From Entoloma clypeatum (lineage: Eukaryota; Basidiomycota; Agaricomycetes; Agaricales; Entolomataceae): a stretch of 64,000 nt of DNA. Below the pieces are notes generated by a model that was not told the origin of the DNA, searched no databases, and saw only the letters and a list, made by a program, of their open reading frames with translations. The first letter of the stretch is position 1; each line of letters begins with the position of its first letter. Positions 1 to 64,000 of the stretch are shown here, in pieces. Made by a program: the position numbers and the translations under genes. Where the stretch lies: assembly GCA_963565915.1 (NCBI GenBank), contig OY751488.1, positions 1,302,001-1,366,000 on the forward strand, given 5' to 3'.

Positions 1-37
1 TCTTTGACCTTGCATTGATACTACGATCTCGTCCTTC

Positions 38-427
38 ATGCCTTGCAAGAAGCCTTCCAAGCAGCAGAACGCACCTAGTGTGCCTGTTCCTGGCGCTCCC
101 CCCTGTAACAATGATCTTCTCCCAGATAATCATCCTCTCCACAAATACTTGGTTCGCCCTGTTTTTGCCAACACAGAACACACCAATTTCCTTGGTGATC
201 TCAAACATTCATTCTGCATGGACACCATGAAATACTTCTTTCGCGAGTCCCCTTTCACCTTTTCCGAATTATCCCCAACATTCCAAAATCATCTAAAGTA
301 CTTCTTGTCATGGATTGACCATTACACAGAACACCAACAGTTGGCGAACTCGTCCACCCAGATGCCTTCACCACCCCCTCCCCCACCAGCACCAGCTGCC
401 CGCCAGTCCTGCTCAATAAAATATTAA
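38..427 (+). CDS. Unrecognised short ORF, probably a relic
   Basis: A 129-codon open frame begins with ATG at 38 and ends just before an AT-rich stretch. I do not recognise the product. It has no signal peptide or membrane segment; the C-terminal part ends in a proline run followed by PAPAARQS. The frame could continue an exon lying left of the window. It is followed directly by TE debris, so a decayed gene end or part of a LINE-type ORF1 is as likely as a living gene. Confidence 0.2.
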   Translation: MPCKKPSKQQNAPSVPVPGAPPCNNDLLPDNHPLHKYLVRPVFANTEHTNFLGDLKHSFCMDTMKYFFRESPFTFSELSPTFQNHLKYFLSWIDHYTEHQQLANSSTQMPSPPPPPPAPAARQSCSIKY

Positions 428-597
428 TATTATATAAATATAAATATAAAAATAAAAATAAATATATAAATATAAAATATATATATAACCCCTTCTCTAC
501 TATTAGTAGAACTCAAGAATAAGTACAACTAGACGAAGTACTACTTCTATAGAAATTCTACGTATTAAGTACTACCACTTTTACTACTAGTTCGTCA
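428..597. other. AT-rich spacer without genes
   Basis: The stretch is dominated by TATAAATA-type repeats (about 428-490) and then unremarkable AT-rich sequence. I see no ORF, terminal repeat or tRNA-like structure. Confidence 0.6.
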
Positions 598-1381
598 ATG
601 CAGACTCTCCCTCCCATGCACAAGGCACGTTCCTCACAAATGCCTCATGCCCCCCATGCCTCTGCAGCAGCCCAGACCTCAGGTCCAGACCCGCTACAAG
701 CACCCACCCTTTCCTCCATGCCTTTCCAGGTGCCACCTTGTGCTTGCGCCTCTGTGGCAGTCCAGGCCTCAGCACTAGACCCACAAACGCCCTTTCCAGC
801 ACCTTTCTCTCCCATACGCTCCTATGTCTCTGTGGCCTCCACCTCTCCCGCACCCTCTTGTATCCCCTCTTCCCTCCTTGTCCTTGTCCTGAAAGGGCCT
901 TCAGTGGCTCCTCTGTCAGTTCACAAACAGTGACCCCCTCCCTCTGGCAAGAGACATCATCAGTCTCCACCCAGATTGCCCCACCCCCTGCCGTCCAAAC
1001 TGGCACCTGCTTGTCAAGACCCTTGAGTCCTGAGCCCCCTCATGCGTCTGCCCCCAAATGCGGCAGCTCACCTCCCCCTTCCTGGAAGGCTTTCTCCCCT
1101 TTGCTTCCATCTTTCCCCCCAGGATGCGCTCTCCACACCCTCCCTCTCCCCCTTTCTTCCCCTATATGGGACCCCCGCCAGGATTGCCACAACCATGGCC
1201 CTCCTTTCTCCCTGCGTTCTTGAAAAACTTCAATCCAAAGGCTGCGCCTCAACCCGCCCCCTCTGTTCCCCTTCCCTCCCGCTCGTCTGGCCTGTCCAAG
1301 GTCACGCTTCTGCTGATCCGATGGGCCGCTGATGGGATCCCAACAATTATGTGGCAAACATTCTCGTCCCCTTCCGTCTGA
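598..1381 (+). pseudogene. Degenerate proline-rich ORF, possible LINE ORF1 relic
   Basis: The plus strand can be read as a proline/serine-rich, low-complexity protein, but only by changing frame. One frame runs from 598 with two in-frame stops near 931-1030. A second, from about 1058 to 1381, gives the most protein-like text, with many Pro, Phe and Trp residues. Proline-rich N-terminal regions are common in the ORF1 of fungal LINEs, as in the better copies at 20387-22568 and 44954-46240 here. Downstream lies a pyrimidine-rich trailer that resembles the trailer of the 44954 copy. I infer a broken LINE ORF1, without a diagnostic zinc knuckle to prove it. Confidence 0.25.
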
Positions 1382-1584
1382 AGTCTTTTTCTTTCTTTCA
1401 CATATAAGGAATGGGCTAGCACCCCCGTACATCTCTCTTTCTGGTTTTTGTTTTGTCCTACTTTTCTATATACAACACATCACCTACAACATGCTGTCTC
1501 AATATCCTTTCATGGATGTTTCAGTGTCCATCTCTATCCTTTACTTATTGGATACACACATAGGCCATCCCCAGAGGGCCTTAC
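1382..1584 (+). repeat. LINE-like 3' trailer, left part, split by copia A
   Basis: Pyrimidine-rich trailer with TTTCTATATACAACAC-type text, interrupted by the copia A insertion. It resumes at 13154 after removal of copia A and one copy of its TSD CTTAC (1580-1584 and 13149-13153). The rejoined right part carries the GACCGGACTGC and CGCCGGTATTA words also seen at other LINE/SINE 3' ends in this window. Confidence 0.45.
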
Positions 1585-1887
1585 TGTTGAAACTTTTCCC
1601 ATCACGTAGATTAGATTAGATTACATCACGTGACCTTACATATCTTCATTACATACTTGTTTGGTTGGTACAAACAGTAGTACAGTATATAAGACCAGGA
1701 AACTGTCAATACCAACAAGTTGTCTCTTGACTCTTAACCAGCTCCATCGCTCTTACCAGCCTCAACCGCTCTCACCAGCCTCACCCCTCCCAAACCATGT
1801 AAGTGGCTAGAACGGTTATGTAGAGTACTTCCACTGTAGCTGGTTGCTCAGTACATCTGTGGCTAACGCCCAGGTGGAACTTCAACA
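1585..1887 (+). repeat. 5' LTR of copia A
   Basis: 303 bp, bounded by TGTTGAAAC and TTCAACA. It contains a TATATAAG box near 1686 that is a likely promoter TATA element, and an ATTAG microrepeat near the start. It has one ATTAG unit fewer than its partner at 12841-13148. Confidence 0.95.
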
Positions 1888-1899
1888 GGTTATGGGCCC
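1888..1899 (+). promoter_or_regulatory. Copia A primer-binding site, internal initiator-tRNA type
   Basis: The bases directly after the LTR, GGTTATGGGCCC, are the reverse complement of GGGCCCAUAACC, the anticodon stem-loop of eukaryotic initiator tRNA-Met. They do not start with TGG, so they do not match a tRNA 3' end. Drosophila copia is known to prime from such an initiator-tRNA half; the same mode is inferred here. Confidence 0.8.
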
Positions 1900-2248
1900 C
1901 GGATAGCAGAGGGACTTGGGAAACGCTGGCAACAGCGAGTACCTGCCCACTCTACCCTGGTTGGCAAAGAACCGATCGAAAGATCTAGGTTCTGAGTCAT
2001 ACTTCTTCACATATGAACCTGGGAACGTCATTACGACAAGTACCTGTCATGAGACGTCCCTAAGGGGATTGACCTAGTACACTCCATGTGGAAACGTTGA
2101 TCGCACCTTATACGTTTCTGACATATAAAGGGTTTTCCCATGACCGCTATTCCTGAAGGGAATATGTCATAAGGAATCATTCAATTGTTTTCTCGAATCA
2201 TATTCATAACACATCACTGATTGAGAACCCTTTTTAGATTCATTCACA

Positions 2249-5200
2249 ATGTCTACCTCTCGTTCTGCCCTCGACACAATCACTGCCTTTGATGGCATCG
2301 ACTACCGGAGCTGGGCCGAGAAAATGAAGTCTTACCTCCTCCATCAAGGAGTCTGGCGCCTTGTTTCTGGCGACATCCCCCGCCCTGTCATCGCCGACTT
2401 CACCACCACAGTCTCCACCCCTGGGGCCACTGCTACTGCTCCCCCTGTGCTGGCCACCACGGTCGACCAGCCCGGCTTCCGCAAGGAAGAAAAAGCCTGG
2501 ATCAGGGACGACGACGTAGCTCTTGGGGCGATACGCCTGAAGGTCTCCGAGGCGATCAGACGCCACATCAAGGACGCCACTTCCTCAAAAGACGCCTGGA
2601 AGTCATTAAAAGATGCCTACTCCAAGGTATCCCCGGCCGTCATCTTCGGCGACTTCAAGGCTGCCGCCACCTACAAGCTCTCTGGACGTGACCCCGTCCC
2701 TGAAATTGAACGCTTGGGGTCTCTTTTCACTCGGCTCGCCGATTCGAACTTTGATGTCCCCGATCTGATGCAGGCAATGATCCTGGCAAATGCAATTCCC
2801 GACGCCTGGTCGTCACTCTCCACTGCCCTCTTTCAGGTCTATGACGCCGACGACTTCACATACAAAGCCGTCGCGGAAAGCATCATATCAGAATACCGGC
2901 GCAAGTATTCGATTGGGTCCACTCGTACGTCCAACGAGCAGGCCCGGAAAATCTCCGGGACAAAGCGAAAGGGGCAGGACCCCAAATGGGAAAGGCAGCA
3001 GAAGCCAAGTACCTCGCAGAACGATGCTGACGAGCAGCCCAACTCGGCCGACCCAAGTACCGCTTCTGAGAAGAAGAAGGGAAAGGGACGTTGGCGCAAT
3101 CAGAAGAAAAGCGCTAACAATGCGGACAACACGTCCGACCATGTGGAAGAAACGGTTGAGTTTGTTGCTCCCGCCATCCACTTCCCTCCTCTTCCGTCGC
3201 CATCCTTCACCACCGTCACTGGTCGCGGGAAAACGACAAGTACCGCACAGCCCGATTCTGCAAAGATGCAGTCGCTCCTGCAAAGAATGAACCCCCCTCC
3301 GTCACAGTACACCGGGCTTCCTTCTGGAAAACCATCCGTGTGGAAAAAGAACGACCATGTCCGCAAACTCGCGCGCGGCATTGGTGCTCGCCCCTCAGGA
3401 TCAAATCTTCGTATCCTAGACACCATCATTCCTGAAATCGACGAAAGGCCGGCTAAACAGCGTCGCGTAGCCCCGTCGATAGAAGAATCGCTAGGGATGA
3501 TGGACATAGACCATCAAAGCGAGCGAATGGGGCCGGAACAGTTCGAGGATGGGCTGATCGAACTTGACGGTTCGTCACATCCTTCTCTCAAACTTGACCA
3601 AATGGGAAACGCTAATAATCACGCACAGACGTTTGAATACACATTAGCTAGTACCGATGCAGATAGTATAGATCTCTTTAGTGATGATCTGTACAAAAAA
3701 TATATCAAACATTCCGCGTCCTGCACACACTGCAAAGAGAGAGAACGCGCTCAGTGGATCTTAGATTCCGGCGCATCATTACACTTTACCCATGAGTTCA
3801 AAGACTTCGCGTATTACAGGCCTCTCAAGGCTAAGCGATTTGTCCAAACAGCTGCAAAGGGAAAGAAACTGGAAATTCTCGGAGTTGGGGCCGTTCCAGT
3901 ACGGCATACCCTAGATGGGGAAACTAAAACCCATCTCCTACGACCGGTATTTTATATTCCGGATATGGACACACGTCTACTGTCCCTAGGCGTCTTCCTT
4001 AACCATGGTTACAAAGTTAATGGAATGCGTGGAGAAATTAATATCTCTAAAGGGCTGAACAAAATACAGTTTTCGCCTCATTTCATCAGACAAACCATTT
4101 ATTGGTTAGACACTGAAATACGCTATGACCAAATCCACGCGATCTCTAGCGAAATCACTGTTGAAACCTGGCATAAACGCCTTGGCCACCCAAATGACCA
4201 GGCGCTCAATAAGATTCCCACCAGTACCAAAGGAGTACCCAAAACGTTAGTACGTGAGAAATCACAGGAAAGCTGCACGGGGTGTCTAAAAGGGAAAATG
4301 CCGAATCAATCTTACCCTAACTCGGTGACAAGGGCTGTCGAACCCTTTGATTTGATCCATTCGGACTTGAAACAGATATCCACGGCATCGTACCACAAGT
4401 ACAAATATTTCCTTACCTTTTTGGATGATTTTTCTTCCCATGTCTGGGTCGTCTTGCTTAGGAAAAAGTCAGGCGCCATCACAGCGCTGAAACAATTCCT
4501 TGCGATGATCCAGAATCAATTCGCCGCCACCCCTAAAAAATGGCGGGTTGATGGAGGTGGAGAATTCGATGAATACAAGGATGTACTTGCCGATCATGGA
4601 ATTCTGATCGATGTCACACTCCCATATCAGCATCAGCAGAATGGTAGAGCAGAACGAATGAATCGAACTCTGTGGGAAAAATCTCAGGCATTGCGTTTCG
4701 ACGCATGTCTACCGCCGATGTGGTGGGAATTCTGTTTGGAACATGCAGCATTTCTATACAACAGAACCCCCATGCGGCGTCTTGAATGGAAAACCCCTTA
4801 TTTCAGGGTGACCAATGAGATCCCCGACTTGTCCAGCGTCAGAGTCTTCGGATGCCAAGCATACGTATATATCCCAAAAGAAAAACGCAGAAACTCCCTG
4901 GAGTCAAGATCTTGATTGATGATTTATCTCGGATCAAAACCAGGGGTCAAAGGATACCGCTTCATGGATCCTGAGACTAACACGATTTTCATGGGTGGGA
5001 AAGCTATCTTTGATGAAAGCAAGTACCCTAGATGCCACATCGACCCTTTGCCAGAAAACCATCCAGAAATGGAAAACCCAGAGCCGGCTGATGAGTTTGA
5101 GGATCTCATCCCTGGCAGCAACGACGACGATAGTCACAATGAAACACCTCAGGACTCAGTTCCCATTGAACAGGATCAACCTGAATCAGACAACGAACTA

Positions 5201-5947
5201 CCTGCCAGTGAGCCTGATGACGAACCACGAGTACCCACTCCGGAACCCGAGCAAGTACCAGATCGACCGATCAGGGAACGACGAGTTCGGAAGATGCCAG
5301 GAAGCATCTATGGGGAAGACACTCCAGCATCTGATCTTGAAAAATTAGATCGAAGACGGAGATTGGGCGGTCAAACGGCATGGATGAATGACCTCCTGAT
5401 GGAGGCGATATCAGCCCAAGTTGGCATCGTTGAAATGTCCCATAAAGACATATACCCTCTTCCAAATAAAGAAGACTGGTATGCAGCTGAACGTAAAGAG
5501 CTAGACATGCTCAAACGCCGCGGGGTGATCACGGAGCTAGTACCCCTGCCTGCAGGGAGGAAAGCCCTAAGGAACAAATGGGTTTATAACGAAAAATCCG
5601 ACGGGCGTCTGAAAGCGCGCCTTGTCGCAAAAGGCTTCTCGCAGGTGGAAGGGATCGACTTTGATCAGATCTTCTCACCAGTCGTAAGATATGAAACCGT
5701 CCGACTGATACTGGCATTGACAGCCCTTGAAGGGTGGTTCATGACACTGTTGGACGTCTCATCAGCCTTCCTCTACGGAACGCTCCAAGAAGTCATTTAC
5801 ATGCGACAGCCTGAGGGCTACATAGTAAAAGGGAAAGAGCACCTCGTGTACCAACTATTCAAAGCTCTATATGGACTTAAGCAGGCCGCATTAGCCTGGT
5901 GGAGGGAACTTGATTCCTCCATGAAAAAGCTCGGCTTTGTCCGGCTT
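2249..5947 (+). pseudogene. Copia A gag-pol, 5' part (gag, PR, IN, start of RT)
   Basis: The ATG at 2249 (context CACAATGTC, same place as in copia B) opens a frame that runs to a TGA at 4913-4915 and resumes in the same frame to 5947, where copia B interrupts it. Domains are in copia order: a gag-like N-terminus without a classical CCHC knuckle, protease with DSGA, an HHCC zinc module, integrase with D, D, E motifs, then the N-terminal RT up to MKKLGFV. Copia B has CGA at the site of the TGA, so the stop is a C-to-T change at a CpG. The rest of the gene lies at 11731-12764. The last 837 bases before the break are identical to copia B, unlike the flanking parts. Confidence 0.93.
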
Positions 5948-6257
5948 TGTTGAAACTTTTCCCATCACGTAGATTAGATTAGATTAGATTACATCACGTG
6001 ACCTTTACATATCTTCATTACATACTTGTTTGGTTGGTACAAACAGTAGTACGGTATATAAGACCAGGAAACTGTCAATATCAACAAGTTGTCTCTTGAC
6101 TCTTAACCGCCTCCATCGCTCTTACCAGCCTCAACCGCTCTCACCAGCCTCACCCTCCCCAACCTATGTAAGTGGTCAGAACGGTATCGTAGAGTACTTC
6201 CACTGTAGCCGGTTGCTTCAGTACACTTGCGGCTAGCGCCCAGGTGGAACTTCAACA
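5948..6257 (+). repeat. 5' LTR of copia B
   Basis: 310 bp, TGTTGAAAC to TTCAACA, with a TATATAAG box near 6056. It matches 11421-11730 and differs by a few percent from the copia A LTRs. Confidence 0.96.
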
Positions 6258-6269
6258 GGTTATGGGCCC
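6258..6269 (+). promoter_or_regulatory. Copia B primer-binding site
   Basis: GGTTATGGGCCC immediately follows the LTR, as in copia A, and is complementary to the anticodon arm of initiator tRNA-Met. Conservation in both copies supports a half-tRNA primer. Confidence 0.8.
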
Positions 6270-6618
6270 CGGATAGCAGAGGGACCTGGGAAACGCTGGC
6301 AACAGCGAGTACCTGCCCACTCTACCCTGGTTGGCAAGGAACCGATCGAAAGATCTAGGTTCTGAGTCTTACTCCTTCACATATGAACCTGGGAACGTCA
6401 TTACGACAAGTACCTGTCATGATTCGTCCCTAAGGGGATTGACATAGTACACTCCATGTGGAAACGTTGATCGCACCTTATACGTTTCTGACATATAAAG
6501 GGTTTTCCTATGACCGCTATTCCTCAAGGGAATATGTCACAAGGAATCATTCAATTGCTTTCTCGAATCATATTCATAACACATCACTGATTGAGAACCC
6601 TTTTTAGATTCATTCACA

Positions 6619-9600
6619 ATGTCTACCTCTCGCTCCGCCATGGACACCATCACCGCCTTTGACGGCATCGACTACCAAAGCTGGGCTGAGAAAATGAAGT
6701 CCTACCTCCTCCATCAAGGAGTCTGGCGCATCGTCTCTGGCGACATCACTCGTCCTGTGATCGCCGACTTCACCACTACGGTCTCCACTCCCGGTCCCAC
6801 CGCCGCTGCTCCCCCCGTACTGACTACCACGGTCGACCAGCCCGGCTTCCGTAAGGAGGAAAAAGCCTGGATCAGGGACGATGACGTGGCTCTCGGTGCG
6901 ATACGCCTGAAAGTCTCTGAGGCGATCAGACGCCACATCAAGGATAGCACCTCGGCACTTGACGCATGGAGCGAGCTAAAAGATAACTACTCCAAGGTAT
7001 CCCCGGCCGTCATCTTCGGCGACTTCAAGGCCGCCGCCACCTACAAGCTCTCTGGGCGCGACCCCGTGCCTGAGATTGAACGCCTGGGGTCTCTTTTCGC
7101 CCGGCTCGCCGATTCAAAGTTTGTCGTTCCCGATCTGATGCAGGCAATGATCCTGGCCAATGCAATTCCCGACGCCTGGTCGTCACTCTCCACCGCCCTT
7201 TTCCAGGTCTATGATGCCGACGATTTCACCTACAAGGCCGTCGCCGATAGCATCATCTCGGAATACAGGCGCAAGTATTCGGTCGGGTCTACTCGTACGT
7301 CCAATGAGCAGGCCCGGAAAATCTCCGGGACAAAGCGCAAGGGGCAGGACCCCAAATGGGAAAGGCAGCAAAAGCCGAGTACCTCGCAGAACGATGCTGA
7401 CGAGCAGCCTAACTCGGCCGACCCAAGTACCGCTTCTGAGAAGAAGAAGGGAAAGGGACGCTGGCGCAATCAGAAGAAAAGCGCCAACACTGCGGACAAC
7501 GCGTCCGAACATGTGGAGGAAACGGTCGAGTTTGTTGCTCCCGCCATCCACTTCCCTCCTCTTCCGCCGCCATCCTTCACCACCGTCACTGGGCGCGGGA
7601 AAACGACAAGTACTGCACAGCCAGACTCTCAGCGGATGCAGTCGCTACTTCAGCGAATGAACCCGCCTCCATCCCAGTACACCGGGCTTCCTTCGGGCAA
7701 GCCGTCCGTGTGGAAGAAAAACGACCATGTTCGCAAACTCGCACGCGGCATTGGTGCTCGCCCCTCAGGGTCAAACCTTCGCATTCTGGATACGATTATC
7801 CCAGAAGAAGACGAAAGACCGTCCAAGCAGCGTCGAGTTACTCCGCCGCTGGACCAAACCCTTAGGATGATGGACATAGACCATCAGAGCGAGCGTATGG
7901 GGCCGGACCAATTCGAAGATGGGCTCATTGAACTTGACGGTTCGTCATCTTCCTCTCCTGAATCTGACCAATTAAGGAAAGCTAATAACACCTCCTTACA
8001 GACGTGTAAAATATTAGCTAGTACTAGTGCAGAATGTATGGATCACATTGACAACGATCTATATAAAAAATATACAAAGCACTTTGCGTCATGCACACAC
8101 TGTAAGGAGAAAGAACACGCACAATGGATCTTAGACTCCGGTGCCTCGTTACACTTTACCCATGAGTTCAAGGACTTCGCGTACTACAGGCCTCTCAAGG
8201 CTAAGCGATTTGTCCAAACAGCTGAAAAGGGAAAGAAACTGGAAATTCTCGGAGTTGGGGCCGTTCCAGTACGGCATACCCTAAATGGGGAAGTAAAAAC
8301 CCACCTTCTCCGACCTGTATTCTACATTCCGGACATGGACACACGCCTATTGTCCCTAGGTGTCTTCCTTAATCACGGATACAAAGTAGACGGAATGCGT
8401 GGAGAAATCAACATCTCCAAAGGACAGAACAAAATACAGTTCTCGCCTCACATTCTCGGACAAACCATTTATTGGTTAGACACTGAAATACGCCTTGACC
8501 AGATCCATGCGATCTCTAGCGAAATCACTGTCGAAACCTGGCACAAACGCCTTGGCCACCCAAATGACCAAGCGCTCAATAAGATTCCCACCAGTACCAA
8601 AGGAGTACCCAAAACGCTAGTACGTGAGAAATCACAGGAAAGCTGCACAGGGTGTCTAAAAGGGAAAATGCCGAATCAATCTTATCCTAACTCAATGACA
8701 AGGGCTGTCAAACCCTTTGATTTGATCCATTCGGATTTGAAGCAGATATCCACGGCATCGTACCATAAGTACAAATATTTCCTTACCTTTTTGGACGATT
8801 TTTCATCCCATGTCTGGGTCGTCTTGCTTAGGAAGAAGTCAGGTGCCATCACGGCGCTGAAACAATTCCTTGCGATGATCCAGAATCAATTTGCCGCTAC
8901 CCCTAAGAAGTGGCGGGTTGATGGAGGTGGAGAATTTGACGAATACAAGGATGTACTTGCCGATCATGGAATTCTGATCGATGTCACGCTCCCATATCAG
9001 CACCAACAGAATGGTAGAGCAGAAAGGATCAATCGAACACTATGGGAAAAATCTCAGGCATTACGCTTCGATGCATGCTTACCGCCCATGTGGTGGGAAT
9101 TCTGTTTGGAACACGCAGCATTTCTCTACAACAGAACCCCCATGCAGCGTCTTGAATGGAAAACCCCTTACTTCAGGGTGACCAATGAGATCCCCGACAT
9201 GTCTAGTGTCAGAGTATTCGGATGTCAGGCATATGTATATATCCCAAAGGAGAAACGTAGGAACTCCCTGGAATCAAGATCCCGATTGATGATTTATCTC
9301 GGATCGAAACCAGGGGTCAAAGGATACCGCTTCATGGATCCTGAGACCAACACGATTTTCATGGGCGGGAAAGCTATCTTTGATGAAAGCAAGTACCCTA
9401 GATGCCACATTGACCCGTTGCCAGAAAACCACCCAGAAATGGAAAACCCAGAGCCGGCTGATGAGTTTGAGGATCTCATTCCTGGCAGCAACGACGACGA
9501 TAGTCACAATGAAACACCTCAGGACTCAGTTCCCATTGAACAGGATCAACCTGAATCAGACAACGAACTACCTGCCAGTGAGCCTGATGACGAACCACGA

Positions 9601-11346
9601 GTACCCACTCCGGAACCCGAGCAAGTACCAGATCGACCGATCAGGGAACGACGAGTTCGGAAGATGCCAGGAAGCATCTATGGGGAAGACACTCCAGCAT
9701 CTGATCTTGAAAAATTAGATCGAAGACGGAGATTGGGCGGTCAAACGGCATGGATGAATGACCTCCTGATGGAGGCGATATCAGCCCAAGTTGGCATCGT
9801 TGAAATGTCCCATAAAGACATATACCCTCTTCCAAATAAAGAAGACTGGTATGCAGCTGAACGTAAAGAGCTAGACATGCTCAAACGCCGCGGGGTGATC
9901 ACGGAGCTAGTACCCCTGCCTGCAGGGAGGAAAGCCCTAAGGAACAAATGGGTTTATAACGAAAAATCCGACGGGCGTCTGAAAGCGCGCCTTGTCGCAA
10001 AAGGCTTCTCGCAGGTGGAAGGGATCGACTTTGATCAGATCTTCTCACCAGTCGTAAGATATGAAACCGTCCGACTGATACTGGCATTGACAGCCCTTGA
10101 AGGGTGGTTCATGACACTGTTGGACGTCTCATCAGCCTTCCTCTACGGAACGCTCCAAGAAGTCATTTACATGCGACAGCCTGAGGGCTACATAGTAAAA
10201 GGGAAAGAGCACCTCGTGTACCAACTATTCAAAGCTCTATATGGACTTAAGCAGGCCGCATTAGCCTGGTGGAGGGAACTTGATTCCTCCATGAAAAAGC
10301 TCGGCTTTGTCCGGCTTCACTCCGATGCGGGAGTGTTCATTCACAAAAGTACCAATGGGGAAATTGTAATCGCCGTCATCTATGTCGACGACTCTGCTTT
10401 TCTCGGCACAAACCGGGAATATACGCTAGAAAAGAAGAAGGCCTTCATGACAACATGGGAATGCAGGGACCTAGGTCACCTAGCGCCCGATGGGGAACCA
10501 AAGGAATTTCTCTCAATCCAAATAAGGCAACGTGGGAAGAAGATCTTCATTGATCAAGTACCTTACCTTGAGAAAATTCTGGCACGCATGGGGATGAGCG
10601 AATCTAATGCCACCCATACGCCACTCCCTACGGGCTACAAACCCATGGCGTCCGAAGATGAACCCAATGCGGAACTCCGATCCAAGTACCAATCCGTCAT
10701 CGGATCACTCCTATATCTGATGATTGGAACGAGGCCTGACATCTGCTTTGCTGTAATCAAAATGTCCCAATTTTCCGCAAATCCCACCAAACGCCATTTA
10801 GAGGTGGCTAGGGATATTTGCAGATATTTGAAGGCAACGAAAAATTACGCGATCATGTACGATGGGGACTCAGGGAAAGGGATCTATGCATTCACAGACT
10901 CCGACTGGGCGTCAGATGAAAACACGAGGAGGTCTACCACCGGCTTCTTCATATCACTGGCATCTGGAGCGATAACATGGGTATCATCGGCGCAAAAAAC
11001 CATCGCCCTCTCTTCTACAGAAGCAGAGTATATGGCGCTATCAGATTGCAGTCGCGCAGCAACATGGCTGAGAAGCATGCTTGCCGAACTTGGAATGCAG
11101 ATCGGGTCAGTACCGATCTACGGAGATAACAACGGCTCCGTCTTTATCGCATCCAACCCTGTAACTGAGAAGCGATCCAAGCACATTGACGTGCGATTCC
11201 ACTTCGTCAGAGAAAAAGTCTCCGAAGGAATTATTACGGTCGAATTCATCGAAGGAGTGAATAACCCTGCGGACCTTTTGACTAAGAATCTGGGGAAAAT
11301 CCTCTTTTCCAAGTTTATCCCGTACTTCGGACTGATAAAGAACTAG
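6619..11346 (+). CDS. Copia gag-pol polyprotein, intact (1575 aa)
   Basis: This single frame encodes the whole capsid and enzyme set of a Ty1/copia element. The gag region (about residues 1-300) has a basic KKKGKGRWRNQKK patch and no standard CCHC knuckle. Protease follows with WILDSGA (Asp506). The integrase has an HKRLGH...CTGC zinc module and a catalytic core with Asp706 (HSD), Asp768 (VDGGGEF) and Glu802 (GRAER). RT carries YVDD at 1255-1258. RNase H begins at TDSDW near 1427 and continues to the KRSKHIDVR block and C-terminal NPADLLTKNL. The start is chosen for its ATG in CACAATGTC, about 360 bp after the LTR and shared with copia A. There is no stop or frameshift, so it is probably functional. 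No frameshift or stop separates gag from pol, so stoichiometry must be set by another route. Confidence 0.97.
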   Translation: MSTSRSAMDTITAFDGIDYQSWAEKMKSYLLHQGVWRIVSGDITRPVIADFTTTVSTPGPTAAAPPVLTTTVDQPGFRKEEKAWIRDDDVALGAIRLKVSEAIRRHIKDSTSALDAWSELKDNYSKVSPAVIFGDFKAAATYKLSGRDPVPEIERLGSLFARLADSKFVVPDLMQAMILANAIPDAWSSLSTALFQVYDADDFTYKAVADSIISEYRRKYSVGSTRTSNEQARKISGTKRKGQDPKWERQQKPSTSQNDADEQPNSADPSTASEKKKGKGRWRNQKKSANTADNASEHVEETVEFVAPAIHFPPLPPPSFTTVTGRGKTTSTAQPDSQRMQSLLQRMNPPPSQYTGLPSGKPSVWKKNDHVRKLARGIGARPSGSNLRILDTIIPEEDERPSKQRRVTPPLDQTLRMMDIDHQSERMGPDQFEDGLIELDGSSSSSPESDQLRKANNTSLQTCKILASTSAECMDHIDNDLYKKYTKHFASCTHCKEKEHAQWILDSGASLHFTHEFKDFAYYRPLKAKRFVQTAEKGKKLEILGVGAVPVRHTLNGEVKTHLLRPVFYIPDMDTRLLSLGVFLNHGYKVDGMRGEINISKGQNKIQFSPHILGQTIYWLDTEIRLDQIHAISSEITVETWHKRLGHPNDQALNKIPTSTKGVPKTLVREKSQESCTGCLKGKMPNQSYPNSMTRAVKPFDLIHSDLKQISTASYHKYKYFLTFLDDFSSHVWVVLLRKKSGAITALKQFLAMIQNQFAATPKKWRVDGGGEFDEYKDVLADHGILIDVTLPYQHQQNGRAERINRTLWEKSQALRFDACLPPMWWEFCLEHAAFLYNRTPMQRLEWKTPYFRVTNEIPDMSSVRVFGCQAYVYIPKEKRRNSLESRSRLMIYLGSKPGVKGYRFMDPETNTIFMGGKAIFDESKYPRCHIDPLPENHPEMENPEPADEFEDLIPGSNDDDSHNETPQDSVPIEQDQPESDNELPASEPDDEPRVPTPEPEQVPDRPIRERRVRKMPGSIYGEDTPASDLEKLDRRRRLGGQTAWMNDLLMEAISAQVGIVEMSHKDIYPLPNKEDWYAAERKELDMLKRRGVITELVPLPAGRKALRNKWVYNEKSDGRLKARLVAKGFSQVEGIDFDQIFSPVVRYETVRLILALTALEGWFMTLLDVSSAFLYGTLQEVIYMRQPEGYIVKGKEHLVYQLFKALYGLKQAALAWWRELDSSMKKLGFVRLHSDAGVFIHKSTNGEIVIAVIYVDDSAFLGTNREYTLEKKKAFMTTWECRDLGHLAPDGEPKEFLSIQIRQRGKKIFIDQVPYLEKILARMGMSESNATHTPLPTGYKPMASEDEPNAELRSKYQSVIGSLLYLMIGTRPDICFAVIKMSQFSANPTKRHLEVARDICRYLKATKNYAIMYDGDSGKGIYAFTDSDWASDENTRRSTTGFFISLASGAITWVSSAQKTIALSSTEAEYMALSDCSRAATWLRSMLAELGMQIGSVPIYGDNNGSVFIASNPVTEKRSKHIDVRFHFVREKVSEGIITVEFIEGVNNPADLLTKNLGKILFSKFIPYFGLIKN

Positions 11347-11407
11347 GCGAAACAAAAGTACCTATATATATGTGGGAAAAAGTAAGATGTATTTAGAAGT
11401 ATGTACT

Positions 11408-11420
11408 AAATATGGGGGGG
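11408..11420 (+). promoter_or_regulatory. Copia B polypurine tract
   Basis: AAATATGGGGGGG abuts the 3' LTR and is the expected plus-strand primer site. The same tract precedes the copia A 3' LTR at 12828-12840. Confidence 0.8.
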
Positions 11421-11730
11421 TGTTGAAACTTTTCCCATCACGTAGATTAGATTAGATTAGATTACATCACGTGACCTTTACATATCTTCATTACATACTT
11501 GTTTGGTTGGTACAAACAGTAGTACGGTATATAAGACCAGGAAACTGTCAATATCAACAAGTTGTCTCTTGACTCTTAACCGCCTCCATCGCTCTTACCA
11601 GCCTCAACCGCTCTCACCAGCCTCACCCTCCCCAACCTATGTAAGTGGTCAGAACGGTATCGTAGAGTACTTCCACTGTAGCCGGTTGCTTCAGTACACT
11701 TGCGGCTAGCGCCCAGGTGGAACTTCAACA
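11421..11730 (+). repeat. 3' LTR of copia B
   Basis: 310 bp, identical by eye to 5948-6257. It is followed by the second copy of the TSD GGCTT, where copia A resumes. Confidence 0.96.
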
Positions 11731-12764
11731 GGCTTCACTCTGATGCGGGAGTGTTCATTCACAAAAGTACCAAAGGGGAAATTGTAATCGCCGTCATATA
11801 TGTCGACGACTCTGCTTTTCTCGGCACAAACCGAGAATACACGCTAGAGAAGAAAAAGGCCTTCATGACCACATGGGAATGTAGGGACCTAGGGCACCTT
11901 GTGCCTGATGGGGAACTGAAAGAATTTCTCTCTATCCAAATAAGGCAACGTGGGAAACGTATCTTCATTGATCAAGTACCTTACCTTGAGAAAATACTCG
12001 AACGAATGGGGATGAGCGAATCTAACGCCACCCATACCCCACTTCCTACGGGCTACAAACCCATGATGTCCGAAGATGAACCCAATGCAGAACTTCGATC
12101 AAAGTACCAATCCGTCATCGGATCGCTTCTATATCTGATGATTGGAACGAGGCCAGACATCTGTTTTGCCGTGATTAAAATGTCGCAGTTTTCCGCAAAT
12201 CCCACCAAACGCCATTTAGAAGTGGCTAGGGATATTTGCAGGTATCTAAAGGCGACAAAAAATTATGCAATCATGTATGATGGCGACTCAGGGAAAGGAA
12301 TCTATGCATTCACAGACTCCGATTGGGCGTCAGATGAAAACACGAGGAGGTCTACCACTGGCTTCTTCATATCACTGGCGTCTGGAGCAGTAACATGGGT
12401 ATCATCGGCACAAAAGACCATCGCCCTCTCTTCCACAGAAGCAGAGTATATGGCGTTATCAGATTGCAGTCGCGCAGCAACATGGCTGAGAAGCATGCTT
12501 GCCGAACTTGGAATGCAGATCGGATCAGTACCGATCTACGGAGACAACAACGGTTCCGTCTTTATCGCATCCAACCCTGTAACCGAGAAACGATCCAAGC
12601 ACATTGACGTGCGATTCCACTTCGTCAGAGAAAAAGTCTCCGAAGGAATAATTACGGTCGAATTCATTGAAGGAGTGAACAACCCTGCAGATCTTTTAAC
12701 TAAGAATCTGGGAAAAATCCTCTTTTCCAAGTTTATCCCGTACTTCGGATTGATAAAAAACTAG
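11731..12764 (+). pseudogene. Copia A gag-pol, 3' part (RT C-terminus and RNase H)
   Basis: Copia A continues here after the B insertion, starting from the TSD GGCTT. The frame encodes the RT palm with YVDD, the thumb, and an RNase H with TDSDW, the ALSSTEAEY block, KRSKHIDVR and NPADLLTKNL, ending at TAG 12762-12764. This part is fully open and differs from copia B by a few percent in scattered silent and missense changes. It lacks its own start because it was severed from residues upstream of 5947. Confidence 0.93.
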
Positions 12765-12840
12765 GCGAAACAAAAGTACCTATATATATATGTGGGAAAA
12801 AGTAAGATGTATTTAGAAGCATGTACTAAATATGGGGGGG

Positions 12841-13148
12841 TGTTGAAACTTTTCCCATCACGTAGATTAGATTAGATTAGATTACATCACGTGACCTTAC
12901 ATATCTTCATTACATACTTGTTTGGTTGGTACAAACAGTAGTACAGTATATAAGACCAGGAAACTGTCAATACCAACAAGTTGTCTCTTGACTCTTAACC
13001 AGCTCCATCGCTCTTACCAGCCTCAACCGCTCTCACCAGCCTCACCCCTCCCAAACCATGTAAGTGGCTAGAACGGTTATGTAGAGTACTTCCACTGTAG
13101 CTGGTTGCTCAGTACATCTGTGGCTAACGCCCAGGTGGAACTTCAACA
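12841..13148 (+). repeat. 3' LTR of copia A
   Basis: 308 bp, TGTTGAAAC to TTCAACA. It agrees with 1585-1887 except for one extra ATTAG unit and is followed by the TSD CTTAC. Confidence 0.95.
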
Positions 13149-13153
13149 CTTAC

Positions 13154-13235
13154 TCTACCATGCTACTCATACCACAGTCCCTGCTTAGCAGTAGTGGTTA
13201 CCCCTTCTACCTAGTACAGACCGGACTGCGATCGG
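13154..13235 (+). repeat. LINE-like 3' trailer, right part
   Basis: Continuation of the trailer interrupted by copia A. It contains GTACAGACCGGACTGCGATC and CGCCGGTATTAG, close to the terminal text at 32985-33020 and 55940-55985. No poly(A) follows; instead it meets a SINE-like sequence in opposite orientation. Confidence 0.45.
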
Positions 13236-13295
13236 GCGCCGGTATTAGTGTTGCTGCAACTCGGTGAGCCAAACCACGGCTCCAAAAGTGGTGAC
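13215..13295 (-). repeat. SINE-like sequence, 3' part, split by gypsy X
   Basis: Read on the minus strand, this ends GCAGCAACACTAATACCGG, nearly the same as the plus-strand end at 29660-29685 (GCAGCAACACTAGCCGG). The other half lies at 26874-27013, beyond gypsy X. The join is defined by the X TSD GTGAC (13291-13295 and 26874-26878). Confidence 0.4.
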
Positions 13296-14008
13296 TGTTA
13301 AGTAGGTGAAAAGTCGGAGCTTCGTCGGAGTCTGTCAGAGGTCGGACGTAGGACTGAGACCGGAGTGGAACTCCGGAAATGCGGAGGAACGACGAAGGGG
13401 AGGGACGTGGCTTCAATGTATGTGTTGCGCCGCTGTTTGTTGGATAAGGTGTCCCAATTTCAGGAGGTCGGAGGAGAGGTTGGAGGTGCAGAAGTCCTCG
13501 GAAAGATCTCGGTGAAAGACACATTGACGTGGAAATGGTCAGACGACGTCGGAGTTGTAACTCGGACACAGTACTGAGCTCGTTGAAGGGTAACGATGGA
13601 GGAAGAGCAGTAGATGAGGATGTCGTCGGCATATTGTACCACAGCGAGGATCTCTGGCATGAACGGGGAGTAGAGGAGTGAACTTTGTTGATATTCGAAC
13701 TGAGGAACTACAGGTATGGTACGAGCTTAAATACCTAAATGATATTACTTTACAGAGATGGTTGGAGTAGGTCCGGAGTTGTGGCGTAAGTTGCCAGCGA
13801 CTGTAATGAACATCGGAGATGTCGGTCAACGGACCATGCGGAAAAGGCGATGCATAAGTAAACGGGAATATGAATATGAAATGCATAAAGGCATGGAGTT
13901 ATGAATATGAAATGCACGATGGCAACGTGCGGAGATGCGGAGGTAACGGATGTCCGGAATGTCGGAGGAATATCGGAGTGGATCGGAGATTCGGAGACGG
14001 ATATAACA
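13296..14008 (-). repeat. 3' LTR of gypsy X
   Basis: 713 bp, defined by its partner at 26161-26873, the polypurine tract and the TSD. Because a plus-strand gene starts 27 bp beyond its edge at 14035, this LTR must also supply or contain an antisense promoter if that gene is expressed. Confidence 0.95.
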
Positions 14009-14023
14009 GTATTCCCCTCTTAG
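14009..14023 (-). promoter_or_regulatory. Polypurine tract of gypsy X
   Basis: On the minus strand the bases just before the 3' LTR read AAGAGGGGAATAC, a typical plus-strand primer tract. This fixes the element's orientation independently of pol. Confidence 0.75.
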
Positions 14024-14034
14024 GTCTGACACCC

Positions 14035-14998
14035 ATGGAAGACCGTGAGAAAATAAACAAGGTCATGTGGTCTCGGTTATTTAACGGAGATGAGCGGCCC
14101 AAGGGTTTTCTTCCAGTTACCAACAACATGCCCCAAGACTCAAACACACAACCTGCGCGCTCCAGCGCCAACCTCGACGACTCCGAAGAGGAGCTCCTGC
14201 GCCGTCTGGCACAGGTACGCAAGGAGAAGGAGGAGGCGGAGGCAAGGAAGAAGGCGGAGGCCGAGAGGAGGGCGAGGGAGGCAGAGGCGAAGAAGAGGGC
14301 AGAGGCGGAGGCAAAGGCGGAGGCAGAGGCGCAGAAGAAGAGGGCGAAGAAGGCGGGGAAACAGAGGGTGGAGAGCGGAGCGGAGGAGTCGGAGGTCCGG
14401 GGGGAGGCATGTCAGGCCTGTGCGCAGGCAAAGGTGGAATGCAAGTGGGCATTGTGAGTACCCGCTTTTTCATCTTCTTTTTCTTACTGACAGTCTCCTT
14501 AGGCAGGGGAAGGGCACCACATGCCAGCGGTGTAAAGACGGCAAACGGGTTTGCCTGAAACCCGGCGAGACGAGGGCGAAGCGGAAATGGGGGAAGACAG
14601 AGGAGGCCGTCGCGGAGGTCACGGGCCCGAGCGGGGTGAAGGGCTGCTGCGGCGCAGGGGTCGCGGAGGAGCTCCGGGAGCTCCAGGAGGAGAAGGAGGA
14701 GAAGGAGGAGCGGTCGGCGAGGGTCGGTTGGGCGCTGCTCCGGCAGCTGCAAATTATGAACAACCACCTTGCCTACTGGAACTTCCTGCTGGAGGCGGCG
14801 GCTCCGGAGTCGGAGACGGAGGACGGAGAAGAGGAAGAAGGAGAAGAAGAGGATGAGGAAAAGGACAAGGGGGAGGTCGAGGGGTTGGCGGACGGGGAGC
14901 TTGCAGAACTGCAAGCGGAGAAAGAGGAGGCAGAGGGAGAAACAGAGGAAGAGTCGGAGGATGACGGTCCGCTGGCCAAAAAGGCCAAAACCCAGTAG
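14035..14998 (+). CDS. Antisense Zn(II)2Cys6-type protein gene carried by gypsy X (two exons)
   Basis: The gene lies opposite to gag-pol, between the chromodomain and the 3' LTR. Exons 14035-14453 and 14503-14998 join through a 49-nt GT-AG intron to give 304 residues. The N-terminus is charged and coiled-coil-like (about 45-115, Lys/Glu/Ala-rich). Splicing creates CX2CX6CX10CX2CX6C (Cys126, 129, 136, 147, 150, 157), the spacing of fungal binuclear zinc-cluster DNA-binding domains. After it come a leucine-rich helix with LLRQLQIMNNHLAYWNFLLE near the middle and a very acidic C-terminus ending PLAKKAKTQ, a possible nuclear signal. ATG 14035 is the first after the LTR; ATG 14128 is an alternative. 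A second open copy lies at 48743-49694. A nuclear regulator is inferred; a domesticated cargo gene is possible. The arginine-poor cluster is atypical. Confidence 0.75.
14454..14502 (+). other. Intron of the antisense zinc-cluster gene
   Basis: 49 nt, GTGAGT...CTTAG, with a pyrimidine-rich 3' half and CTGAC as candidate branch point. Reading through it gives an immediate TGA. Removing it places the six cysteines in one frame. The same intron, same length, is present in the copy at 49150-49198. Confidence 0.8.
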
Positions 14999-15066
14999 CC
15001 CCTCCCCCCTCTAATTGTTTTTATTTTATTTTATTTTATTTTGCAATATGAGTGTCTTGCGCGGTT

Positions 15067-16071
15067 CTATAGGCGTGATAAGGGGCCCGGCTTCTCCGGA
15101 TATGCGGAGTGGAAATCCGCGACTAAGTCCGTCGCGTGTTCGAGTTCCGTGGCGGGTAGCCAGGACTGTTCCTCATCGGTTCCTTCATAGCCTAGCCAAT
15201 GGACTAGGTAGAGCAGTTTGCAAGAACACCGACGATCCAGTTTGGTGTCAAGGATTTCGGCGATTTCGTATTCCACTTCTCCTTCAACGTCGATCGGAGG
15301 AGGCGGAGTTACTGTCCGGTTTGGAATGTCATTCGGAACAGATGGCTCCAGCATGGAGATGTGGAAAACGGGGTGAACACCGCGTATGGTGTCCTGAAGT
15401 CGGAGGGTGTAAGAGTGTGTACCATTCCTGGCAAGGATGTCAAAGGGGCCAAGGTACTTTTCAGACAGCTTTTTGGAGGGTCGTGTAGTGCGGAAAAACT
15501 TGGCCTTCACAAAAGCTTGCTGTCCTACTTCGAGCGGAGGGGGCGGAGCACGCCGGAGATCGGCAGGGCCTTGATAACGTCATTGAGCTTCTAGGATTGT
15601 AGATTTGAGTTCTTGGTGAAGCTCGTCCAGGTCTACGACAAATTGTCGGGCATGGGCGGATGTGAGGTCGCGCTCCGGATGGACGGAGAGGTTCGGATGA
15701 TAACCTTTATTGGCGAAGAAGGGCGAGATCCCGGTCGTAGCACTCGGAGCATTGTTGTACGCGAACTCTGCAAGCGGAAGTAGCTCGGACCAGTTGTCCT
15801 GCTGATAGTTGCAGAAGATGCGGAGGTACTGTTCCAAGGTTTGGTTGGTACGTTCGGTTTGACTGTCGCCTTCAGGATGGTAGCCAGAGGTGAAGTGCAG
15901 AGTCATGTTGAGGGCTTTTCCGAGGGAGCGGAAAAAGTGGGAGACGAACTCCTGGCCTCGGTCCGAGGTGACATGTTCCGGTACTCCGTGCTTGGAGAAC
16001 ACATGCAGGATGAACAAGGTGGCTAGATCTTCGGAGGTGCAGTGGATCGTAGTTGGAACAAAAATGCTTTG
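15067..16071 (-). pseudogene. Gypsy X pol, 3' part: integrase core, C-terminal domain and chromodomain
   Basis: This is the end of X pol after the LINE insertion. From 16071 down it encodes the integrase core with TSDRGQEF and the second half of the DDE fold (SGYHPEGDSQTER, NQTLEQYLR), then the HPVFHISMLEP block and a C-terminal chromodomain (YEIAEILDTK, LYLVHWLGYEG, SWLPATELEHA), ending at 15067. A stop at 15580-15582 (TGA in CAATGACGT) breaks it. The truncated copy reads CAACAATGT here, so both probably derive from CAACGACGT by CpG changes. Chromodomains of this class target integration to histone-marked chromatin. The stop lies only 69 bp from the end of the antisense gene, so the two transcripts converge. 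Confidence 0.9.
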
Positions 16072-16170
16072 TTTTTTTTTTTTTTTTTTTTTTTTGGTCA
16101 ACAATTTGTATAGCGGTATACTAGGGGTACAGTCCGCTTGACATAGAGTGAACTACATCGGTCCGAGGAC
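16072..16170 (-). repeat. LINE 3' trailer and poly(A)
   Basis: On the minus strand it reads GCGGACTGTACCCCTAGTATA, then CCGCTATACAAATTGTTGACC and poly(A). The terminal CCRSTATAYAAATTG word recurs at other LINE/SINE ends in the window. Confidence 0.85.
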
Positions 16171-19100
16171 CTACGTATGCAAGAAGAACAAGCGGCACAA
16201 AGCTCCGTCAAGCTGGTGAGTCCTCGTGCCAGGACGGGGGAGTCTGTTATAAACAAACACGTTAGTATGCGCACCCGAATATTCGGCCGCGCGATACAAG
16301 AGCACTCCAACCTTGTGAGGTTGGCCGTTAGCGGCGCTGGTGGGTGTCTGCGCCCTGCCCACCAAAGATGTGCCTGTGCGGTTCTTATCTTTCGATCGCG
16401 TTCGCTTGCCAGAGGGGGCTGCACCCCTTTGAACCCAGCGCGCTACCACGCGATTACCGCCAATGGTTGTGTTGGGCATTGGACGATCCCTGAAGGCAAA
16501 CGCCCCTGGGTTGTCCATGATGAATTTCCTGAAGTTGTCCCAGGTGGGAGTGTTCCTCGAGAAGATAGGCATGTCTGGGGGCCTAGGGTGGTGCAGACAT
16601 TTGTATAGTACGTGGGCGAAGTCCTCGACGGACCCTGTTCCACAGTCGCATTGTTCGGTCTTGTCGCCAATATTGAACCTATGTCTATAGTGACCAATTG
16701 GGGCGTGGCTGGTGAGGCCGTGAACCATTTGAGCCGTGAGGGATTGGGAGTGACCCACGTCCTTAAGCCATGTACCGCCCTTGAGGTGGGACGGTTTCAT
16801 TCTTTTGGCCCGAGCGTGGTCTTGGCGTCTAACGCACGACCTCGGGAATTGGTAGTGATGGCCAACATACTTGGGGGACTGGTACAGGTTGTTCCAGTCG
16901 CCTAGCATGTCATCTGTGAATTGTTTCGTGTTGAAGTCGAGGGATCTGGAGGCCGATTCACCACACTCGATGTGAATCGAGGAGGCAAAGTCGTGCACTG
17001 CACAGTGGGGTTCGAAGCCATGGTCCGAGCAATCCGGGACATGGTGAAAGAAGACCTTGGATTTCAGGCCTGGTTCCTCAAACCAAGGAACCAGGTTACT
17101 GATGATAGCGAGCGCAGTTGCCTGCGAGGAGTGGAGGTCCGGGTCTGTGGCCCGCCGAATGGCGTTAACAGAGTCGGTGAAGATGTGGATTTCTTCCAGT
17201 TGAGATAGTCCCCCTAGCAGAGTGACCAGGTTGGAAAACCCGTGTCCTATTGCTAGAGTTTCAGTGTCGTCAGAGACTGCGAGGCCACCAGCCGCCCAGT
17301 CTTTATTGATGGAGTACCCCATGTGCCAGGTTTCCCAAGCTGCAACAGCTTGATGGCCCGACATGAGGGAGGGAACAGCCGCGTCAGTGACAATGACAGC
17401 GGATTTGTTAGAGCAGATGTTGGCATCGAACACCTTGTTAAGGGTGATGAGGCGCAGCTTCCTGGCTTCGGCTCGCTCCTTAGCGGTTTTGCCGCGGATA
17501 AGGGTGATATCGTGGATGATACGGTCAGGGAAGCGGTCTAGGACGTGTTTCCCTGGCTCATTGTAGTTGTTGAAGGGTGATAGGGGGACAGTCACGTTTG
17601 CACGGTATGCCCAGATATCAACGAGGGGGGATTTAAGGTTGTACATAAATTCCGGGGAGTACCATGGTCGCTTTGAGGGGTCTTCCTCATCGCAGACCAT
17701 GACAGTCATGTGTCGTGGTGCAAGGGAGTGCATAGGGACACGGTTTCTGCAGGAGAGCTTCTTTAGGTGCAAATGCACCGGGGGCAGGCTGGCAAGAGAT
17801 TCGACCACCCCTGTGGGGGTGGTACAGAAGGCGCCCAGGATCCATAGGGCTGCACGCCTCTGGACTCTGGAGATAGACTTGATGATGCCCTTATTACAGG
17901 CACCGTCGAAGTTCCATAGATTGGCACCATATAGAGCGATCAGTAGAATACACGATCGGTATAGGGTGCGCTTGTGTTTGGGCGTAAGTCCTCGGACTGA
18001 GTTTCCCAGTGAGAGTAAGGCTCCCGTTGCAGAGAAAGCCTTAGTGGCGTATCGTTTGGCGTGCTCAGTGAAGAGTAGCTTTCGATCAAAGAAGAACCCC
18101 AAGTACCTCCAGAAGGTCTTGGGGACAAGAGGGGTGTCGCCTGTGAAGGGCGCATATCCTAGGTCAACCAGGGGGTCGTCGTCGCCATTCTTCCTGGAAA
18201 AATGGAACACCTCCGATTTAGAATGTTTGAGGACAAGCCCAAGGGCTGTAGTCAGTTCGAACAGACATTTGTATGCCTTTTTTAGTTTGGCGAGGTTTTC
18301 CTTCCACGTCTCGGACTGGACTATGATGGTCCTGTCATCTACGTAGGAGATGAGGCTAGCCTGCGACTGTTTGGCGTGAAACACGTACATTAGCGGGGCG
18401 AGGTATATGGACGATAGCACGGGGGAGAGGGCAGAGCCCTGACCTACGCCTATGTCCACAGAGAAAAGGTCTGAGAGGTCGTCCTCCCAGGTGTATTGAG
18501 TCTGCCTCCCTACTAGGTAGTTGGAGAAGAAGTCCACGACAGTGTCGGGGAACCCCATCCTATCCAGTATGAGCGCGATAACCGAGTGGTTTAGAGAGGG
18601 AAAGTATTGTGCCAAATCAATGGCTACGACACTAGTCTTGAGTTTCCTTGACCACCCCGCATGAATGAGGTGGGTGAGGAATTGTCTGGCATCTTCGGTG
18701 GAGTTCTGGCGAACCCCTCCGAATTGTCCTGGGTGTAGTAGACCATAGCGGGCGAGTTCCCATTGCAGTCTGTTAGCGATAGCTTTCTCAAATAGTTTGC
18801 CCAGGGTGTTTAGGAGCACGATGGGGTGAAATGCTTTGGAAACGTCATACGCCGGCTTATTCGGTTTAGGAATAATGACGGTCGTTGAGATTTTGAATGC
18901 GTCGGGCCAGAACCCTGCCGAGAGGCAAGCGTTCAGGATCCAGACGAACAACTTCAAGATATGCTCATGTGTGATCAAACACTTGAGATGGGACCATGTA
19001 AGATGGTCGGGGCCAGGGGCCGACCGGCTGGAGCAGCCGGCCAGGGCCTGGAGGACCTCTTGCGATGTGAATGGGACCCAAGCCCTTTTGGGCTGAGGTT

Positions 19101-20393
19101 CGAGAGCACTGCGCAGCCTATCAGGGTCGACAGGGCGCGCTTCGGCAGACTGAAAAGACTTATGAAATGCCTCACAGGTCTCAGCAGTCGTGGAGCAGGT
19201 CTCGCCATCGAAAATAATGGCCTCGGGGGAGGCATTCTTTCGTGGGCTGACCCAGGAGGTAAGGTCCCAAGGATGCTTGTTTTTGTTGGAGACTTCGTCG
19301 ATTTTCTTGTCAAAGAAGTTTCGTTTGGCGGTGCGGATGATTTTATGCATGGCGCGCCAGTCTTGGTCTGTCTTGCCCGAGTTGGAATAGGTGCGCCACC
19401 CGGCTTTACAGTCCTTATCCCACCAGCCCTTCGACCGGAACGAGTCCCGGGGAGAGCGAGAGAATTCGGTCCACTCAGCCAGGATGAGCTCCTGTACCTT
19501 CTGGGTAATACTAGTGATGTCCTCCCTAGTGGTTGTAACCGGGATAGGGATGGAGGCAATGGATTCCGTGAGTGCCGACAGGAAGTGAGTTTCCTCCTCC
19601 GAGTCTGGTACTATACGGTAGCGTTCCTTCGCGTTAATGAGGGGGGATCTGAGGAGGGTGATAATCGAACGGTGGTCCGACTCATCTGGGCTCCCAAGTT
19701 TGATGACCGAGTCTTTGTCCGTGTTAGGGAGGAAGACCAGGTCAATGATGGACGGGGTATTGTTGTTCTTAGGAAATGGGTAAACCCAGTCCTATGATGA
19801 ACAAGACCATGCGCGAATGTGAAGTCTGAAAGGAGAGATGCATTGTGGTTGTGGCGCATCACTTCGGGGTCCCATAGCGGCGAGGGGCAATTAAAATCGC
19901 TGCCTAGATACCGAATGGGAGGAAGGGATGTTCCAAGGGTGGCAAGGATGCGAATGGCCGTGCCCTGCGAATCCGAGTAAGCATTAATTAGGTTGATCTG
20001 GCCCTCGGGGACAGACAGCAAAATTAGGTTGACATCTCGATGACGGATGATGTCTGAGCGAAGTTTAGGTTTCATGGCGGTACGCCGTCTATGCACGTAA
20101 ACAATGGCGCGGGGTCGAAGATCCTCATCTATATTGGATGGGTCGAGGACAGGTTCTGAGTGGTGGAGGCACATCCAGTCTGGGTGGTTCGGCGGACCCA
20201 CAAGGGGCTCGCCGTCTTTACTCGTCATGGAGGCAACATGTCTAATGGTAGCCCATGGGGGCTCTTGCATGAAAATGATGTCGAGGTTATCTTTATGTTG
20301 CTCTAACATCGTTGACAGGAGAACGCTCTTTCGGTACATGTTCTGGGAGCGGATATGCAAACCCTCATGTTTATTCATAGTTGTACTTAACAT
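16171..20393 (-). pseudogene. LINE ORF2: APE endonuclease, reverse transcriptase, RNase H
   Basis: ORF2 would nick target DNA and prime reverse transcription there. It begins at ATG 20393, overlapping the end of ORF1. The APE domain shows MQEPPWA, SDFNCPSPLWD and SDHRSI. The RT has a GQGSALSPVL block and YVDD. RNase H follows (VTDAA, IHIFTDSVNAI), then a C-terminal CDCG...HVLYKC zinc-type motif. One base is missing near 19768-19775 (an A run before the NNNTPSIID block), which shifts the endonuclease tail. Beyond it the frame is open without interruption to 16171. The last 100 or so residues after the Cys/His motif look non-domain and may be a read-through extension. With a single frameshift the copy is recently inactivated. 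Confidence 0.93.
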
Positions 20394-22568
20394 ACTTCTA
20401 CGTCTGGTTGAATGCGGCGATTGTCTCGGTCAGCTGGGCGAGGACTAGGATTAGACTCAAAGAAGTGGGTGAAGTCCGCACTTACATTTGCTTCTTGATA
20501 ACGGCGCCAGATCCAATCAGGGTTGAACCGGCTTTTCCAGTACTTGCATACGCGATTGTCTGTGCAGTGGCTACCTTTGCAGTTGATGCAGCGTCCTGCA
20601 TGTTCACAGTCCTTGCCATCGGGGGTGGGGAGGACTGGGGGGTTTGCCTTGGCGTTCCCGCGGCAGCAGGAGGCGAGGGCTCGATGGAATTCGACGGTGT
20701 GGGGTTCACCGCAGATAGGGCAGAGTTTGCTCTTGAGAGGGCAGATCCGAGCGTTAGACGGATGGCCAAATCGCCAGCAGCGGTTGCATTGAGGCACTCC
20801 AACGTGCTTCTCGGCGGGGTTCAGGACGAGTCGGTAGGGTCCATACATTAAGGCCTTTCCGGCTAGGTTCTTGAGAACAAGACCCCCTTTGGAGTCTTCG
20901 ATGTCGAACCAGATGGTCCCGGTGCTAGACGACGGGGAGTTTCTGGCGAGGCGGGGCTTCGAGTTCTCGTAGTAGGAGAACTCGCGGGCAAAGGGAGCAG
21001 ACGACATTATGTCGGCGACCTGGCTCTCCGAGAGGGGAACGAGGCGGCCGGATTTTGGGTCGCGTTGCGGGGTGAGCCCGTAGTACGGGAAGTCGCAGAT
21101 TTTGAGACTCGATTTAGAGGTGGGTACCTCAACTCGAAGGTCAGTGTTGGGGGCCGAATGAGCGCTAGCGGCAAGCTTGGACTCGAAAAGGGCTTTGAAG
21201 ACTTTGAGGTCGTCCTCGTCGGGGACTTCGTCGGTCGCCAGGGAGAGGCCCCCCCGGTTTGACTCAACAGAAGTGACACGGATTGTCCTCTTTGCGTTGC
21301 CCAGATGGCCATTGATCTGGGTGAAGATAGTCTCCACCGCCCAGGGAAAGGGGGGGGAGGTGTAAACGGAGACGGATTTGCGAGACCGTCCTGACGTGGT
21401 GAATCGCTTCTGCTTCTTTCGGCGGGCCTGGGAAGCGGAAGGAGAGGTGGGCCTAATAGCAGCCGTGGCTTGCTGTAGGGCAATGGTGGTAGTGGCAGGG
21501 AACATCTTGGCCATGGCGACCAAGGTTTCCTGCTGCGACTCCGCGGCAGATTTGCGTTTTCTCGACGCAGTGGACCAGGGTTGGGCTGCAGCTACAACGG
21601 CAGGTGGGGGAGCCCACGCTGAGCCTGCAAGACCAGAGGGTTGTCGCTTCGCCGGGGGTGTGGGGACAGGGCGGGATAGGAGCTTGGCCTTCTCGCGAGC
21701 GAGGCGGCCGGACGCTCCAGCTGACGCAGACATGTGGGGTGTGGGTTTAGCTGTCTTCGGGAAGGAAGGTCGCTTCTTCTGGGGCGGCGGAGGTTTGGGG
21801 TCCTTCGCTGCGACGATGTTTTCGGGAGCTGACGTGAACGCCGACACCCCAGGGATCTTGACGAGGCGATCAATTAAGATGCCCAGTCCAGTGAGACGAA
21901 CACCGGAGGGGTCATCCCCTTCGGCATATTCGGTGAGCGCTCCGACATCCGCAAGGGTGTGGATGAGGGAGGCTGTAGCGGTGCATAGCTGGTCTGCAGT
22001 GGATTGGTCAATTGACCGGCGTTGAGATGCGGTCCAGGTGACCAGATCTCGTACGGAGGCAACGGAAGCGAGGGCGGCGTTGAAGTCAGACGACAACGTG
22101 TCCGCGGAACCTTGCAACATGCAGGGGCCTGCAAGTTCGCTGTTGTAGCCTAGGGTTGCCGGCATGCTGGGGGTGTCGACGGTCATGGGAACGTCAATGC
22201 GAGCAGCAGGGGCAGGGGGGGGGAGGGCGTTCCGAGCTATCAGAGTCATCTGAGGTGGGGGATGCAGGGCGAGGGGTAACAGACCCAGCGGATCCCATAG
22301 AGATGTTGCTGCCCTGGGGTGAGGAGGGACGAGCGGAGGGCGCCTTTTTCTTGTATCGGCTGCCAGGGGGGCCAACAGGAGCAAGGGCGGATGTCGGTGC
22401 GGCAGCAGCCATGGCGGCTACCGTAGACGCAGTGGAGTAAGGACCTGTCGTTGCAGAGGCTCCCACAGGAACAGTGGGGGTTGCAGACCAGTCGGCTTTC
22501 TGAGATGTGGACGACCTCATTTGAGGAGGAGGTCTCGGGTTGTCAGAGGGGATCGGCTTTGGAGCCAT
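20387..22568 (-). pseudogene. LINE ORF1: nucleic-acid-binding gag-like protein with CCHC knuckles
   Basis: ORF1 starts best at ATG 22568 (MAPKPIPSD). A one-base indel in a C run around 22209-22220 moves the reading into the long frame that ends at 20387. The N-terminal half is Pro/Ala/Ser-rich and low in complexity. The middle holds a folded RNA-recognition-like region. The C-terminus carries cysteine/histidine arrays (CNRCWRFGH...C, CPICGEPH...H, CINCKGSHC) seen in ORF1 of fungal LINEs. The stop overlaps the ORF2 start in ATGTTAA, suggesting translation of ORF2 by termination-reinitiation. The paralogue at 44954-46240 has the same knuckles. Confidence 0.9.
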
Positions 22569-22710
22569 GTTGCAATGAGTCGAGTGTTTCGCCTAGAAGA
22601 GCGATAGCAGGAGGATCGGATGGTATGATGGAGCGGGGGAGCTCAACAACGAGAGAGATTGCAACCAGGATGTGGCTGTGCACATCGTGGTAACAAGTCA
22701 AGAAGCGGTG

Positions 22711-23231
22711 ACAAAAATGCTTTGTTTTGTCATTCGGTCAACAATAACAAGGATTGCATCAAAACCGCCAGAGGTCGGAAGTGTCTCGATGAAGTCCATG
22801 GATATGGAGTTCCATGGAAGGTTCGGAACTGGGAGTTGCTTCAGCATATCATAGGGCTTGTGGTGTTGAGGTTTAGAGTGCATGCAAGTGGTGCAGGATT
22901 TGCAGTACTTTTTGACAAAGTCTCGAACACCAGGCCAAGTATAATCTTGTTGAATGAGACTAACTGTCTTGTTCTGTCCGGGGTGTCCGGAGAGAATATG
23001 GTCGTGCTTGTTGCGGAGGGTGCGGAGCCAGAGGTTATCGGAGTTGGGGACGTAAATGCGACCACTATGACGGAGGAAACCGTCGGAGTCTACGGACCAG
23101 TGCAGTTTGGGCTCCTTGAGATGGTCGGCATAGATTGGGTCAGATGGGAGTGAACGGAGGATGTCGGAGTGCAACTGTTCAATGTCCATTATGACTGTGG
23201 CACGGAGAACAGGGGTGAACAACTCCATAGC
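22711..23231 (-). pseudogene. Gypsy X pol: integrase N-terminal zinc domain and start of core
   Basis: In frame with the upstream RNase H, this part encodes the H2C2 zinc module (LRNKHDHILSGHPGQNKT ... KYCKSCTTC) and the first catalytic Asp of the core (ISMDFIETLP), ending at the LINE target site. It is separated from RNase H by a TGA at 23232-23234. The core resumes at 16057 downward. In the uninterrupted copy at 49815-51155 this region is contiguous, which confirms the insertion point. Confidence 0.92.
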
Positions 23232-24536
23232 TCAGAGAGATGTGGACAGCTGTTCTTGGGAAAAGACTGGTCGGAAGTTGCTTGGATTTACCGACGCATA
23301 GTCGCTATTCCCCTCTTTGGGATAGATGTCCCATCGTCTAGTCAAAGAGTCCGGTTTGGTACCGAGACGTCCGGGGCGGAAGCGAATCAAGAGATTGAAC
23401 TGAGAGAGGAACTCGGACCACCGGGCTTGTCGGCGGGTGAGAACCTTTGTAGTGGCGAAGTACTCCAGGTTCTTGTGGTCCATGACAACGTCGATCGGAG
23501 CAGCAGAGCCTTCAAGGTAATGTCGCCATACCTTGAATGCTTCATGGATAGCGAGTAACTCCTTGTCATGCGTGTCGTAGTTGAGTTCCGGGGCGGTGAA
23601 GGTGCGGGAGTGGAACACTACTGGGTGTATCTCCTCGTCGGAGGTCCGGATGGACAAAATAGCACCAAGTGCGTAGTCGGAGGCATCCATCTCGATTATA
23701 ATAGATCGATCAGGAATCCAATGAGTGAGGACTGGTGCCTTGGTAAGAGCGAGCTTCAACTCGTTGAACGCACTCCGTGTGGAGTTGGAGAAATGGAACG
23801 GAGTACCCTTCCGGGTGAGTCAGGTGAGCGGAACAACAATGTCCGAATAACCGTGAATGAAACATCGATAGAAATTCGCGAATCCAAGGAAAGACTGTAC
23901 GTCCTTCACTTTTCGAGGTTCAGGCCACTCTTGAATGGTCTTCACCTTGGTTTCGGACATGCAGAGACCGGAGGGAGAAAGGATGAAACCAAGATATTCG
24001 ACTGTGTCAACAGAAAATTCGCACTTGTCGGAGCGGACGTAAAGTCCGTTCTTGCGGAGACGTCGGAGAACTTCCTTGACATCGTCGGGGTGCTTGGCGG
24101 GGTCGTCGGAGTAAATGAGAATGTCATTGAGGTAGACCACCACTGTAACATCGAGGAGGTCACTGAAGATATCATTCACAAATCGCTGAAAAGCGGCAGG
24201 GGCGTTGGATAGTCCGAAAGGCATAACAAGCCATTCAAATGATCCGTAACGAGTGTGGAAAGCGGTTTTCCATTCATCTCCATCGGCAATGTGGACAAGA
24301 TGATATGCATGCCGGAGATCGAGAGTGGTATAAACACGCGCTTTTCCGGCAGTGGAAAGGAGGTCGGAGATGAGCGGAAGAGGGTATTGATCCTTCTTGG
24401 TAACTTTGTTCAGGCCCCGATAGTCGACGCACAGGCGGAGGGAACCGTCCTTCTTTCGAACAAAGAGGACTGGAGCGCCGTGCGGAGAGCGAGAGGGGCG
24501 AATGAAACCAATGGCCAAATGTTTGTCTATGAAGCT
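23232..24536 (-). pseudogene. Gypsy X pol: reverse transcriptase and RNase H
   Basis: The RT reads [35 protein letters not shown], the LDLRHAYH block, [13 protein letters not shown] and a catalytic box YLND (normally YLDD), then LGFANFYR. RNase H follows with IEMDASDYALGAIL, YDTHDKELLAI and the DHKNLEYF block. Stops at 23820-23822 and 23232-23234 are in the same frame as gag and integrase. Each sits where gypsy relatives usually have Arg, so CGA to TGA is the simplest explanation. The changed catalytic box would also impair the enzyme. Confidence 0.92.
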
Positions 24537-26120
24537 TCACAGGGCAGATAGTTCGGATTGTGAAATGGAGTACATAGGGCCAATAGGGGGAGTCGATCTG
24601 TCTTCTAACTCGATGCGGAGGTCATACGGACGATGCGGAGCGAGGGTGTCTGCTTTTGTCTTGCTAAAAACATCGGCAAAATCGTGATATTCCTCTGGGA
24701 TATGGGAGAGGTCCGGAGGTTCCTCGGACATAGAAACGGATTGGGTGGAGATCGTGTGGTCGGAGAGGTGGATTCGGAAGGATTGGGCACCCGGAAGTTT
24801 GCAAGTGCGCACAAATGCGGCTGCATTTATCAATGCAATATTTGGGACAACATCCGGAGTAGCAGCGGGTGTGCCGGAGTCGGAGGTCGGAGTATCGGAA
24901 GAGGTCTGCGGAGGTAGCGGGGCTGACCTGGCAGAAGACGTCAAGGTCGGAGACTCCTTCAAGAGCTGTGGACGGAAAGTAATACTGCCCAATACCCAGT
25001 CAATCATAGGATTGTAGCGGGTGAGCCAGTTGTATCCAAGGACCATAGAACAGACGTGTCCAGCTTTGCCACAAAACATACAGAGGTTGTTGTCAAAACG
25101 GCGTTTGCGTTCCTCCGGAGTTAGCTTTCCATCTTTTCCGAGTTTGTCGGAGATGTCAGACTTGGGAGCGGAGGAAGGCTTCGACTGTTTGCCCTGGTTC
25201 TGTGTCTGCGGTTTGGCTTTGGAGTTTTTATCGGAGTTTGCGGAGGGGGTTTTAGCTTCGGATTTGTCGGATTTGGATGCGGACTTGTCAGAGCGGGACT
25301 TCTCGCGATGATGTTCCCAGTGGCGAGCATCAATAGTCTGTGCTAGCTCCCTAAGTGCTGGTAATGTGCTTGGCTTTGCTTGAGTCCCAAGGACATCTTT
25401 AATCCGCTCCGCCAACCTGGAGTAGTACTGGTGATGCAGGGCGGAGCTGTCCCAGTGCGTTTTGGCAGCAAGGCGTGTGAACTCGATATTATACTTGAGA
25501 ATATGTTGATTTTCGCGCATTTTGAGATTGTCTAGAGAGTCGGCAGCATCCGCAACGGGGTCAATGACCCCGAATTCCATGCGGAGTGTGCGGAGGAATG
25601 CGGACCAATCTTCATACCAGTCCGGGGGGTTGTCCGGGTCCGGTTCGATGATGAAATGCTCAAAATAATCGAGAGCTGTGCCTCGGAGGAAGGAGATGGC
25701 GAGAGTGATTTTGGCAGAGTCATCATCATACTCGGAGTTGTCGTGGAAGAACAATGTGCATTGGAGGATGAACTGATTCAGTTTCCGGGGATCGGAACCG
25801 TCGAAGGTGTCCGGATCCTTAGCCTTTTTGTGATGCTTGTGACCTTTGCTGTGTTTGAGTTCATTGGTCATTAAGAGGAAAGCATCCGCAAGGGCTTGTG
25901 GGCCGAAAATATTCTGAGGAGACGGGGGTGCGGATTCTATGGGGGAAGTGGGGATCGGAATATTATGTGGAGGTGTGATGGGCCGAAAACCCGGAGGTGT
26001 CGGAGTAGTCGGAGTTACAGGGGATAGTTCTGTTAAACGTTGTTCGACATTTTGTAGAACTTGTTGCCTAGAAGTGCCAGCTTCTGCAGCTTTTGCTGTC
26101 TTGGTGTTTCGGAGTGCCAT
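24537..26120 (-). pseudogene. Gypsy X gag with protease largely deleted
   Basis: The frame opens at ATG 26120, 40 bp inside the 5' LTR, and encodes a capsid region (LTNELKHSKGHKHHKK, FDGSDPRKLNQFILQ, the WYEDWSAFLRTLRMEFG block), a basic Ser/Lys-rich linker and the first part of a CCHC knuckle, CMFCGKAGHV. There the sequence jumps to SMVLGYNWLTRYNPMIDW, normally the end of the protease. The knuckle's last cysteine region and the whole active site of the protease are therefore missing by an in-frame deletion. The frame ends at TGA 24537-24539, just before the RT; the expected residue is Arg (CGA). Confidence 0.9.
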
Positions 26121-26160
26121 GACTAGCAGGAATCCAAAAACGGTTTGAGTTCGAATATAC

Positions 26161-26873
26161 TGTTAAGTAGGTGAAAAGTCGGAGCTTCGTCGGAGTCCAT
26201 CGGAGGTCGGACGTAGGACTGAGACCGGAGCGGAACTCCGGAAATGCGGAGGAACAACGAAGGGGAGGGACGTGGCTTCAACATATGTGTTGCGCCACCA
26301 TTTGTTGGATAAGGTGTCCCAATTTCAGGAGGTCGGAGGAGAGGTCAAAGGTGCGGAGGTCCTCGGAAAGATCTCGGTGAAAGACACGTTGACGTGGAAA
26401 TGGTCAGACGACGTCGGAGTTGTAACTCGGACACAGTACTGAGCTCGTCGAAGGGTAACAATGGAGGAAGAGCAGTAGATGAGGATGTCGTCGGCGTATT
26501 GTACCACAGCGAGGATCTCTGGCATGAACGGGGAGTAGAGGAGTGAACTTTGTTGATATTCGAACTGAGGAACTACAGGTATGGTACGAGCTTAAATACC
26601 TAAATGATATTACTTTACAGAGATGGTCGGAGTAGGTCCGGAGTTGTGGCGTAAGTTGCCAGCGACTGTAATGAACATCGGAGATGTCGGTCAACGGACC
26701 ATGCGGAAAAGGCGATGCATAAGTAAATGGGAATATGAATATGAAATGCATAAAGGCATGGAGTTATGAATATGAAATGCACGATGGCAACGTGCGGAGA
26801 TGCGGAGGTAATGGATGTCCGGAATGTCAGAGGAATATCGGAGTGGATCGGAGATTCGGAGACGGATATAACA
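26161..26873 (-). repeat. 5' LTR of gypsy X
   Basis: 713 bp, matching 13296-14008 with scattered, mainly C/T and G/A, differences. The base after it on the minus strand begins GTATATTCGAACTC, which is not a standard TGG-type primer-binding site. The primer is unclear. Confidence 0.94.
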
Positions 26874-27013
26874 GTGACTGCAAAAGCCATGGCTCCAGAA
26901 GCCGCGGTTCAGGGTCTTGGTTGGCTTGGTTCAGCTCTGAGACCACCTCGGACCGGCTTGAAGTCACCAAGCCGATGCCCCCCAGTCTTGTAACTATTTC
27001 AAATACCAAGTAA
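26874..27013 (-). repeat. SINE-like sequence, 5' part, split by gypsy X
   Basis: Continues the repeat at 13215-13295. It shares GGTTTGGCT/GGCTCAG-type text with the plus-strand copy at 29480-29725. I see no convincing A or B box. Confidence 0.35.
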
Positions 27014-27320
27014 TAGTCTATATATATATTACAGTACTGGGGAGGCAAAATCTGCCTGTGGTGATGGCAGCAGGGGGCCGCAGTGCATGCCATGCTCACA
27101 TGGCCCGCCGTGCTGCCGCATTTTGTCAGTGGTTTGCTGTGAGGTGAACAGCCCGCTGCTTACCTGTGTCAATGGTCAGCCCAGCCCCGCCCCCCATGCT
27201 TGGCACATGTCTGCGTATCCGGCCATCTCTCGTGCACGTTACGCCATTGCTCGCGTGTCTTGTCACATTTTGCGCTGTTGGTGGCGCATTCTTGTGCCTT
27301 GCCATTGTTGCCTGTCCCCG
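27014..27320. other. Gene-free GC-rich stretch left of the foldback array
   Basis: It contains TATATATATATTACAG near 27020 and GC-rich sequence that partly resembles the units of the neighbouring array. No supported gene. Confidence 0.4.
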
Positions 27321-28450
27321 CATGCCCCGCTTTTCTGGCATGTTTGGTCAGGGGGCAACAGAGGAGGGGGAGGGAGGGCCGGTGGCGTTTCACGCATGCC
27401 CCGCCATTCTGGCATGTTTGATCAGTGGTGTGACGTGGTGTGAATGGCTGAGTATTTACCTACCAGGGTCCCCCAGGGGCCTCATGTGAGCATAGGAAGG
27501 AGGCGGCAACAGAGGAGGGAGGGCCAGTGGCATTTCACGCATGCCCCCTGCCGTTCTGGTGTGTTTCATGAGCCAGGTGAGGCGGGCCCCCATGGGCCCT
27601 GTGTGAGGAGAGGGAGGAGGCGGCAACAGAGGAGGGGGAGAGAGGGGCGGAGTGGAGGGAGAAGGGGGAGTGGAGTGGTGGATGTTGTTCGACTTTCAGC
27701 CATTGCCATGGTCGGCAAGTTCTGATGTTTCATTGATCATATCAATCATCATCAGTGGCTGGGCTTGGCACCTGCCGAGTATATATCAACCAAGTCTTGC
27801 TCCATTACCTTGCTCCACTGTACTCCTCCCTCCACTGCACTCCCTCGTTGCCTCCTCCCTCCACTCCATCCCTCCCTCTTCTGTCTTTCCCTCCCTGCAA
27901 TATCACAAGGGCCACTGAGGCCCATGCTGGGTAAGCACCCCGCCTGCTGTGCCACATCATACCACTGACGAAACAGCCCGGAACGGCAGGGGGTGCGAGT
28001 GGAACTCCACTGGCTCTCCCATCGTTCATTGCCACTTCCTCCCTCTGCTCATATCGGGCTGACAGGTGACCCTGGTAAGTGACCACCCAGCCATGCATGC
28101 CATGTCACACCACTGACCAACCAAACATGCCAGAATGGCAGGGACAAGTGTGAAACACCACTGGCCCTCCCTCGCCGTCTTCCATTGCCCCCTGTTCCCT
28201 CTGTGCACATGAGGCCAATGGGGAACCTGGTAAGTGACCACCCAGCCATGCATGCCATGTCACACCACTAACCAAACCTGCTAGAACGGTGGGGGCACAC
28301 ATGAAACTCTTCCCTCTGCTACCCCCGTAGGTAGCTATTCAGCCATTCATGCCACGTCACCCAGATCAAACATGCCAGAACAGCAGGGGCGTGTGTGAAA
28401 CGCCACCAGCCCTTCCTCCCCCCTCCATTGCCCCCCTCCCTCTGCTCATA
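27321..28450. mobile_element. Foldback-type inverted array of about 150-bp subrepeats
   Basis: The left arm has units starting near 27327, 27402 and 27550 with TTCTGGCATGTTTGATCAGT. The right arm holds the reverse complement, ACCAAACATGCCAGAA, near 27971, 28118, 28271 and 28365. Each unit also includes a CACTGGCCCTCCCTC block and a CTCATGTG/CACATGAG block. The centre (about 27640-27960) is itself partly inverted: GGAGGCGGCAACAG versus CCTCCCTCCACTGC. This structure, inverted arms built of tandem subrepeats, is that of foldback elements. I could not define TSDs. Confidence 0.6.
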
Positions 28451-28621
28451 AAAGGGCCACGGGGGGGTCCAGATAGATAAGCCACGCACCTCCAATGGAT
28501 GTCAGATGACTGACACAATGCGCGAGAACCACGGGAGACACACAGCAAGCAAAGCAGGACACCAGAGAACAGCCACACACACATGCCACCAGACACCAGG
28601 ATGCGCGACGAACAGCAAGAA
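28451..28621. other. Gene-free flank before the solo LTR
   Basis: No ORF or repeat end that I can support. It ends with the left copy of the TSD AAGAA at 28617-28621. Confidence 0.5.
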
Positions 28622-29300
28622 TGTTAAGTAGGTGAAACGTCGGAGCTTCGTCGGAGTCCGTTGGAGGTCGGACGTAGGACTGAGACCGGAGTGGAACTCC
28701 AGAAATGCGGAGGAACAACGAAGAGGAGGGACATGGCTTCAACGTATGTGTTGCGCCGCCGTTTGTTGGATAAGGTGTCCCAATTTCAGGAGGTCAGAGG
28801 AGAGGTCGGAGGTGCAGAGGTCCTCGGAGAGATCTCGGTGAGAGACACATTGACGTGGAAGTGGTCGGACGACGTTGGAGTTGTGACTCGGACACAGTAC
28901 TGAGCTCGTTGAAGGGTAATGATGGAGGAAGAGCAGTAGATGAGGATGTCGTCGGCGTATTGTACCACGGCGAGGATCTCTGGCATGAACGGGGAGTAGG
29001 AGTGAACTTTGTTGATATTCAAACTGAGGAACTACAGGTATGGTACGAGCTTAAATACCTAAATGTGATTACTTTACGGAGATGGTCGGAGTAGGTCCGG
29101 AGTTGTGGCGTAAGTTGCCAGTGACTGTAATGAACATTGGAGATGTCGGTCAACGGACCATGCGGAAAAGGCGATGCATAAGTAAACGGGAATATGAATA
29201 TGAAATGCACGATGGAACATGCGGAGATGCGGAGGTAATGGATGTCCGGAATGTTGGAGGATGATCGGAGTGGATCGGAGATTCGGAGACGGATATAACA
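28622..29300 (-). repeat. Solo LTR of the gypsy X family
   Basis: 679 bp, homologous to the X LTRs from TGTTAAGTAGG to GGATATAACA (plus strand), flanked by the TSD AAGAA (28617-28621 and 29301-29305). It lacks one copy of a short internal duplication (the CATAAAGGCATGGAGTTATG region), which explains its shorter length. The intact TSD shows excision of an element by LTR-LTR recombination. Confidence 0.94.
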
Positions 29301-29480
29301 AAGAAACACCGCAACAGGAAGGGGGGCGTACCTGTGAGAAGAGCGAAAAAGGCGAGAGCGAGACAACTGGTGCAAGGCGCATGGAAACGGCACCACTGCA
29401 GGAGATGCCCGGCAACAAGGAGAAAGCGATGACACCATCTAACTTAAACATATGATAGTTTTATGTACTAGAACACCTGC
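29301..29480. other. Gene-free stretch
   Basis: Right flank of the solo LTR. No supported gene or repeat. Confidence 0.5.
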
Positions 29481-29725
29481 CATGTGTGGTGCCTGCTCAA
29501 GTTGGGCAGCACAGCTAAAGATACTGGCTCAAGCCGCCAGCTGCACCGAGACTGCTTCCAACCGTGGCTCAGAAAGTCAGAGCTTCTGAACCTCACAGTT
29601 TGGTTTGGCTTTGGCTTTGTCCAGTGCAGTTTTGGCTCAGGGCTGACTGGAGTCGGAACTGCAGCAACACTAGCCGGTATATAAATTGAGGTTTTTAAAA
29701 TAAAATAAAATAAAATAAAAATGGG
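29481..29725 (+). repeat. SINE-like element with (AAAAT)n tail
   Basis: It ends GCAGCAACACTAGCCGGTATA, then TAAATTGAGGTTTTT and five AAAAT units (about 29697-29720). The 3' word CCGGTATATAAATTG is shared with LINE ends in this window. No RT is present, so it would depend on a LINE. Confidence 0.5.
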
Positions 29726-30080
29726 TGGATGCATCGTTTCGACAGTGGATGATGTGCATCACACGCGCATCAAATGTGTCAAATACATGTAAACAAATCC
29801 CCAAAAACATCCCACATCTGTTTATTATGTCTACACAGGAACAAGTAAGGGTTTCTACTATATCAATTATGTAGGAGGGGATATATCTCACTCAATATGT
29901 ATTGTTTTTCTGAAATTTTGCCATGGATTTTAAGTTATAGAGGTGCCATGCTCTACAACAAATAATAGTAAACAATGCGCAAAATGCATTGCGCAGGCAC
30001 ACGTGGTGCCTTTCTCATGGCCTAATAATAGTTTGAAGTAATAGAACTACTTATGGGATATGTAATCACCTTCTGACACA
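29726..30080. other. AT-rich gene-free stretch
   Basis: No ORF of note. The last bases lead into the TSD of the MITE. Confidence 0.5.
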
Positions 30081-30088
30081 CTTTGTAT

Positions 30089-30478
30089 TAGGCAAGTGCA
30101 AGGGTATTTTAACTTCTTGTCAAAGATCAGAACATACTGACACTGTTTTGCTTCACACAAATTTTGGGACTTTTGTGGAAGATGCAGAAGAAGCAGAGCT
30201 ACAAAACCCGTGACTAAAACTAAATGTAATTCTCAGAAACCAATTTCCTAGAAATCAAATACTTCCAAAATGCCAAAAACCCGCAGAGTTCTGCGGGTTT
30301 TTGGACTATTTGATTTTTGGGAAGTTTGTCTTTGAGAATTACATTTAGCTTCAGCCAGGGGATTTGTAGCCCTGCTTCTTCTGCATCTCCTATAAAAGTT
30401 CCGAATTTTTTGCGAAGTAAACAGGTGTTGGTATTCTCTGATCTTTGACAAGAAGTGAAATACCCTTGCACTTGCCTA
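30089..30478. mobile_element. Hairpin MITE, hAT-like
   Basis: 390 bp forming an almost complete palindrome. Both ends read TAGGCAAGTGCAAGGGTATTT inward, and the tip is CCGCAGAGTTCTGCGG. It is flanked by a perfect 8-bp direct repeat, CTTTGTAT (30081-30088 and 30479-30486). An 8-bp TSD and TAGG-type termini fit the hAT superfamily. The arms agree over roughly 190 bp with some divergence. There is no coding capacity, so it would need a transposase in trans. Confidence 0.88.
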
Positions 30479-30486
30479 CTTTGTAT

Positions 30487-30840
30487 AATCTTTAGAAGTC
30501 TAGATAAGATAGAAATAATGAAATGTGCAGATTTCAGAAAAAGTGCTATATCTCCCCAAGGAATGAACAAAATTTGAAAAACAAATGTGCTATAAGATCC
30601 CCTGAATGCGGAGAATCCAAAGCTGGAATAAAAAATTTTGGTCAAATTTTCGACCTATTTTGCTCATATTCACCTTATTAAGTCCTTGAATTTTACTTGA
30701 AGGGTCTGAATAGGTTTACATACAATGTTTCAATAGTATATGTACAGTATATTTGGAGTACAAGTGTTGTGGAAAGGAGGAAGCCAGGAAATGTTGTTTT
30801 ACCTTCCCACACTTTTCTTTTTTCCCACCTCCACTCCATC
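30487..30840. other. AT-rich gene-free stretch
   Basis: No supported gene between the MITE and the minisatellite. Confidence 0.5.
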
Positions 30841-31205
30841 TGGCCACCACCTCTGCCCAACAGCCACCACTTGTGCCCAACAACCACCACTTGTGCCCAG
30901 TGGCCCCTCTAGTGCCCAACGGCCCGCACTTGTGCCCAATGGCCGCCTCTAACCCCCAATGCCATCCACTCGCACCCAATGCCGTCCCTTGAAGCTCAAC
31001 AGCCCCCGCTTCTGCCCAATAGCCCCCTCTGGTGCCCAATGCCCTCCATTTGAGCCCAACAGTCCCCACTTGTGCCCAATGGCCCCCTCTAGTGCCCAAT
31101 GGCGTCCTCTCACACCCAACAGTCCCTTTTCACACCCAACAGAGTCCACTCATGCCCAACACGTCCACTCGTGCCCAACGTGTCCACTCTCACCCAATGG
31201 TGTCA
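30841..31205 (+). repeat. Minisatellite of about 20-21 bp
   Basis: About 17 diverged copies of a unit close to TGCCCAATGGCCCCCACTTG. ORFs across it are artefacts of the repeat. Confidence 0.85.
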
Positions 31206-31276
31206 GACGGCGAGACTCAGACAATATGTGCATGCACCATCCAGTAGCACACTCTTGTAGCCTAGTACAGTACATA

Positions 31277-31465
31277 TTACAAGTCTGGACTGGTTTAAAC
31301 CAGTCCAGTCTCATCAGACTTGAATAAACAGACTGGTCAGACCAGTCTCTCACTGGTCTGGTCCGGTTTTTCAAGGTGACCATGTAACATTGAGACTGGT
31401 GTGGTCCTTGGTCCTTTCTTTTTGGGGGTCAAAAATGAGACTGAACCAAACTTTCAATCACTAAT
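31277..31465. repeat. Repeat rich in CTGGTTTAAACCAG and CTGGTC words
   Basis: Contains the 24-bp perfect palindrome CTGGACTGGTTTAAACCAGT + CCAG near 31284-31307, followed by several ACTGGTC/GACCAGT inversions and CTTTTTGGGGGTC. Similar vocabulary occurs in the body of the SINE at 47500-48015, so it is probably a diverged relative. Confidence 0.5.
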
Positions 31466-31599
31466 GAGGAGGATGTGCAATATTGTTTACATTTATTTGG
31501 CATGTTTGATGCATGCATGATGCGCATCAGAGTTGTTACACATTGATTGTCACTGGTCCCTTGCTATTGTTTCTTCTGCCAATTTAAATCTGTTGTTCA

Positions 31600-32150
31600 C
31601 ATTGTTTTGTTCATCTGAAGTGTTGCTGGCACTCAATGCTTGGTCTTCCTGGTCAGTCATTGATTTGCCAAGGCCCTGTTGCTGGTGTGTTGCTGGTTTG
31701 TCACCATGGATGTTTTTTGCCAGTCATTTATTTGCCAATCTGTCATTAGCATCGTTTTGTTCATATGCACTGTTGCTGGCAGTCAATGCTTGCTTTTTCC
31801 AGTGAGTCATCAATTCACCAAGGTTCTGTTGCCGGTTTGTCACCATGGCTGTTTTTCTCCAGTCATTTATTTGCTGATCTGTCATTAGCATTGTTTTGTT
31901 TACCTGCAGTGTTGCCAGCAGTCAATGCTTGCTTTTTCTGGTCAGTCATCGATTCACTGAGGGCCTGTCACTGGTTTGTCACCAGTGTGTTGCCAGTTTG
32001 TCACCATGAGCATTTTTTGCCAGTCATGTTAGCATCATTTCATTCATCTGGAGTGTCGCCAGCAGTCAATGGTTGGTTTTGCCAGTCAGTCATTGATTTG
32101 CCGAGGGCCTGTTGCCAGTTTGTCGCTGTGAGTGTCTGTTGCCATTTGTC
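31600..32150 (+). repeat. Tandem repeat of about 140-150 bp, four units
   Basis: The block GTTTTGTTCATCTGAAGTGT recurs in diverged form near 31602, 31754, 31892 and 32036, each time followed by a CAGTCAATGCTTG block and a GTTTGTCACCATG block. The long ORFs here are repeat artefacts. Confidence 0.75.
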
Positions 32151-32256
32151 ATGGGAAATTCACTGGTGCTCTAGCAAATTCACTGCTTCCGTAATTTACC
32201 ATACACTGTATGCCTTCACTGGACCGTATATAACAATACAGTGTAGGTTGACTACC

Positions 32257-32477
32257 TGGAGTATATGGCCCTTTCAGACTGTGCCAAAGTCTGCAAATGG
32301 CTCATCAGCATGCTTGGTGAACTTCACTTACCTAAACATATTGATATCTGCTATTACATGATACATGAATATGTTGAAGAAGAAGAGATTGTTGAACTCT
32401 TTTTCACACCAGGGACTGATAATCCTGCAGATATGTTTACAAAGAATTTACCTCAAGTCACTTTTGAGAAATTCTGA
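32257..32477 (+). pseudogene. Copia C: RNase H C-terminal remnant
   Basis: The frame reads EYMALSDCAKVCKWLISML, LPKHIDICYYMIHEYVEEE and TPGTDNPADMFTKNLPQVTF, the end of a copia RNase H. The block between the LG(L)P motif and KHID, which normally holds the DN and RSK residues, is missing: LP is joined directly to KHID by an in-frame deletion. It is only distantly related to copia A and B. Nothing of the rest of the element remains upstream, where tandem repeats begin. Confidence 0.88.
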
Positions 32478-32530
32478 TCTCAATTAGGGTCTCACTCTAT
32501 ACTCCACTTACAAAGTCTCCCCAGAGTTCT

Positions 32531-32543
32531 AAGTGAGGGGGAG
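32531..32543 (+). promoter_or_regulatory. Polypurine tract of copia C
   Basis: AAGTGAGGGGGAG directly precedes the LTR that starts TGTTGGAAC. Confidence 0.7.
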
Positions 32544-32828
32544 TGTTGGAACTATATGTGACAACACATGATCATATCACATGAGCTCTCACATGACCCC
32601 ATGTGACCTAGTTTGGAACATTATGGACTATTACTATATTAGTGTATTTACACACACTGCCTTTATGCTAGCCAATAGCATTAGTTTCTCATAGATGGTC
32701 TGTGTGCATATACTTTAGTATAAATACTGCATGTATTCTCTTACATCAAATACAAGAGCTTTAACCAAAGCACTTACTTAGTCAGTAGCCTCTAAGCTCA
32801 CTAACTCTTACTTACAGCCTCTACAACA
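32544..32828 (+). repeat. LTR of copia C
   Basis: Begins TGTTGGAAC after the polypurine tract and contains a TATA-like TAGTATAAATAC near 32720. The end is placed at CTACAACA (32828); AACAACA at 32840 is an alternative. No 5' partner is in the window. Confidence 0.65.
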
Positions 32829-32984
32829 TCAAGAACAACAGTGAGATGACTTCCCCATCTACGGTAGATAGTGCACCCTCAATACTTCAGCTATGAATTC
32901 ACGGCTGTCATAATGGACCACCACCATGGACCACCACTTGGTCTTACCTTCCCATACCTCTTTAGGTAGTTGTTATAACTTGTA

Positions 32985-33053
32985 CTTAGGTACAGACTGT
33001 ACTGCAATCAAGCACCAGAATATGAATTTGGTTTTTAAAAAAAAAAAAAAAAA
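32985..33053 (+). repeat. LINE/SINE 3' end with poly(A)
   Basis: GGTACAGACTGTACTGCAAT, AGCACCAGAATATGAATTTGG and then 17 A. It belongs to the shared 3'-end family described under findings. Confidence 0.6.
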
Positions 33054-33087
33054 CTCACCACCAATATCATAGACCATCTCTATTTGG

Positions 33088-33135
33088 TTGATCAAGCACC
33101 AGTATATAAAATTGGTTATAAAAAGAAAAAAAAAT
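33088..33135 (+). repeat. Second LINE/SINE 3' end
   Basis: Begins AGCACCAGTATATAAAATTG and ends in an A-rich tail, 50 bp downstream of the previous one and in the same orientation. Confidence 0.55.
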
Positions 33136-33384
33136 CTACACCATGTGATGAATTTTTCCTGATGAAGTATGTGGAGTTCGAAGGCAGTATGGTATTGAAC
33201 TATGTACAACATAAAAGAAGGAGAATGGAAGAATGGAGGACAGTTCATTGAAAGACGTGAAACAAGCATCCCTAATCCCTAACTGCTAACACCCCGTGGG
33301 TTCCTACTGGTGGGACAACAGAAGGACAACGGGATGGAGGCTCCGCGATGTCATGCACCTATAGAAATTATTAAATATACGACA

Positions 33385-35405
33385 TCAGCACAAAATCACA
33401 GTCAGACGCACCGCAAGAGGAACCTCCAAACAGTAGATGTCACCACGGTGATCATTCCTCGTGCAGCTCTGCGTCCATCCCGTGGGGAAAGTCCATTGTA
33501 GCTTCGTGTTTCCACCTTTCGGAACGACGAGAAGATACCGTACTTTCACAGACGACCCAGACGCGCTCCCACCACCGGCTGCTTTCTTGGCCTTTGCTGG
33601 AGGCGGTTGATCGTCCCGCATCTGCATTTTCAGCTTCCTTACGATCTTACGGACCTTCTGATAGCCCGTGCTCGAGCCCCCATGTGCGCGGGACGTCGTG
33701 ATCTGGATTATCCACAAGACGGCTGATGTCCCGTTAATTTCCACGGTGAAAGCATCGAACAACGGGTAATTCCCCGCATAAGGCCAGTAGTAACAACCGG
33801 GTTCGAGTTCAGGAAGATCGGACAGGTCGTGAAACCTACGGATGCTACGCTTAACCTTGACAAACTGCACGTCGGCGGGTACGGCATTGGAACTAAGGCG
33901 GACCGTCAGATTGGCAGTCGCAGAGGACATAGCAAGCAGGGCCCAATAATTGCCGGTAGTAGTATTTGCTAGCATCCGGTGAATGAGGGGCTCGAACAAA
34001 TATCCCGCGACGCTATTCATCTGCGGAATCTCCCTAAAGAAGGTGATCTGCCGGAGAATCTCGCTGTCGTCGGCATCTGCTAGCAAGTCTATGAATTTCT
34101 TCGCGATCCACGTTGACTTGAAGCCTATATTCCATTTCACACCAGAATCAACCAACTTCGGGTCAAACTCCGGGGAGAGAGCGACAATGCGATGAAAGGC
34201 CTCAGGAAGTTGGAAACTGAATATTTCTCTCGTAGAAAGAGAGGACGCGAGCGTTTGGAGTTCCCCGAAATCGATGTCGTGCAGGCTGTGCCGGTCAGCC
34301 ACTTGTCTGAATGCGAAAACCCCATTGTACACATCACGAGCAGCGCGACCGAAATGCTCGATAGCCGTCTCCAGAAGGTATTTGAGTGCCAGTAAGACCG
34401 GGGACAAAGGGACGTCTGGGACGTCCTGGGACGGCGGTGGCGCCTCGTCGGGAAACCAATCTTCAAGGAGTGCGCATGTACCCGGGAATTTGGCAAGGAC
34501 AGCCGCCTCCCTCGAGCCTTTGGTAAACAACTCCAGGTCCACAATGAGGCGGGGCAAACGTCGTTGGAAGTCCAACCTGTGCAGCACAGACCTTGAGACA
34601 TTGTCCGAACGCGGAACTGTGGACCTACCCTTTCCTGAGCTCTTCGCGCGACCATAATGGAAAACCCAGAATGTAAGGCGATCGTTCCTTACTCCATTGC
34701 TTGTAGCGAGATGGATCGGGAGAAGTCATCTGGACAGGGAAACACCCATCGCTGATCAACTCGATGGACGGCTCCTTGCGCTCTCGCAGATCAAACACCG
34801 ACCAAAGGAAGACGGATGATGATTTCTTGGCACGGGGATATTCGAGATCGGCCGGCGTTGTGCTTTTATAAGCTTGACCAAAATAGAATAGGGTGGGGTC
34901 CCTGCCACCCACAGAGAACAGCACGTTTTGTTTGAGTTGGAGGAGGCGAACGAGAAGGTAGGGTTGGAACATTGTTTTGCCTTTAGCGATGATTAGGCAA
35001 TTGGCAGTTGTGAGAACGAGGATGTGAGAATACGCCGTACGTACCAGTACCTGGCTGACCAGTGATAAGTATTCCGCCTGCGCCATCGCTTCCTACCCCA
35101 GATCGCCAGATAATGTCAAACATATCCACATAAGACTGGCGGACGAGAATTGAGGTTGGACCTCCTGAGAACACGGAAGGAAAATCTTCCAAAGACAAGG
35201 CATTGCCAATCAGCTTCTCCGTTTGGCCCCACCATGCATCACTGAGACGCTGCCACTGGCGATTCTCCTTTGCCCATCCAGATTGATCGAAGTCTTCAGA
35301 CGCACCCCATACCCAGTTATCTTGAACCGTATTTGCATCTGCGAGCTCCTGGTCGCTAAGGGATAGAGAGTGTCGACATGCTGCCAGTGTTGGCTGGATC
35401 GACAC
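33385..35405 (-). CDS. Crinkler/RHS-type P-loop protein (effector-like), three exons
   Basis: I model exons 35405-35045, 34980-34629 and 34576-33385, with introns of 64 and 52 nt (GT-AG), giving about 634 residues. Splicing joins GILITGQPGTG to KT and completes a Walker A motif, GQPGTGKT. Further features are an SDAWWGQTEKL N-terminal region, the WSVFDLRERK strand and GFPLWSREEL, typical of the P-loop module of Crinkler-RHS proteins. The C-terminal half is mostly helical and ends in a PD-(D/E)XK-like pattern, FDAFTVEING...LWIIQITTSRAHG, the position of the nuclease domain in this class. Members act in nuclei, as host-directed effectors or in intragenomic conflict. No ATG lies in exon 1 near its beginning (35405 is GTG), so a 5' exon is missing or the gene is broken there. 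It is the least damaged non-TE gene in the window. Confidence 0.72.
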
Positions 35406-35832
35406 CGCTGGGGGGCCGGGCGATGCCGCTAATGTGAGCGGGTCCCCGTGACCAAGTTGAGACCCATTTAATAAGCCTGATTAGGCTGGTAACCCGTGAT
35501 GAGCGGAGACCGTGAAACCCCGCAGGCTCCTAAACCATCCCCTCAACATGGATAAATGTGTTCGCGATGTTTTATATGTTTTATATGTATTATGTCATTT
35601 TGCGATGGATGAACAAAGAGAAGGGACAATGTGAACATCCGTGTGAGGGGTCGCTGCCGAGCATTGTACCAAAAACCACATGTCACCAAGATCCACCTCC
35701 TTACCTGAATGCTCAAAGTGGCCGCCTTGCCCTAGACACAGGTATGCTGCATGGCACTTACCTTGTCTCAAAAAAAATCTCCAAGATCCTCCACCCCTTC
35801 TTTGCCTCTGGTGGTTGTATCTCTATCCATAT
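35406..35832. other. Unassigned stretch between the P-loop gene and gypsy Y
   Basis: A plus-strand frame around 35640-35830 looks weakly protein-like but I cannot place it. No repeat end was found apart from the LTR edge at 35833. Confidence 0.35.
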
Positions 35833-35979
35833 TGTTACGGACTCTATGGTATGAGGACCACGTCATATCTTTTACTTATCGGCCCGACTCGGTGCCCTCT
35901 TATGAACTCACATTGCTCTTCGCCTTTCCACTTCCTGCATACTCTGCCCGAACCTTGGAACGGTTTGTTAAGCATAACA
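35833..35979 (+). repeat. Internally deleted 5' LTR of gypsy Y (plus copy)
   Basis: 147 bp from TGTTACGGACTC to AAGCATAACA. Compared with the 401-402-bp LTRs it lacks about 255 bp between GAACTCAC and CATTGCTC; TCAC repeats at the break suggest slippage or recombination. Confidence 0.85.
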
Positions 35980-36081
35980 AGTTGCTAAATCTTGTTAGGT
36001 TCGCCCAGAGCGAAGAGAGCAACTACCAGACGAGTCAAGACATCGCGCTTCTTTGAAGACTTCACCAGAAACACATTCAAC

Positions 36082-36627
36082 ATGCCAGAAGCCCAACAGG
36101 AGGAGCTAAGTCCTCGAGAAAGTATTGATTTTACGCTCATCCAGCAGTGCATTGAATCGGAGATCCGTCGCATCCTACAGCAGGTGCTTGATGAAGAAAT
36201 AGACAATGACAAGCATCGCCCCCACGGCGAGATAGCAGAGAGCATCCATCTTGCATGGCAACACCAGATCACATGCTATAACGCCCGACAGAACGAACTC
36301 GAAAGCTTTTGCATTCAAGAAGGACCTCAGACAGGTCGGATCACAGAGATCAGAGAGTTTATTGGTGTCCAGACAACCGTTATCAGAAGATTGATTAGGA
36401 TGCTCACATCGAGACGTCCCAGAGCCACATCATCACGTCTTACTCAAAGCAGCAGATCTACGCCCACTTCACCACCGAAGAACAACAGACCGAGTACAAC
36501 CGTTGGGCACGAAACGAGAGACTTGACCCCTTCTCACGACCAACAGACGCGCAGGAACAGAGATTCCTTAGAGATTTACAGAGGAAATACTCTGAACGTT
36601 TTGCCACCGATTCTGCCGACGAGTCCC
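36082..36627 (+). pseudogene. Gypsy Y gag fragment (plus copy)
   Basis: ATG 36082 opens MPEAQQEELSPRESIDF, a helical capsid-like N-terminus (IQQCIESEIRRILQQVLDEE). Near 36410 the frame must shift by one to continue as QQIYAHFTTEEQQTEYNRW and EQRFLRDLQRKYSERF. It is then cut by the reversed LTR in the middle of the ATDSADE block. The minus copy has the same protein but lacks about 140 nt near the N-terminus. No zinc knuckle is left. Confidence 0.75.
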
Positions 36628-37029
36628 TGTTATGCTTAACAAACCGTTCCAAGGTTTGGGCAGAGTATGCAGGAAGTGGAAAGGCGAAGAGCAATGTGAT
36701 TGCTAAATCTAAGGAATTTACTACAGTACAAGAGGTTTATATAGGTACTGACTATAGGCGGTAGCGGATGAGTCAGTACTGCGGAAGGCAGTGCACATGA
36801 GTCAGGCGACTGCGGAAGGCTATGTAAAATGAGTAAGCTGACTGCGGAAAGCGAGTCAGCACGGGAGCGAAGTATACTAAAAGGGGATGACGAAGTAATG
36901 TAGTGAGTCAGACTGGGAATCGAAGGTTGCGAAAGTAGACATTAGACATAGTGAGTTCGTAAGAGGGCGCCGAGTTTGGCCGATAAGTAAAAGATATGAT
37001 GTGGTCCTCATACCGTAGAGTCCGTAACA
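36628..37029 (-). repeat. Gypsy Y LTR, reverse orientation, inside the plus copy
   Basis: 402 bp, TGTTATGCTTAAC to GAGTCCGTAACA, i.e. reverse complement of the 5' LTR of this copy. The flanks GTCCC and TGTTC are not a TSD, so it arrived by rearrangement rather than simple solo-LTR formation. Confidence 0.88.
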
Positions 37030-37197
37030 TGTTCCCTTCTCCAAGCTCTGTGTCCTCACAGAGTCACTGTCCCCATCCCTCATTGTTGTTGGGATTGGAC
37101 CAGTTCGGACTCTCCTTGAGGCTCCAATCATATATCAACTCCTCATTGATGGCTACGGTGAGTTCAAGGCCTTTGATGGCCAGCCGAATATCCCTGT
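37030..37197. other. Unassigned insert between LTR and RT
   Basis: This is absent from the corresponding place in the minus copy, where the PR-RT linker is found. An open plus frame runs through it into RT, but the text is not recognisable. Confidence 0.4.
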
Positions 37198-38246
37198 ATG
37201 CCTCCCCTTGCTTCTTCATCAACAAGAAGGATGGCTCCAAACAATTAATACAAGATTACCACATGGTCAATAAATTCACGGTCAAAGACAAGTTCCCACT
37301 CCCACGAATATCTGATCTCTTGGACATGCTGAAAGATGCAGTCTACTTCAATAAAATGGACATCATGTGGGGCTACAACAATGTCTGGATTAAGGAGGGC
37401 GATGAATGGAAAGCTGCCTTCCTCAACAGTCGAGGATTGTTTGAACCATTGGTCATGTTTTTTGACCTTTGCAACTCCCCAGGAACGTTCTCTCGAATGA
37501 TAGCTAGTCTATTCCGGGACCAGATCCGCCAACGTATCTGCGTGATCTACATGGATGACATTGTGGTTATTGGTAAAACCAAGGAAGAACTTGTGCGAAA
37601 CACCAAAGAAATCCTACAGATCCTATCAGAAAATGATTTGTTCCTAAAGGAGAAGAAGTGTTTATGGGAAGTAACGAAATGTCCTATATTGGGATATGTG
37701 GTTGGTGAGGGACATGTCGAGATGGAAACTGAGAAGGTGGATACGATCCGAAACTGGCGAGCACCCACATCAAAAAAGGAAGTTCAGAAGTTCCTTGGAT
37801 TTGCCAACTTCTATTGACGTTTTATTGAAGGGTACTCAAACATTGCGAAACCTCTCACTGCACTCACAGGCGGTACAGCATTTACTTGGGGACCAACAGA
37901 GCAGCAAGCCTTTGAAGGTCTCATATGGGCAATTACATCGGCACCAGTCTTGGCATTACCGAAACCAGAGGGACAGTTCAGGGTTGAAACTGATGCATCG
38001 GGCTATGCAATTGGAGCAGTACTCTCTCAAAAGCAAGATGACAAATGGCACCCCATTGTGTTCTTGTCGCGGACCCTGTCCGTGGCTGAACAGAATTACG
38101 AGATATACAACAAGGAACTCCTGGCAGTCATGGAAGCATTGAAAGATTGGAGACACTATCTGCTCGAAGCCAGGGAACGTTTCGAGATCTTGACTGATCA
38201 CAAGAACCTGGAATATTTCCGTCGTCCTCAGGACCTGAATCAATGA
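37198..38246 (+). pseudogene. Gypsy Y pol: RT and RNase H (plus copy)
   Basis: The RT starts at ASPCFFINKKDGSKQLIQDY and shows FPLPRISDLLDML, MDIMWGYNNVWI and YMDD in ICVIYMDDIVVIGK. At FANFY the next codon is TGA (37815-37817); the frame then continues as RFIEGYSNIAKPLTALTGG into an RNase H (VETDASGYAIGAVLSQ, YNKELLAVMEAL, LTDHKNLEYF). A second TGA lies at 38244-38246. Gypsy relatives have Arg at both sites (CGA). The minus copy has the same two stops. Confidence 0.9.
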
Positions 38247-38716
38247 CAGCGACACTGGAAAATGAAGTTACAGGACTATGACTTCGAATTACGGCATGTG
38301 CCCGGCAAGACCAATGCGAAAGCGGACATCCTGTCACGCTTACCCTGGTATGAAGCGGAACTCGAACCACAGGACAGTGACCAAATGCTCAAGGAGGGAC
38401 TATTCTTGAAACGATTGGAATCAGAAGATGTGGTACAAATGGAGATGTTCATGGAGGAACAATTCTTTGAAGGGGGTGAAACATCTGATTCCATCAAAAT
38501 TGGAAACGTCATGACCATCAAAAATCCATGGATCGCACGCATCAAGGGTTCAAACCACATGGAGACAGAAGTAGCCCAGGGTCTAAAGAAGAATCCTCAT
38601 TGGTATCAACCATCACATATGCAGGCGAACGAGTCTATGTTCCACCAGACCCACAACTGCGTCAAGAACTGATGTTTGAATCACACGATGCACCAGTGGC
38701 TGGACATCCAGGACAA
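38247..38716 (+). pseudogene. Gypsy Y pol: RNase H end and integrase start (plus copy)
   Basis: It continues as HWKMKLQDYDFELRHVPGK, NAKADILSRLPW, then a linker and the start of the integrase zinc region (HDAPVAGHPGQY). At least one frameshift lies between 38560 and 38640. The sequence stops at 38716, where MITE sequence replaces it; the minus copy runs on through the zinc domain and core. Confidence 0.82.
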
Positions 38717-39013
38717 TATTATTTGATCCCTATGTTCTACCCTCATGCACGAAATTCCCATTGACAAAGAACATTTTAAAAGAAATCATGGTGAAGTCAT
38801 CATGAGATTGGCAATCACACCATTTGTATATTTTTAATCTTCTTCTTTGTTTGAGGAAACATTTTAAAGACTACAAAGGATGTGATGGGTACATTTTAAA
38901 CATAGCAGCAGTGTGGTTGTCAATCACATCATGGACTCAGTGTGATTTCTTTTAAAATGTTCTTTGTCAATGGGAATTTTGTGCACGAGGGTAGAACATA
39001 GGGATCAAATAAA
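38717..39013. mobile_element. MITE with long terminal inverted repeats
   Basis: About 297 bp. Left end TTATTTGATCCCTATGTTCT continues ACCCTCATGCACG, then CCATTGACAAAGAACATTTT. The right end (38900-39013) is its reverse complement with few changes. The inner arms also pair (GATTGGCAATCACACC versus GTGGTTGTCAATCACA). No ORF. The TSD is not clear (CAATA left, ATAAT right), so the superfamily is open. Confidence 0.75.
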
Positions 39014-39260
39014 TAATTTGTTTAGCATGTTCCTGCTATGTAAGCTGGGATCAAACTCAGTTCTCATAAAGGATAAACAAGTGGTTTGATTTTTGAATGG
39101 GATCTCCATTTGAGAGAAGAAAATATCGGGGCCACATCACAATCACATTTTGCATTTTCTTTTGCATTTGCTCAGTGGAAACATGCAGAGCACATTAAAT
39201 AATTATTAAAAATGGATTTTACTTGTGTTCCCACAATGTGATCAGCAAATAAATTCTATA
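39014..39260. other. AT-rich spacer between MITE and gypsy Y minus copy
   Basis: No gene. The breakpoint of the minus-copy integrase lies at its right edge. Confidence 0.5.
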
Positions 39261-39835
39261 TTAGATTGTTATTTGTTTACAATGTTTTCGAGAGGTACAT
39301 TGGTCCGGTCCCGCTGTGTGTAGATGGTTGACAAAGTTCCATAAGAATGCCTCTGTTTCCTGATGTGATTGCTCAGCCTGTCCATCGGTTTGTGGGTGGT
39401 ATGTGGTGGACAGATTCCTCTTGATCCCTAGCATGCAGCAGAGTATCTCCATGAACTTCGCAGCGAACTGCGGTCCCCTATCACTGATGATCTTCTTGGG
39501 GATCCCATGAAGCTTCCATATCTGATCCCGATAGATCTTGGCTAATCCTTCAGCTGATAATTCCACGGTTGTCGGAATGAGATGGAGCATCTTCGAATGT
39601 CTATCTGTGATGACCAGAATTGCATTTTTCCCATCAGATTCTGGTATTGGTCCCACGACATCGATCCCTATGCCCTCCCATGGGTGACTTGGTGCTGCAT
39701 GGGGATGTAGCAGAGCATGTCGCTTCTGTCGGTTGATCTTGTTGCATTGACAAGTGTCGCAACCTTTCACATACTTCTTTACATCATGCAGGGTGGTAGG
39801 CCACCAGTAGGTGCAAGTGAGGAGTTCATGCGTTC
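39261..39835 (-). pseudogene. Gypsy Y integrase (minus copy)
   Basis: It encodes the end of the zinc module (VKGCDTCQCNK) and the catalytic core: GIDVVGPIPES (first Asp), [12 protein letters not shown] (second Asp) and YHPQTDGQAEQSHQE (Glu). After WNFVNHL the text becomes unrelated, marking the break. No chromodomain remains. An upstream frame break separates it from the RNase H linker. Confidence 0.88.
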
Positions 39836-39867
39836 AGTACTGTCCTGGATGTCCAGCCACTGGTGCA

Positions 39868-40740
39868 TCATGTGATTCGAACATCAACTCTTGTCATAAT
39901 TGTGGATCTGGCGGGACATTCTCCTGCATAGGTGATCCCATTCTCCTGCTGATACCAATGAGGATTCTTTTTTAGGCCCTGCACTACTTCTGTCTCCATG
40001 CGGTTCGGAGCCTTGATGCATGTGATCCATGGGTTTTCGATGGTTTGGACATTTCCGATCTTGATGGAATCAGATGTTTCACCCCCTTCAAAGACTTGTT
40101 CCTCTGCAAACATCTCCATTTGTACCACATCTTCTGATTCCAACCGTTTCAGGAATAGTCCCTCCTTGAGCATTTGGTCACTGTCTTGTGGTTCGAGTTC
40201 CGCTTCATACCAGGATAAGCGCGACAGGATGTCCGCTTTTGCATTGGACTTGCCAGGCACATGCCGCAATTCGAAGTGATAGTCTTGTAACTTCATTTTC
40301 CAATGTCGCTGTCATTGATTTAGGTCCTGAGGACGACGGAAATATTCCAGGTTCTTGTGATTGGTCAAGATCTCGAAATGTTCCCTGGCTGCGAGCAGAT
40401 AGTGTCTCCAATCTTTCAATGCTTCCACGACTGCCAGGAGTTCCTTGTCGTATATCTCATAATTCTGTTTGGCCACGGACATGGTCTGCAACAAGAACAC
40501 AATGGGATGCCATTTGTCGTCTTGCTTCTGAGAGAGTACCGCTCCAATGGCATAGCCTGATGCATCGGTTTCAACCCTGAACTGTCCCTCTGGTTTCGGT
40601 AATGCCAAGACTGGTGCCGATGTAATTGCCCATATGAGACCTTCAAAGGCTTGCTGCTCTGTTGGTCCCCAAGTAAATGCTGTACCGCCTGTGAGCGCAG
40701 TGAGAGGTTTCGCAATGTTTGAGTACCCTTCAATAAAACG
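39868..40740 (-). pseudogene. Gypsy Y RNase H and linker (minus copy)
   Basis: RNase H shows VETDASGYAIGAVLSQ, YDKELLAVVEAL and LTNHKNLEYF, then TGA at 40312-40314, and continues HWKMKLQDYHFELRHVPGK. The stop is at the same codon as in the plus copy (38244-38246). A short linker with acidic residues leads to the integrase. Confidence 0.88.
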
Positions 40741-41510
40741 TCAATAGAAGTTGGCAAATCCAAGGAACTTCTGAACTTCCTTTTTTGATGTGGGTGCTCG
40801 CCAGTTTCGGATCGTATCCACCTTCTCAGTTTCCATTTTGACACATCCTTCACCAACAACATATCCCAATATAGGACATTTTGTTACTTCCCATAAACAC
40901 TTCTTCTCCTTTAGGAACAAATCATTGTCCGATAGGATCTGTAGGATTTCTTTGGTGTTTCGCACAAGTTCTTCCTTGGTTTTACCAATAACCACAATGT
41001 CATCCATGTAGATCATGCAGATACGTTGGCGGATCTGGTCCCGGAATAGACTAGCTATCATTCGAGAGAACGTTCCTGGGGAGTTGCAAAGGTCAAAAAA
41101 CATGACCAATGGTTCAAACAATCCTCGACTGTTGAGGAAGGCAGCTTTCCATTCATCGCCCTCCTTAATCCAGACATTGTTGTAGCCCCACATGATGTCC
41201 ATTTTATTGAAGTAGACTGCATCTTTCAGCATGTCCAAGAGATCAGATATTCGTGGGAGTGGGAACTTGTCTTTGACTGTGAATTTATTGACCATGTGGT
41301 AGTCTTGTACCAATTGTTTGGAACCCTCCTTCTTGTTGATGAAGAAGCAAGGCATAAGGATAAGGGGATTTGGATGGGCAGATCTTTCCGGTTGCTAGAC
41401 TCTTGTCGATGAATGTGTCCAATTCCTCTTGTTTCTTTTGTGTCATGGGATATGTATTTCCCCCTAGTTCCTTTGGTGCGTCTGGTGTAAGTTCGATATG
41501 ATGGTCCCAC
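40741..41510 (-). pseudogene. Gypsy Y reverse transcriptase (minus copy)
   Basis: The RT core is open from CFFINKKEGSKQLVQDY through YMDD (ICMIYMDDIVVIGK) to FANFY, then TGA at 40741-40743 as in the plus copy. Just before CFFIN a small deletion (the GCCTCCCCT region reduced to GCCT) shifts the frame, so the upstream RT finger region (HIHRQESSNRK area) is out of phase. Confidence 0.9.
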
Positions 41511-41563
41511 TCCCTCTCCTTTGGAATCTTATCAAAGTTCTCCTTCTCGAAGAGATGAGCAAA

Positions 41564-42080
41564 TCATTCAACAAATGAGGGTTCTTTGATTGTGGGAGGT
41601 GGTGTGGAAGTGATGGCTTCCAAGATAGGGTCTCCAGGCTTCCATTTCTGATCCGACTTTTTGGGTGCATCTTTGTCGCGCACCTCAACCCTGCAAACTC
41701 GGTGTTTGCGACCATCAAGGTTAATCCTGAAATCTGAGTGTTTGGTTCGGCATGTTGTTGGGCACCGGTTAAATGTTATGGCGCCGGTTGTCCAATTGAT
41801 TGTGGGGTTGTGGTGTACCAACCAGTCATGTCTCAAGAGCATGTCCATTTTCCCAATGTCCAGTACCATTGCTTCCATGGTTTCCTGATGTGCTTCCAAA
41901 TCCAGCTTGACTTCGGCAAGTTGGCTCGCTTTCTGTTGTTGATTTGGTGATTCATCCACATTTAGAATTGCTATGGGCAGTACTCCTCATGTGGGGAGGT
42001 TCTGTTCACGTACTATTCTGGGATGGATGCATGTGCACTCACATCCGCTGTCAACCTCAGGTCGGATAACCTTTGGTCCT
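41564..42080 (-). pseudogene. Gypsy Y protease region (minus copy)
   Basis: On the minus strand EVDSGCECTCIHPRIV near 42057-42010 is the retropepsin active-site strand (DSG). Further on, VLDIGKMDMLLRHDWLVHHN and PTINWTTGAITFNR are the conserved end of the protease. Stops and a frame change near 41960-42010 separate the two. Confidence 0.75.
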
Positions 42081-42388
42081 TGTCATGTTTTGAGCTGAGC
42101 TAACAGCCTGATTTCTCGTCTTTTCGGAGGTTTATCTCCCTTCACAATCTTAGTTGATGAAGCAGCTCGCTTGGCAGGGATGACATAGGTCTCCTGCTTT
42201 GTCGATCTCCATGGCCTTGCCCTGACCACCATGAGTGGTACCCGATCCGGTGCGCATGTCGCCGCCACCCCGGATGACCAGTGTGTGTTCCATCTGTCAT
42301 CCCTTGTTTCGGATCTCCTTTGTGTACTCGGAGTATGTCTTGCCATCACTTGCCACTTGTTCAGAGATTCTGCGGTTGATGTTCTTCT

Positions 42389-43377
42389 CTAGGATGTATT
42401 TCCCAGTTTCTTTGCCAAGGTTTGAAGCTTCAAGAGTTCTTCGAATTCATCTAAGAATTCATTGATGGTGCATTTATCTTGTCTCAGGACTTTGAGTCTC
42501 GCTTTGGCAGCGACCGACTTGTTGGTGATGGAGAATTGTGTGGCGATATCTTCGGAGAAACCTAGCCAGGTGATGTTCTCATTGTCAACAGCAAGAGTGT
42601 CTAACTTGTTACTGGCCCAGTCGCTGCTGGACCCTTCCATCATGCGGGACAGTACCGCAAGAATCTTCTGATCGTTTGTGAGGCTCTTTTGGAACCTGAT
42701 GTATAGTTTGGTGGCTTTCCACCATTCGTCAAAGTTGTGTCAACATCCCAGGATCCTTGATGATCTTGGATGTATCCATTGTTTGTACTGCCAGAGCTTC
42801 TGCCATGTCTAGAGTCTGCGGAGGAGAAGAGGGGTCGGGTTGTTGGAATGCAGATGGGGTTTGGGATACAGGTAAGGATTGAAAATGAGTCCCTGTTCTA
42901 GGCGTCTGTTCAATATCTGACTGTGCGGAGTCAAAAGTAAATTCGTCAGGGGACTTGTCGGCGGAATCGGTGGCAAAACGCTCGGGGTATTTCCTTTGTA
43001 GATCTCTAAGGAATCTCTGTTCCTGCACATCCGTTGGTCATGCGAAGGGGTCAAGTCTCTCATTCCGTGCCCAATGGTTGCACTCGGTCTGTTGCTCTTC
43101 GGTGGTGAAGTGGGCATAGATCTGCTGCTTCGAGTAAGACATGATGATGTGGCTCTGGGACGTCTCGATGTGAGCGTCCTAATCAATCTTCTGATAACGG
43201 TTGTCTGGACACCGATAAACTCTCTGATCTCTGTGATCCGACCTGTCTGAGGTCCTTCTTGAACGCGAAAGCTTTCGAGTTCGTTCTGTCGGGCGTTATA
43301 GATTCGATGTACTGCTGGATGAGCATAAAATTGATACTGTCTCAAGGACTTAGCTCCTCCTGTCGGGCTTCTGGCAT
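42389..43377 (-). pseudogene. Gypsy Y gag (minus copy)
   Basis: It starts at ATG 43377 (MPEARQEELSP) and carries the same capsid text as the plus copy after a 140-nt deletion: QEQRFLRDLQRKYPERFATD, SADKSPDEFTF, then SSDWASNKLDTLAVDNENIT and INEFLDEFEELLKLQTLAKK, a gag capsid pattern. Several frame changes and stops break it. Confidence 0.75.
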
Positions 43378-43479
43378 GCTGAATGCGTTACTGGTGAAGT
43401 CTTCAAAGAAGCACGACGTCTTGACTCATCTGGTAGTTGCTCTCTTTGCTCTGGGCGAACCTAACGAGATTTAGCAACT

Positions 43480-43880
43480 TGTTATGCTTAACAAACCGTA
43501 CCAAGGTTTGGGCAGAGTATGCAGGAAGTGGAAAGGCGAAGAGCAATGTGATTGCTAAATCTAAGGAATCTACTACAGTACAAGAGGTTTATATAGGTAC
43601 TGACTATAGGTGATAGCAGATGAGTCAGTACTGCGGAAGGCAGTGCGCATGAGTTAGGCGACTGCGGAAGGCTATGTACAATGAGTAAGCTGACTGCGGA
43701 AAGCGAGTCAGCATGGGAGCGAAGTATACTAAAGGGGATGACGAAGTAATGTAGTGAGTCAGACTGGGAATCGAAGGTTGCGAAAGTAGACATTAGACAT
43801 AGTGAGTTCGTAAGAGGGCGCTGAGTCGGGCCGATAAGTAAAAGATATGACGTGGTCCTCATACTGTAGAGTCCGTAACA
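43480..43880 (-). repeat. 5' LTR of gypsy Y (minus copy)
   Basis: 401 bp, same termini and orientation as 36628-37029. In element orientation it has a TATATAAACC box near 43590. Confidence 0.92.
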
Positions 43881-44050
43881 CTTTGGCCCCATTATATCTG
43901 CCGGGGTCCACGGCAACTTTGAGTTTGTGACCTCTATTAGTATTTGCCAGAGGCATGGCAATCTGTGCAGGAGTGGGAGCAGGGGCAGGTGCAGCATGTT
44001 GTGCTGCAAATTCTTACTCAAACTGAGTGTTGGTTCCTTTGGCAGCCATT
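43881..44050 (-). pseudogene. Possible gag N-terminus of another gypsy element
   Basis: From ATG near 44048 the minus strand reads MAAKGTNTQFE, a stop, then EFAAQHAAPAPAPTPAQIAM and VAVDPGRYNGAK, and is cut by the gypsy Y LTR. An Ala/Pro-rich lead followed by a PxxYxG-type phrase resembles gag starts, but the piece is too short to be sure. Confidence 0.3.
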
Positions 44051-44953
44051 TCTAATAATCAGACCAAACATTGGGGTCTTCTTGGTTGAAACAGGTAGTT
44101 GTTCTGCATATACTAGTTGATCTTCACATGTGAATGGCATGGAGAAGAATGCATAATCCTTTGGAACAAATGGGAAGAAGTCGGTGATGAAGAGTTGGGG
44201 GTCAGCAACTCTGGGGTCTCGGGTGTAGGTGTATTTGGGAATGACGGAGGGATAGGTCCTGTTCCTGAGTTGCTTTTTTACAAAGGAAAGTTTGATACGA
44301 CGGTAGGGAACAGGGGTATTGTGGAACTGTCTGCCAGTAGTGGTGTTGGTTGTTGGGACTTCCAACCACTGGTGGTGGTGGTTTCAGAGTCGTATGGGAG
44401 CTATGTTGAACAATAGTATCTTGCATCAGGCACATGACCCTGTTCTGACGCTTAGATGTAAAAGAATCTGACAAAAAAAACCCAAAGAACAATCTGTCCA
44501 ATCAGATAGTCAGTTTACCCAAAAGGAGGAAGATCTAGGAAAAATAAAGTTCATGTGGTCAACAACCTATGCATGCTGAACTGAGTCAGGAGTTGGTTGG
44601 GGGAGAAAACACCTGTTGCGATCTAGATGTGCGTGATCTTTTCCTCCAAATCACCACACATGCCAGTAGCTTCTCCAAAGATTATACCGTTCTGTATAAG
44701 AGTACACTTATATACTGAAAACCATATTTCTGAGAATATTAATCATACAATGGGGCCTTACTAAGTACAAGATAACAATCCTCAAAGTGCTAAGAAATTG
44801 GTGGAACAGTTGTTGAGATATGGTGAAATCTTTGAATGGATGGGGGGTTGATGGGACACATAAACAAACCCAAATCAAAAGGTAACTGAACCATTCTTGA
44901 GTGTGAAAAAGTATTAGCAGCACCATGTTAAGGAGCTGCTAACAGAAAAACAA
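44051..44953. other. Unassigned decayed sequence
   Basis: Minus-strand frames at 44018-44365 and 44202-44501 have protein-like composition (TYTRDPRVADPQLFITDFF) but no recognisable domain, and break each other up. They may be one decayed gene. Confidence 0.35.
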
Positions 44954-46240
44954 GTGCCAAAAAAAAAATTCATTGTGAAAAACACGTTAAGGAGCCAGAT
45001 CTCCACTGTGGACCTCCGCCGGAGACCCCCCACTGCCCCTGCGGCAGCACCGGTTGATCCGGCTGCTGGTGCTGCTACAGGTGGTGGTGCCATGGACCTG
45101 GACGTGGAACCCCCCAGACCGAACTGTGCCCCTGCTGGCCCCCCTCGCCCTCCCCCCTCCAGTTGCAAGAGGCCATCTCGTGCTGCTCAGGCACCCAGTG
45201 GCCCCCCGCCTTCTCCTCCCCCTGTGAACCCCCAACCTGGGCGGAACACACCTCCTGTTGCTAGGCGTCGCCCTTACAACACATCCAACGGCCCCTCACG
45301 CCGCTCCATCGTTGTTGTCATGGATGCGAAGAATACTATGGTAGACCTTCTCCCACTGGCCACACGCATCTCTCGCCATGTCGACTCATTCCAGAGCTCA
45401 ATCATGGTTGAATCCTTCCGCCTGGCTTATGGTGGGCTCTGCCTCACCACAACCAGCGTCCCTTCCCCCTCTGACCTCTCCAGGTTGGAAACCTTTGTAC
45501 GCTCTGTCGTTCCTGAAGGATCCACAGTCCGATGCGAGGTGCCTTCATCCCGCTCATTCTGTAAACTTGTAGGTGTCCCGTTTTACCGCGGTGACAGACC
45601 TATCACCTCCAAGGACGCTGAAAGCGCCCTCCACTCTTCTGTCTTCAAAGACAGCATCCGCCTTGCGGCTCCACCCCAGATCGTTCGTGATTCCAGGCGC
45701 GCCGACACATGCACCATCTATTTCAACATCTGGGACTCCCAAACTGGCTCCCGGATGAAGACATTCGTCAACCGCTCCCTAAACTTGGGGATGACAGTCT
45801 GCTTCTTCCGAAAGGCCTCCATGAAGATCGGTATGCCTCTCTGCACCCGCTGCTGTTTGTGGGAACATAACACGAACTTCTGCAACTCCACGCGTGTATT
45901 CTGCCCCATTTGCAGGGGTCCTCACCATGAAGAAAACCATCGCTCTCTTGCCACCTGCTGCAAGGGATGCCCTGATGTGAACCCTCCCATTCCTCCCACT
46001 GCCGAGGGGACTCCTTGTCCTCACAATGCTCATTGCAAGAACTGCAGCAAACCTCACGCTGCCAACTCTCCATGCTGTCAGTTTTGGCAGCACCGTTTTG
46101 ACCGGGGCTGGATCATGGCCCGATATTCGAGGGGCGAGCCATCTGGGCTCGACCTCCATGTACGTCCCTTGACCGGGAAAACCGGTACTCGTTGGAAAGC
46201 CCCTGCCTCTGGCCGCGGCCGTGATGATGGGGAGGTGTGA
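44954..46240 (+). CDS. LINE ORF1, gag-like protein with CCHC knuckles, open
   Basis: The frame is open for 428 codons from a GTG at 44954. The first ATG is at 45091, and the natural start may have been lost. The N-terminal third is Pro/Ala-rich. The central region (DAKNTMVDLLPLATRI, TFVRSVVPEGSTVRCE) corresponds to the folded part of the longer ORF1 at 20387-22568. The C-terminus has the same Cys/His arrays: CTRCCLWEHNTNFC, CPICRGPHHEENH and CKNCSKPHAANSPC, then FWQHRFDRGWIMARY. It would bind element RNA. Being fully open without ORF2 is unusual. The two ORF1s are clearly different subfamilies. Confidence 0.82.
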   Translation: MPKKKFIVKNTLRSQISTVDLRRRPPTAPAAAPVDPAAGAATGGGAMDLDVEPPRPNCAPAGPPRPPPSSCKRPSRAAQAPSGPPPSPPPVNPQPGRNTPPVARRRPYNTSNGPSRRSIVVVMDAKNTMVDLLPLATRISRHVDSFQSSIMVESFRLAYGGLCLTTTSVPSPSDLSRLETFVRSVVPEGSTVRCEVPSSRSFCKLVGVPFYRGDRPITSKDAESALHSSVFKDSIRLAAPPQIVRDSRRADTCTIYFNIWDSQTGSRMKTFVNRSLNLGMTVCFFRKASMKIGMPLCTRCCLWEHNTNFCNSTRVFCPICRGPHHEENHRSLATCCKGCPDVNPPIPPTAEGTPCPHNAHCKNCSKPHAANSPCCQFWQHRFDRGWIMARYSRGEPSGLDLHVRPLTGKTGTRWKAPASGRGRDDGEV

Positions 46241-46521
46241 ACTGGTCATGGGGACGCTTAAAGTCATACTCCCCTCAAGGAGTATCCAGCTACATGTATG
46301 TCATCTCTCTCTACATATCATGTTTCTTTTAGTGTATGCTCTCCTCTGTATTCCTTTGATTGCATCTTATCGCTGTACCGTCTTTTCTATTTTTTGGACA
46401 TTTCTGTGCTAGCCCACAGGCACATTAAAATTCTTTACTGCCAACTTGTAGTAGTAGGCAACCGGACTGCCCTCAGGGTACCAGTATATAAATTGTTGAC
46501 ACAAAAAAAAAAAAAAAAAAA
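44954..46521 (+). mobile_element. LINE-derived element with ORF1 but no ORF2
   Basis: An ORF1 frame (to 46240) is followed directly by a 260-bp trailer with the typical 3' end ACCAGTATATAAATTGTTGA + CAC and a 19-A tail (46503-46521). ORF2 (about 4 kb in the LINE at 16072) is absent, without scars. It therefore looks like a unit that can only be mobilised in trans, or an internally deleted LINE. No clear TSD. Confidence 0.7.
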
Positions 46522-46589
46522 GTGGAAAACTTATTAAAGGCTTGTCCTATAGTTGAACATTTGTGTTTTGAGTATAAACAATACATATC

Positions 46590-47460
46590 TATCAAATGTG
46601 TCTATGCCAAACCATTCTCCTCAAAACTACCTGTGTTCCCAAACCTCGGCCAATTTGTGAGTACAACACCCCCTTGTGTCTTGAGGTGTAGCACATGAAT
46701 AGGCCAGTGTGGTGGCCATCAGCTACTTCACTGACAAAGTACTCACACCTTTGTTCCTCCTTCAACCACAAGACAGAAATGTTGAGTCTTGCCAGTATTT
46801 GGAGGTCTGAGTACTGGTCTGCCAGCAGACCCATCTCCTCTTGCGCGATCAAAGAAAACAATGTTTTCTTGGCAAAGTCTTACAGGTCCTCCATAGCCTT
46901 TGTCCCCTGCTCCTTTGTGACGTAGTGTGAAGCGAGCAGATTGTCGCTCTCTTCAACCTGAGAACCTGGAGGGCTGAATGGATGCATCTAAATTAGTTGT
47001 ACATATGATAATATCAGTAAAACTCACTGTAGCTTCAACAATGGCATTGGATATACCACCTCCCCAACATCCATATCCCCTGCTAACCCTTTGTTGGGTG
47101 ACTGGACGCGAGTCAAAACCATGTATATGTGTTTGCCAGCCACCCAAAGACTCTGGTATTCCCCCCACTTGATGATCCATGGGTTGTCCTTGGTTGTGAA
47201 CCACAAGGGGTGGATGCCGCAAGCCTCCAAGGTGGGGTCCACATACAAGTTGTTGCTATGTTTGACCAACTTGTGGAACCTTTTGAGCTTGTGACTGCCT
47301 GCAAAGACATGCTTCGAGCAGTCGCTGAAGCATGCTTCAGGATGATTGTGTCATGCATGTCTATGCTGGTGGCAATGGGGTCCTGAACAAGCGCGACAAT
47401 GGGATAACTGGTCTTGGTGTGCTCAACCACACTTCTCTGCAACCACTGTAACAGGGGAAG
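46590..47460 (-). pseudogene. Decayed gene of unknown function
   Basis: Read from 47460 downward, several frames give protein-like text: VVEHTKTSYPIVALVQDPIA, then NNLYVDPTLEACGIHPLWFT, WGEYQSLWVAGKHIYMVLTR, and after a gap YVTKEQGTKAMEDL, FAKKTLFSLIAQEEMGLLAD and YSDLQILARLNISVLWL. Frame changes and a stop separate them; some could be introns. I do not recognise a family and find no TE hallmark. Confidence 0.4.
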
Positions 47461-47500
47461 CTTTGATCCTCAGTTGATTAACTGAAATAGGTTGGGCCAC
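47461..47500. other. Short unassigned spacer
   Basis: Nothing supported. Confidence 0.3.
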
Positions 47501-48015
47501 TGGGTCACACCCTGGCGCTGCACCAGATGCAAGCTCTCCAGCCAGACCGGAATATCGCCGGTTTTGAGTTGGAACACGGAGTCACTGTATAAAACATATT
47601 TTCAGTAGCGGTCAAGTCCAATGAGAAGAACTTACAGAATGTCCATCTCAAAGTCTATTCTACCAATGATCAAGTCAACCTCATTCAACTTAACCCAATC
47701 CAAACTAGTGTTTCTAAGTCCAGTCTCAAGAACCTAAAACCAGACCGAAACTGGACCCGAACAAACCGGATTGAGACCGGACCGCGGTCTCAAGTTTTAG
47801 TGTTTTCAATCACAACCAGTCCTTGGTTCTCTCCAAATTTTGAGATTTGAAAGACCAGCCAAAGACCGGTTCAGACCGGTTTAAACCAGTCTTTTTCACA
47901 GAACGCTCCGAGGGCCCAGCACCAAGCAAAATTTGTGCCATCAGTAAGACTTGAACTCCCAGCCTCTATAGTATATACTATTATTCTAACAACTTAACCA
48001 ACTAAGCCACAGAAC
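47500..48015 (-). repeat. tRNA-derived SINE
   Basis: On the minus strand the head has a perfect polymerase III A box, TGGCTTAGTTGG (47998-48009), and a near-perfect B box, AGTTCAAGTCT (47947-47957), 41 nt apart. It starts GTTCTGTGGCTTAG at 48015. It does not fold as a functional tRNA because the acceptor strands do not pair. The body is rich in GACCGG/CCGGTC words, such as GACTGGTTTAAACCGGTC. The 3' end is not clear; the left boundary is approximate. Confidence 0.65.
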
Positions 48016-48716
48016 GTGAAAAGTCGGAGCTTCGTCGGAGTCCGTCGGAGGTCGGACGTAGGACCGAGACTGGAGCGGAACTCCAGAAATGCGGAGGAAC
48101 AATGAAGGGGAGGGACGTGGCTTCAATGTATGTGTTGCGCCGCCGTTTGTTGGATAAGGTGTCCCAATTTCAGGAGGTCAGAGGAGAGGTCGGAGGTGCA
48201 GAGGTCCTCGGAGAGATCTCGGTGAGAGACACATTGACGTGGAAGTGGTCGGACGACGTTGGAGTTGTGACTCGGACACAGTACTGAGCTCGTTGAAGGG
48301 TAATGATGGAGGAAGAGCAGTAGATGAGGATGTCGTCGGCGTATTGTACCACGGCGAGGATCTCTGGCATGAATGGGGAGTAGGAGTGAACTTTGTTGAT
48401 ATTCAAACTGAGGAACTACAGGTATGGTACGAGCTTAAATACCTAAATGTGATTACTTTACAGAGATGGTCAGAGTAGGTCCGGAGTTGTGGCGTAAGTT
48501 GCCAGTGACTGTAATGAACATTGGAGATGTCGGTCAACGGACCATGCGGAAAAGGCGATGCATAAGTAAACGGGAATATGAATATGAAATGCATAAAGGC
48601 ATGAAGTTATGAATATGAAATGCATGATGGCAATGTGCGGAGATGCGGAGGTAACGGATGTCCGGAATGTCAGAGGATGATTGGAGTGGATCAGAGATTC
48701 GGAGATGGATATAACA
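48016..48716 (-). repeat. 3' LTR of the second gypsy X copy
   Basis: 701 bp, matching the X LTRs from base 11. It is cut at its outer edge where the SINE head begins. Confidence 0.93.
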
Positions 48717-48742
48717 GTATTCCCCTCTTAGGTCTGACACCC

Positions 48743-49694
48743 ATGGAAGACCGCGAGAAAATAAACAAGGTCATGTGGTCTCGGTTATTTAATGGAGATG
48801 AGCGGCCCAAGGGTTTTCTTCCAGTTACCACCAACATGCCCCAAGACTCAAACACACAACCCGCGCGCTCCAGCGCCAACCTCGACGACTCCGAAGAGGA
48901 GCTCCTGCGCCGTCTGGCACAGGTATGCAAGGAGAAGGAGGAGGCAGAGGCAAGGAAGAAGGCCGAGGCCAAGAGGAGGGTGAGGGAGGCAGAGGCGAAG
49001 AAGAGGGCAGAGGCGGAGGTGGAGGCGGAGAAGAAGAGGGTGAAGAAGGCGGGGAAACAGAGGGCGGAGAGCGGAGAGGAGGAGTCGGAGGTCCGGGGGG
49101 AGGCGTGTCAGGCCTGTGCGCAGGCGAAGGTGGAATGCAAGTGGGCGCTGTGAGTACCCGCTTTTTCATCTTCTTTTTCTTACTGACAGTCTCCTTAGGC
49201 AGGGGAAGGGCACCACATGCCAGCCGTGTAAAGACGGCAAACGGGTTTGCCTGAAGCCTGGCGAGACGTGGGCGAAGCGGAAACAGGGGAAGACGGAGGA
49301 GGCCGTTGCGGAGGTCGCGGGCCCAAGCGGGGTGAAGGGCTGCTGCGGCGCAGGGGTCGCGGAGGAGCTCCGGGAGCTCCAGGAGGAGAAGGAGGAGAAG
49401 GAGGAGCGGTTGGTGAGGGTCGGTTGGGCGCTGCTCCGGCAGCTACAAATTATGAACAACCACCTTGCCTACTGGAATTTCCTGCTGGAGGCGGCGGCTC
49501 CGGAGTCGGAGACGGAGGACAGAGAAGAGGAAGAAGGAGAGGAAGAGGATGAGGAAAAGGTCGAGGGGGAGGTCGAGGGGTTGGCGGACGGGGAGCTTGC
49601 AGAACTGCAAGCAGAGAAAAAGGAGGTGGAGGGAGAACCGGAGGAAGAGTCGGAGGATGACGGTCCGCCGGCCAAAAAGGCCAAAACCCAGTAG
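48743..49694 (+). CDS. Antisense Zn(II)2Cys6-type protein gene, second copy (two exons)
   Basis: Exons 48743-49149 and 49199-49694 around a 49-nt GTGAGT...CTTAG intron give 300 residues. The protein matches the copy at 14035-14998, with the same six-cysteine CX2CX6CX10CX2CX6C cluster, leucine-rich helix and acidic tail ending PPAKKAKTQ. It is four residues shorter owing to one in-frame deletion in the Glu/Ala/Lys-rich region. There is no stop, no frame change and no loss of splice signals, although the pol gene of the same element has lost whole domains. Its start again lies 27 bp from the LTR edge. Confidence 0.75.
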
Positions 49695-49814
49695 CCCCTC
49701 CCCCCTCTAATTGTTTTGTATTTTATTTTATTTTGCAATATGAGTGTCTTGCGCAGTTCTATAGGCATGATAAGGAGCCCGGTTTCTCCGGATACGCGGA
49801 GTGGAAATCCGCGA

Positions 49815-51243
49815 CTAAGTCTGTCGCGCACCGCATATGGTGTCCGGAAGTCGGAGGGTGTAAGAGTGTGTACCATTCCTGGCAAGGATGTCAAAGGGGC
49901 CAAGGTACTTTTCAGACAGCTTTTTGGAGGGTCGTGTAGTGCGGAAAAACTTAGCCTTCACAAAAGCTTGCTGTCCTACTTCGAGCGGAGGGGGCGGAGC
50001 ACGCCGGAGATCGGCGGAGCCTTGATAACATTGTTGAGCTTCTAGGATTGTAGATTTGAGCTCTTGGTGTAGCTCATCCAGGTCTACGATGAATTGTTGG
50101 GCACGGGTGGATGTGAGGTCGCGCTCCGGATGGATGGAGAGGTTTGGATGATAACCTTTATTGGCAAAGAAGGGCGAGATCCCGGTCGTAGCACTCAGAG
50201 CATTGTTGTACGCGAACTCCGCAAGCGGAAGTAGCTCAGACCAGTTGTCCTGCTGATAGTTGCAGAAGATGCAGAGGTACTGTTCCAAGGTTTGGTTGGT
50301 ACATTCGGTTTGACCGTCGCCTTCAGGATGGTAGCCAGAGGTGAAGTGCAGAGTCATGTTGAGGGCTTTTCCAAGGGAGTGGAAAAAGCGGGAGACAAAC
50401 TCCGGGCCTCGGTCCAAGGTGACATGTTCCGGTACTCCGTGCTTGGAGAACACATGCAGGATGAACAAGGTGGCTAGATCTTTGGAGGTGCAGTGGATCG
50501 TAGTCGGAACAAAAATGCTTTGTTTTGTCATTCGGTCAACAATAACAAGGATTGCGTCAAAACCGCCAGAGGTCGGAAGTGTCTCGATGAAGTCCATGGA
50601 TATGGAGTTCCACAGAAGATTCGGAACTGGGAGTTGCTTCAGCATATCATAGGGCTTGTGGCGTTGAGGTTTAGAGCACATGCAAGTGGTGCAGGATTTG
50701 CAGTACTTTTTGACAAAGTCTCGAACACCAGGCCAAGTATAATCTTGTTGAATGAGACTAACTGTCTTGTTCTGTCTGGGGTGTCCGGAGAGAATATGGT
50801 CGTGCTTGTTGCGGAGGGTGCGGAGCCGGAGGTTATCGGAGTTGGGGACATAAATGCGACCACTATGACGGAGGAAACCGTCGGAGTCTACGGACCAGTG
50901 CAGTTTGGGCTCCTTGAGATGGTCGGCATAGATTGGGTCGGATGGGAGTGAGCGGAGGATGTCGGAGTGCAACTGTTCAATGTCCATTATGACTGTGGCG
51001 CGGGAGTGGAATGCTACTGGGTGTATCTCCTCGTCGGAGGTCTGGATGGACAAAATAGCACCAAGTGCGTAGTCGGAGGCGTCCGTCTTGATGATAATAG
51101 GTCGATCAGGAATCCAATGAGTGAGGACTGGTGCCTTGGTAAAAGCGAGCTTCAACTCATTGAACGCACTCCGTGTGGAGTTGGAGAAACGGAACGGAGT
51201 ACCCTTCCGGGTGAGTCAAGTGAGCGGAACAACGATGTCCGAA
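49815..51243 (-). pseudogene. Gypsy X pol remnant, second copy (RNase H part and integrase)
   Basis: An uninterrupted frame of 446 codons (51155-49815) joins the start of RNase H (IKTDASDYALGAIL, HPVAFHSR) directly to the integrase zinc region (RNKHDHILSGHPRQ, CKSCTTC), the core (ISMDFIETLP, LDRGPEFVSRFF, YHPEGDGQTE) and the C-terminal YTLRLPDTI. About 0.5 kb around the RNase H/integrase border and about 0.25 kb carrying the chromodomain are deleted in frame or nearly so. The integrase DDE residues are all present. Confidence 0.9.
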
Positions 51244-52528
51244 TGCTTTGATAAACTATCTGGCCTTTTAGAAAAACAGCAGCTGCAAATCAGGCTAAAT
51301 CCCCATGATCCAATCCGAGCCGTGCAACCTCGGAATATTCTGATGATGACTTTTGGAAGTGAGTGCTGGCTTGATCTGATGGATTATACATTTTTGCTGA
51401 CAGGGCTTTTTGCTCAGTCTACTTCCCAATGTTGAATGCTGTGTTCTCTTCAAGGAAGAGTTGGCCGATCCAGGCATGCTTCAGACATACTAGGATCTTC
51501 CCATTGTTCAAACATGAGTGTTGAGAGCTCCCCGTGTTATCTTGAAAGCTGACTGCAAACGCAGGGGTTGCCCAATGGTTGGGAAAGGTGGAGAACCAGA
51601 TCGTTCATTTTTCTCCTTGTCCCTTGCTGTAGAGGATATGGGTTACAATTGGAAGTAAGCAGTTCTTCCTCACATTGGATGGCTAAGCCAATCTCTGAAG
51701 CCAATGCCGATGCAGTTATTTCATCAAATTGGAAACTTCGTCTGGCCTCAGCAATTTGAACGTTGCAAACCTTGCTGGTTCTGACTCTAAAGACTTCAAG
51801 TTCCAGAAGCCACAGGTTTTTGACTCTTCTTACTTGATGTACAAAGTCAATGCTTCGCCAGTACTCTGCTATACCTTTGGCATCGCTAGTCAGGATGCCA
51901 CCCGCATCCCCATCAAGTTCAAAGACAACAAGGCCTGCAAGAGCTCTTCCCTGGTCCCTCAATCACTTGAGATTGATAGGAAGGTAGCCCTCATCTGTGA
52001 AGTTGCTAATTTAAAGCAATACTCTGCCTCATTAATCCAAAACAAAGAACAATGAGGCAATGCACGTGACTATATGTTTATTGATTTTGTTTGCATCTTG
52101 TTTGTTGCGACCTACTTTCTTTTCAGCTCTCAACGCCAGCCATCTGCCTATTGATGCTTTCATGACCTTGGCCCGGCCCCTCGGGGCATGGGTGCAACCT
52201 ATCTGGAAGCTGGAATGCTCGAGCCTCACCTTCGGGCATTGGTACGATCATCAATCGGAAGCGTGGGGCGTCAGGTCAGCAGCGTGGTTTCCGGCGTTGA
52301 GAGTTTGAATCATCTTCTCTGGTGGCCAGCTCTCTTGTAATTCTTTTCCGACATTGCAACTATATGCCGGTCCTCAAGGTGAAGATTGTTCTCAGACCTG
52401 GGGGCCCACATTGCGCTCCAAGATTATATGCAAACCATAATGGCAGGAGAGTAGAAAAGACCTTGAAGGAAGGTAACTGACCCTCAATGGTGACTTGGTG
52501 AGTCCCTCAATTATCTCTTGTTTTTCTC
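51244..52528. other. Unassigned decayed sequence
   Basis: Overlapping open frames (minus 51537-51962 and plus 51729-52055) have normal amino-acid composition but I cannot choose between them or name a family. A short frame at 52060-52308 is also unplaced. Probably relics of host genes, like the neighbour on the right. Confidence 0.35.
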
Positions 52529-53365
52529 AACTATGACAGCTATGATTATTCACAGTGTTAGGTTGATACCGGAGAGTGGCAGCAGAACTGGGTCCTTCGT
52601 GCGGAACCTGAGCATCGCTTTGAAGAGTGAGAAAACCTGTTCCACTGTCCCAAAACTCATCATGATTTCCTGGACTCAGATACCTCAAACAACAGGGACT
52701 TCTCAGTCTGAAAAAAGCCTTGGTTTCACAAAACACTCTTCCACTGCTATACCTCCCTGAAATAAACTCCCTCCAGCCAGGGAAGTTTGATGTTATCCTT
52801 TTGGACCCTCTGTTTTCATCCTCGTTTACCTGAAATCACCTCCAAGAACTGCCTGTTTCCAGTCTTGCTGCTGATCCTAGCTTCATTTTTCTCTGGGTTG
52901 GAAGTGGTCCTGGCGAGGGCTTGGAGAGGGGCAGGGAAGTGCTGGCAAAATGGGGTTATCGGCGATGTGAAGACATTGTCTGGGTCAAAACCAACAAAAC
53001 GGTTATGGGGTATGAAAATCCATGCATACTATACGTTCAAGGTTGAACAATTTTCCTGTAAAGACAGACCCTCCAATGGCATCATTGCTTACTCGGACAA
53101 AACAACATTGTTTAATTGGAATTCCTGGCGCAGTCCGGAGGTTGACAGATAGTTGGTTCGTCCACTGGAATGTTGGTATGCAAGAGCAGATATTCCTCAT
53201 CTCATTTCGTAACTAATTGCTCCTTTCATTGTCAAGATGCGGATGTTATCTTCTGGGAGGGGGATCCATCTGACCCAATGTGGAAACCCGCCAAGATGTA
53301 CAGTCTGATCGAGAATTTCTGCCTAGGATTTCATTGTTTGGAGATATTTGGCTGTCCATCATAGC
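52529..53365 (+). pseudogene. METTL14-like (MT-A70 family) methyltransferase pseudogene
   Basis: Reading across frames recovers the order of METTL14, the partner subunit of the mRNA N6-adenosine methyltransferase. It starts with VDTGEWQQNWVLRA and EPEHRFEE, then LLYLPEINSLQPGKFDVILL with DPL at the catalytic-loop position. Next come ADPSFIFLWVGSGPGEGLER and WGYRRCEDIVWVKTNKT, then HCLIGIPGAVRRLTDSWFVH, and finally DADVIFWEGDPSDPMWKPAK and IENFCLGFHCLEIFGCPS. At least four in-frame stops (for example TGA within the loop near 52822) and several frame changes make it non-functional. Whether it is an intronless copy needs alignment to the parental gene. It sits among other host-gene scraps left of the Helitron. 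Confidence 0.75.
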
Positions 53366-54208
53366 TACTTCATTTCTGGACAGCCCTGGAGGTTCCTGAT
53401 GTTGGAAGAAGGTAGAGCAGGCTACGTTGTCATGCTGGTGCCAGCGGTGATGACGGCGAAGAACTTGGTAAATAGCACCAGACCTTCGATGTCGATGGAG
53501 GCGTCAGCTGATGATGTAGAGGCTGGGGGCGCAGCTTCTAACTGACATTTTGACTTGGATCTGGACATGGCAGGGCAGCCTGAGCCCCTGCTTCCATATG
53601 ACTCTTGCTATGCAGAAGGTGTGCATTGTATCTATATTCTTGCTAAATGACTTTTCAAGGCTATTGAGGAACCAGAGTTGCAACGTAGGTTTGACTGCGG
53701 ATCAGACCAAACCTGACTGTGGCTAGTCTACTCAAGGCCCCCTAGGAAGTTTGACCATCGGCTTCTGATGGGGCGATTGTTCAACAGGCTACCTATAATA
53801 CTCAGGCCAAGGCCCCGCTAGGCCGAATGAAAACTCCTGTTCCACGATGATTTCCGAGCCCAAGCGGAAGTCCACCACTCCAGCAATGTGAACGAGATCA
53901 AAGTTGGGACTGTCAACACCGTCACAAATGTAGCCTGACTCAAAGTTCAAGTTCCGCAATTTGGATGATCAACCTTGCAAGGCAAAAGAACTGATGAGGG
54001 TTTCATTCTTCCTCCCATCTTGCATCACCTGTGTTTCTCATTCCAAAGGCTGGCGGGACTGTCCTGAGTGTCATGCCAAACCCATGAGTACTTGAGAGGC
54101 TCCCAGAGATCTGCCTGTCGTTGATGGCTTGAAAAATCCTCAGGAGAAAAACCTCATGATCTGGCCTTCCTCCAAGTCTTTTGGAAATGCAAGCATCAGG
54201 GGATGTTC
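53366..54208. other. Unassigned decayed sequence
   Basis: No frame or repeat end that I can support. It may contain the tail of the METTL14-like copy at its left end. Confidence 0.4.
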
Positions 54209-54480
54209 TCACACCTGCCCCATACTGAGCCTGAAGCCCTCGAACAGCTCGTTGAGGCTGTCCCAGCCAATCACGCGCTCCTTGAACAGCACACCGCCAT
54301 TGAACACGCGGATACGGTTGGTGAGCTGGCTGAACGCCTCGGCATAGTGCTCCTGGAGGAAGTCCTGGATGTTCTTGCTATCGAGGATGCAGCGAGGCTC
54401 GGCCAATGAAGAAGAGGGTGTAGATGGTTTGGGAGAGGAGGCAGCCATAGTTGGTGCACCAGAGCATGGCGGGGAGGGCA
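54209..54480 (-). pseudogene. GH5-like glucosidase fragment (steryl-glucosidase/EGCrP2 type)
   Basis: On the minus strand NYGCLLSQTIYTLFFIG, then in another frame SKNIQDFLQEHYAEAFSQLT and VIGWDSLNELFEGF, resemble the stretch around the acid/base glutamate of fungal GH5 steryl-beta-glucosidases (usually WDSMNEPFEGF). The expected NEP reads NEL. One frame change and a stop separate the two blocks. The remainder of the gene is absent. The assignment rests on recollection of the family motif. Confidence 0.45.
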
Positions 54481-54701
54481 GCGGGGTCTCATGTGAGTGC
54501 GAGCGGGTATTCACAGCAGATGATGGCGGACTGGGTGGCACTGAGGTTGCATGGGTTAAGGCTGCATGCCTCATAACTGACTTGCAACGCAGTCCTCAAC
54601 AGTCACCCTCTACCAAGTAAGGATTGACGTTATGCTGCGGAATTGCAACAAGGGTAAAATATGGGCAACGATAGATGGGACAAACACTTTCTTTGAGATG
54701 C

Positions 54702-55195
54702 CTATCTGTCCCAGGTACTATTCAAAGCTGAGGACAACGAGGCCATTGAAGGGGCAGATGTCAGAGGTGCTTTTTGGTGTTGGCCAATCGAGGAAGCAGT
54801 TGATCTTGCTGGTGTCTGCCTCAATCTTGCGACAAGATATCCTGCGGCCCAGGCAATCGACCTCATGGCAGAAGAGTAGGGTTTTTGTAGGATTGCAGTG
54901 CATGCAAAATGGTTTGCCCACCTCTGATTGATTATAAATGGATGCAGTAACGCAATGTTGGTGAATTGCGGGGGCATTTTTTATTCCCATCAACATCACA
55001 AGCCATATTCTTATAACCCAAACAGTGTTTCTTTGGTTTGAGGATTGACTGCAGAAGAATATCTTTCTGCCTAGGAGGAGATCCACCATGCTGGTCCTGA
55101 ATAAGCAGGGATCTGGATTCAGGCTCCTTTCTGGCATCAGAAAGTACCTCTTTGTCTCGATGTGGATGGCAGTTCAGATGCTGTAGCATCCACAA
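54702..55195 (-). pseudogene. Gypsy RT fragment
   Basis: Frames on the minus strand contain VMLMGIKNAPAIHQ (RT primer-grip area) and TLLFCHEVDCLGRRISCRKI plus FLDWPTPKSTSDICPF, the thumb region of a Ty3/gypsy RT. The catalytic DD box is not intact. The piece has several frame changes, no LTR, and is unlike families X, Y and Z. Confidence 0.7.
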
Positions 55196-55269
55196 AAACC
55201 TCTCTGTCAGCAGTCCTCTCCTGGTCAGTCTATCTTCAAGACTACCCGCAACTGAATTTCAGCATGGGC

Positions 55270-55992
55270 CTCCTCTTTAAGGATGTCAACAACCCTTTTC
55301 CATTCCTTTCAACCCTTCCTGATTCCCTCCTTAGTCATTTCCATCCCTTCAAAGGAATTGACTTCTCTCACTTTCTCTCCTCTTCGACTCTCCCACTCTC
55401 TCTCTGGATTTATCGACCTCTCCAGGGTGCGTATTGGCATCTCCCCTTTCACAGCGGATGCATATCCAAGGCATGTGATGGCTTCATTGGCAGATCATAT
55501 ATCCCTGCTCATTGGTCATCTTTCATTCCGCGCCATTGCTCTCTGGCCTTCCACGATCTCTTGGTCACTTTGAGTAGCTGCACTGAGCGCCCCTTTCCAG
55601 CCGTCATCTTCAACATCTACTTTTCCCCCTTCCTCAGTCGCATTGGTTGGCTTGACTGAGTTCTTGCTCTCTAACTCCTTCAATTTCCACCATCTCTCAG
55701 TTGCTTTTTCTGCAGGGGACAACCCTTTCCAGTCGTCATCCTCAATGTCTATGTGCTGACAGCTCTTTTGCCATCTCTCTCTCCTCCTGTTTTCTGTTTT
55801 CTATTTAATACAGCAACGCGTGAAACAGATTTCTCTCTAGTATTGTTTACTCCTATCACTATCAACGTGGACGGTGTACAGGATCCTACTTCCCCATGCT
55901 TTACTTTTACTGGTGGTTGCTTCTCATACCTTGCACTTACTTGGTTACAGACCAGACTGCAATCGAGCCCTGGAATATCAATTTGGTTTTTG
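55270..55992 (+). repeat. LINE-like relic with 3' end
   Basis: Pyrimidine-rich sequence with the repeated word CCCTTTCCAGYCGTCATC (55590 and 55725), ending GGTTACAGACCAGACTGCAAT, CGAGCCCTGGAATATCAATTTGG and TTTTTG. It is the shared LINE/SINE terminal module without a poly(A) tail. Confidence 0.5.
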
Positions 55993-56302
55993 TCCTTCAG
56001 ATGCTAAAGATCACGTGATGCTGAACAAATCAGACTGGCCCTAAAGAAACCCCGGGCTATTCAGTCTTCCGGCCCTCCAACACCTCTTTAACATGTGCGC
56101 ATTTTCTGTTTTTGTTTTCAGTATATCTCTAGCCATCACACTCAACAAACCCTACTGTTCTCAGACCCAGGATGCCAAGACAAGGCAAGAGCCCAGGAAC
56201 TCTGAGAAAGCCAGTCTTCAAGGAGGCTGCTGGTCTAAGCAGTCTTTTTTGGAAGCCTTCTCAAATTGCAATCCAGGTGAGATACAACTCCCGATTTCCT
56301 GT

Positions 56303-56416
56303 CCTGAGAGCCATTTGGCAATTTCTGACAATGAGAGCCGTTTGGCAATTTCTGACAATGAGAGCTGTTTGGCAATTTATAAAAATGAGAGCCAGTTGGC
56401 AATTTCAGAAAATGAA
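56303..56416 (+). repeat. 27-bp coding repeat, about four units
   Basis: The unit GGCAATTTCTGACAATGAGA + GCCRTTT repeats in frame and encodes a nine-residue ESxLAISDN-type repeat in the Helitron N-terminal frame. Confidence 0.75.
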
Positions 56417-56971
56417 CAGATACAGACCTTAGACTTTCTCCTGCACTTTGTTGAAGGACATCCTCTTTCAACTTTCCTAGTCTATGGAACCTGTAGGTGT
56501 TTAATGCAGAATAACCATTTCCCAACCAGGGAGACTGAGGTTGCCTTTGACTGGAATGACCCTGAAAGCAGAAAAGCCCTGGAATCAAGACCCAGACCAA
56601 CTACATCTTCTGCAACCCAGGAAAGAGCCTATTTGCCTCCCTCTTTGGGGCTGGTACACCCTGCCCTACAATATGGTTTTCTAAGCAAACTAGTTCAAAT
56701 TCAGATGAACTGAAGTTTCATGCGAAGGCATGATTTCAATAGGTTGTTGTTGGATCATAAAGGCCTTCAATTGCAGCCGATTTCTATCCTGTCTAACTCA
56801 TCAATCCTGGCCTTCTTTATGTATAGTAGTTTGTTAATGTACCTACTATGCAACATGACTATCTGCGTTTGTTTCAAGCCTGCAAGGCCTGCCAACTATC
56901 CTAATCTGCATGAACCGTTGGGCAAAGCTGCTCCTACTGTTCAGGCTCCCTTTTAAATTGCCTGGGAGGTT

Positions 56972-58766
56972 TTGAAAAAAGTTTCCTGTCTGGGCAGTGG
57001 CAAAGCACCACCTGAGCTCCCATATCATCAATTGCAGGCTTACCAATTATGGCCTCTGGATCCAAAAGCTTATGTCGATTCTAATTATTCATTTGAGAAG
57101 CAGGTGAGCATTGAAGTAGCTTCCCAACTGATCCAAAAAGAGCCTGGAAAGTTAGTATGTAAGATGCCGCTGTCCCAAATAGTCCACCTCTTAAACTTGA
57201 CTCAGGCAAAAAAATATCACTCAGAGCCACATAACATTCCCATATCAATTGCCCGGGCTTCTCTCAACTTCTTGCAAACTGGGATCAAAGATCATAAATG
57301 CAGCCCGCTTTGTTATGACAAAATTTTTGTTTTTCAAAAAAACCCTTTGTAAGAAAGAAACAAAAATTCTGGCCAATAAAATGGGCCATCTGAATCAACA
57401 AAGTCAACCTTTCAGACAAACCCAACATACTGACTTCCAGAAACAAAATAAGGACTGGAAAGCCAGTCAACCAAGAGCTGAGCCCCTGAAAATAGATTGT
57501 GGGCCTGTTTTTTCTCCAGCACAGCCTTGTAAGGAGCTTTTAGAGAATGTGATCTGCAACTTCTGTTCTGCCACTTCTTCTGACCAGTTTTTGGAAGCCG
57601 GATGTGCAGTATGCAGTCAACTTCATAATATAAGTGATATAATTCTTCTTTCAGAGGCAAAGGTTGATTTCAGTCCATTAACTGTTAGTGGAGTCACTTG
57701 GAAAGAAAGAATGCATGTAGATGAAGAAATCCAAGAATTAAAAGGGCCTGTGTTAGATGGTGACTGTAAACATATCTGCAGTGAATGTGGGAGTTATCTT
57801 GAAAGACGAAAAATTCCTCCTTTTTTCTTGGCTAATGGCCTCTGGCTAGGAAAAATCCCTAAAGAGTTGCAAGACTTGTCTTATGTTGAAAAAATGCTTA
57901 TTGCCAAGGTTCGCCATAACCAATGTATCATCAGAATCAAATCTTCTGGTAGATATAAAATAAGGGCAAATGCCATCATATTTCAGAATCCTGTGCCTAA
58001 AATCTATAATGTCCTACCTCCTCCTAGAGCAGACATGGATAAAGTCCTGGCCTGTATGTTTACTGGACCTTGTAAACCCACTGAGCAAGACTTGGAAAGA
58101 ACCCCCATTCTTGTTCAGAGAAATAAAGTAGCAAAGGCCCTGAACTGGTTGACTTTGAATCATTCTGACTATCATGATGTCATTGTTTCTCAAGACAATT
58201 TGGATCAATATCCTGAAGAGGGAATATCGGTTACAATTGATAGTCGGCTATCAATTCTGAATAAGGAAAAGGAGGAAACCAGCATACATGACACTGAAGG
58301 TGATGATGGTATTGAAGATGGCAACTGTCCCTTTGTAGTTCATGGCTTATCTGGGGAGGAATACATTATCATGACTACTGAGGCACTAAAGGCTGTTGCC
58401 TTAGAGCATCTAGCATCCAATCATCAGATATGTTTCGTGGAACATTCAAAGGACCCTCTCTCCATCTACAACAATCCTCAACTTTTTCCTTCCATGATGC
58501 CTTGGCTCTTTCCTTTTGGTCTGGGAGGAATAAGAAATCCGAATCATAATCGAAAGACATCCACCTTGGAATACAAGAAACATCTTCTAATGTATCATGA
58601 TAAATGTTTTCAAAAGGATGAAAACTTTCCACTGATTGCTTGGAATCATGAGCAAATCAGTTCAGCTAACAATTTGGCTAGACCAAAATGGTGCAGTCCA
58701 GGCCTGTTGCCATACAAAAACAAGGAACACGTACCCAGCAATCAGCCAGTAACTGAGCCCCAGTGA
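56972..58766 (+). pseudogene. Helitron Rep/helicase N-terminal region (Helitron_like_N type)
   Basis: The first frame (56972-57352) gives SISIARASL/LNFLQTGIKDHKC-type text; a shift in an A/T run near 57310-57345 leads into the second frame, open to 58766. It contains two Cys pairs (ICNFCSAT and GCAVC), ICSECGSYLERRKIPPFFLA, LWLGKIPKELQDLSYVEKML, ARVRHNQC-like KVRHNQCIIRIKSSGRYKIR, NPVPKIYNVLPPPRADMDKV and TGPCKPTEQDLERTPILVQR. These precede the Helitron replicase domain in Agaricomycetes. It reaches PWLFPFGLGGI, RHLLMYHDK-like text and NHEQI, then diverges and stops. Full relatives exceed 1500 residues, so the catalytic HUH and helicase parts are lost. An N-terminal frame at 56093-56713 may be its first exon or unrelated. 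Confidence 0.82.
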
Positions 58767-59389
58767 AAATTGGATCGTGTGGGAGTGGGTTTTCTCAGGG
58801 CTATTTTAGATTTGATCTTGTCTAATTTGGTTTAAATCAGTCTATGGGAAATTTGATTTGACTTATGGAGAGTCCAACTTTAAGGGTTTGAGAGGGTTTG
58901 AGTCAGAATAATCCAGAAATTCAACCATCAATTCCCACAGGTTCCCACTTAATTCCCCTGGTTTGACAGATTTTAACTGAATCACCCCTGAAAAAACCTT
59001 GAGAAAGCTGGATCACATCCTGCTTGTTTCCCAAATTTTCCAGGTTATCCTCAGGCTCCTGAACCATCTGCTCAAAGGGGAAGAAGGATGTGCCATATCT
59101 TATGGGAGTATGACTAATTTATTGGTTCATCCAAATATTTACGCATACAAACAAAACTGAACATCCAACCTCCCCCATTAGTAGCTGGCAAACTTGTCAA
59201 TCACATGACTTTCAGACATCACGGAGAACAATGCAGACCTCTGCAACAACATGGTAAACCTATATGTCAGCTAGCAATTGCAGTTAGTGCCGAGAATGCC
59301 AATGAAGACACCTTTGATATGAGCTAGTGTCACTTTCTGAGAAACATACTGGTACAGTATTAGGATATTGAGAACAGGAAATATTGCAT
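58767..59389. other. Gene-free AT-rich stretch
   Basis: Nothing supported between the Helitron remnant and the gypsy Z LTR. Confidence 0.5.
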
Positions 59390-59395
59390 TGTTAT

Positions 59396-59907
59396 TGTTA
59401 TGGCGAATAGCCTACAATCGGTCTAAGGTCCTAGTCATGTGGGTTCGTACTGTTTCCACACACAAGTCCCTCAATAGGACGACTCGGTTCGGGGTCTGGC
59501 AGAGCTAAGTCCTCACAAGGCACTTAGTTGGAGAGCGTTCGAAGAATAGACAAGTAAGTGTTGTATGCCTAGGTCAAGCTAAGGACCTCTACTCTAAGGT
59601 TACAGGTCTTATATATGTTATCCTATGGCTATAAATAAGTAGGTGCTGCACAGGAGCTAAATAGGCCATTGGTTAGTTAGATGTTTCAAGGGGGCTGTGG
59701 CATATGAGTCAGAGATAAGGCCTCAAGGCCGTGAGTCAGAGATAACAAGTGAAAATGTAGCTAAAAGGGGAATTGTCCGAGTCATAGCGCTGATAGAGGG
59801 GACACATGTCCCAGGGTCATCGGAGTTAAGTGAAATGGGGTTTGATAAGGATCGAGGGTTGAGGGGTCATGTGAAAGTGCATAGGAAGAGGGTGAAAAAG
59901 TGTAACA
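59396..59907 (-). repeat. 3' LTR of gypsy Z
   Basis: In element orientation it runs TGTTACACTTTTTCACC ... CGCCATAACA, about 512 bp. The far end could also be six bases further (59390), because TGTTAT is repeated. A TATATATG box lies near 59613. The partner LTR is not in the window. Confidence 0.8.
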
Positions 59908-59922
59908 TTACCCCCCATCTAT
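59908..59922 (-). promoter_or_regulatory. Polypurine tract of gypsy Z
   Basis: Minus strand AGATGGGGGGTAA directly before the LTR. Confidence 0.75.
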
Positions 59923-59948
59923 GCTTGAAGTCACCGGCTTCAATGTTT

Positions 59949-60843
59949 TCAAGTTGCCATATTGTGCACGGTGTTGTCGTCGAATTCATATGGCTCGCCT
60001 TTGAGCTCTGCATAGCCCAAGCCAAGACATTCATAGTCGTAATGTCCTGGCACTTTCTTATCACATTTTTCACACAAAAAGAGTGCACATTGACACTCAA
60101 TGTGTCCTCCAGCTCCAGATACCACATCAGCGACCTTTGTCAATGTGCAGCCATCCTGCAGGGCGGCGCCAAGGTCTGCTTGGGGAGTGAGCACGTCCGT
60201 GTGTGTCAATTTTGTAACCAACACAGTTGGGCTCGTTGGTGAGATCGATGGGGACCTGGTATGAGGAACCATGCCTGAGTGGGACAGACATGATTGTGCA
60301 TACGTTTTTTCTTCTGGAGCGCTTAGCAACTCCATGGGATGGTTTCTTTCCTTTCATGTCAGTCTTGACACTGGAAAGGCTTCGGTCACTGGATAAGGGC
60401 AACACGGATTCAGTGGGGGATGGGGTGGTTCAGGTGTCAGGGTTCCTGACGACAAGTGGAGTGGGGTCGGGGACCAGAGTCGGTTCTGGGGTGGTGGATG
60501 GTTCAGGGAGGGGAGTGGTTAGGATGGGGTTTTCTACGGGTGGGTCGAGGAGTGTGACGTCGGGGGTATTCGTGCGGTTGTTGAACAACCGTTCGAACTG
60601 CTGGTAGATGCCTCGGTCTAACAGTGTATCAATGTGCCCTTCAATGAGTCGGGCGATGTTGGTGGTGGTGTCGTAATGGAATTGTCGGAGTGTGATCAGT
60701 CCAAAGAGGGTGTTGACCAGGAACTGGTCAGTTTCGTCGTCAATGTGTCACAGCACTCTGTCGTTGTGTTCAGGGTTGGTCAGGAGTCTGAAAAGGCGGT
60801 GTCGGTGGAGTTCTTTTGTGGTGGTATCAAAAATGGTGGTCAT
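59949..60843 (-). pseudogene. Gypsy Z extra ORF (ORF3) with Cys/His cluster
   Basis: ATG 60843 follows the pol stop (60870) by 26 nt, in the position where some retroelements carry env or an accessory ORF. The reading starts MTTIFDTTTKELHRHRLF, passes a helical part (LIEGHIDTLLDRGIYQQFER), a Pro/Thr-rich linker, a basic patch (KGKKPSHGVAKRSRRKN, a likely nuclear signal) and ends in a cysteine/histidine cluster, CXCX4CX2CX6HX4C. Two in-frame TGAs (about 60735 and 60430) both fit CGA, and one frame change lies near 60190-60210. I see no signal peptide or membrane segment, so it is not an envelope protein. A nucleic-acid or chromatin role is inferred only from the basic patch and zinc-type cluster. 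Confidence 0.6.
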
Positions 60844-60869
60844 GGTGGGAGAGGATGTGGATCATTGGG

Positions 60870-62260
60870 TCAAAGGTGGTGGGTTTGTTTGTAAAGATCC
60901 AGTGTTTCCTGAGCTCTTTTTAAGTTGGATTCTGGTTCCCACATGTTATCGCTTGATGGATATCCCATCCACTTGACCAAATACTTGTGCCCTCTGTCCT
61001 GTCGCTTATGGGTAAGGATCGCTTCCTGCTTCCACTTCGTACTTGTGTTCTCCTTCAATCAGATCGTCTGTGTGTGTCATTTTCCCGATAAGGTGTCAAC
61101 AAGAAGGCATGGAAAACAGGGTGGATCTTGCATTGTTCTGGAAGTTTCAGCTTGTACGTCAGGGGCCTGAGCACCTCGGAAATGGTGAAGGGTCCTTCTC
61201 TTTTGGGTGCCAGCTTTCTGGAAGGGTATCCGATTTGGAGGTTCTTTCCTTCTAGCCATACCTGTTCTCCTCTTCCAAACGGAGTGAAGCCTCGTGTCAA
61301 TCTCTCTACCTTCAGGTAATCTTATAGGTATATTAGAGTCTGCCATCATCTGACAGGCTAGTTCATGCGCTGCCAGCACTTCATCTCTTGCTTGCTTTAG
61401 CTCTTTGAGCCGTTCCTCTACGCTTGGCACATTCGTTTTGTCAAATGCCAATGGTATGTCTCTTGGTTCATATCCCATCATTAGATAGAATGGGGATCAT
61501 TTTGTTGTGGAGTGGGTCCTCTGATTGTGACAGAACTCCATTGTTGAGTTGTGATCGTGCCATGTTTCAGGATTGTTTGAACAGAACATCTGGAAATAGA
61601 TCTCAAGTTCCTGATTTGCACGTTCTGTTTCTCCATTGGTTTGGGGGTGATAAGCCATGCTCATCATCAGTTTGATCCCTAGGAGTCGTCCTAGTTCTCT
61701 GAAGAGCTGAGAAGCGAATTGCGGCCCTCTGTCAGACAGAATAGAGTCTGGGAGCCCGAATCTTCAGTACACATGGTCCAAATAAAGTTTAGCGGTAAGG
61801 GTCGCGTCGGTGGTTTTGGTACAAGGGATGGAAATTACCCCCTTCATAGAACCATGGTCTACTACAACCATGATACTGTCAAATCCATTGCTCTCAGGCA
61901 GGTCTGTGATGAACTTGATTGTTGTCTGGGAGAACGGTCTAGTGTCCCTTTGTGCCTTGATCAGCATCAATCCAGGGTTTGTGAGGTGTGTGTTGACTTT
62001 CATTTGTTGGCAGGTTGCACATCCTCCAACATAATTCTTGACAAATACATACATTCCTGGCCACAAATAGTTCCGTCTGACCAATTCCAGGGTCTTTAGA
62101 TGTCCCGGATGTCCACTTGATAGGGAGTCGTGATATCGTTTTGTTATTTCCTGGCACAGAGTCTCATCTGGTGGTATGTAACATCTGTCACGGAAGAATA
62201 ATATCCCATCTTCTGTTCTCCATTCTGACAAATGGGATTTAATCAGCGGGGTCCCTGATT
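60870..62260 (-). pseudogene. Gypsy Z integrase and chromodomain
   Basis: The zinc module starts near 62231 (HDSLSSGHPGHLKTLELVRR, CATCQQMK). The core follows with TIKFITDLPES (first Asp) and, after a stop near 61756, [15 protein letters not shown] text and the [11 protein letters not shown] region. The C-terminal part includes SPFYLMMGYEPRDIPLAFDK, VWLEGKNLQIGYPSRKLAPK and HPVFHAFLLTPY, and the gene ends with a chromodomain ([35 protein letters not shown]). At least two stops and two frame changes disable it. Chromodomain presence suggests chromatin-directed integration. Confidence 0.88.
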
Positions 62261-62860
62261 CTTTTAGGGTGGTGATGGCTTTTGAGAAGAGCTCATCGTT
62301 CTTGGTTGCTTTTAGAATATTTCAAGGTCCACTGTCTTGATGAAGATGTCATCTGGTAAGACAATGATGTCTTTGTTGTCTGTATCCTCTTCGGATATAT
62401 GGTCCGGTCGCCTTGACAAGGCATCAGACTGGATCATCTTTGATCCTGGGGTGTGTACTAGTCTGAGTTCAAACTCAGAGAGATACAATCTCCACCATGC
62501 TTGTCGTCTGTTCAATTTCTGGGGTTCCTGGTAATACGTCAGGTTCTTGTGATCTGATAGAACAACTGCTGGAAACGGTGACCCAAGGAGGTAATGCCTC
62601 CAGGTTTCCAGTGATTGGATGATTCCCAAGAGTTCCTGATCATAGATCTCATAGTTTCGTTCTGCCGTAGAGAACGAGTGCGATATATATCCACAGGGGT
62701 GCCAGTCTCCATTTATATCTTGCTGGCGCAGTACTGCTCCTGTCGCCCATTTGGATGCATCAGACTCTATGATGAACGGATTGTCAGTGTTTGGCATTAA
62801 CAATACCGGTGATTTCGCGAATTTGTCCTTTAACGTGTCAAATGCCATTTGGCAGTCCTT
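62261..62860 (-). pseudogene. Gypsy Z RNase H
   Basis: A long frame, 62848-62312, reads [60 protein letters not shown] and [20 protein letters not shown], then [13 protein letters not shown]. The catalytic Asp/Glu positions are present. A TAG upstream (WE*SKD) replaces a probable CAG and separates it from RT. Confidence 0.9.
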
Positions 62861-63600
62861 GCTCTATTCCCATTCCTGATCCTTTTTGGTCAGATCATTC
62901 AGGGGTTTGGCCATGTCTGAGTAGTGTCCGATAAACCTTCGATAGAAGTTTCCAAATCCAAGGAAGGATCTGACCTGCTTCACAGTTACGGGTTCCGGCC
63001 ATTTTGCTACCCCTGATAACTTAACGGGGTCCATTGCGATTTCGTTTTCTTTGATAATGAGTCCGAGGTATTCGCACTGCCTGACTCCAAATTCGCATTT
63101 TTCCAGGTTGAGATAGAGGTCATTTTTCTGAGCATGCGGAGTGTCCGTCTGGTGTCGTCTTCATTATTGACTGAGAATATGAAGATGTCGTCCAAATAAA
63201 TGAGCAACCATCCTTCTTCAAGTTCTTCTTTGAAGATTTCGTTCATCATTGCCTGGAAGGTGGGTGACATGCCTGTCAGTCCAAAGAAGGCAACCAAGGG
63301 TTCATACAACCCTCAATTGGTTTTGAATGCAGCCTTCCATTCATCACCAGGTTTGATCTGTACGTTGTTGTATCCCCAACACATGTCCAGTTTAGTAAAG
63401 ACCTTTGCTCCTTTCAGTTTGTCCAGTAAATCTCCGACCAGGGGTAACGGGTATGCGTTCTTTACCGTTCCTTTGTTCAATTGCCAATAGTCCTGACATG
63501 GTCTGAGTTTATCCAAGTCCTTTTTAGCCAGAAAGAAAAAGGGTGATGCCATTGGTGATTTTGAGGGTCTGATATACCCTTTTCAAAGGTTCTCATCAAG
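62861..63600 (-). pseudogene. Gypsy Z reverse transcriptase
   Basis: Starting at [20 protein letters not shown], the RT shows [40 protein letters not shown], then TGA at 63313-63315 (relatives: TNRGL, CGA), GLYEPLVAFFGLTGMSPTFQ and YLDD in LIYLDDIFIFS, followed by the thumb and [16 protein letters not shown]. One frame change lies after LRMLRK near 63130. A stop in DENL*KGYI precedes the domain. Confidence 0.9.
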
Positions 63601-64000
63601 GAACTTGTCCAATTTTGTTTGTTCTTCCAGTGACAAAGGATAAACCTTACAGTCTTTCGGGGTGAAGTTTGGTTTTAAGTCAATTGCATGGTCCCATGGT
63701 TTGTGTTCTGGTAATCTCTCAGATGCTGTTTTCTCGAACACCTTCCGATACTGATCATATCGTCCTGGTAGTTCTTTCTTTGGTCTGTCCGTGGTGTCCG
63801 TGTTGTGTGAGAGTTTCTGGGAGATCGAGGTTTTGGCTTGGATCCAAATATCCTCAATGGGTTTGTCCGTTGTGACATACGCCCTGAACAGGTCGAGGTC
63901 ATTGTCTGATTCTTCATCTATCCTTTACAAGATAGGTCCATTTGCTGGTAGAGCCTCCTTTTCCAGTTTAAGGGTCTCTTCATCATCAACTTCTTCTATC
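63601..64000 (-). pseudogene. Gypsy Z protease-RT linker, cut by the window edge
   Basis: The minus strand reads DLDLFRAYVTTDKPIEDIWI, a linker, KKELPGRYDQYRKVFEKTAS, ERLPEHKPWDHAIDLKPNFT and VYPLSLEEQTKLDKFLDENL, the conserved approach to a gypsy RT. The protease active site would lie beyond 64000. Confidence 0.8.

Follow-up and report, generated by a model that had tools for sequence, protein, structure and literature searches.

What is a gene with an intron doing inside an element that is copied through RNA, and what could its protein do for the element that carries it? The question is raised by a locus in the window, i.e. the whole stretch of 64,000 nucleotides of Entoloma clypeatum DNA that we analysed. 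Here a chromodomain Ty3/gypsy element, X, has its pol on the minus strand, and the space that separates pol from the 3' LTR holds a further gene, which reads on the plus strand. A preliminary description of the locus held that this gene belongs to the element and runs antisense to pol, which is what the strands show. Our analysis confirms and extends that observation, and the interpretation given with it is partly supported. The features discussed below are as follows.

13296..14008, minus strand: 3' LTR of X, 713 bp, with 23 CGGA on the plus and 3 on the minus strand
14009..14021, minus strand: polypurine tract adjoining the 3' LTR, AAGAGGGGAATAC on the pol strand; by eye similar in families Y and Z
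14035..14127, plus strand: possible N-terminal extension or leader, coding status doubtful; ATG 14035 in 38 of 39 covering copies
14128..14453, plus strand: exon 1 from its probable core start; ATG 14128 in 39 of 39 covering copies
14410..14554, plus strand: six-cysteine cluster CX2CX6CX10CX2CX6C, split by the intron
14454..14502, plus strand: phase-2 intron of 49 nt, GTGAGT...CCTTAG, between Cys3 and Cys4; donor GT in 39 of 40 copies, acceptor in 40 of 40
14503..14998, plus strand: exon 2, closed by TAG; it holds the second half of the cluster, a middle region, the acidic tail and the basic C-terminus KKAKTQ
15067..16078, minus strand: pol end (C-terminal part of the integrase and chromodomain), head-on to the gene
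16079..22710, no strand: insert breaking pol, borders approximate; the alignment with copy L022 picks up again at 22711
22711..26160, minus strand: remaining internal region of X, 96-97% identical to L022
26161..26873, minus strand: 5' LTR of X, 96.8% identical to the 3' LTR (715 aligned bases)
48743..49694, plus strand: the window's second copy of the gene, carried by a broken X element of the same layout

The X element and its surroundings

The window copy of X is a single locus of 13.6 kb (13296-26873) that is split by the 6.6-kb insert and flanked on both sides by a 5-bp target duplication, GTGAC. It lacks, at 25053, about 450 bp that are present in L022. As for the full size of X, 20 loci were retrieved with 10 kb each, of which 10 have a second LTR among the matches listed, and seven two-LTR loci (L010, L011, L014, L015, L019, L021 and L022) span about 7.2-7.4 kb.

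Other repeats lie nearby. The insert holds a non-LTR retrotransposon with an ORF at 16171-19791 (minus strand) and a T-run at one end, and the flank AAAATGCTTTGTTTT is repeated on either side of it. At 28622-29300 there is a solo LTR of X with about 90% identity to that of L022. The segment 6595-12764 holds a copia element that has a long open gag-pol (1583 aa) and is adjoined by a second, truncated 3' copy consisting of a pol end and LTR. On the plus strand, 57201-58766 is a long ORF which by eye resembles what we take to be the N-terminal part of a Helitron helicase.

Start and intron of the antisense gene

The landmarks of the gene are ATG 14035, the donor GTGAGT at 14454, the acceptor CCTTAG ending at 14502 and TAG at 14996-14998. 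The frames, splice sites and cysteine spacing are as first described, but the start was then put at 14035, and the core start is probably 14128. Four observations place it there, i.e. the ATG 14128 in every covering copy, the starts of the Y and Z genes, which align with it, the lack of a silent excess upstream, and a subfamily with an extra T. Codons 1-22, counted from 14035, have seven replacement to three silent variants among those shared by copies. The extra T, at 14098, breaks the 14035 frame and spares the 14128 frame; it is carried by a young subfamily, namely L022 and L024 among the 40 copies used below and L049, L050 and L051 beyond them. The two LTRs of L022 are identical over 722 bases, so this copy moved recently. 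We considered whether the gene is dead in this subfamily and rejected the idea, as L022 and L024 are both intact from 14128. An in-frame start within the LTR was also rejected, the upstream LTR part showing neither a frame signal nor a silent excess.

The intron appears never to have been lost through copying. Allowing two mismatches or fewer, the pattern of the exon 1-intron junction of X has 129 matches genome-wide and that of the spliced exon-exon junction has none. By this pattern X has no intronless copies, and three suspect loci (L030, L066 and L078) all retain the intron. The ratio of 0 spliced to 129 unspliced junctions indicates that the element is apparently copied only via its sense RNA, in which the intron cannot be spliced, and it fits the earlier proposal that the intron survives for this very reason. 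The predicted antisense mRNA thus has no detectable cDNA copy in the genome, and long survival of the intron fits an mRNA that is not the copied RNA. The intron is 49 nt in 35 of the 40 copies; where compared, length differences come from a T-run and the splice sites are kept. Among young copies its length is 51 nt in L022, 64 in L024, 63 in L050 and 56 in L052.

Selection on the frame

We collected the copies of the gene by a DNA search of this one genome (60.1 Mb, 20 contigs), in which 40 of 152 candidates were scored. The gene was fetched from all 40, which are 85-100% identical. Non-homologous ends of five copies were trimmed for the omega, variant, start and intactness results, the splice-site, stop and third-position counts having been made before trimming. 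The stop TAG is present in 40 of 40 copies. With L048 left out of the intactness counts for want of its 5' part, the spliced frame is intact from 14035 in 23 of 39 copies and from 14128 in 26 of 39, and the exact cysteine spacing is found in 21 and 24 of these intact frames, respectively. The remaining 13 are broken from 14128, as dead copies would show. Over the 40 copies there are 8 in-frame stops in the frame of the gene vs 110-211 in the other five registers. A minus-strand ORF of 297 aa raised the possibility of coding on the pol strand; it is not kept, the minus registers holding 110-174 stops.

Variants that occur in a single copy, mostly decay after insertion, comprise 117 replacement, 46 silent and 4 stop changes, close to the computed neutral expectation of 70/25/4%. 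Variants shared among copies are older and passed through active lineages, and they comprise 167 replacement, 146 silent and 1 stop changes; the two classes differ with a Fisher p of 6e-5. Both exons show an excess of variants at third positions in the correct frame, in spite of the frame shift caused by the 49-nt intron, which is evidence that the gene has been spliced in the course of its evolution. An equal excess is seen in the minus-strand register that shares these third positions, but this register has 174 stops.

A codon model gave omega 0.36 for the copies of X, with lnL -7737.7 vs -7888.8 for omega 1 (best of five kappa values), and the constraint is probably underestimated because the test mixes live and dead lineages. 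The preliminary description had named a dN/dS near 1 across copies as evidence against it, and the value from this check lies well below 1. By piece, the three with a usable fit have omega 0.29 (cluster), 0.28 (middle) and 0.60 (acidic tail), and one pair of Y copies gave 0.61. Of the indels relative to the window copy, 30 fall in exon 1 and 22 in exon 2, and 25 and 18 of these, respectively, are multiples of three. The corresponding figures are 12 of 40 downstream, 3 of 6 for the LTR portion and 3 of 5 for the intron. The events are not independent, and part of them are slippage of 6-bp units.

The stop counts and the selection reject a chance ORF, and the gene is almost certainly a real accessory gene under selection. 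It could still be argued that the antisense transcript matters as RNA alone, e.g. as a source of dsRNA or siRNA, with its coding potential incidental, since antisense transcripts of LTR elements can serve as input to silencing (PMC7264820). Purifying selection on the amino acids, the frame and the cysteines, together with exon indels that keep to multiples of three, makes this very improbable.

The six-cysteine cluster

Zn2Cys6 domains (PF00172) have the cysteine spacing CX2CX6CX5-12CX2CX6-8C. The clusters of X, Y and Z all match it, with Cys3-Cys4 gaps of 10, 11 and 8, respectively, and each of the six cysteines of X is kept in 39-40 of the 40 copies, in agreement with the zinc-cluster-like product that had been read from the window. 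The Zn2Cys6 domain also has a usual place for a lysine between Cys2 and Cys3; by eye, only X has a lysine there.

Profile searches place the cluster near this family and below the family's threshold. The full X, Y and Z proteins do not reach the Pfam gathering score for Zn_clus (21 bits), with 9.5 bits for Y and no match for X and Z, and they have no other Pfam regulatory domain and no family above cut-off. When the cluster segments are searched by themselves, Zn_clus matches five of the six weakly (best E 0.015, below cut-off), and for one segment the better match is ADD_DNMT3 (E 0.0041). When all six segments were combined into a profile, it matched four PDB chains with E no higher than 10, i.e. 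LAC9 with E 0.097 over 40 positions, and Pho7 (4.7), the S. pombe regulator C27B12.11c (4.8) and LEU3 (8.2) over 12-19 positions only.

We also compared the cluster by hhalign with Zn_clus domains of the same genome, which has 18 Zn_clus matches. Six domains were used, L074 having been left out of the seven host loci as it lacks a full cluster. The score is 29.6 with a probability of 58%, and none of 100 controls, in which the cysteines were kept and the other columns shuffled, reaches this score (mean 12.5, maximum 26.7). One host match, L076 (G000:C8:52050-52165), has a stretch CQACAESKVKC close to CQACAQAKVEC of X, and it is a possible descendant or source relative. We call the cluster Zn2Cys6-like, as judged from spacing and profiles, and do not claim proven membership; the product is probably a DNA-binding protein of the Zn2Cys6 type.

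Distribution among gypsy families

The gene is shared by three gypsy families. We took the best 150 of 2289 candidate chromodomain matches, and 104 of them are X and 46 belong to families Y and Z, which are 72-74% identical to X in the chromodomain region. At least 95 of the 104 listed X loci have exon 2 on the opposite strand, no more than 1.5 kb downstream, and none has it on the same strand; conversely, 95 of the 136 exon-2 matches compared go with a listed X chromodomain. At least 43 of the 46 listed Y and Z loci carry the Y or Z gene at the same place and on the same strand. These pairings are lower bounds from the best matches listed, those of Y and Z having been compared with 64 coordinates. 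A search of other X elements for the gene, which the preliminary description had proposed as a check, thus finds it conserved in other copies within this one genome.

We read five copies of the Y gene (L055, L056, L058, L059 and L066) and three of the Z gene (L057, L064 and L065). Their proteins are 26-31% identical to that of X and are built alike: a charged N-terminal part is followed by the six-cysteine cluster and an acidic tail, and the end is basic (KKAKTQ, KKQRK and KKQRTK in the three families). A phase-2 intron separates Cys3 from Cys4 in all three, and exon 1 measures 419 (X, from 14035), 377 and 419.

These data bear on whether the gene is a host gene captured recently as a passenger, one of the origins first considered for it. 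The host does have Zn_clus genes, among them L076 with its similar stretch. However, three families with such diverged proteins have in common the gene, its place, its strand and the position and phase of its intron, and selection on it persists, so that recent capture is hardly credible.

A pattern scan that did detect the Y and Z genes found no spliced cluster at the 3' ends of the gypsy loci L060-L063, of which L062 and L063 look mutually related, and other elements may have interrupted L060 and L061. L062 and L063 represent another gypsy group, with pol frames of 1225 and 1233 aa, and L062 has a sense-strand ORF directly downstream of its chromodomain (MSNITAASTDASD...) that is possibly a sense accessory gene. 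No relatives outside this genome were found in a large protein collection at E 0.001 or 0.01, the searching having in part scored only the ~8000 candidates with most shared words. As judged from these comparisons, the antisense gene is an ancient accessory gene of one chromodomain Ty3/gypsy clade.

CGGA saturation of the elements

The gene-carrying families are saturated with the word CGGA on the strand of the gene, with 215 occurrences vs 57 expected in one element. The density per kb is 20-22 in the gene, 32 in the LTR and 20-27 in pol, where the word exceeds synonymous-codon shuffles. The LTRs are strongly biased to one strand (23:3, 20:0 and 21:0). All 21 sites in the Z LTR are TCGGA, and the Y LTR has a mixture of GCGGA and TCGGA.

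The word is not confined to elements with the gene. Among five gene-less gypsy loci sampled, family W is rich in CGGA and none of the other four is clearly rich, L062 being mildly enriched (8 vs 4.4 expected at its 3' end, sd 1.9); a sampled copia element is not clearly rich either. In W, of which one copy was read (L070, G000:C1:1318200-1319700; 40% identical to X pol), CGGA occurs 9 times vs 2.3 expected in the LTR, presumed by eye, and 24 vs 7.5 in pol, with 16 vs 8.7 on the other strand of pol. The pol match of W reaches position 290 and a C-run resembling a polypurine tract lies at about 226-240, so that the stretch from pol to the 3' LTR is without a gene. The CGGA clusters of W are ~5.7 kb apart, suggesting a shorter element. 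A strict coupling of gene and motif is therefore rejected; the motif is independent of the gene, and the word is older or more widespread than the gene. In 28 X LTRs we found no constraint on the CGGA sites, which decay like other CpGs (p 0.69; non-CpG p 0.55). The link between gene and CGGA is suggestive on these sequence counts, with one clade as its sole positive case, and as X, Y and Z are one clade the gene and the motif may be a single event.

What reads the word? Well-studied Zn2Cys6 proteins typically bind paired CGG triplets, and Pho7 binds TCG(G/C)(A/T)xxTTxAA, with a lone CGG in two of its sites (PMC5559640). The prediction that the antisense protein acts on its own element through CGGA appears to us plausible, at somewhat less than even chances. 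A substantial but lesser possibility is that CGGA serves a host factor or is an older gypsy property, and that the protein has another job, e.g. in RNA export, as a partner of Gag or in integration targeting. This would agree with W, which has the word but no gene, with a density in the gene no higher than in the LTR or pol, and with the absence of constraint within X. It explains less well that all three gene-carrying families are rich in CGGA when four of five gene-less gypsy loci and copia are not clearly so, and that CGG is the usual Zn2Cys6 half-site (PMC5559640).

Another explanation is that UCCG in the sense RNA, or CGGA in the antisense RNA, works at the RNA level in packaging, export or splicing enhancement. 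The strong bias of the LTRs to one strand is what such a role would give, but the DNA-bound VANC motifs likewise form arrays in one orientation (PMC5735166), and a splice enhancer would concentrate CGGA in the gene, where it is not concentrated. We regard an action at the RNA level as unlikely.

A possible function of the antisense protein

We propose that transcription of the gene would begin in the LTR or the leader (~120-170 nt by eye) and proceed toward pol, and that the transcript would be spliced once. Its product would be a nuclear protein that, by eye, has a charged and probably helical part at its N-terminus, continues with a Zn2Cys6-type cluster and an acidic tail and ends in a basic C-terminus. 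This protein may bind the CGG-containing words that saturate one strand of its own element and, once bound, act on the transcription or chromatin of that element. The most likely effect would be to keep copies active, an anti-silencing like that of VANC for VANDAL elements, which are DNA transposons, or to balance antisense and sense transcription in the manner of HBZ in HTLV-1. An activator or anti-silencer is likelier than a repressor because the gene is kept in young copies and the acidic tail looks like what we take to be an activation domain.

The general form of this proposal, a selected ancient accessory gene that encodes a self-targeted DNA-binding regulator or anti-silencer, has in our estimate an even chance. 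Its most specific form is self-recognition, in which the Zn2Cys6-type protein would read an element-wide CGGA code that extends even to the synonymous codon choice of pol, holding off silencing or setting its own transcription, and W would exploit the protein in trans. The family differences in the bases flanking CGGA and in the cluster are as expected of pairs that co-evolve under self-recognition, which we nevertheless offer as tentative. If the binding is true, evasion or tuning of retrotransposon silencing becomes testable in one protein-motif pair, for which X, Y and Z are three natural variants and the motif-only W is a built-in comparison. Even without binding, an intron-bearing accessory gene has survived since before the three gypsy families diverged.

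Comparison with known systems

Antisense accessory genes as a class are already known in LTR elements, and the arrangement is less unusual than first stated in that such genes are described at this place in plant and fungal elements; the zinc cluster, the conserved intron that splits it and the CGGA saturation are new. In the literature searched, which consisted of titles and abstract openings with thin coverage of subscription journals, no LTR element is described as having a Zn2Cys6-type antisense gene or as being saturated with CGGA. In fungi, the Boty-like retrotransposons of Botrytis cinerea carry an extra antisense gene, brtn (Zhao et al. 2011, as cited in PMC7264820 and PMC8365987), which a review groups with the antisense genes that follow pol and precede the 3' LTR (PMC7264820) and which we liken to the X gene by description alone. 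In plants, the aORF-3R genes (Grande gene23, RIRE2, Retand TRP28 and PvRetro13) are antisense, lie between pol and the 3' LTR and are kept in most copies, as here, and their products are nuclear or DNA-binding-like but belong to other protein families (PMC7264820, PMC11963269). The Grande antisense gene is transcribed from a promoter upstream of gene23 (PMC7264820, PMC11963269). The words 'intron' and 'zinc' are absent from the main text of these two papers, and the parts consulted describe no element-wide motif saturation.

The fungal Zn2Cys6 regulators LAC9, LEU3 and Pho7 have the six-cysteine spacing in common with X, and their CGG half-sites are the candidate targets. They differ in that X, Y and Z fall below the Pfam cut-off and that Y and Z lack the lysine at its usual place.

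Among retroviruses, HBZ of HTLV-1 and APH-2/3/4 are antisense, spliced and driven by the 3' LTR, and they regulate their own element (PMC10186651). These are bZIP or other proteins of retroviruses, and for X the promoter and the regulation are predicted. A mussel LTR element also produces antisense RNA from its 3' LTR (PMC10974842). The closest case for the motif is VANC21, which recognises a short word arrayed densely and in one orientation in its own element (PMC5735166); a loss of silent marks is associated with it (PMC5735166, PMC10398659). X resembles VANDAL elements in being dense in one short word of the same orientation (PMC5735166, PMC10398659), although the VANC motif is mainly in noncoding DNA (PMC5735166) and CGGA also fills pol in the X family. 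Unlike what the VANC case would call for, CGGA is not specific to gene-carrying elements, and for VANC the binding is demonstrated (PMC5735166) whereas the X protein is a candidate binder. With these differences, fungi gain an apparent counterpart of HBZ and VANC, i.e. a selected, intron-bearing antisense gene with a candidate DNA target across the body of its own element.
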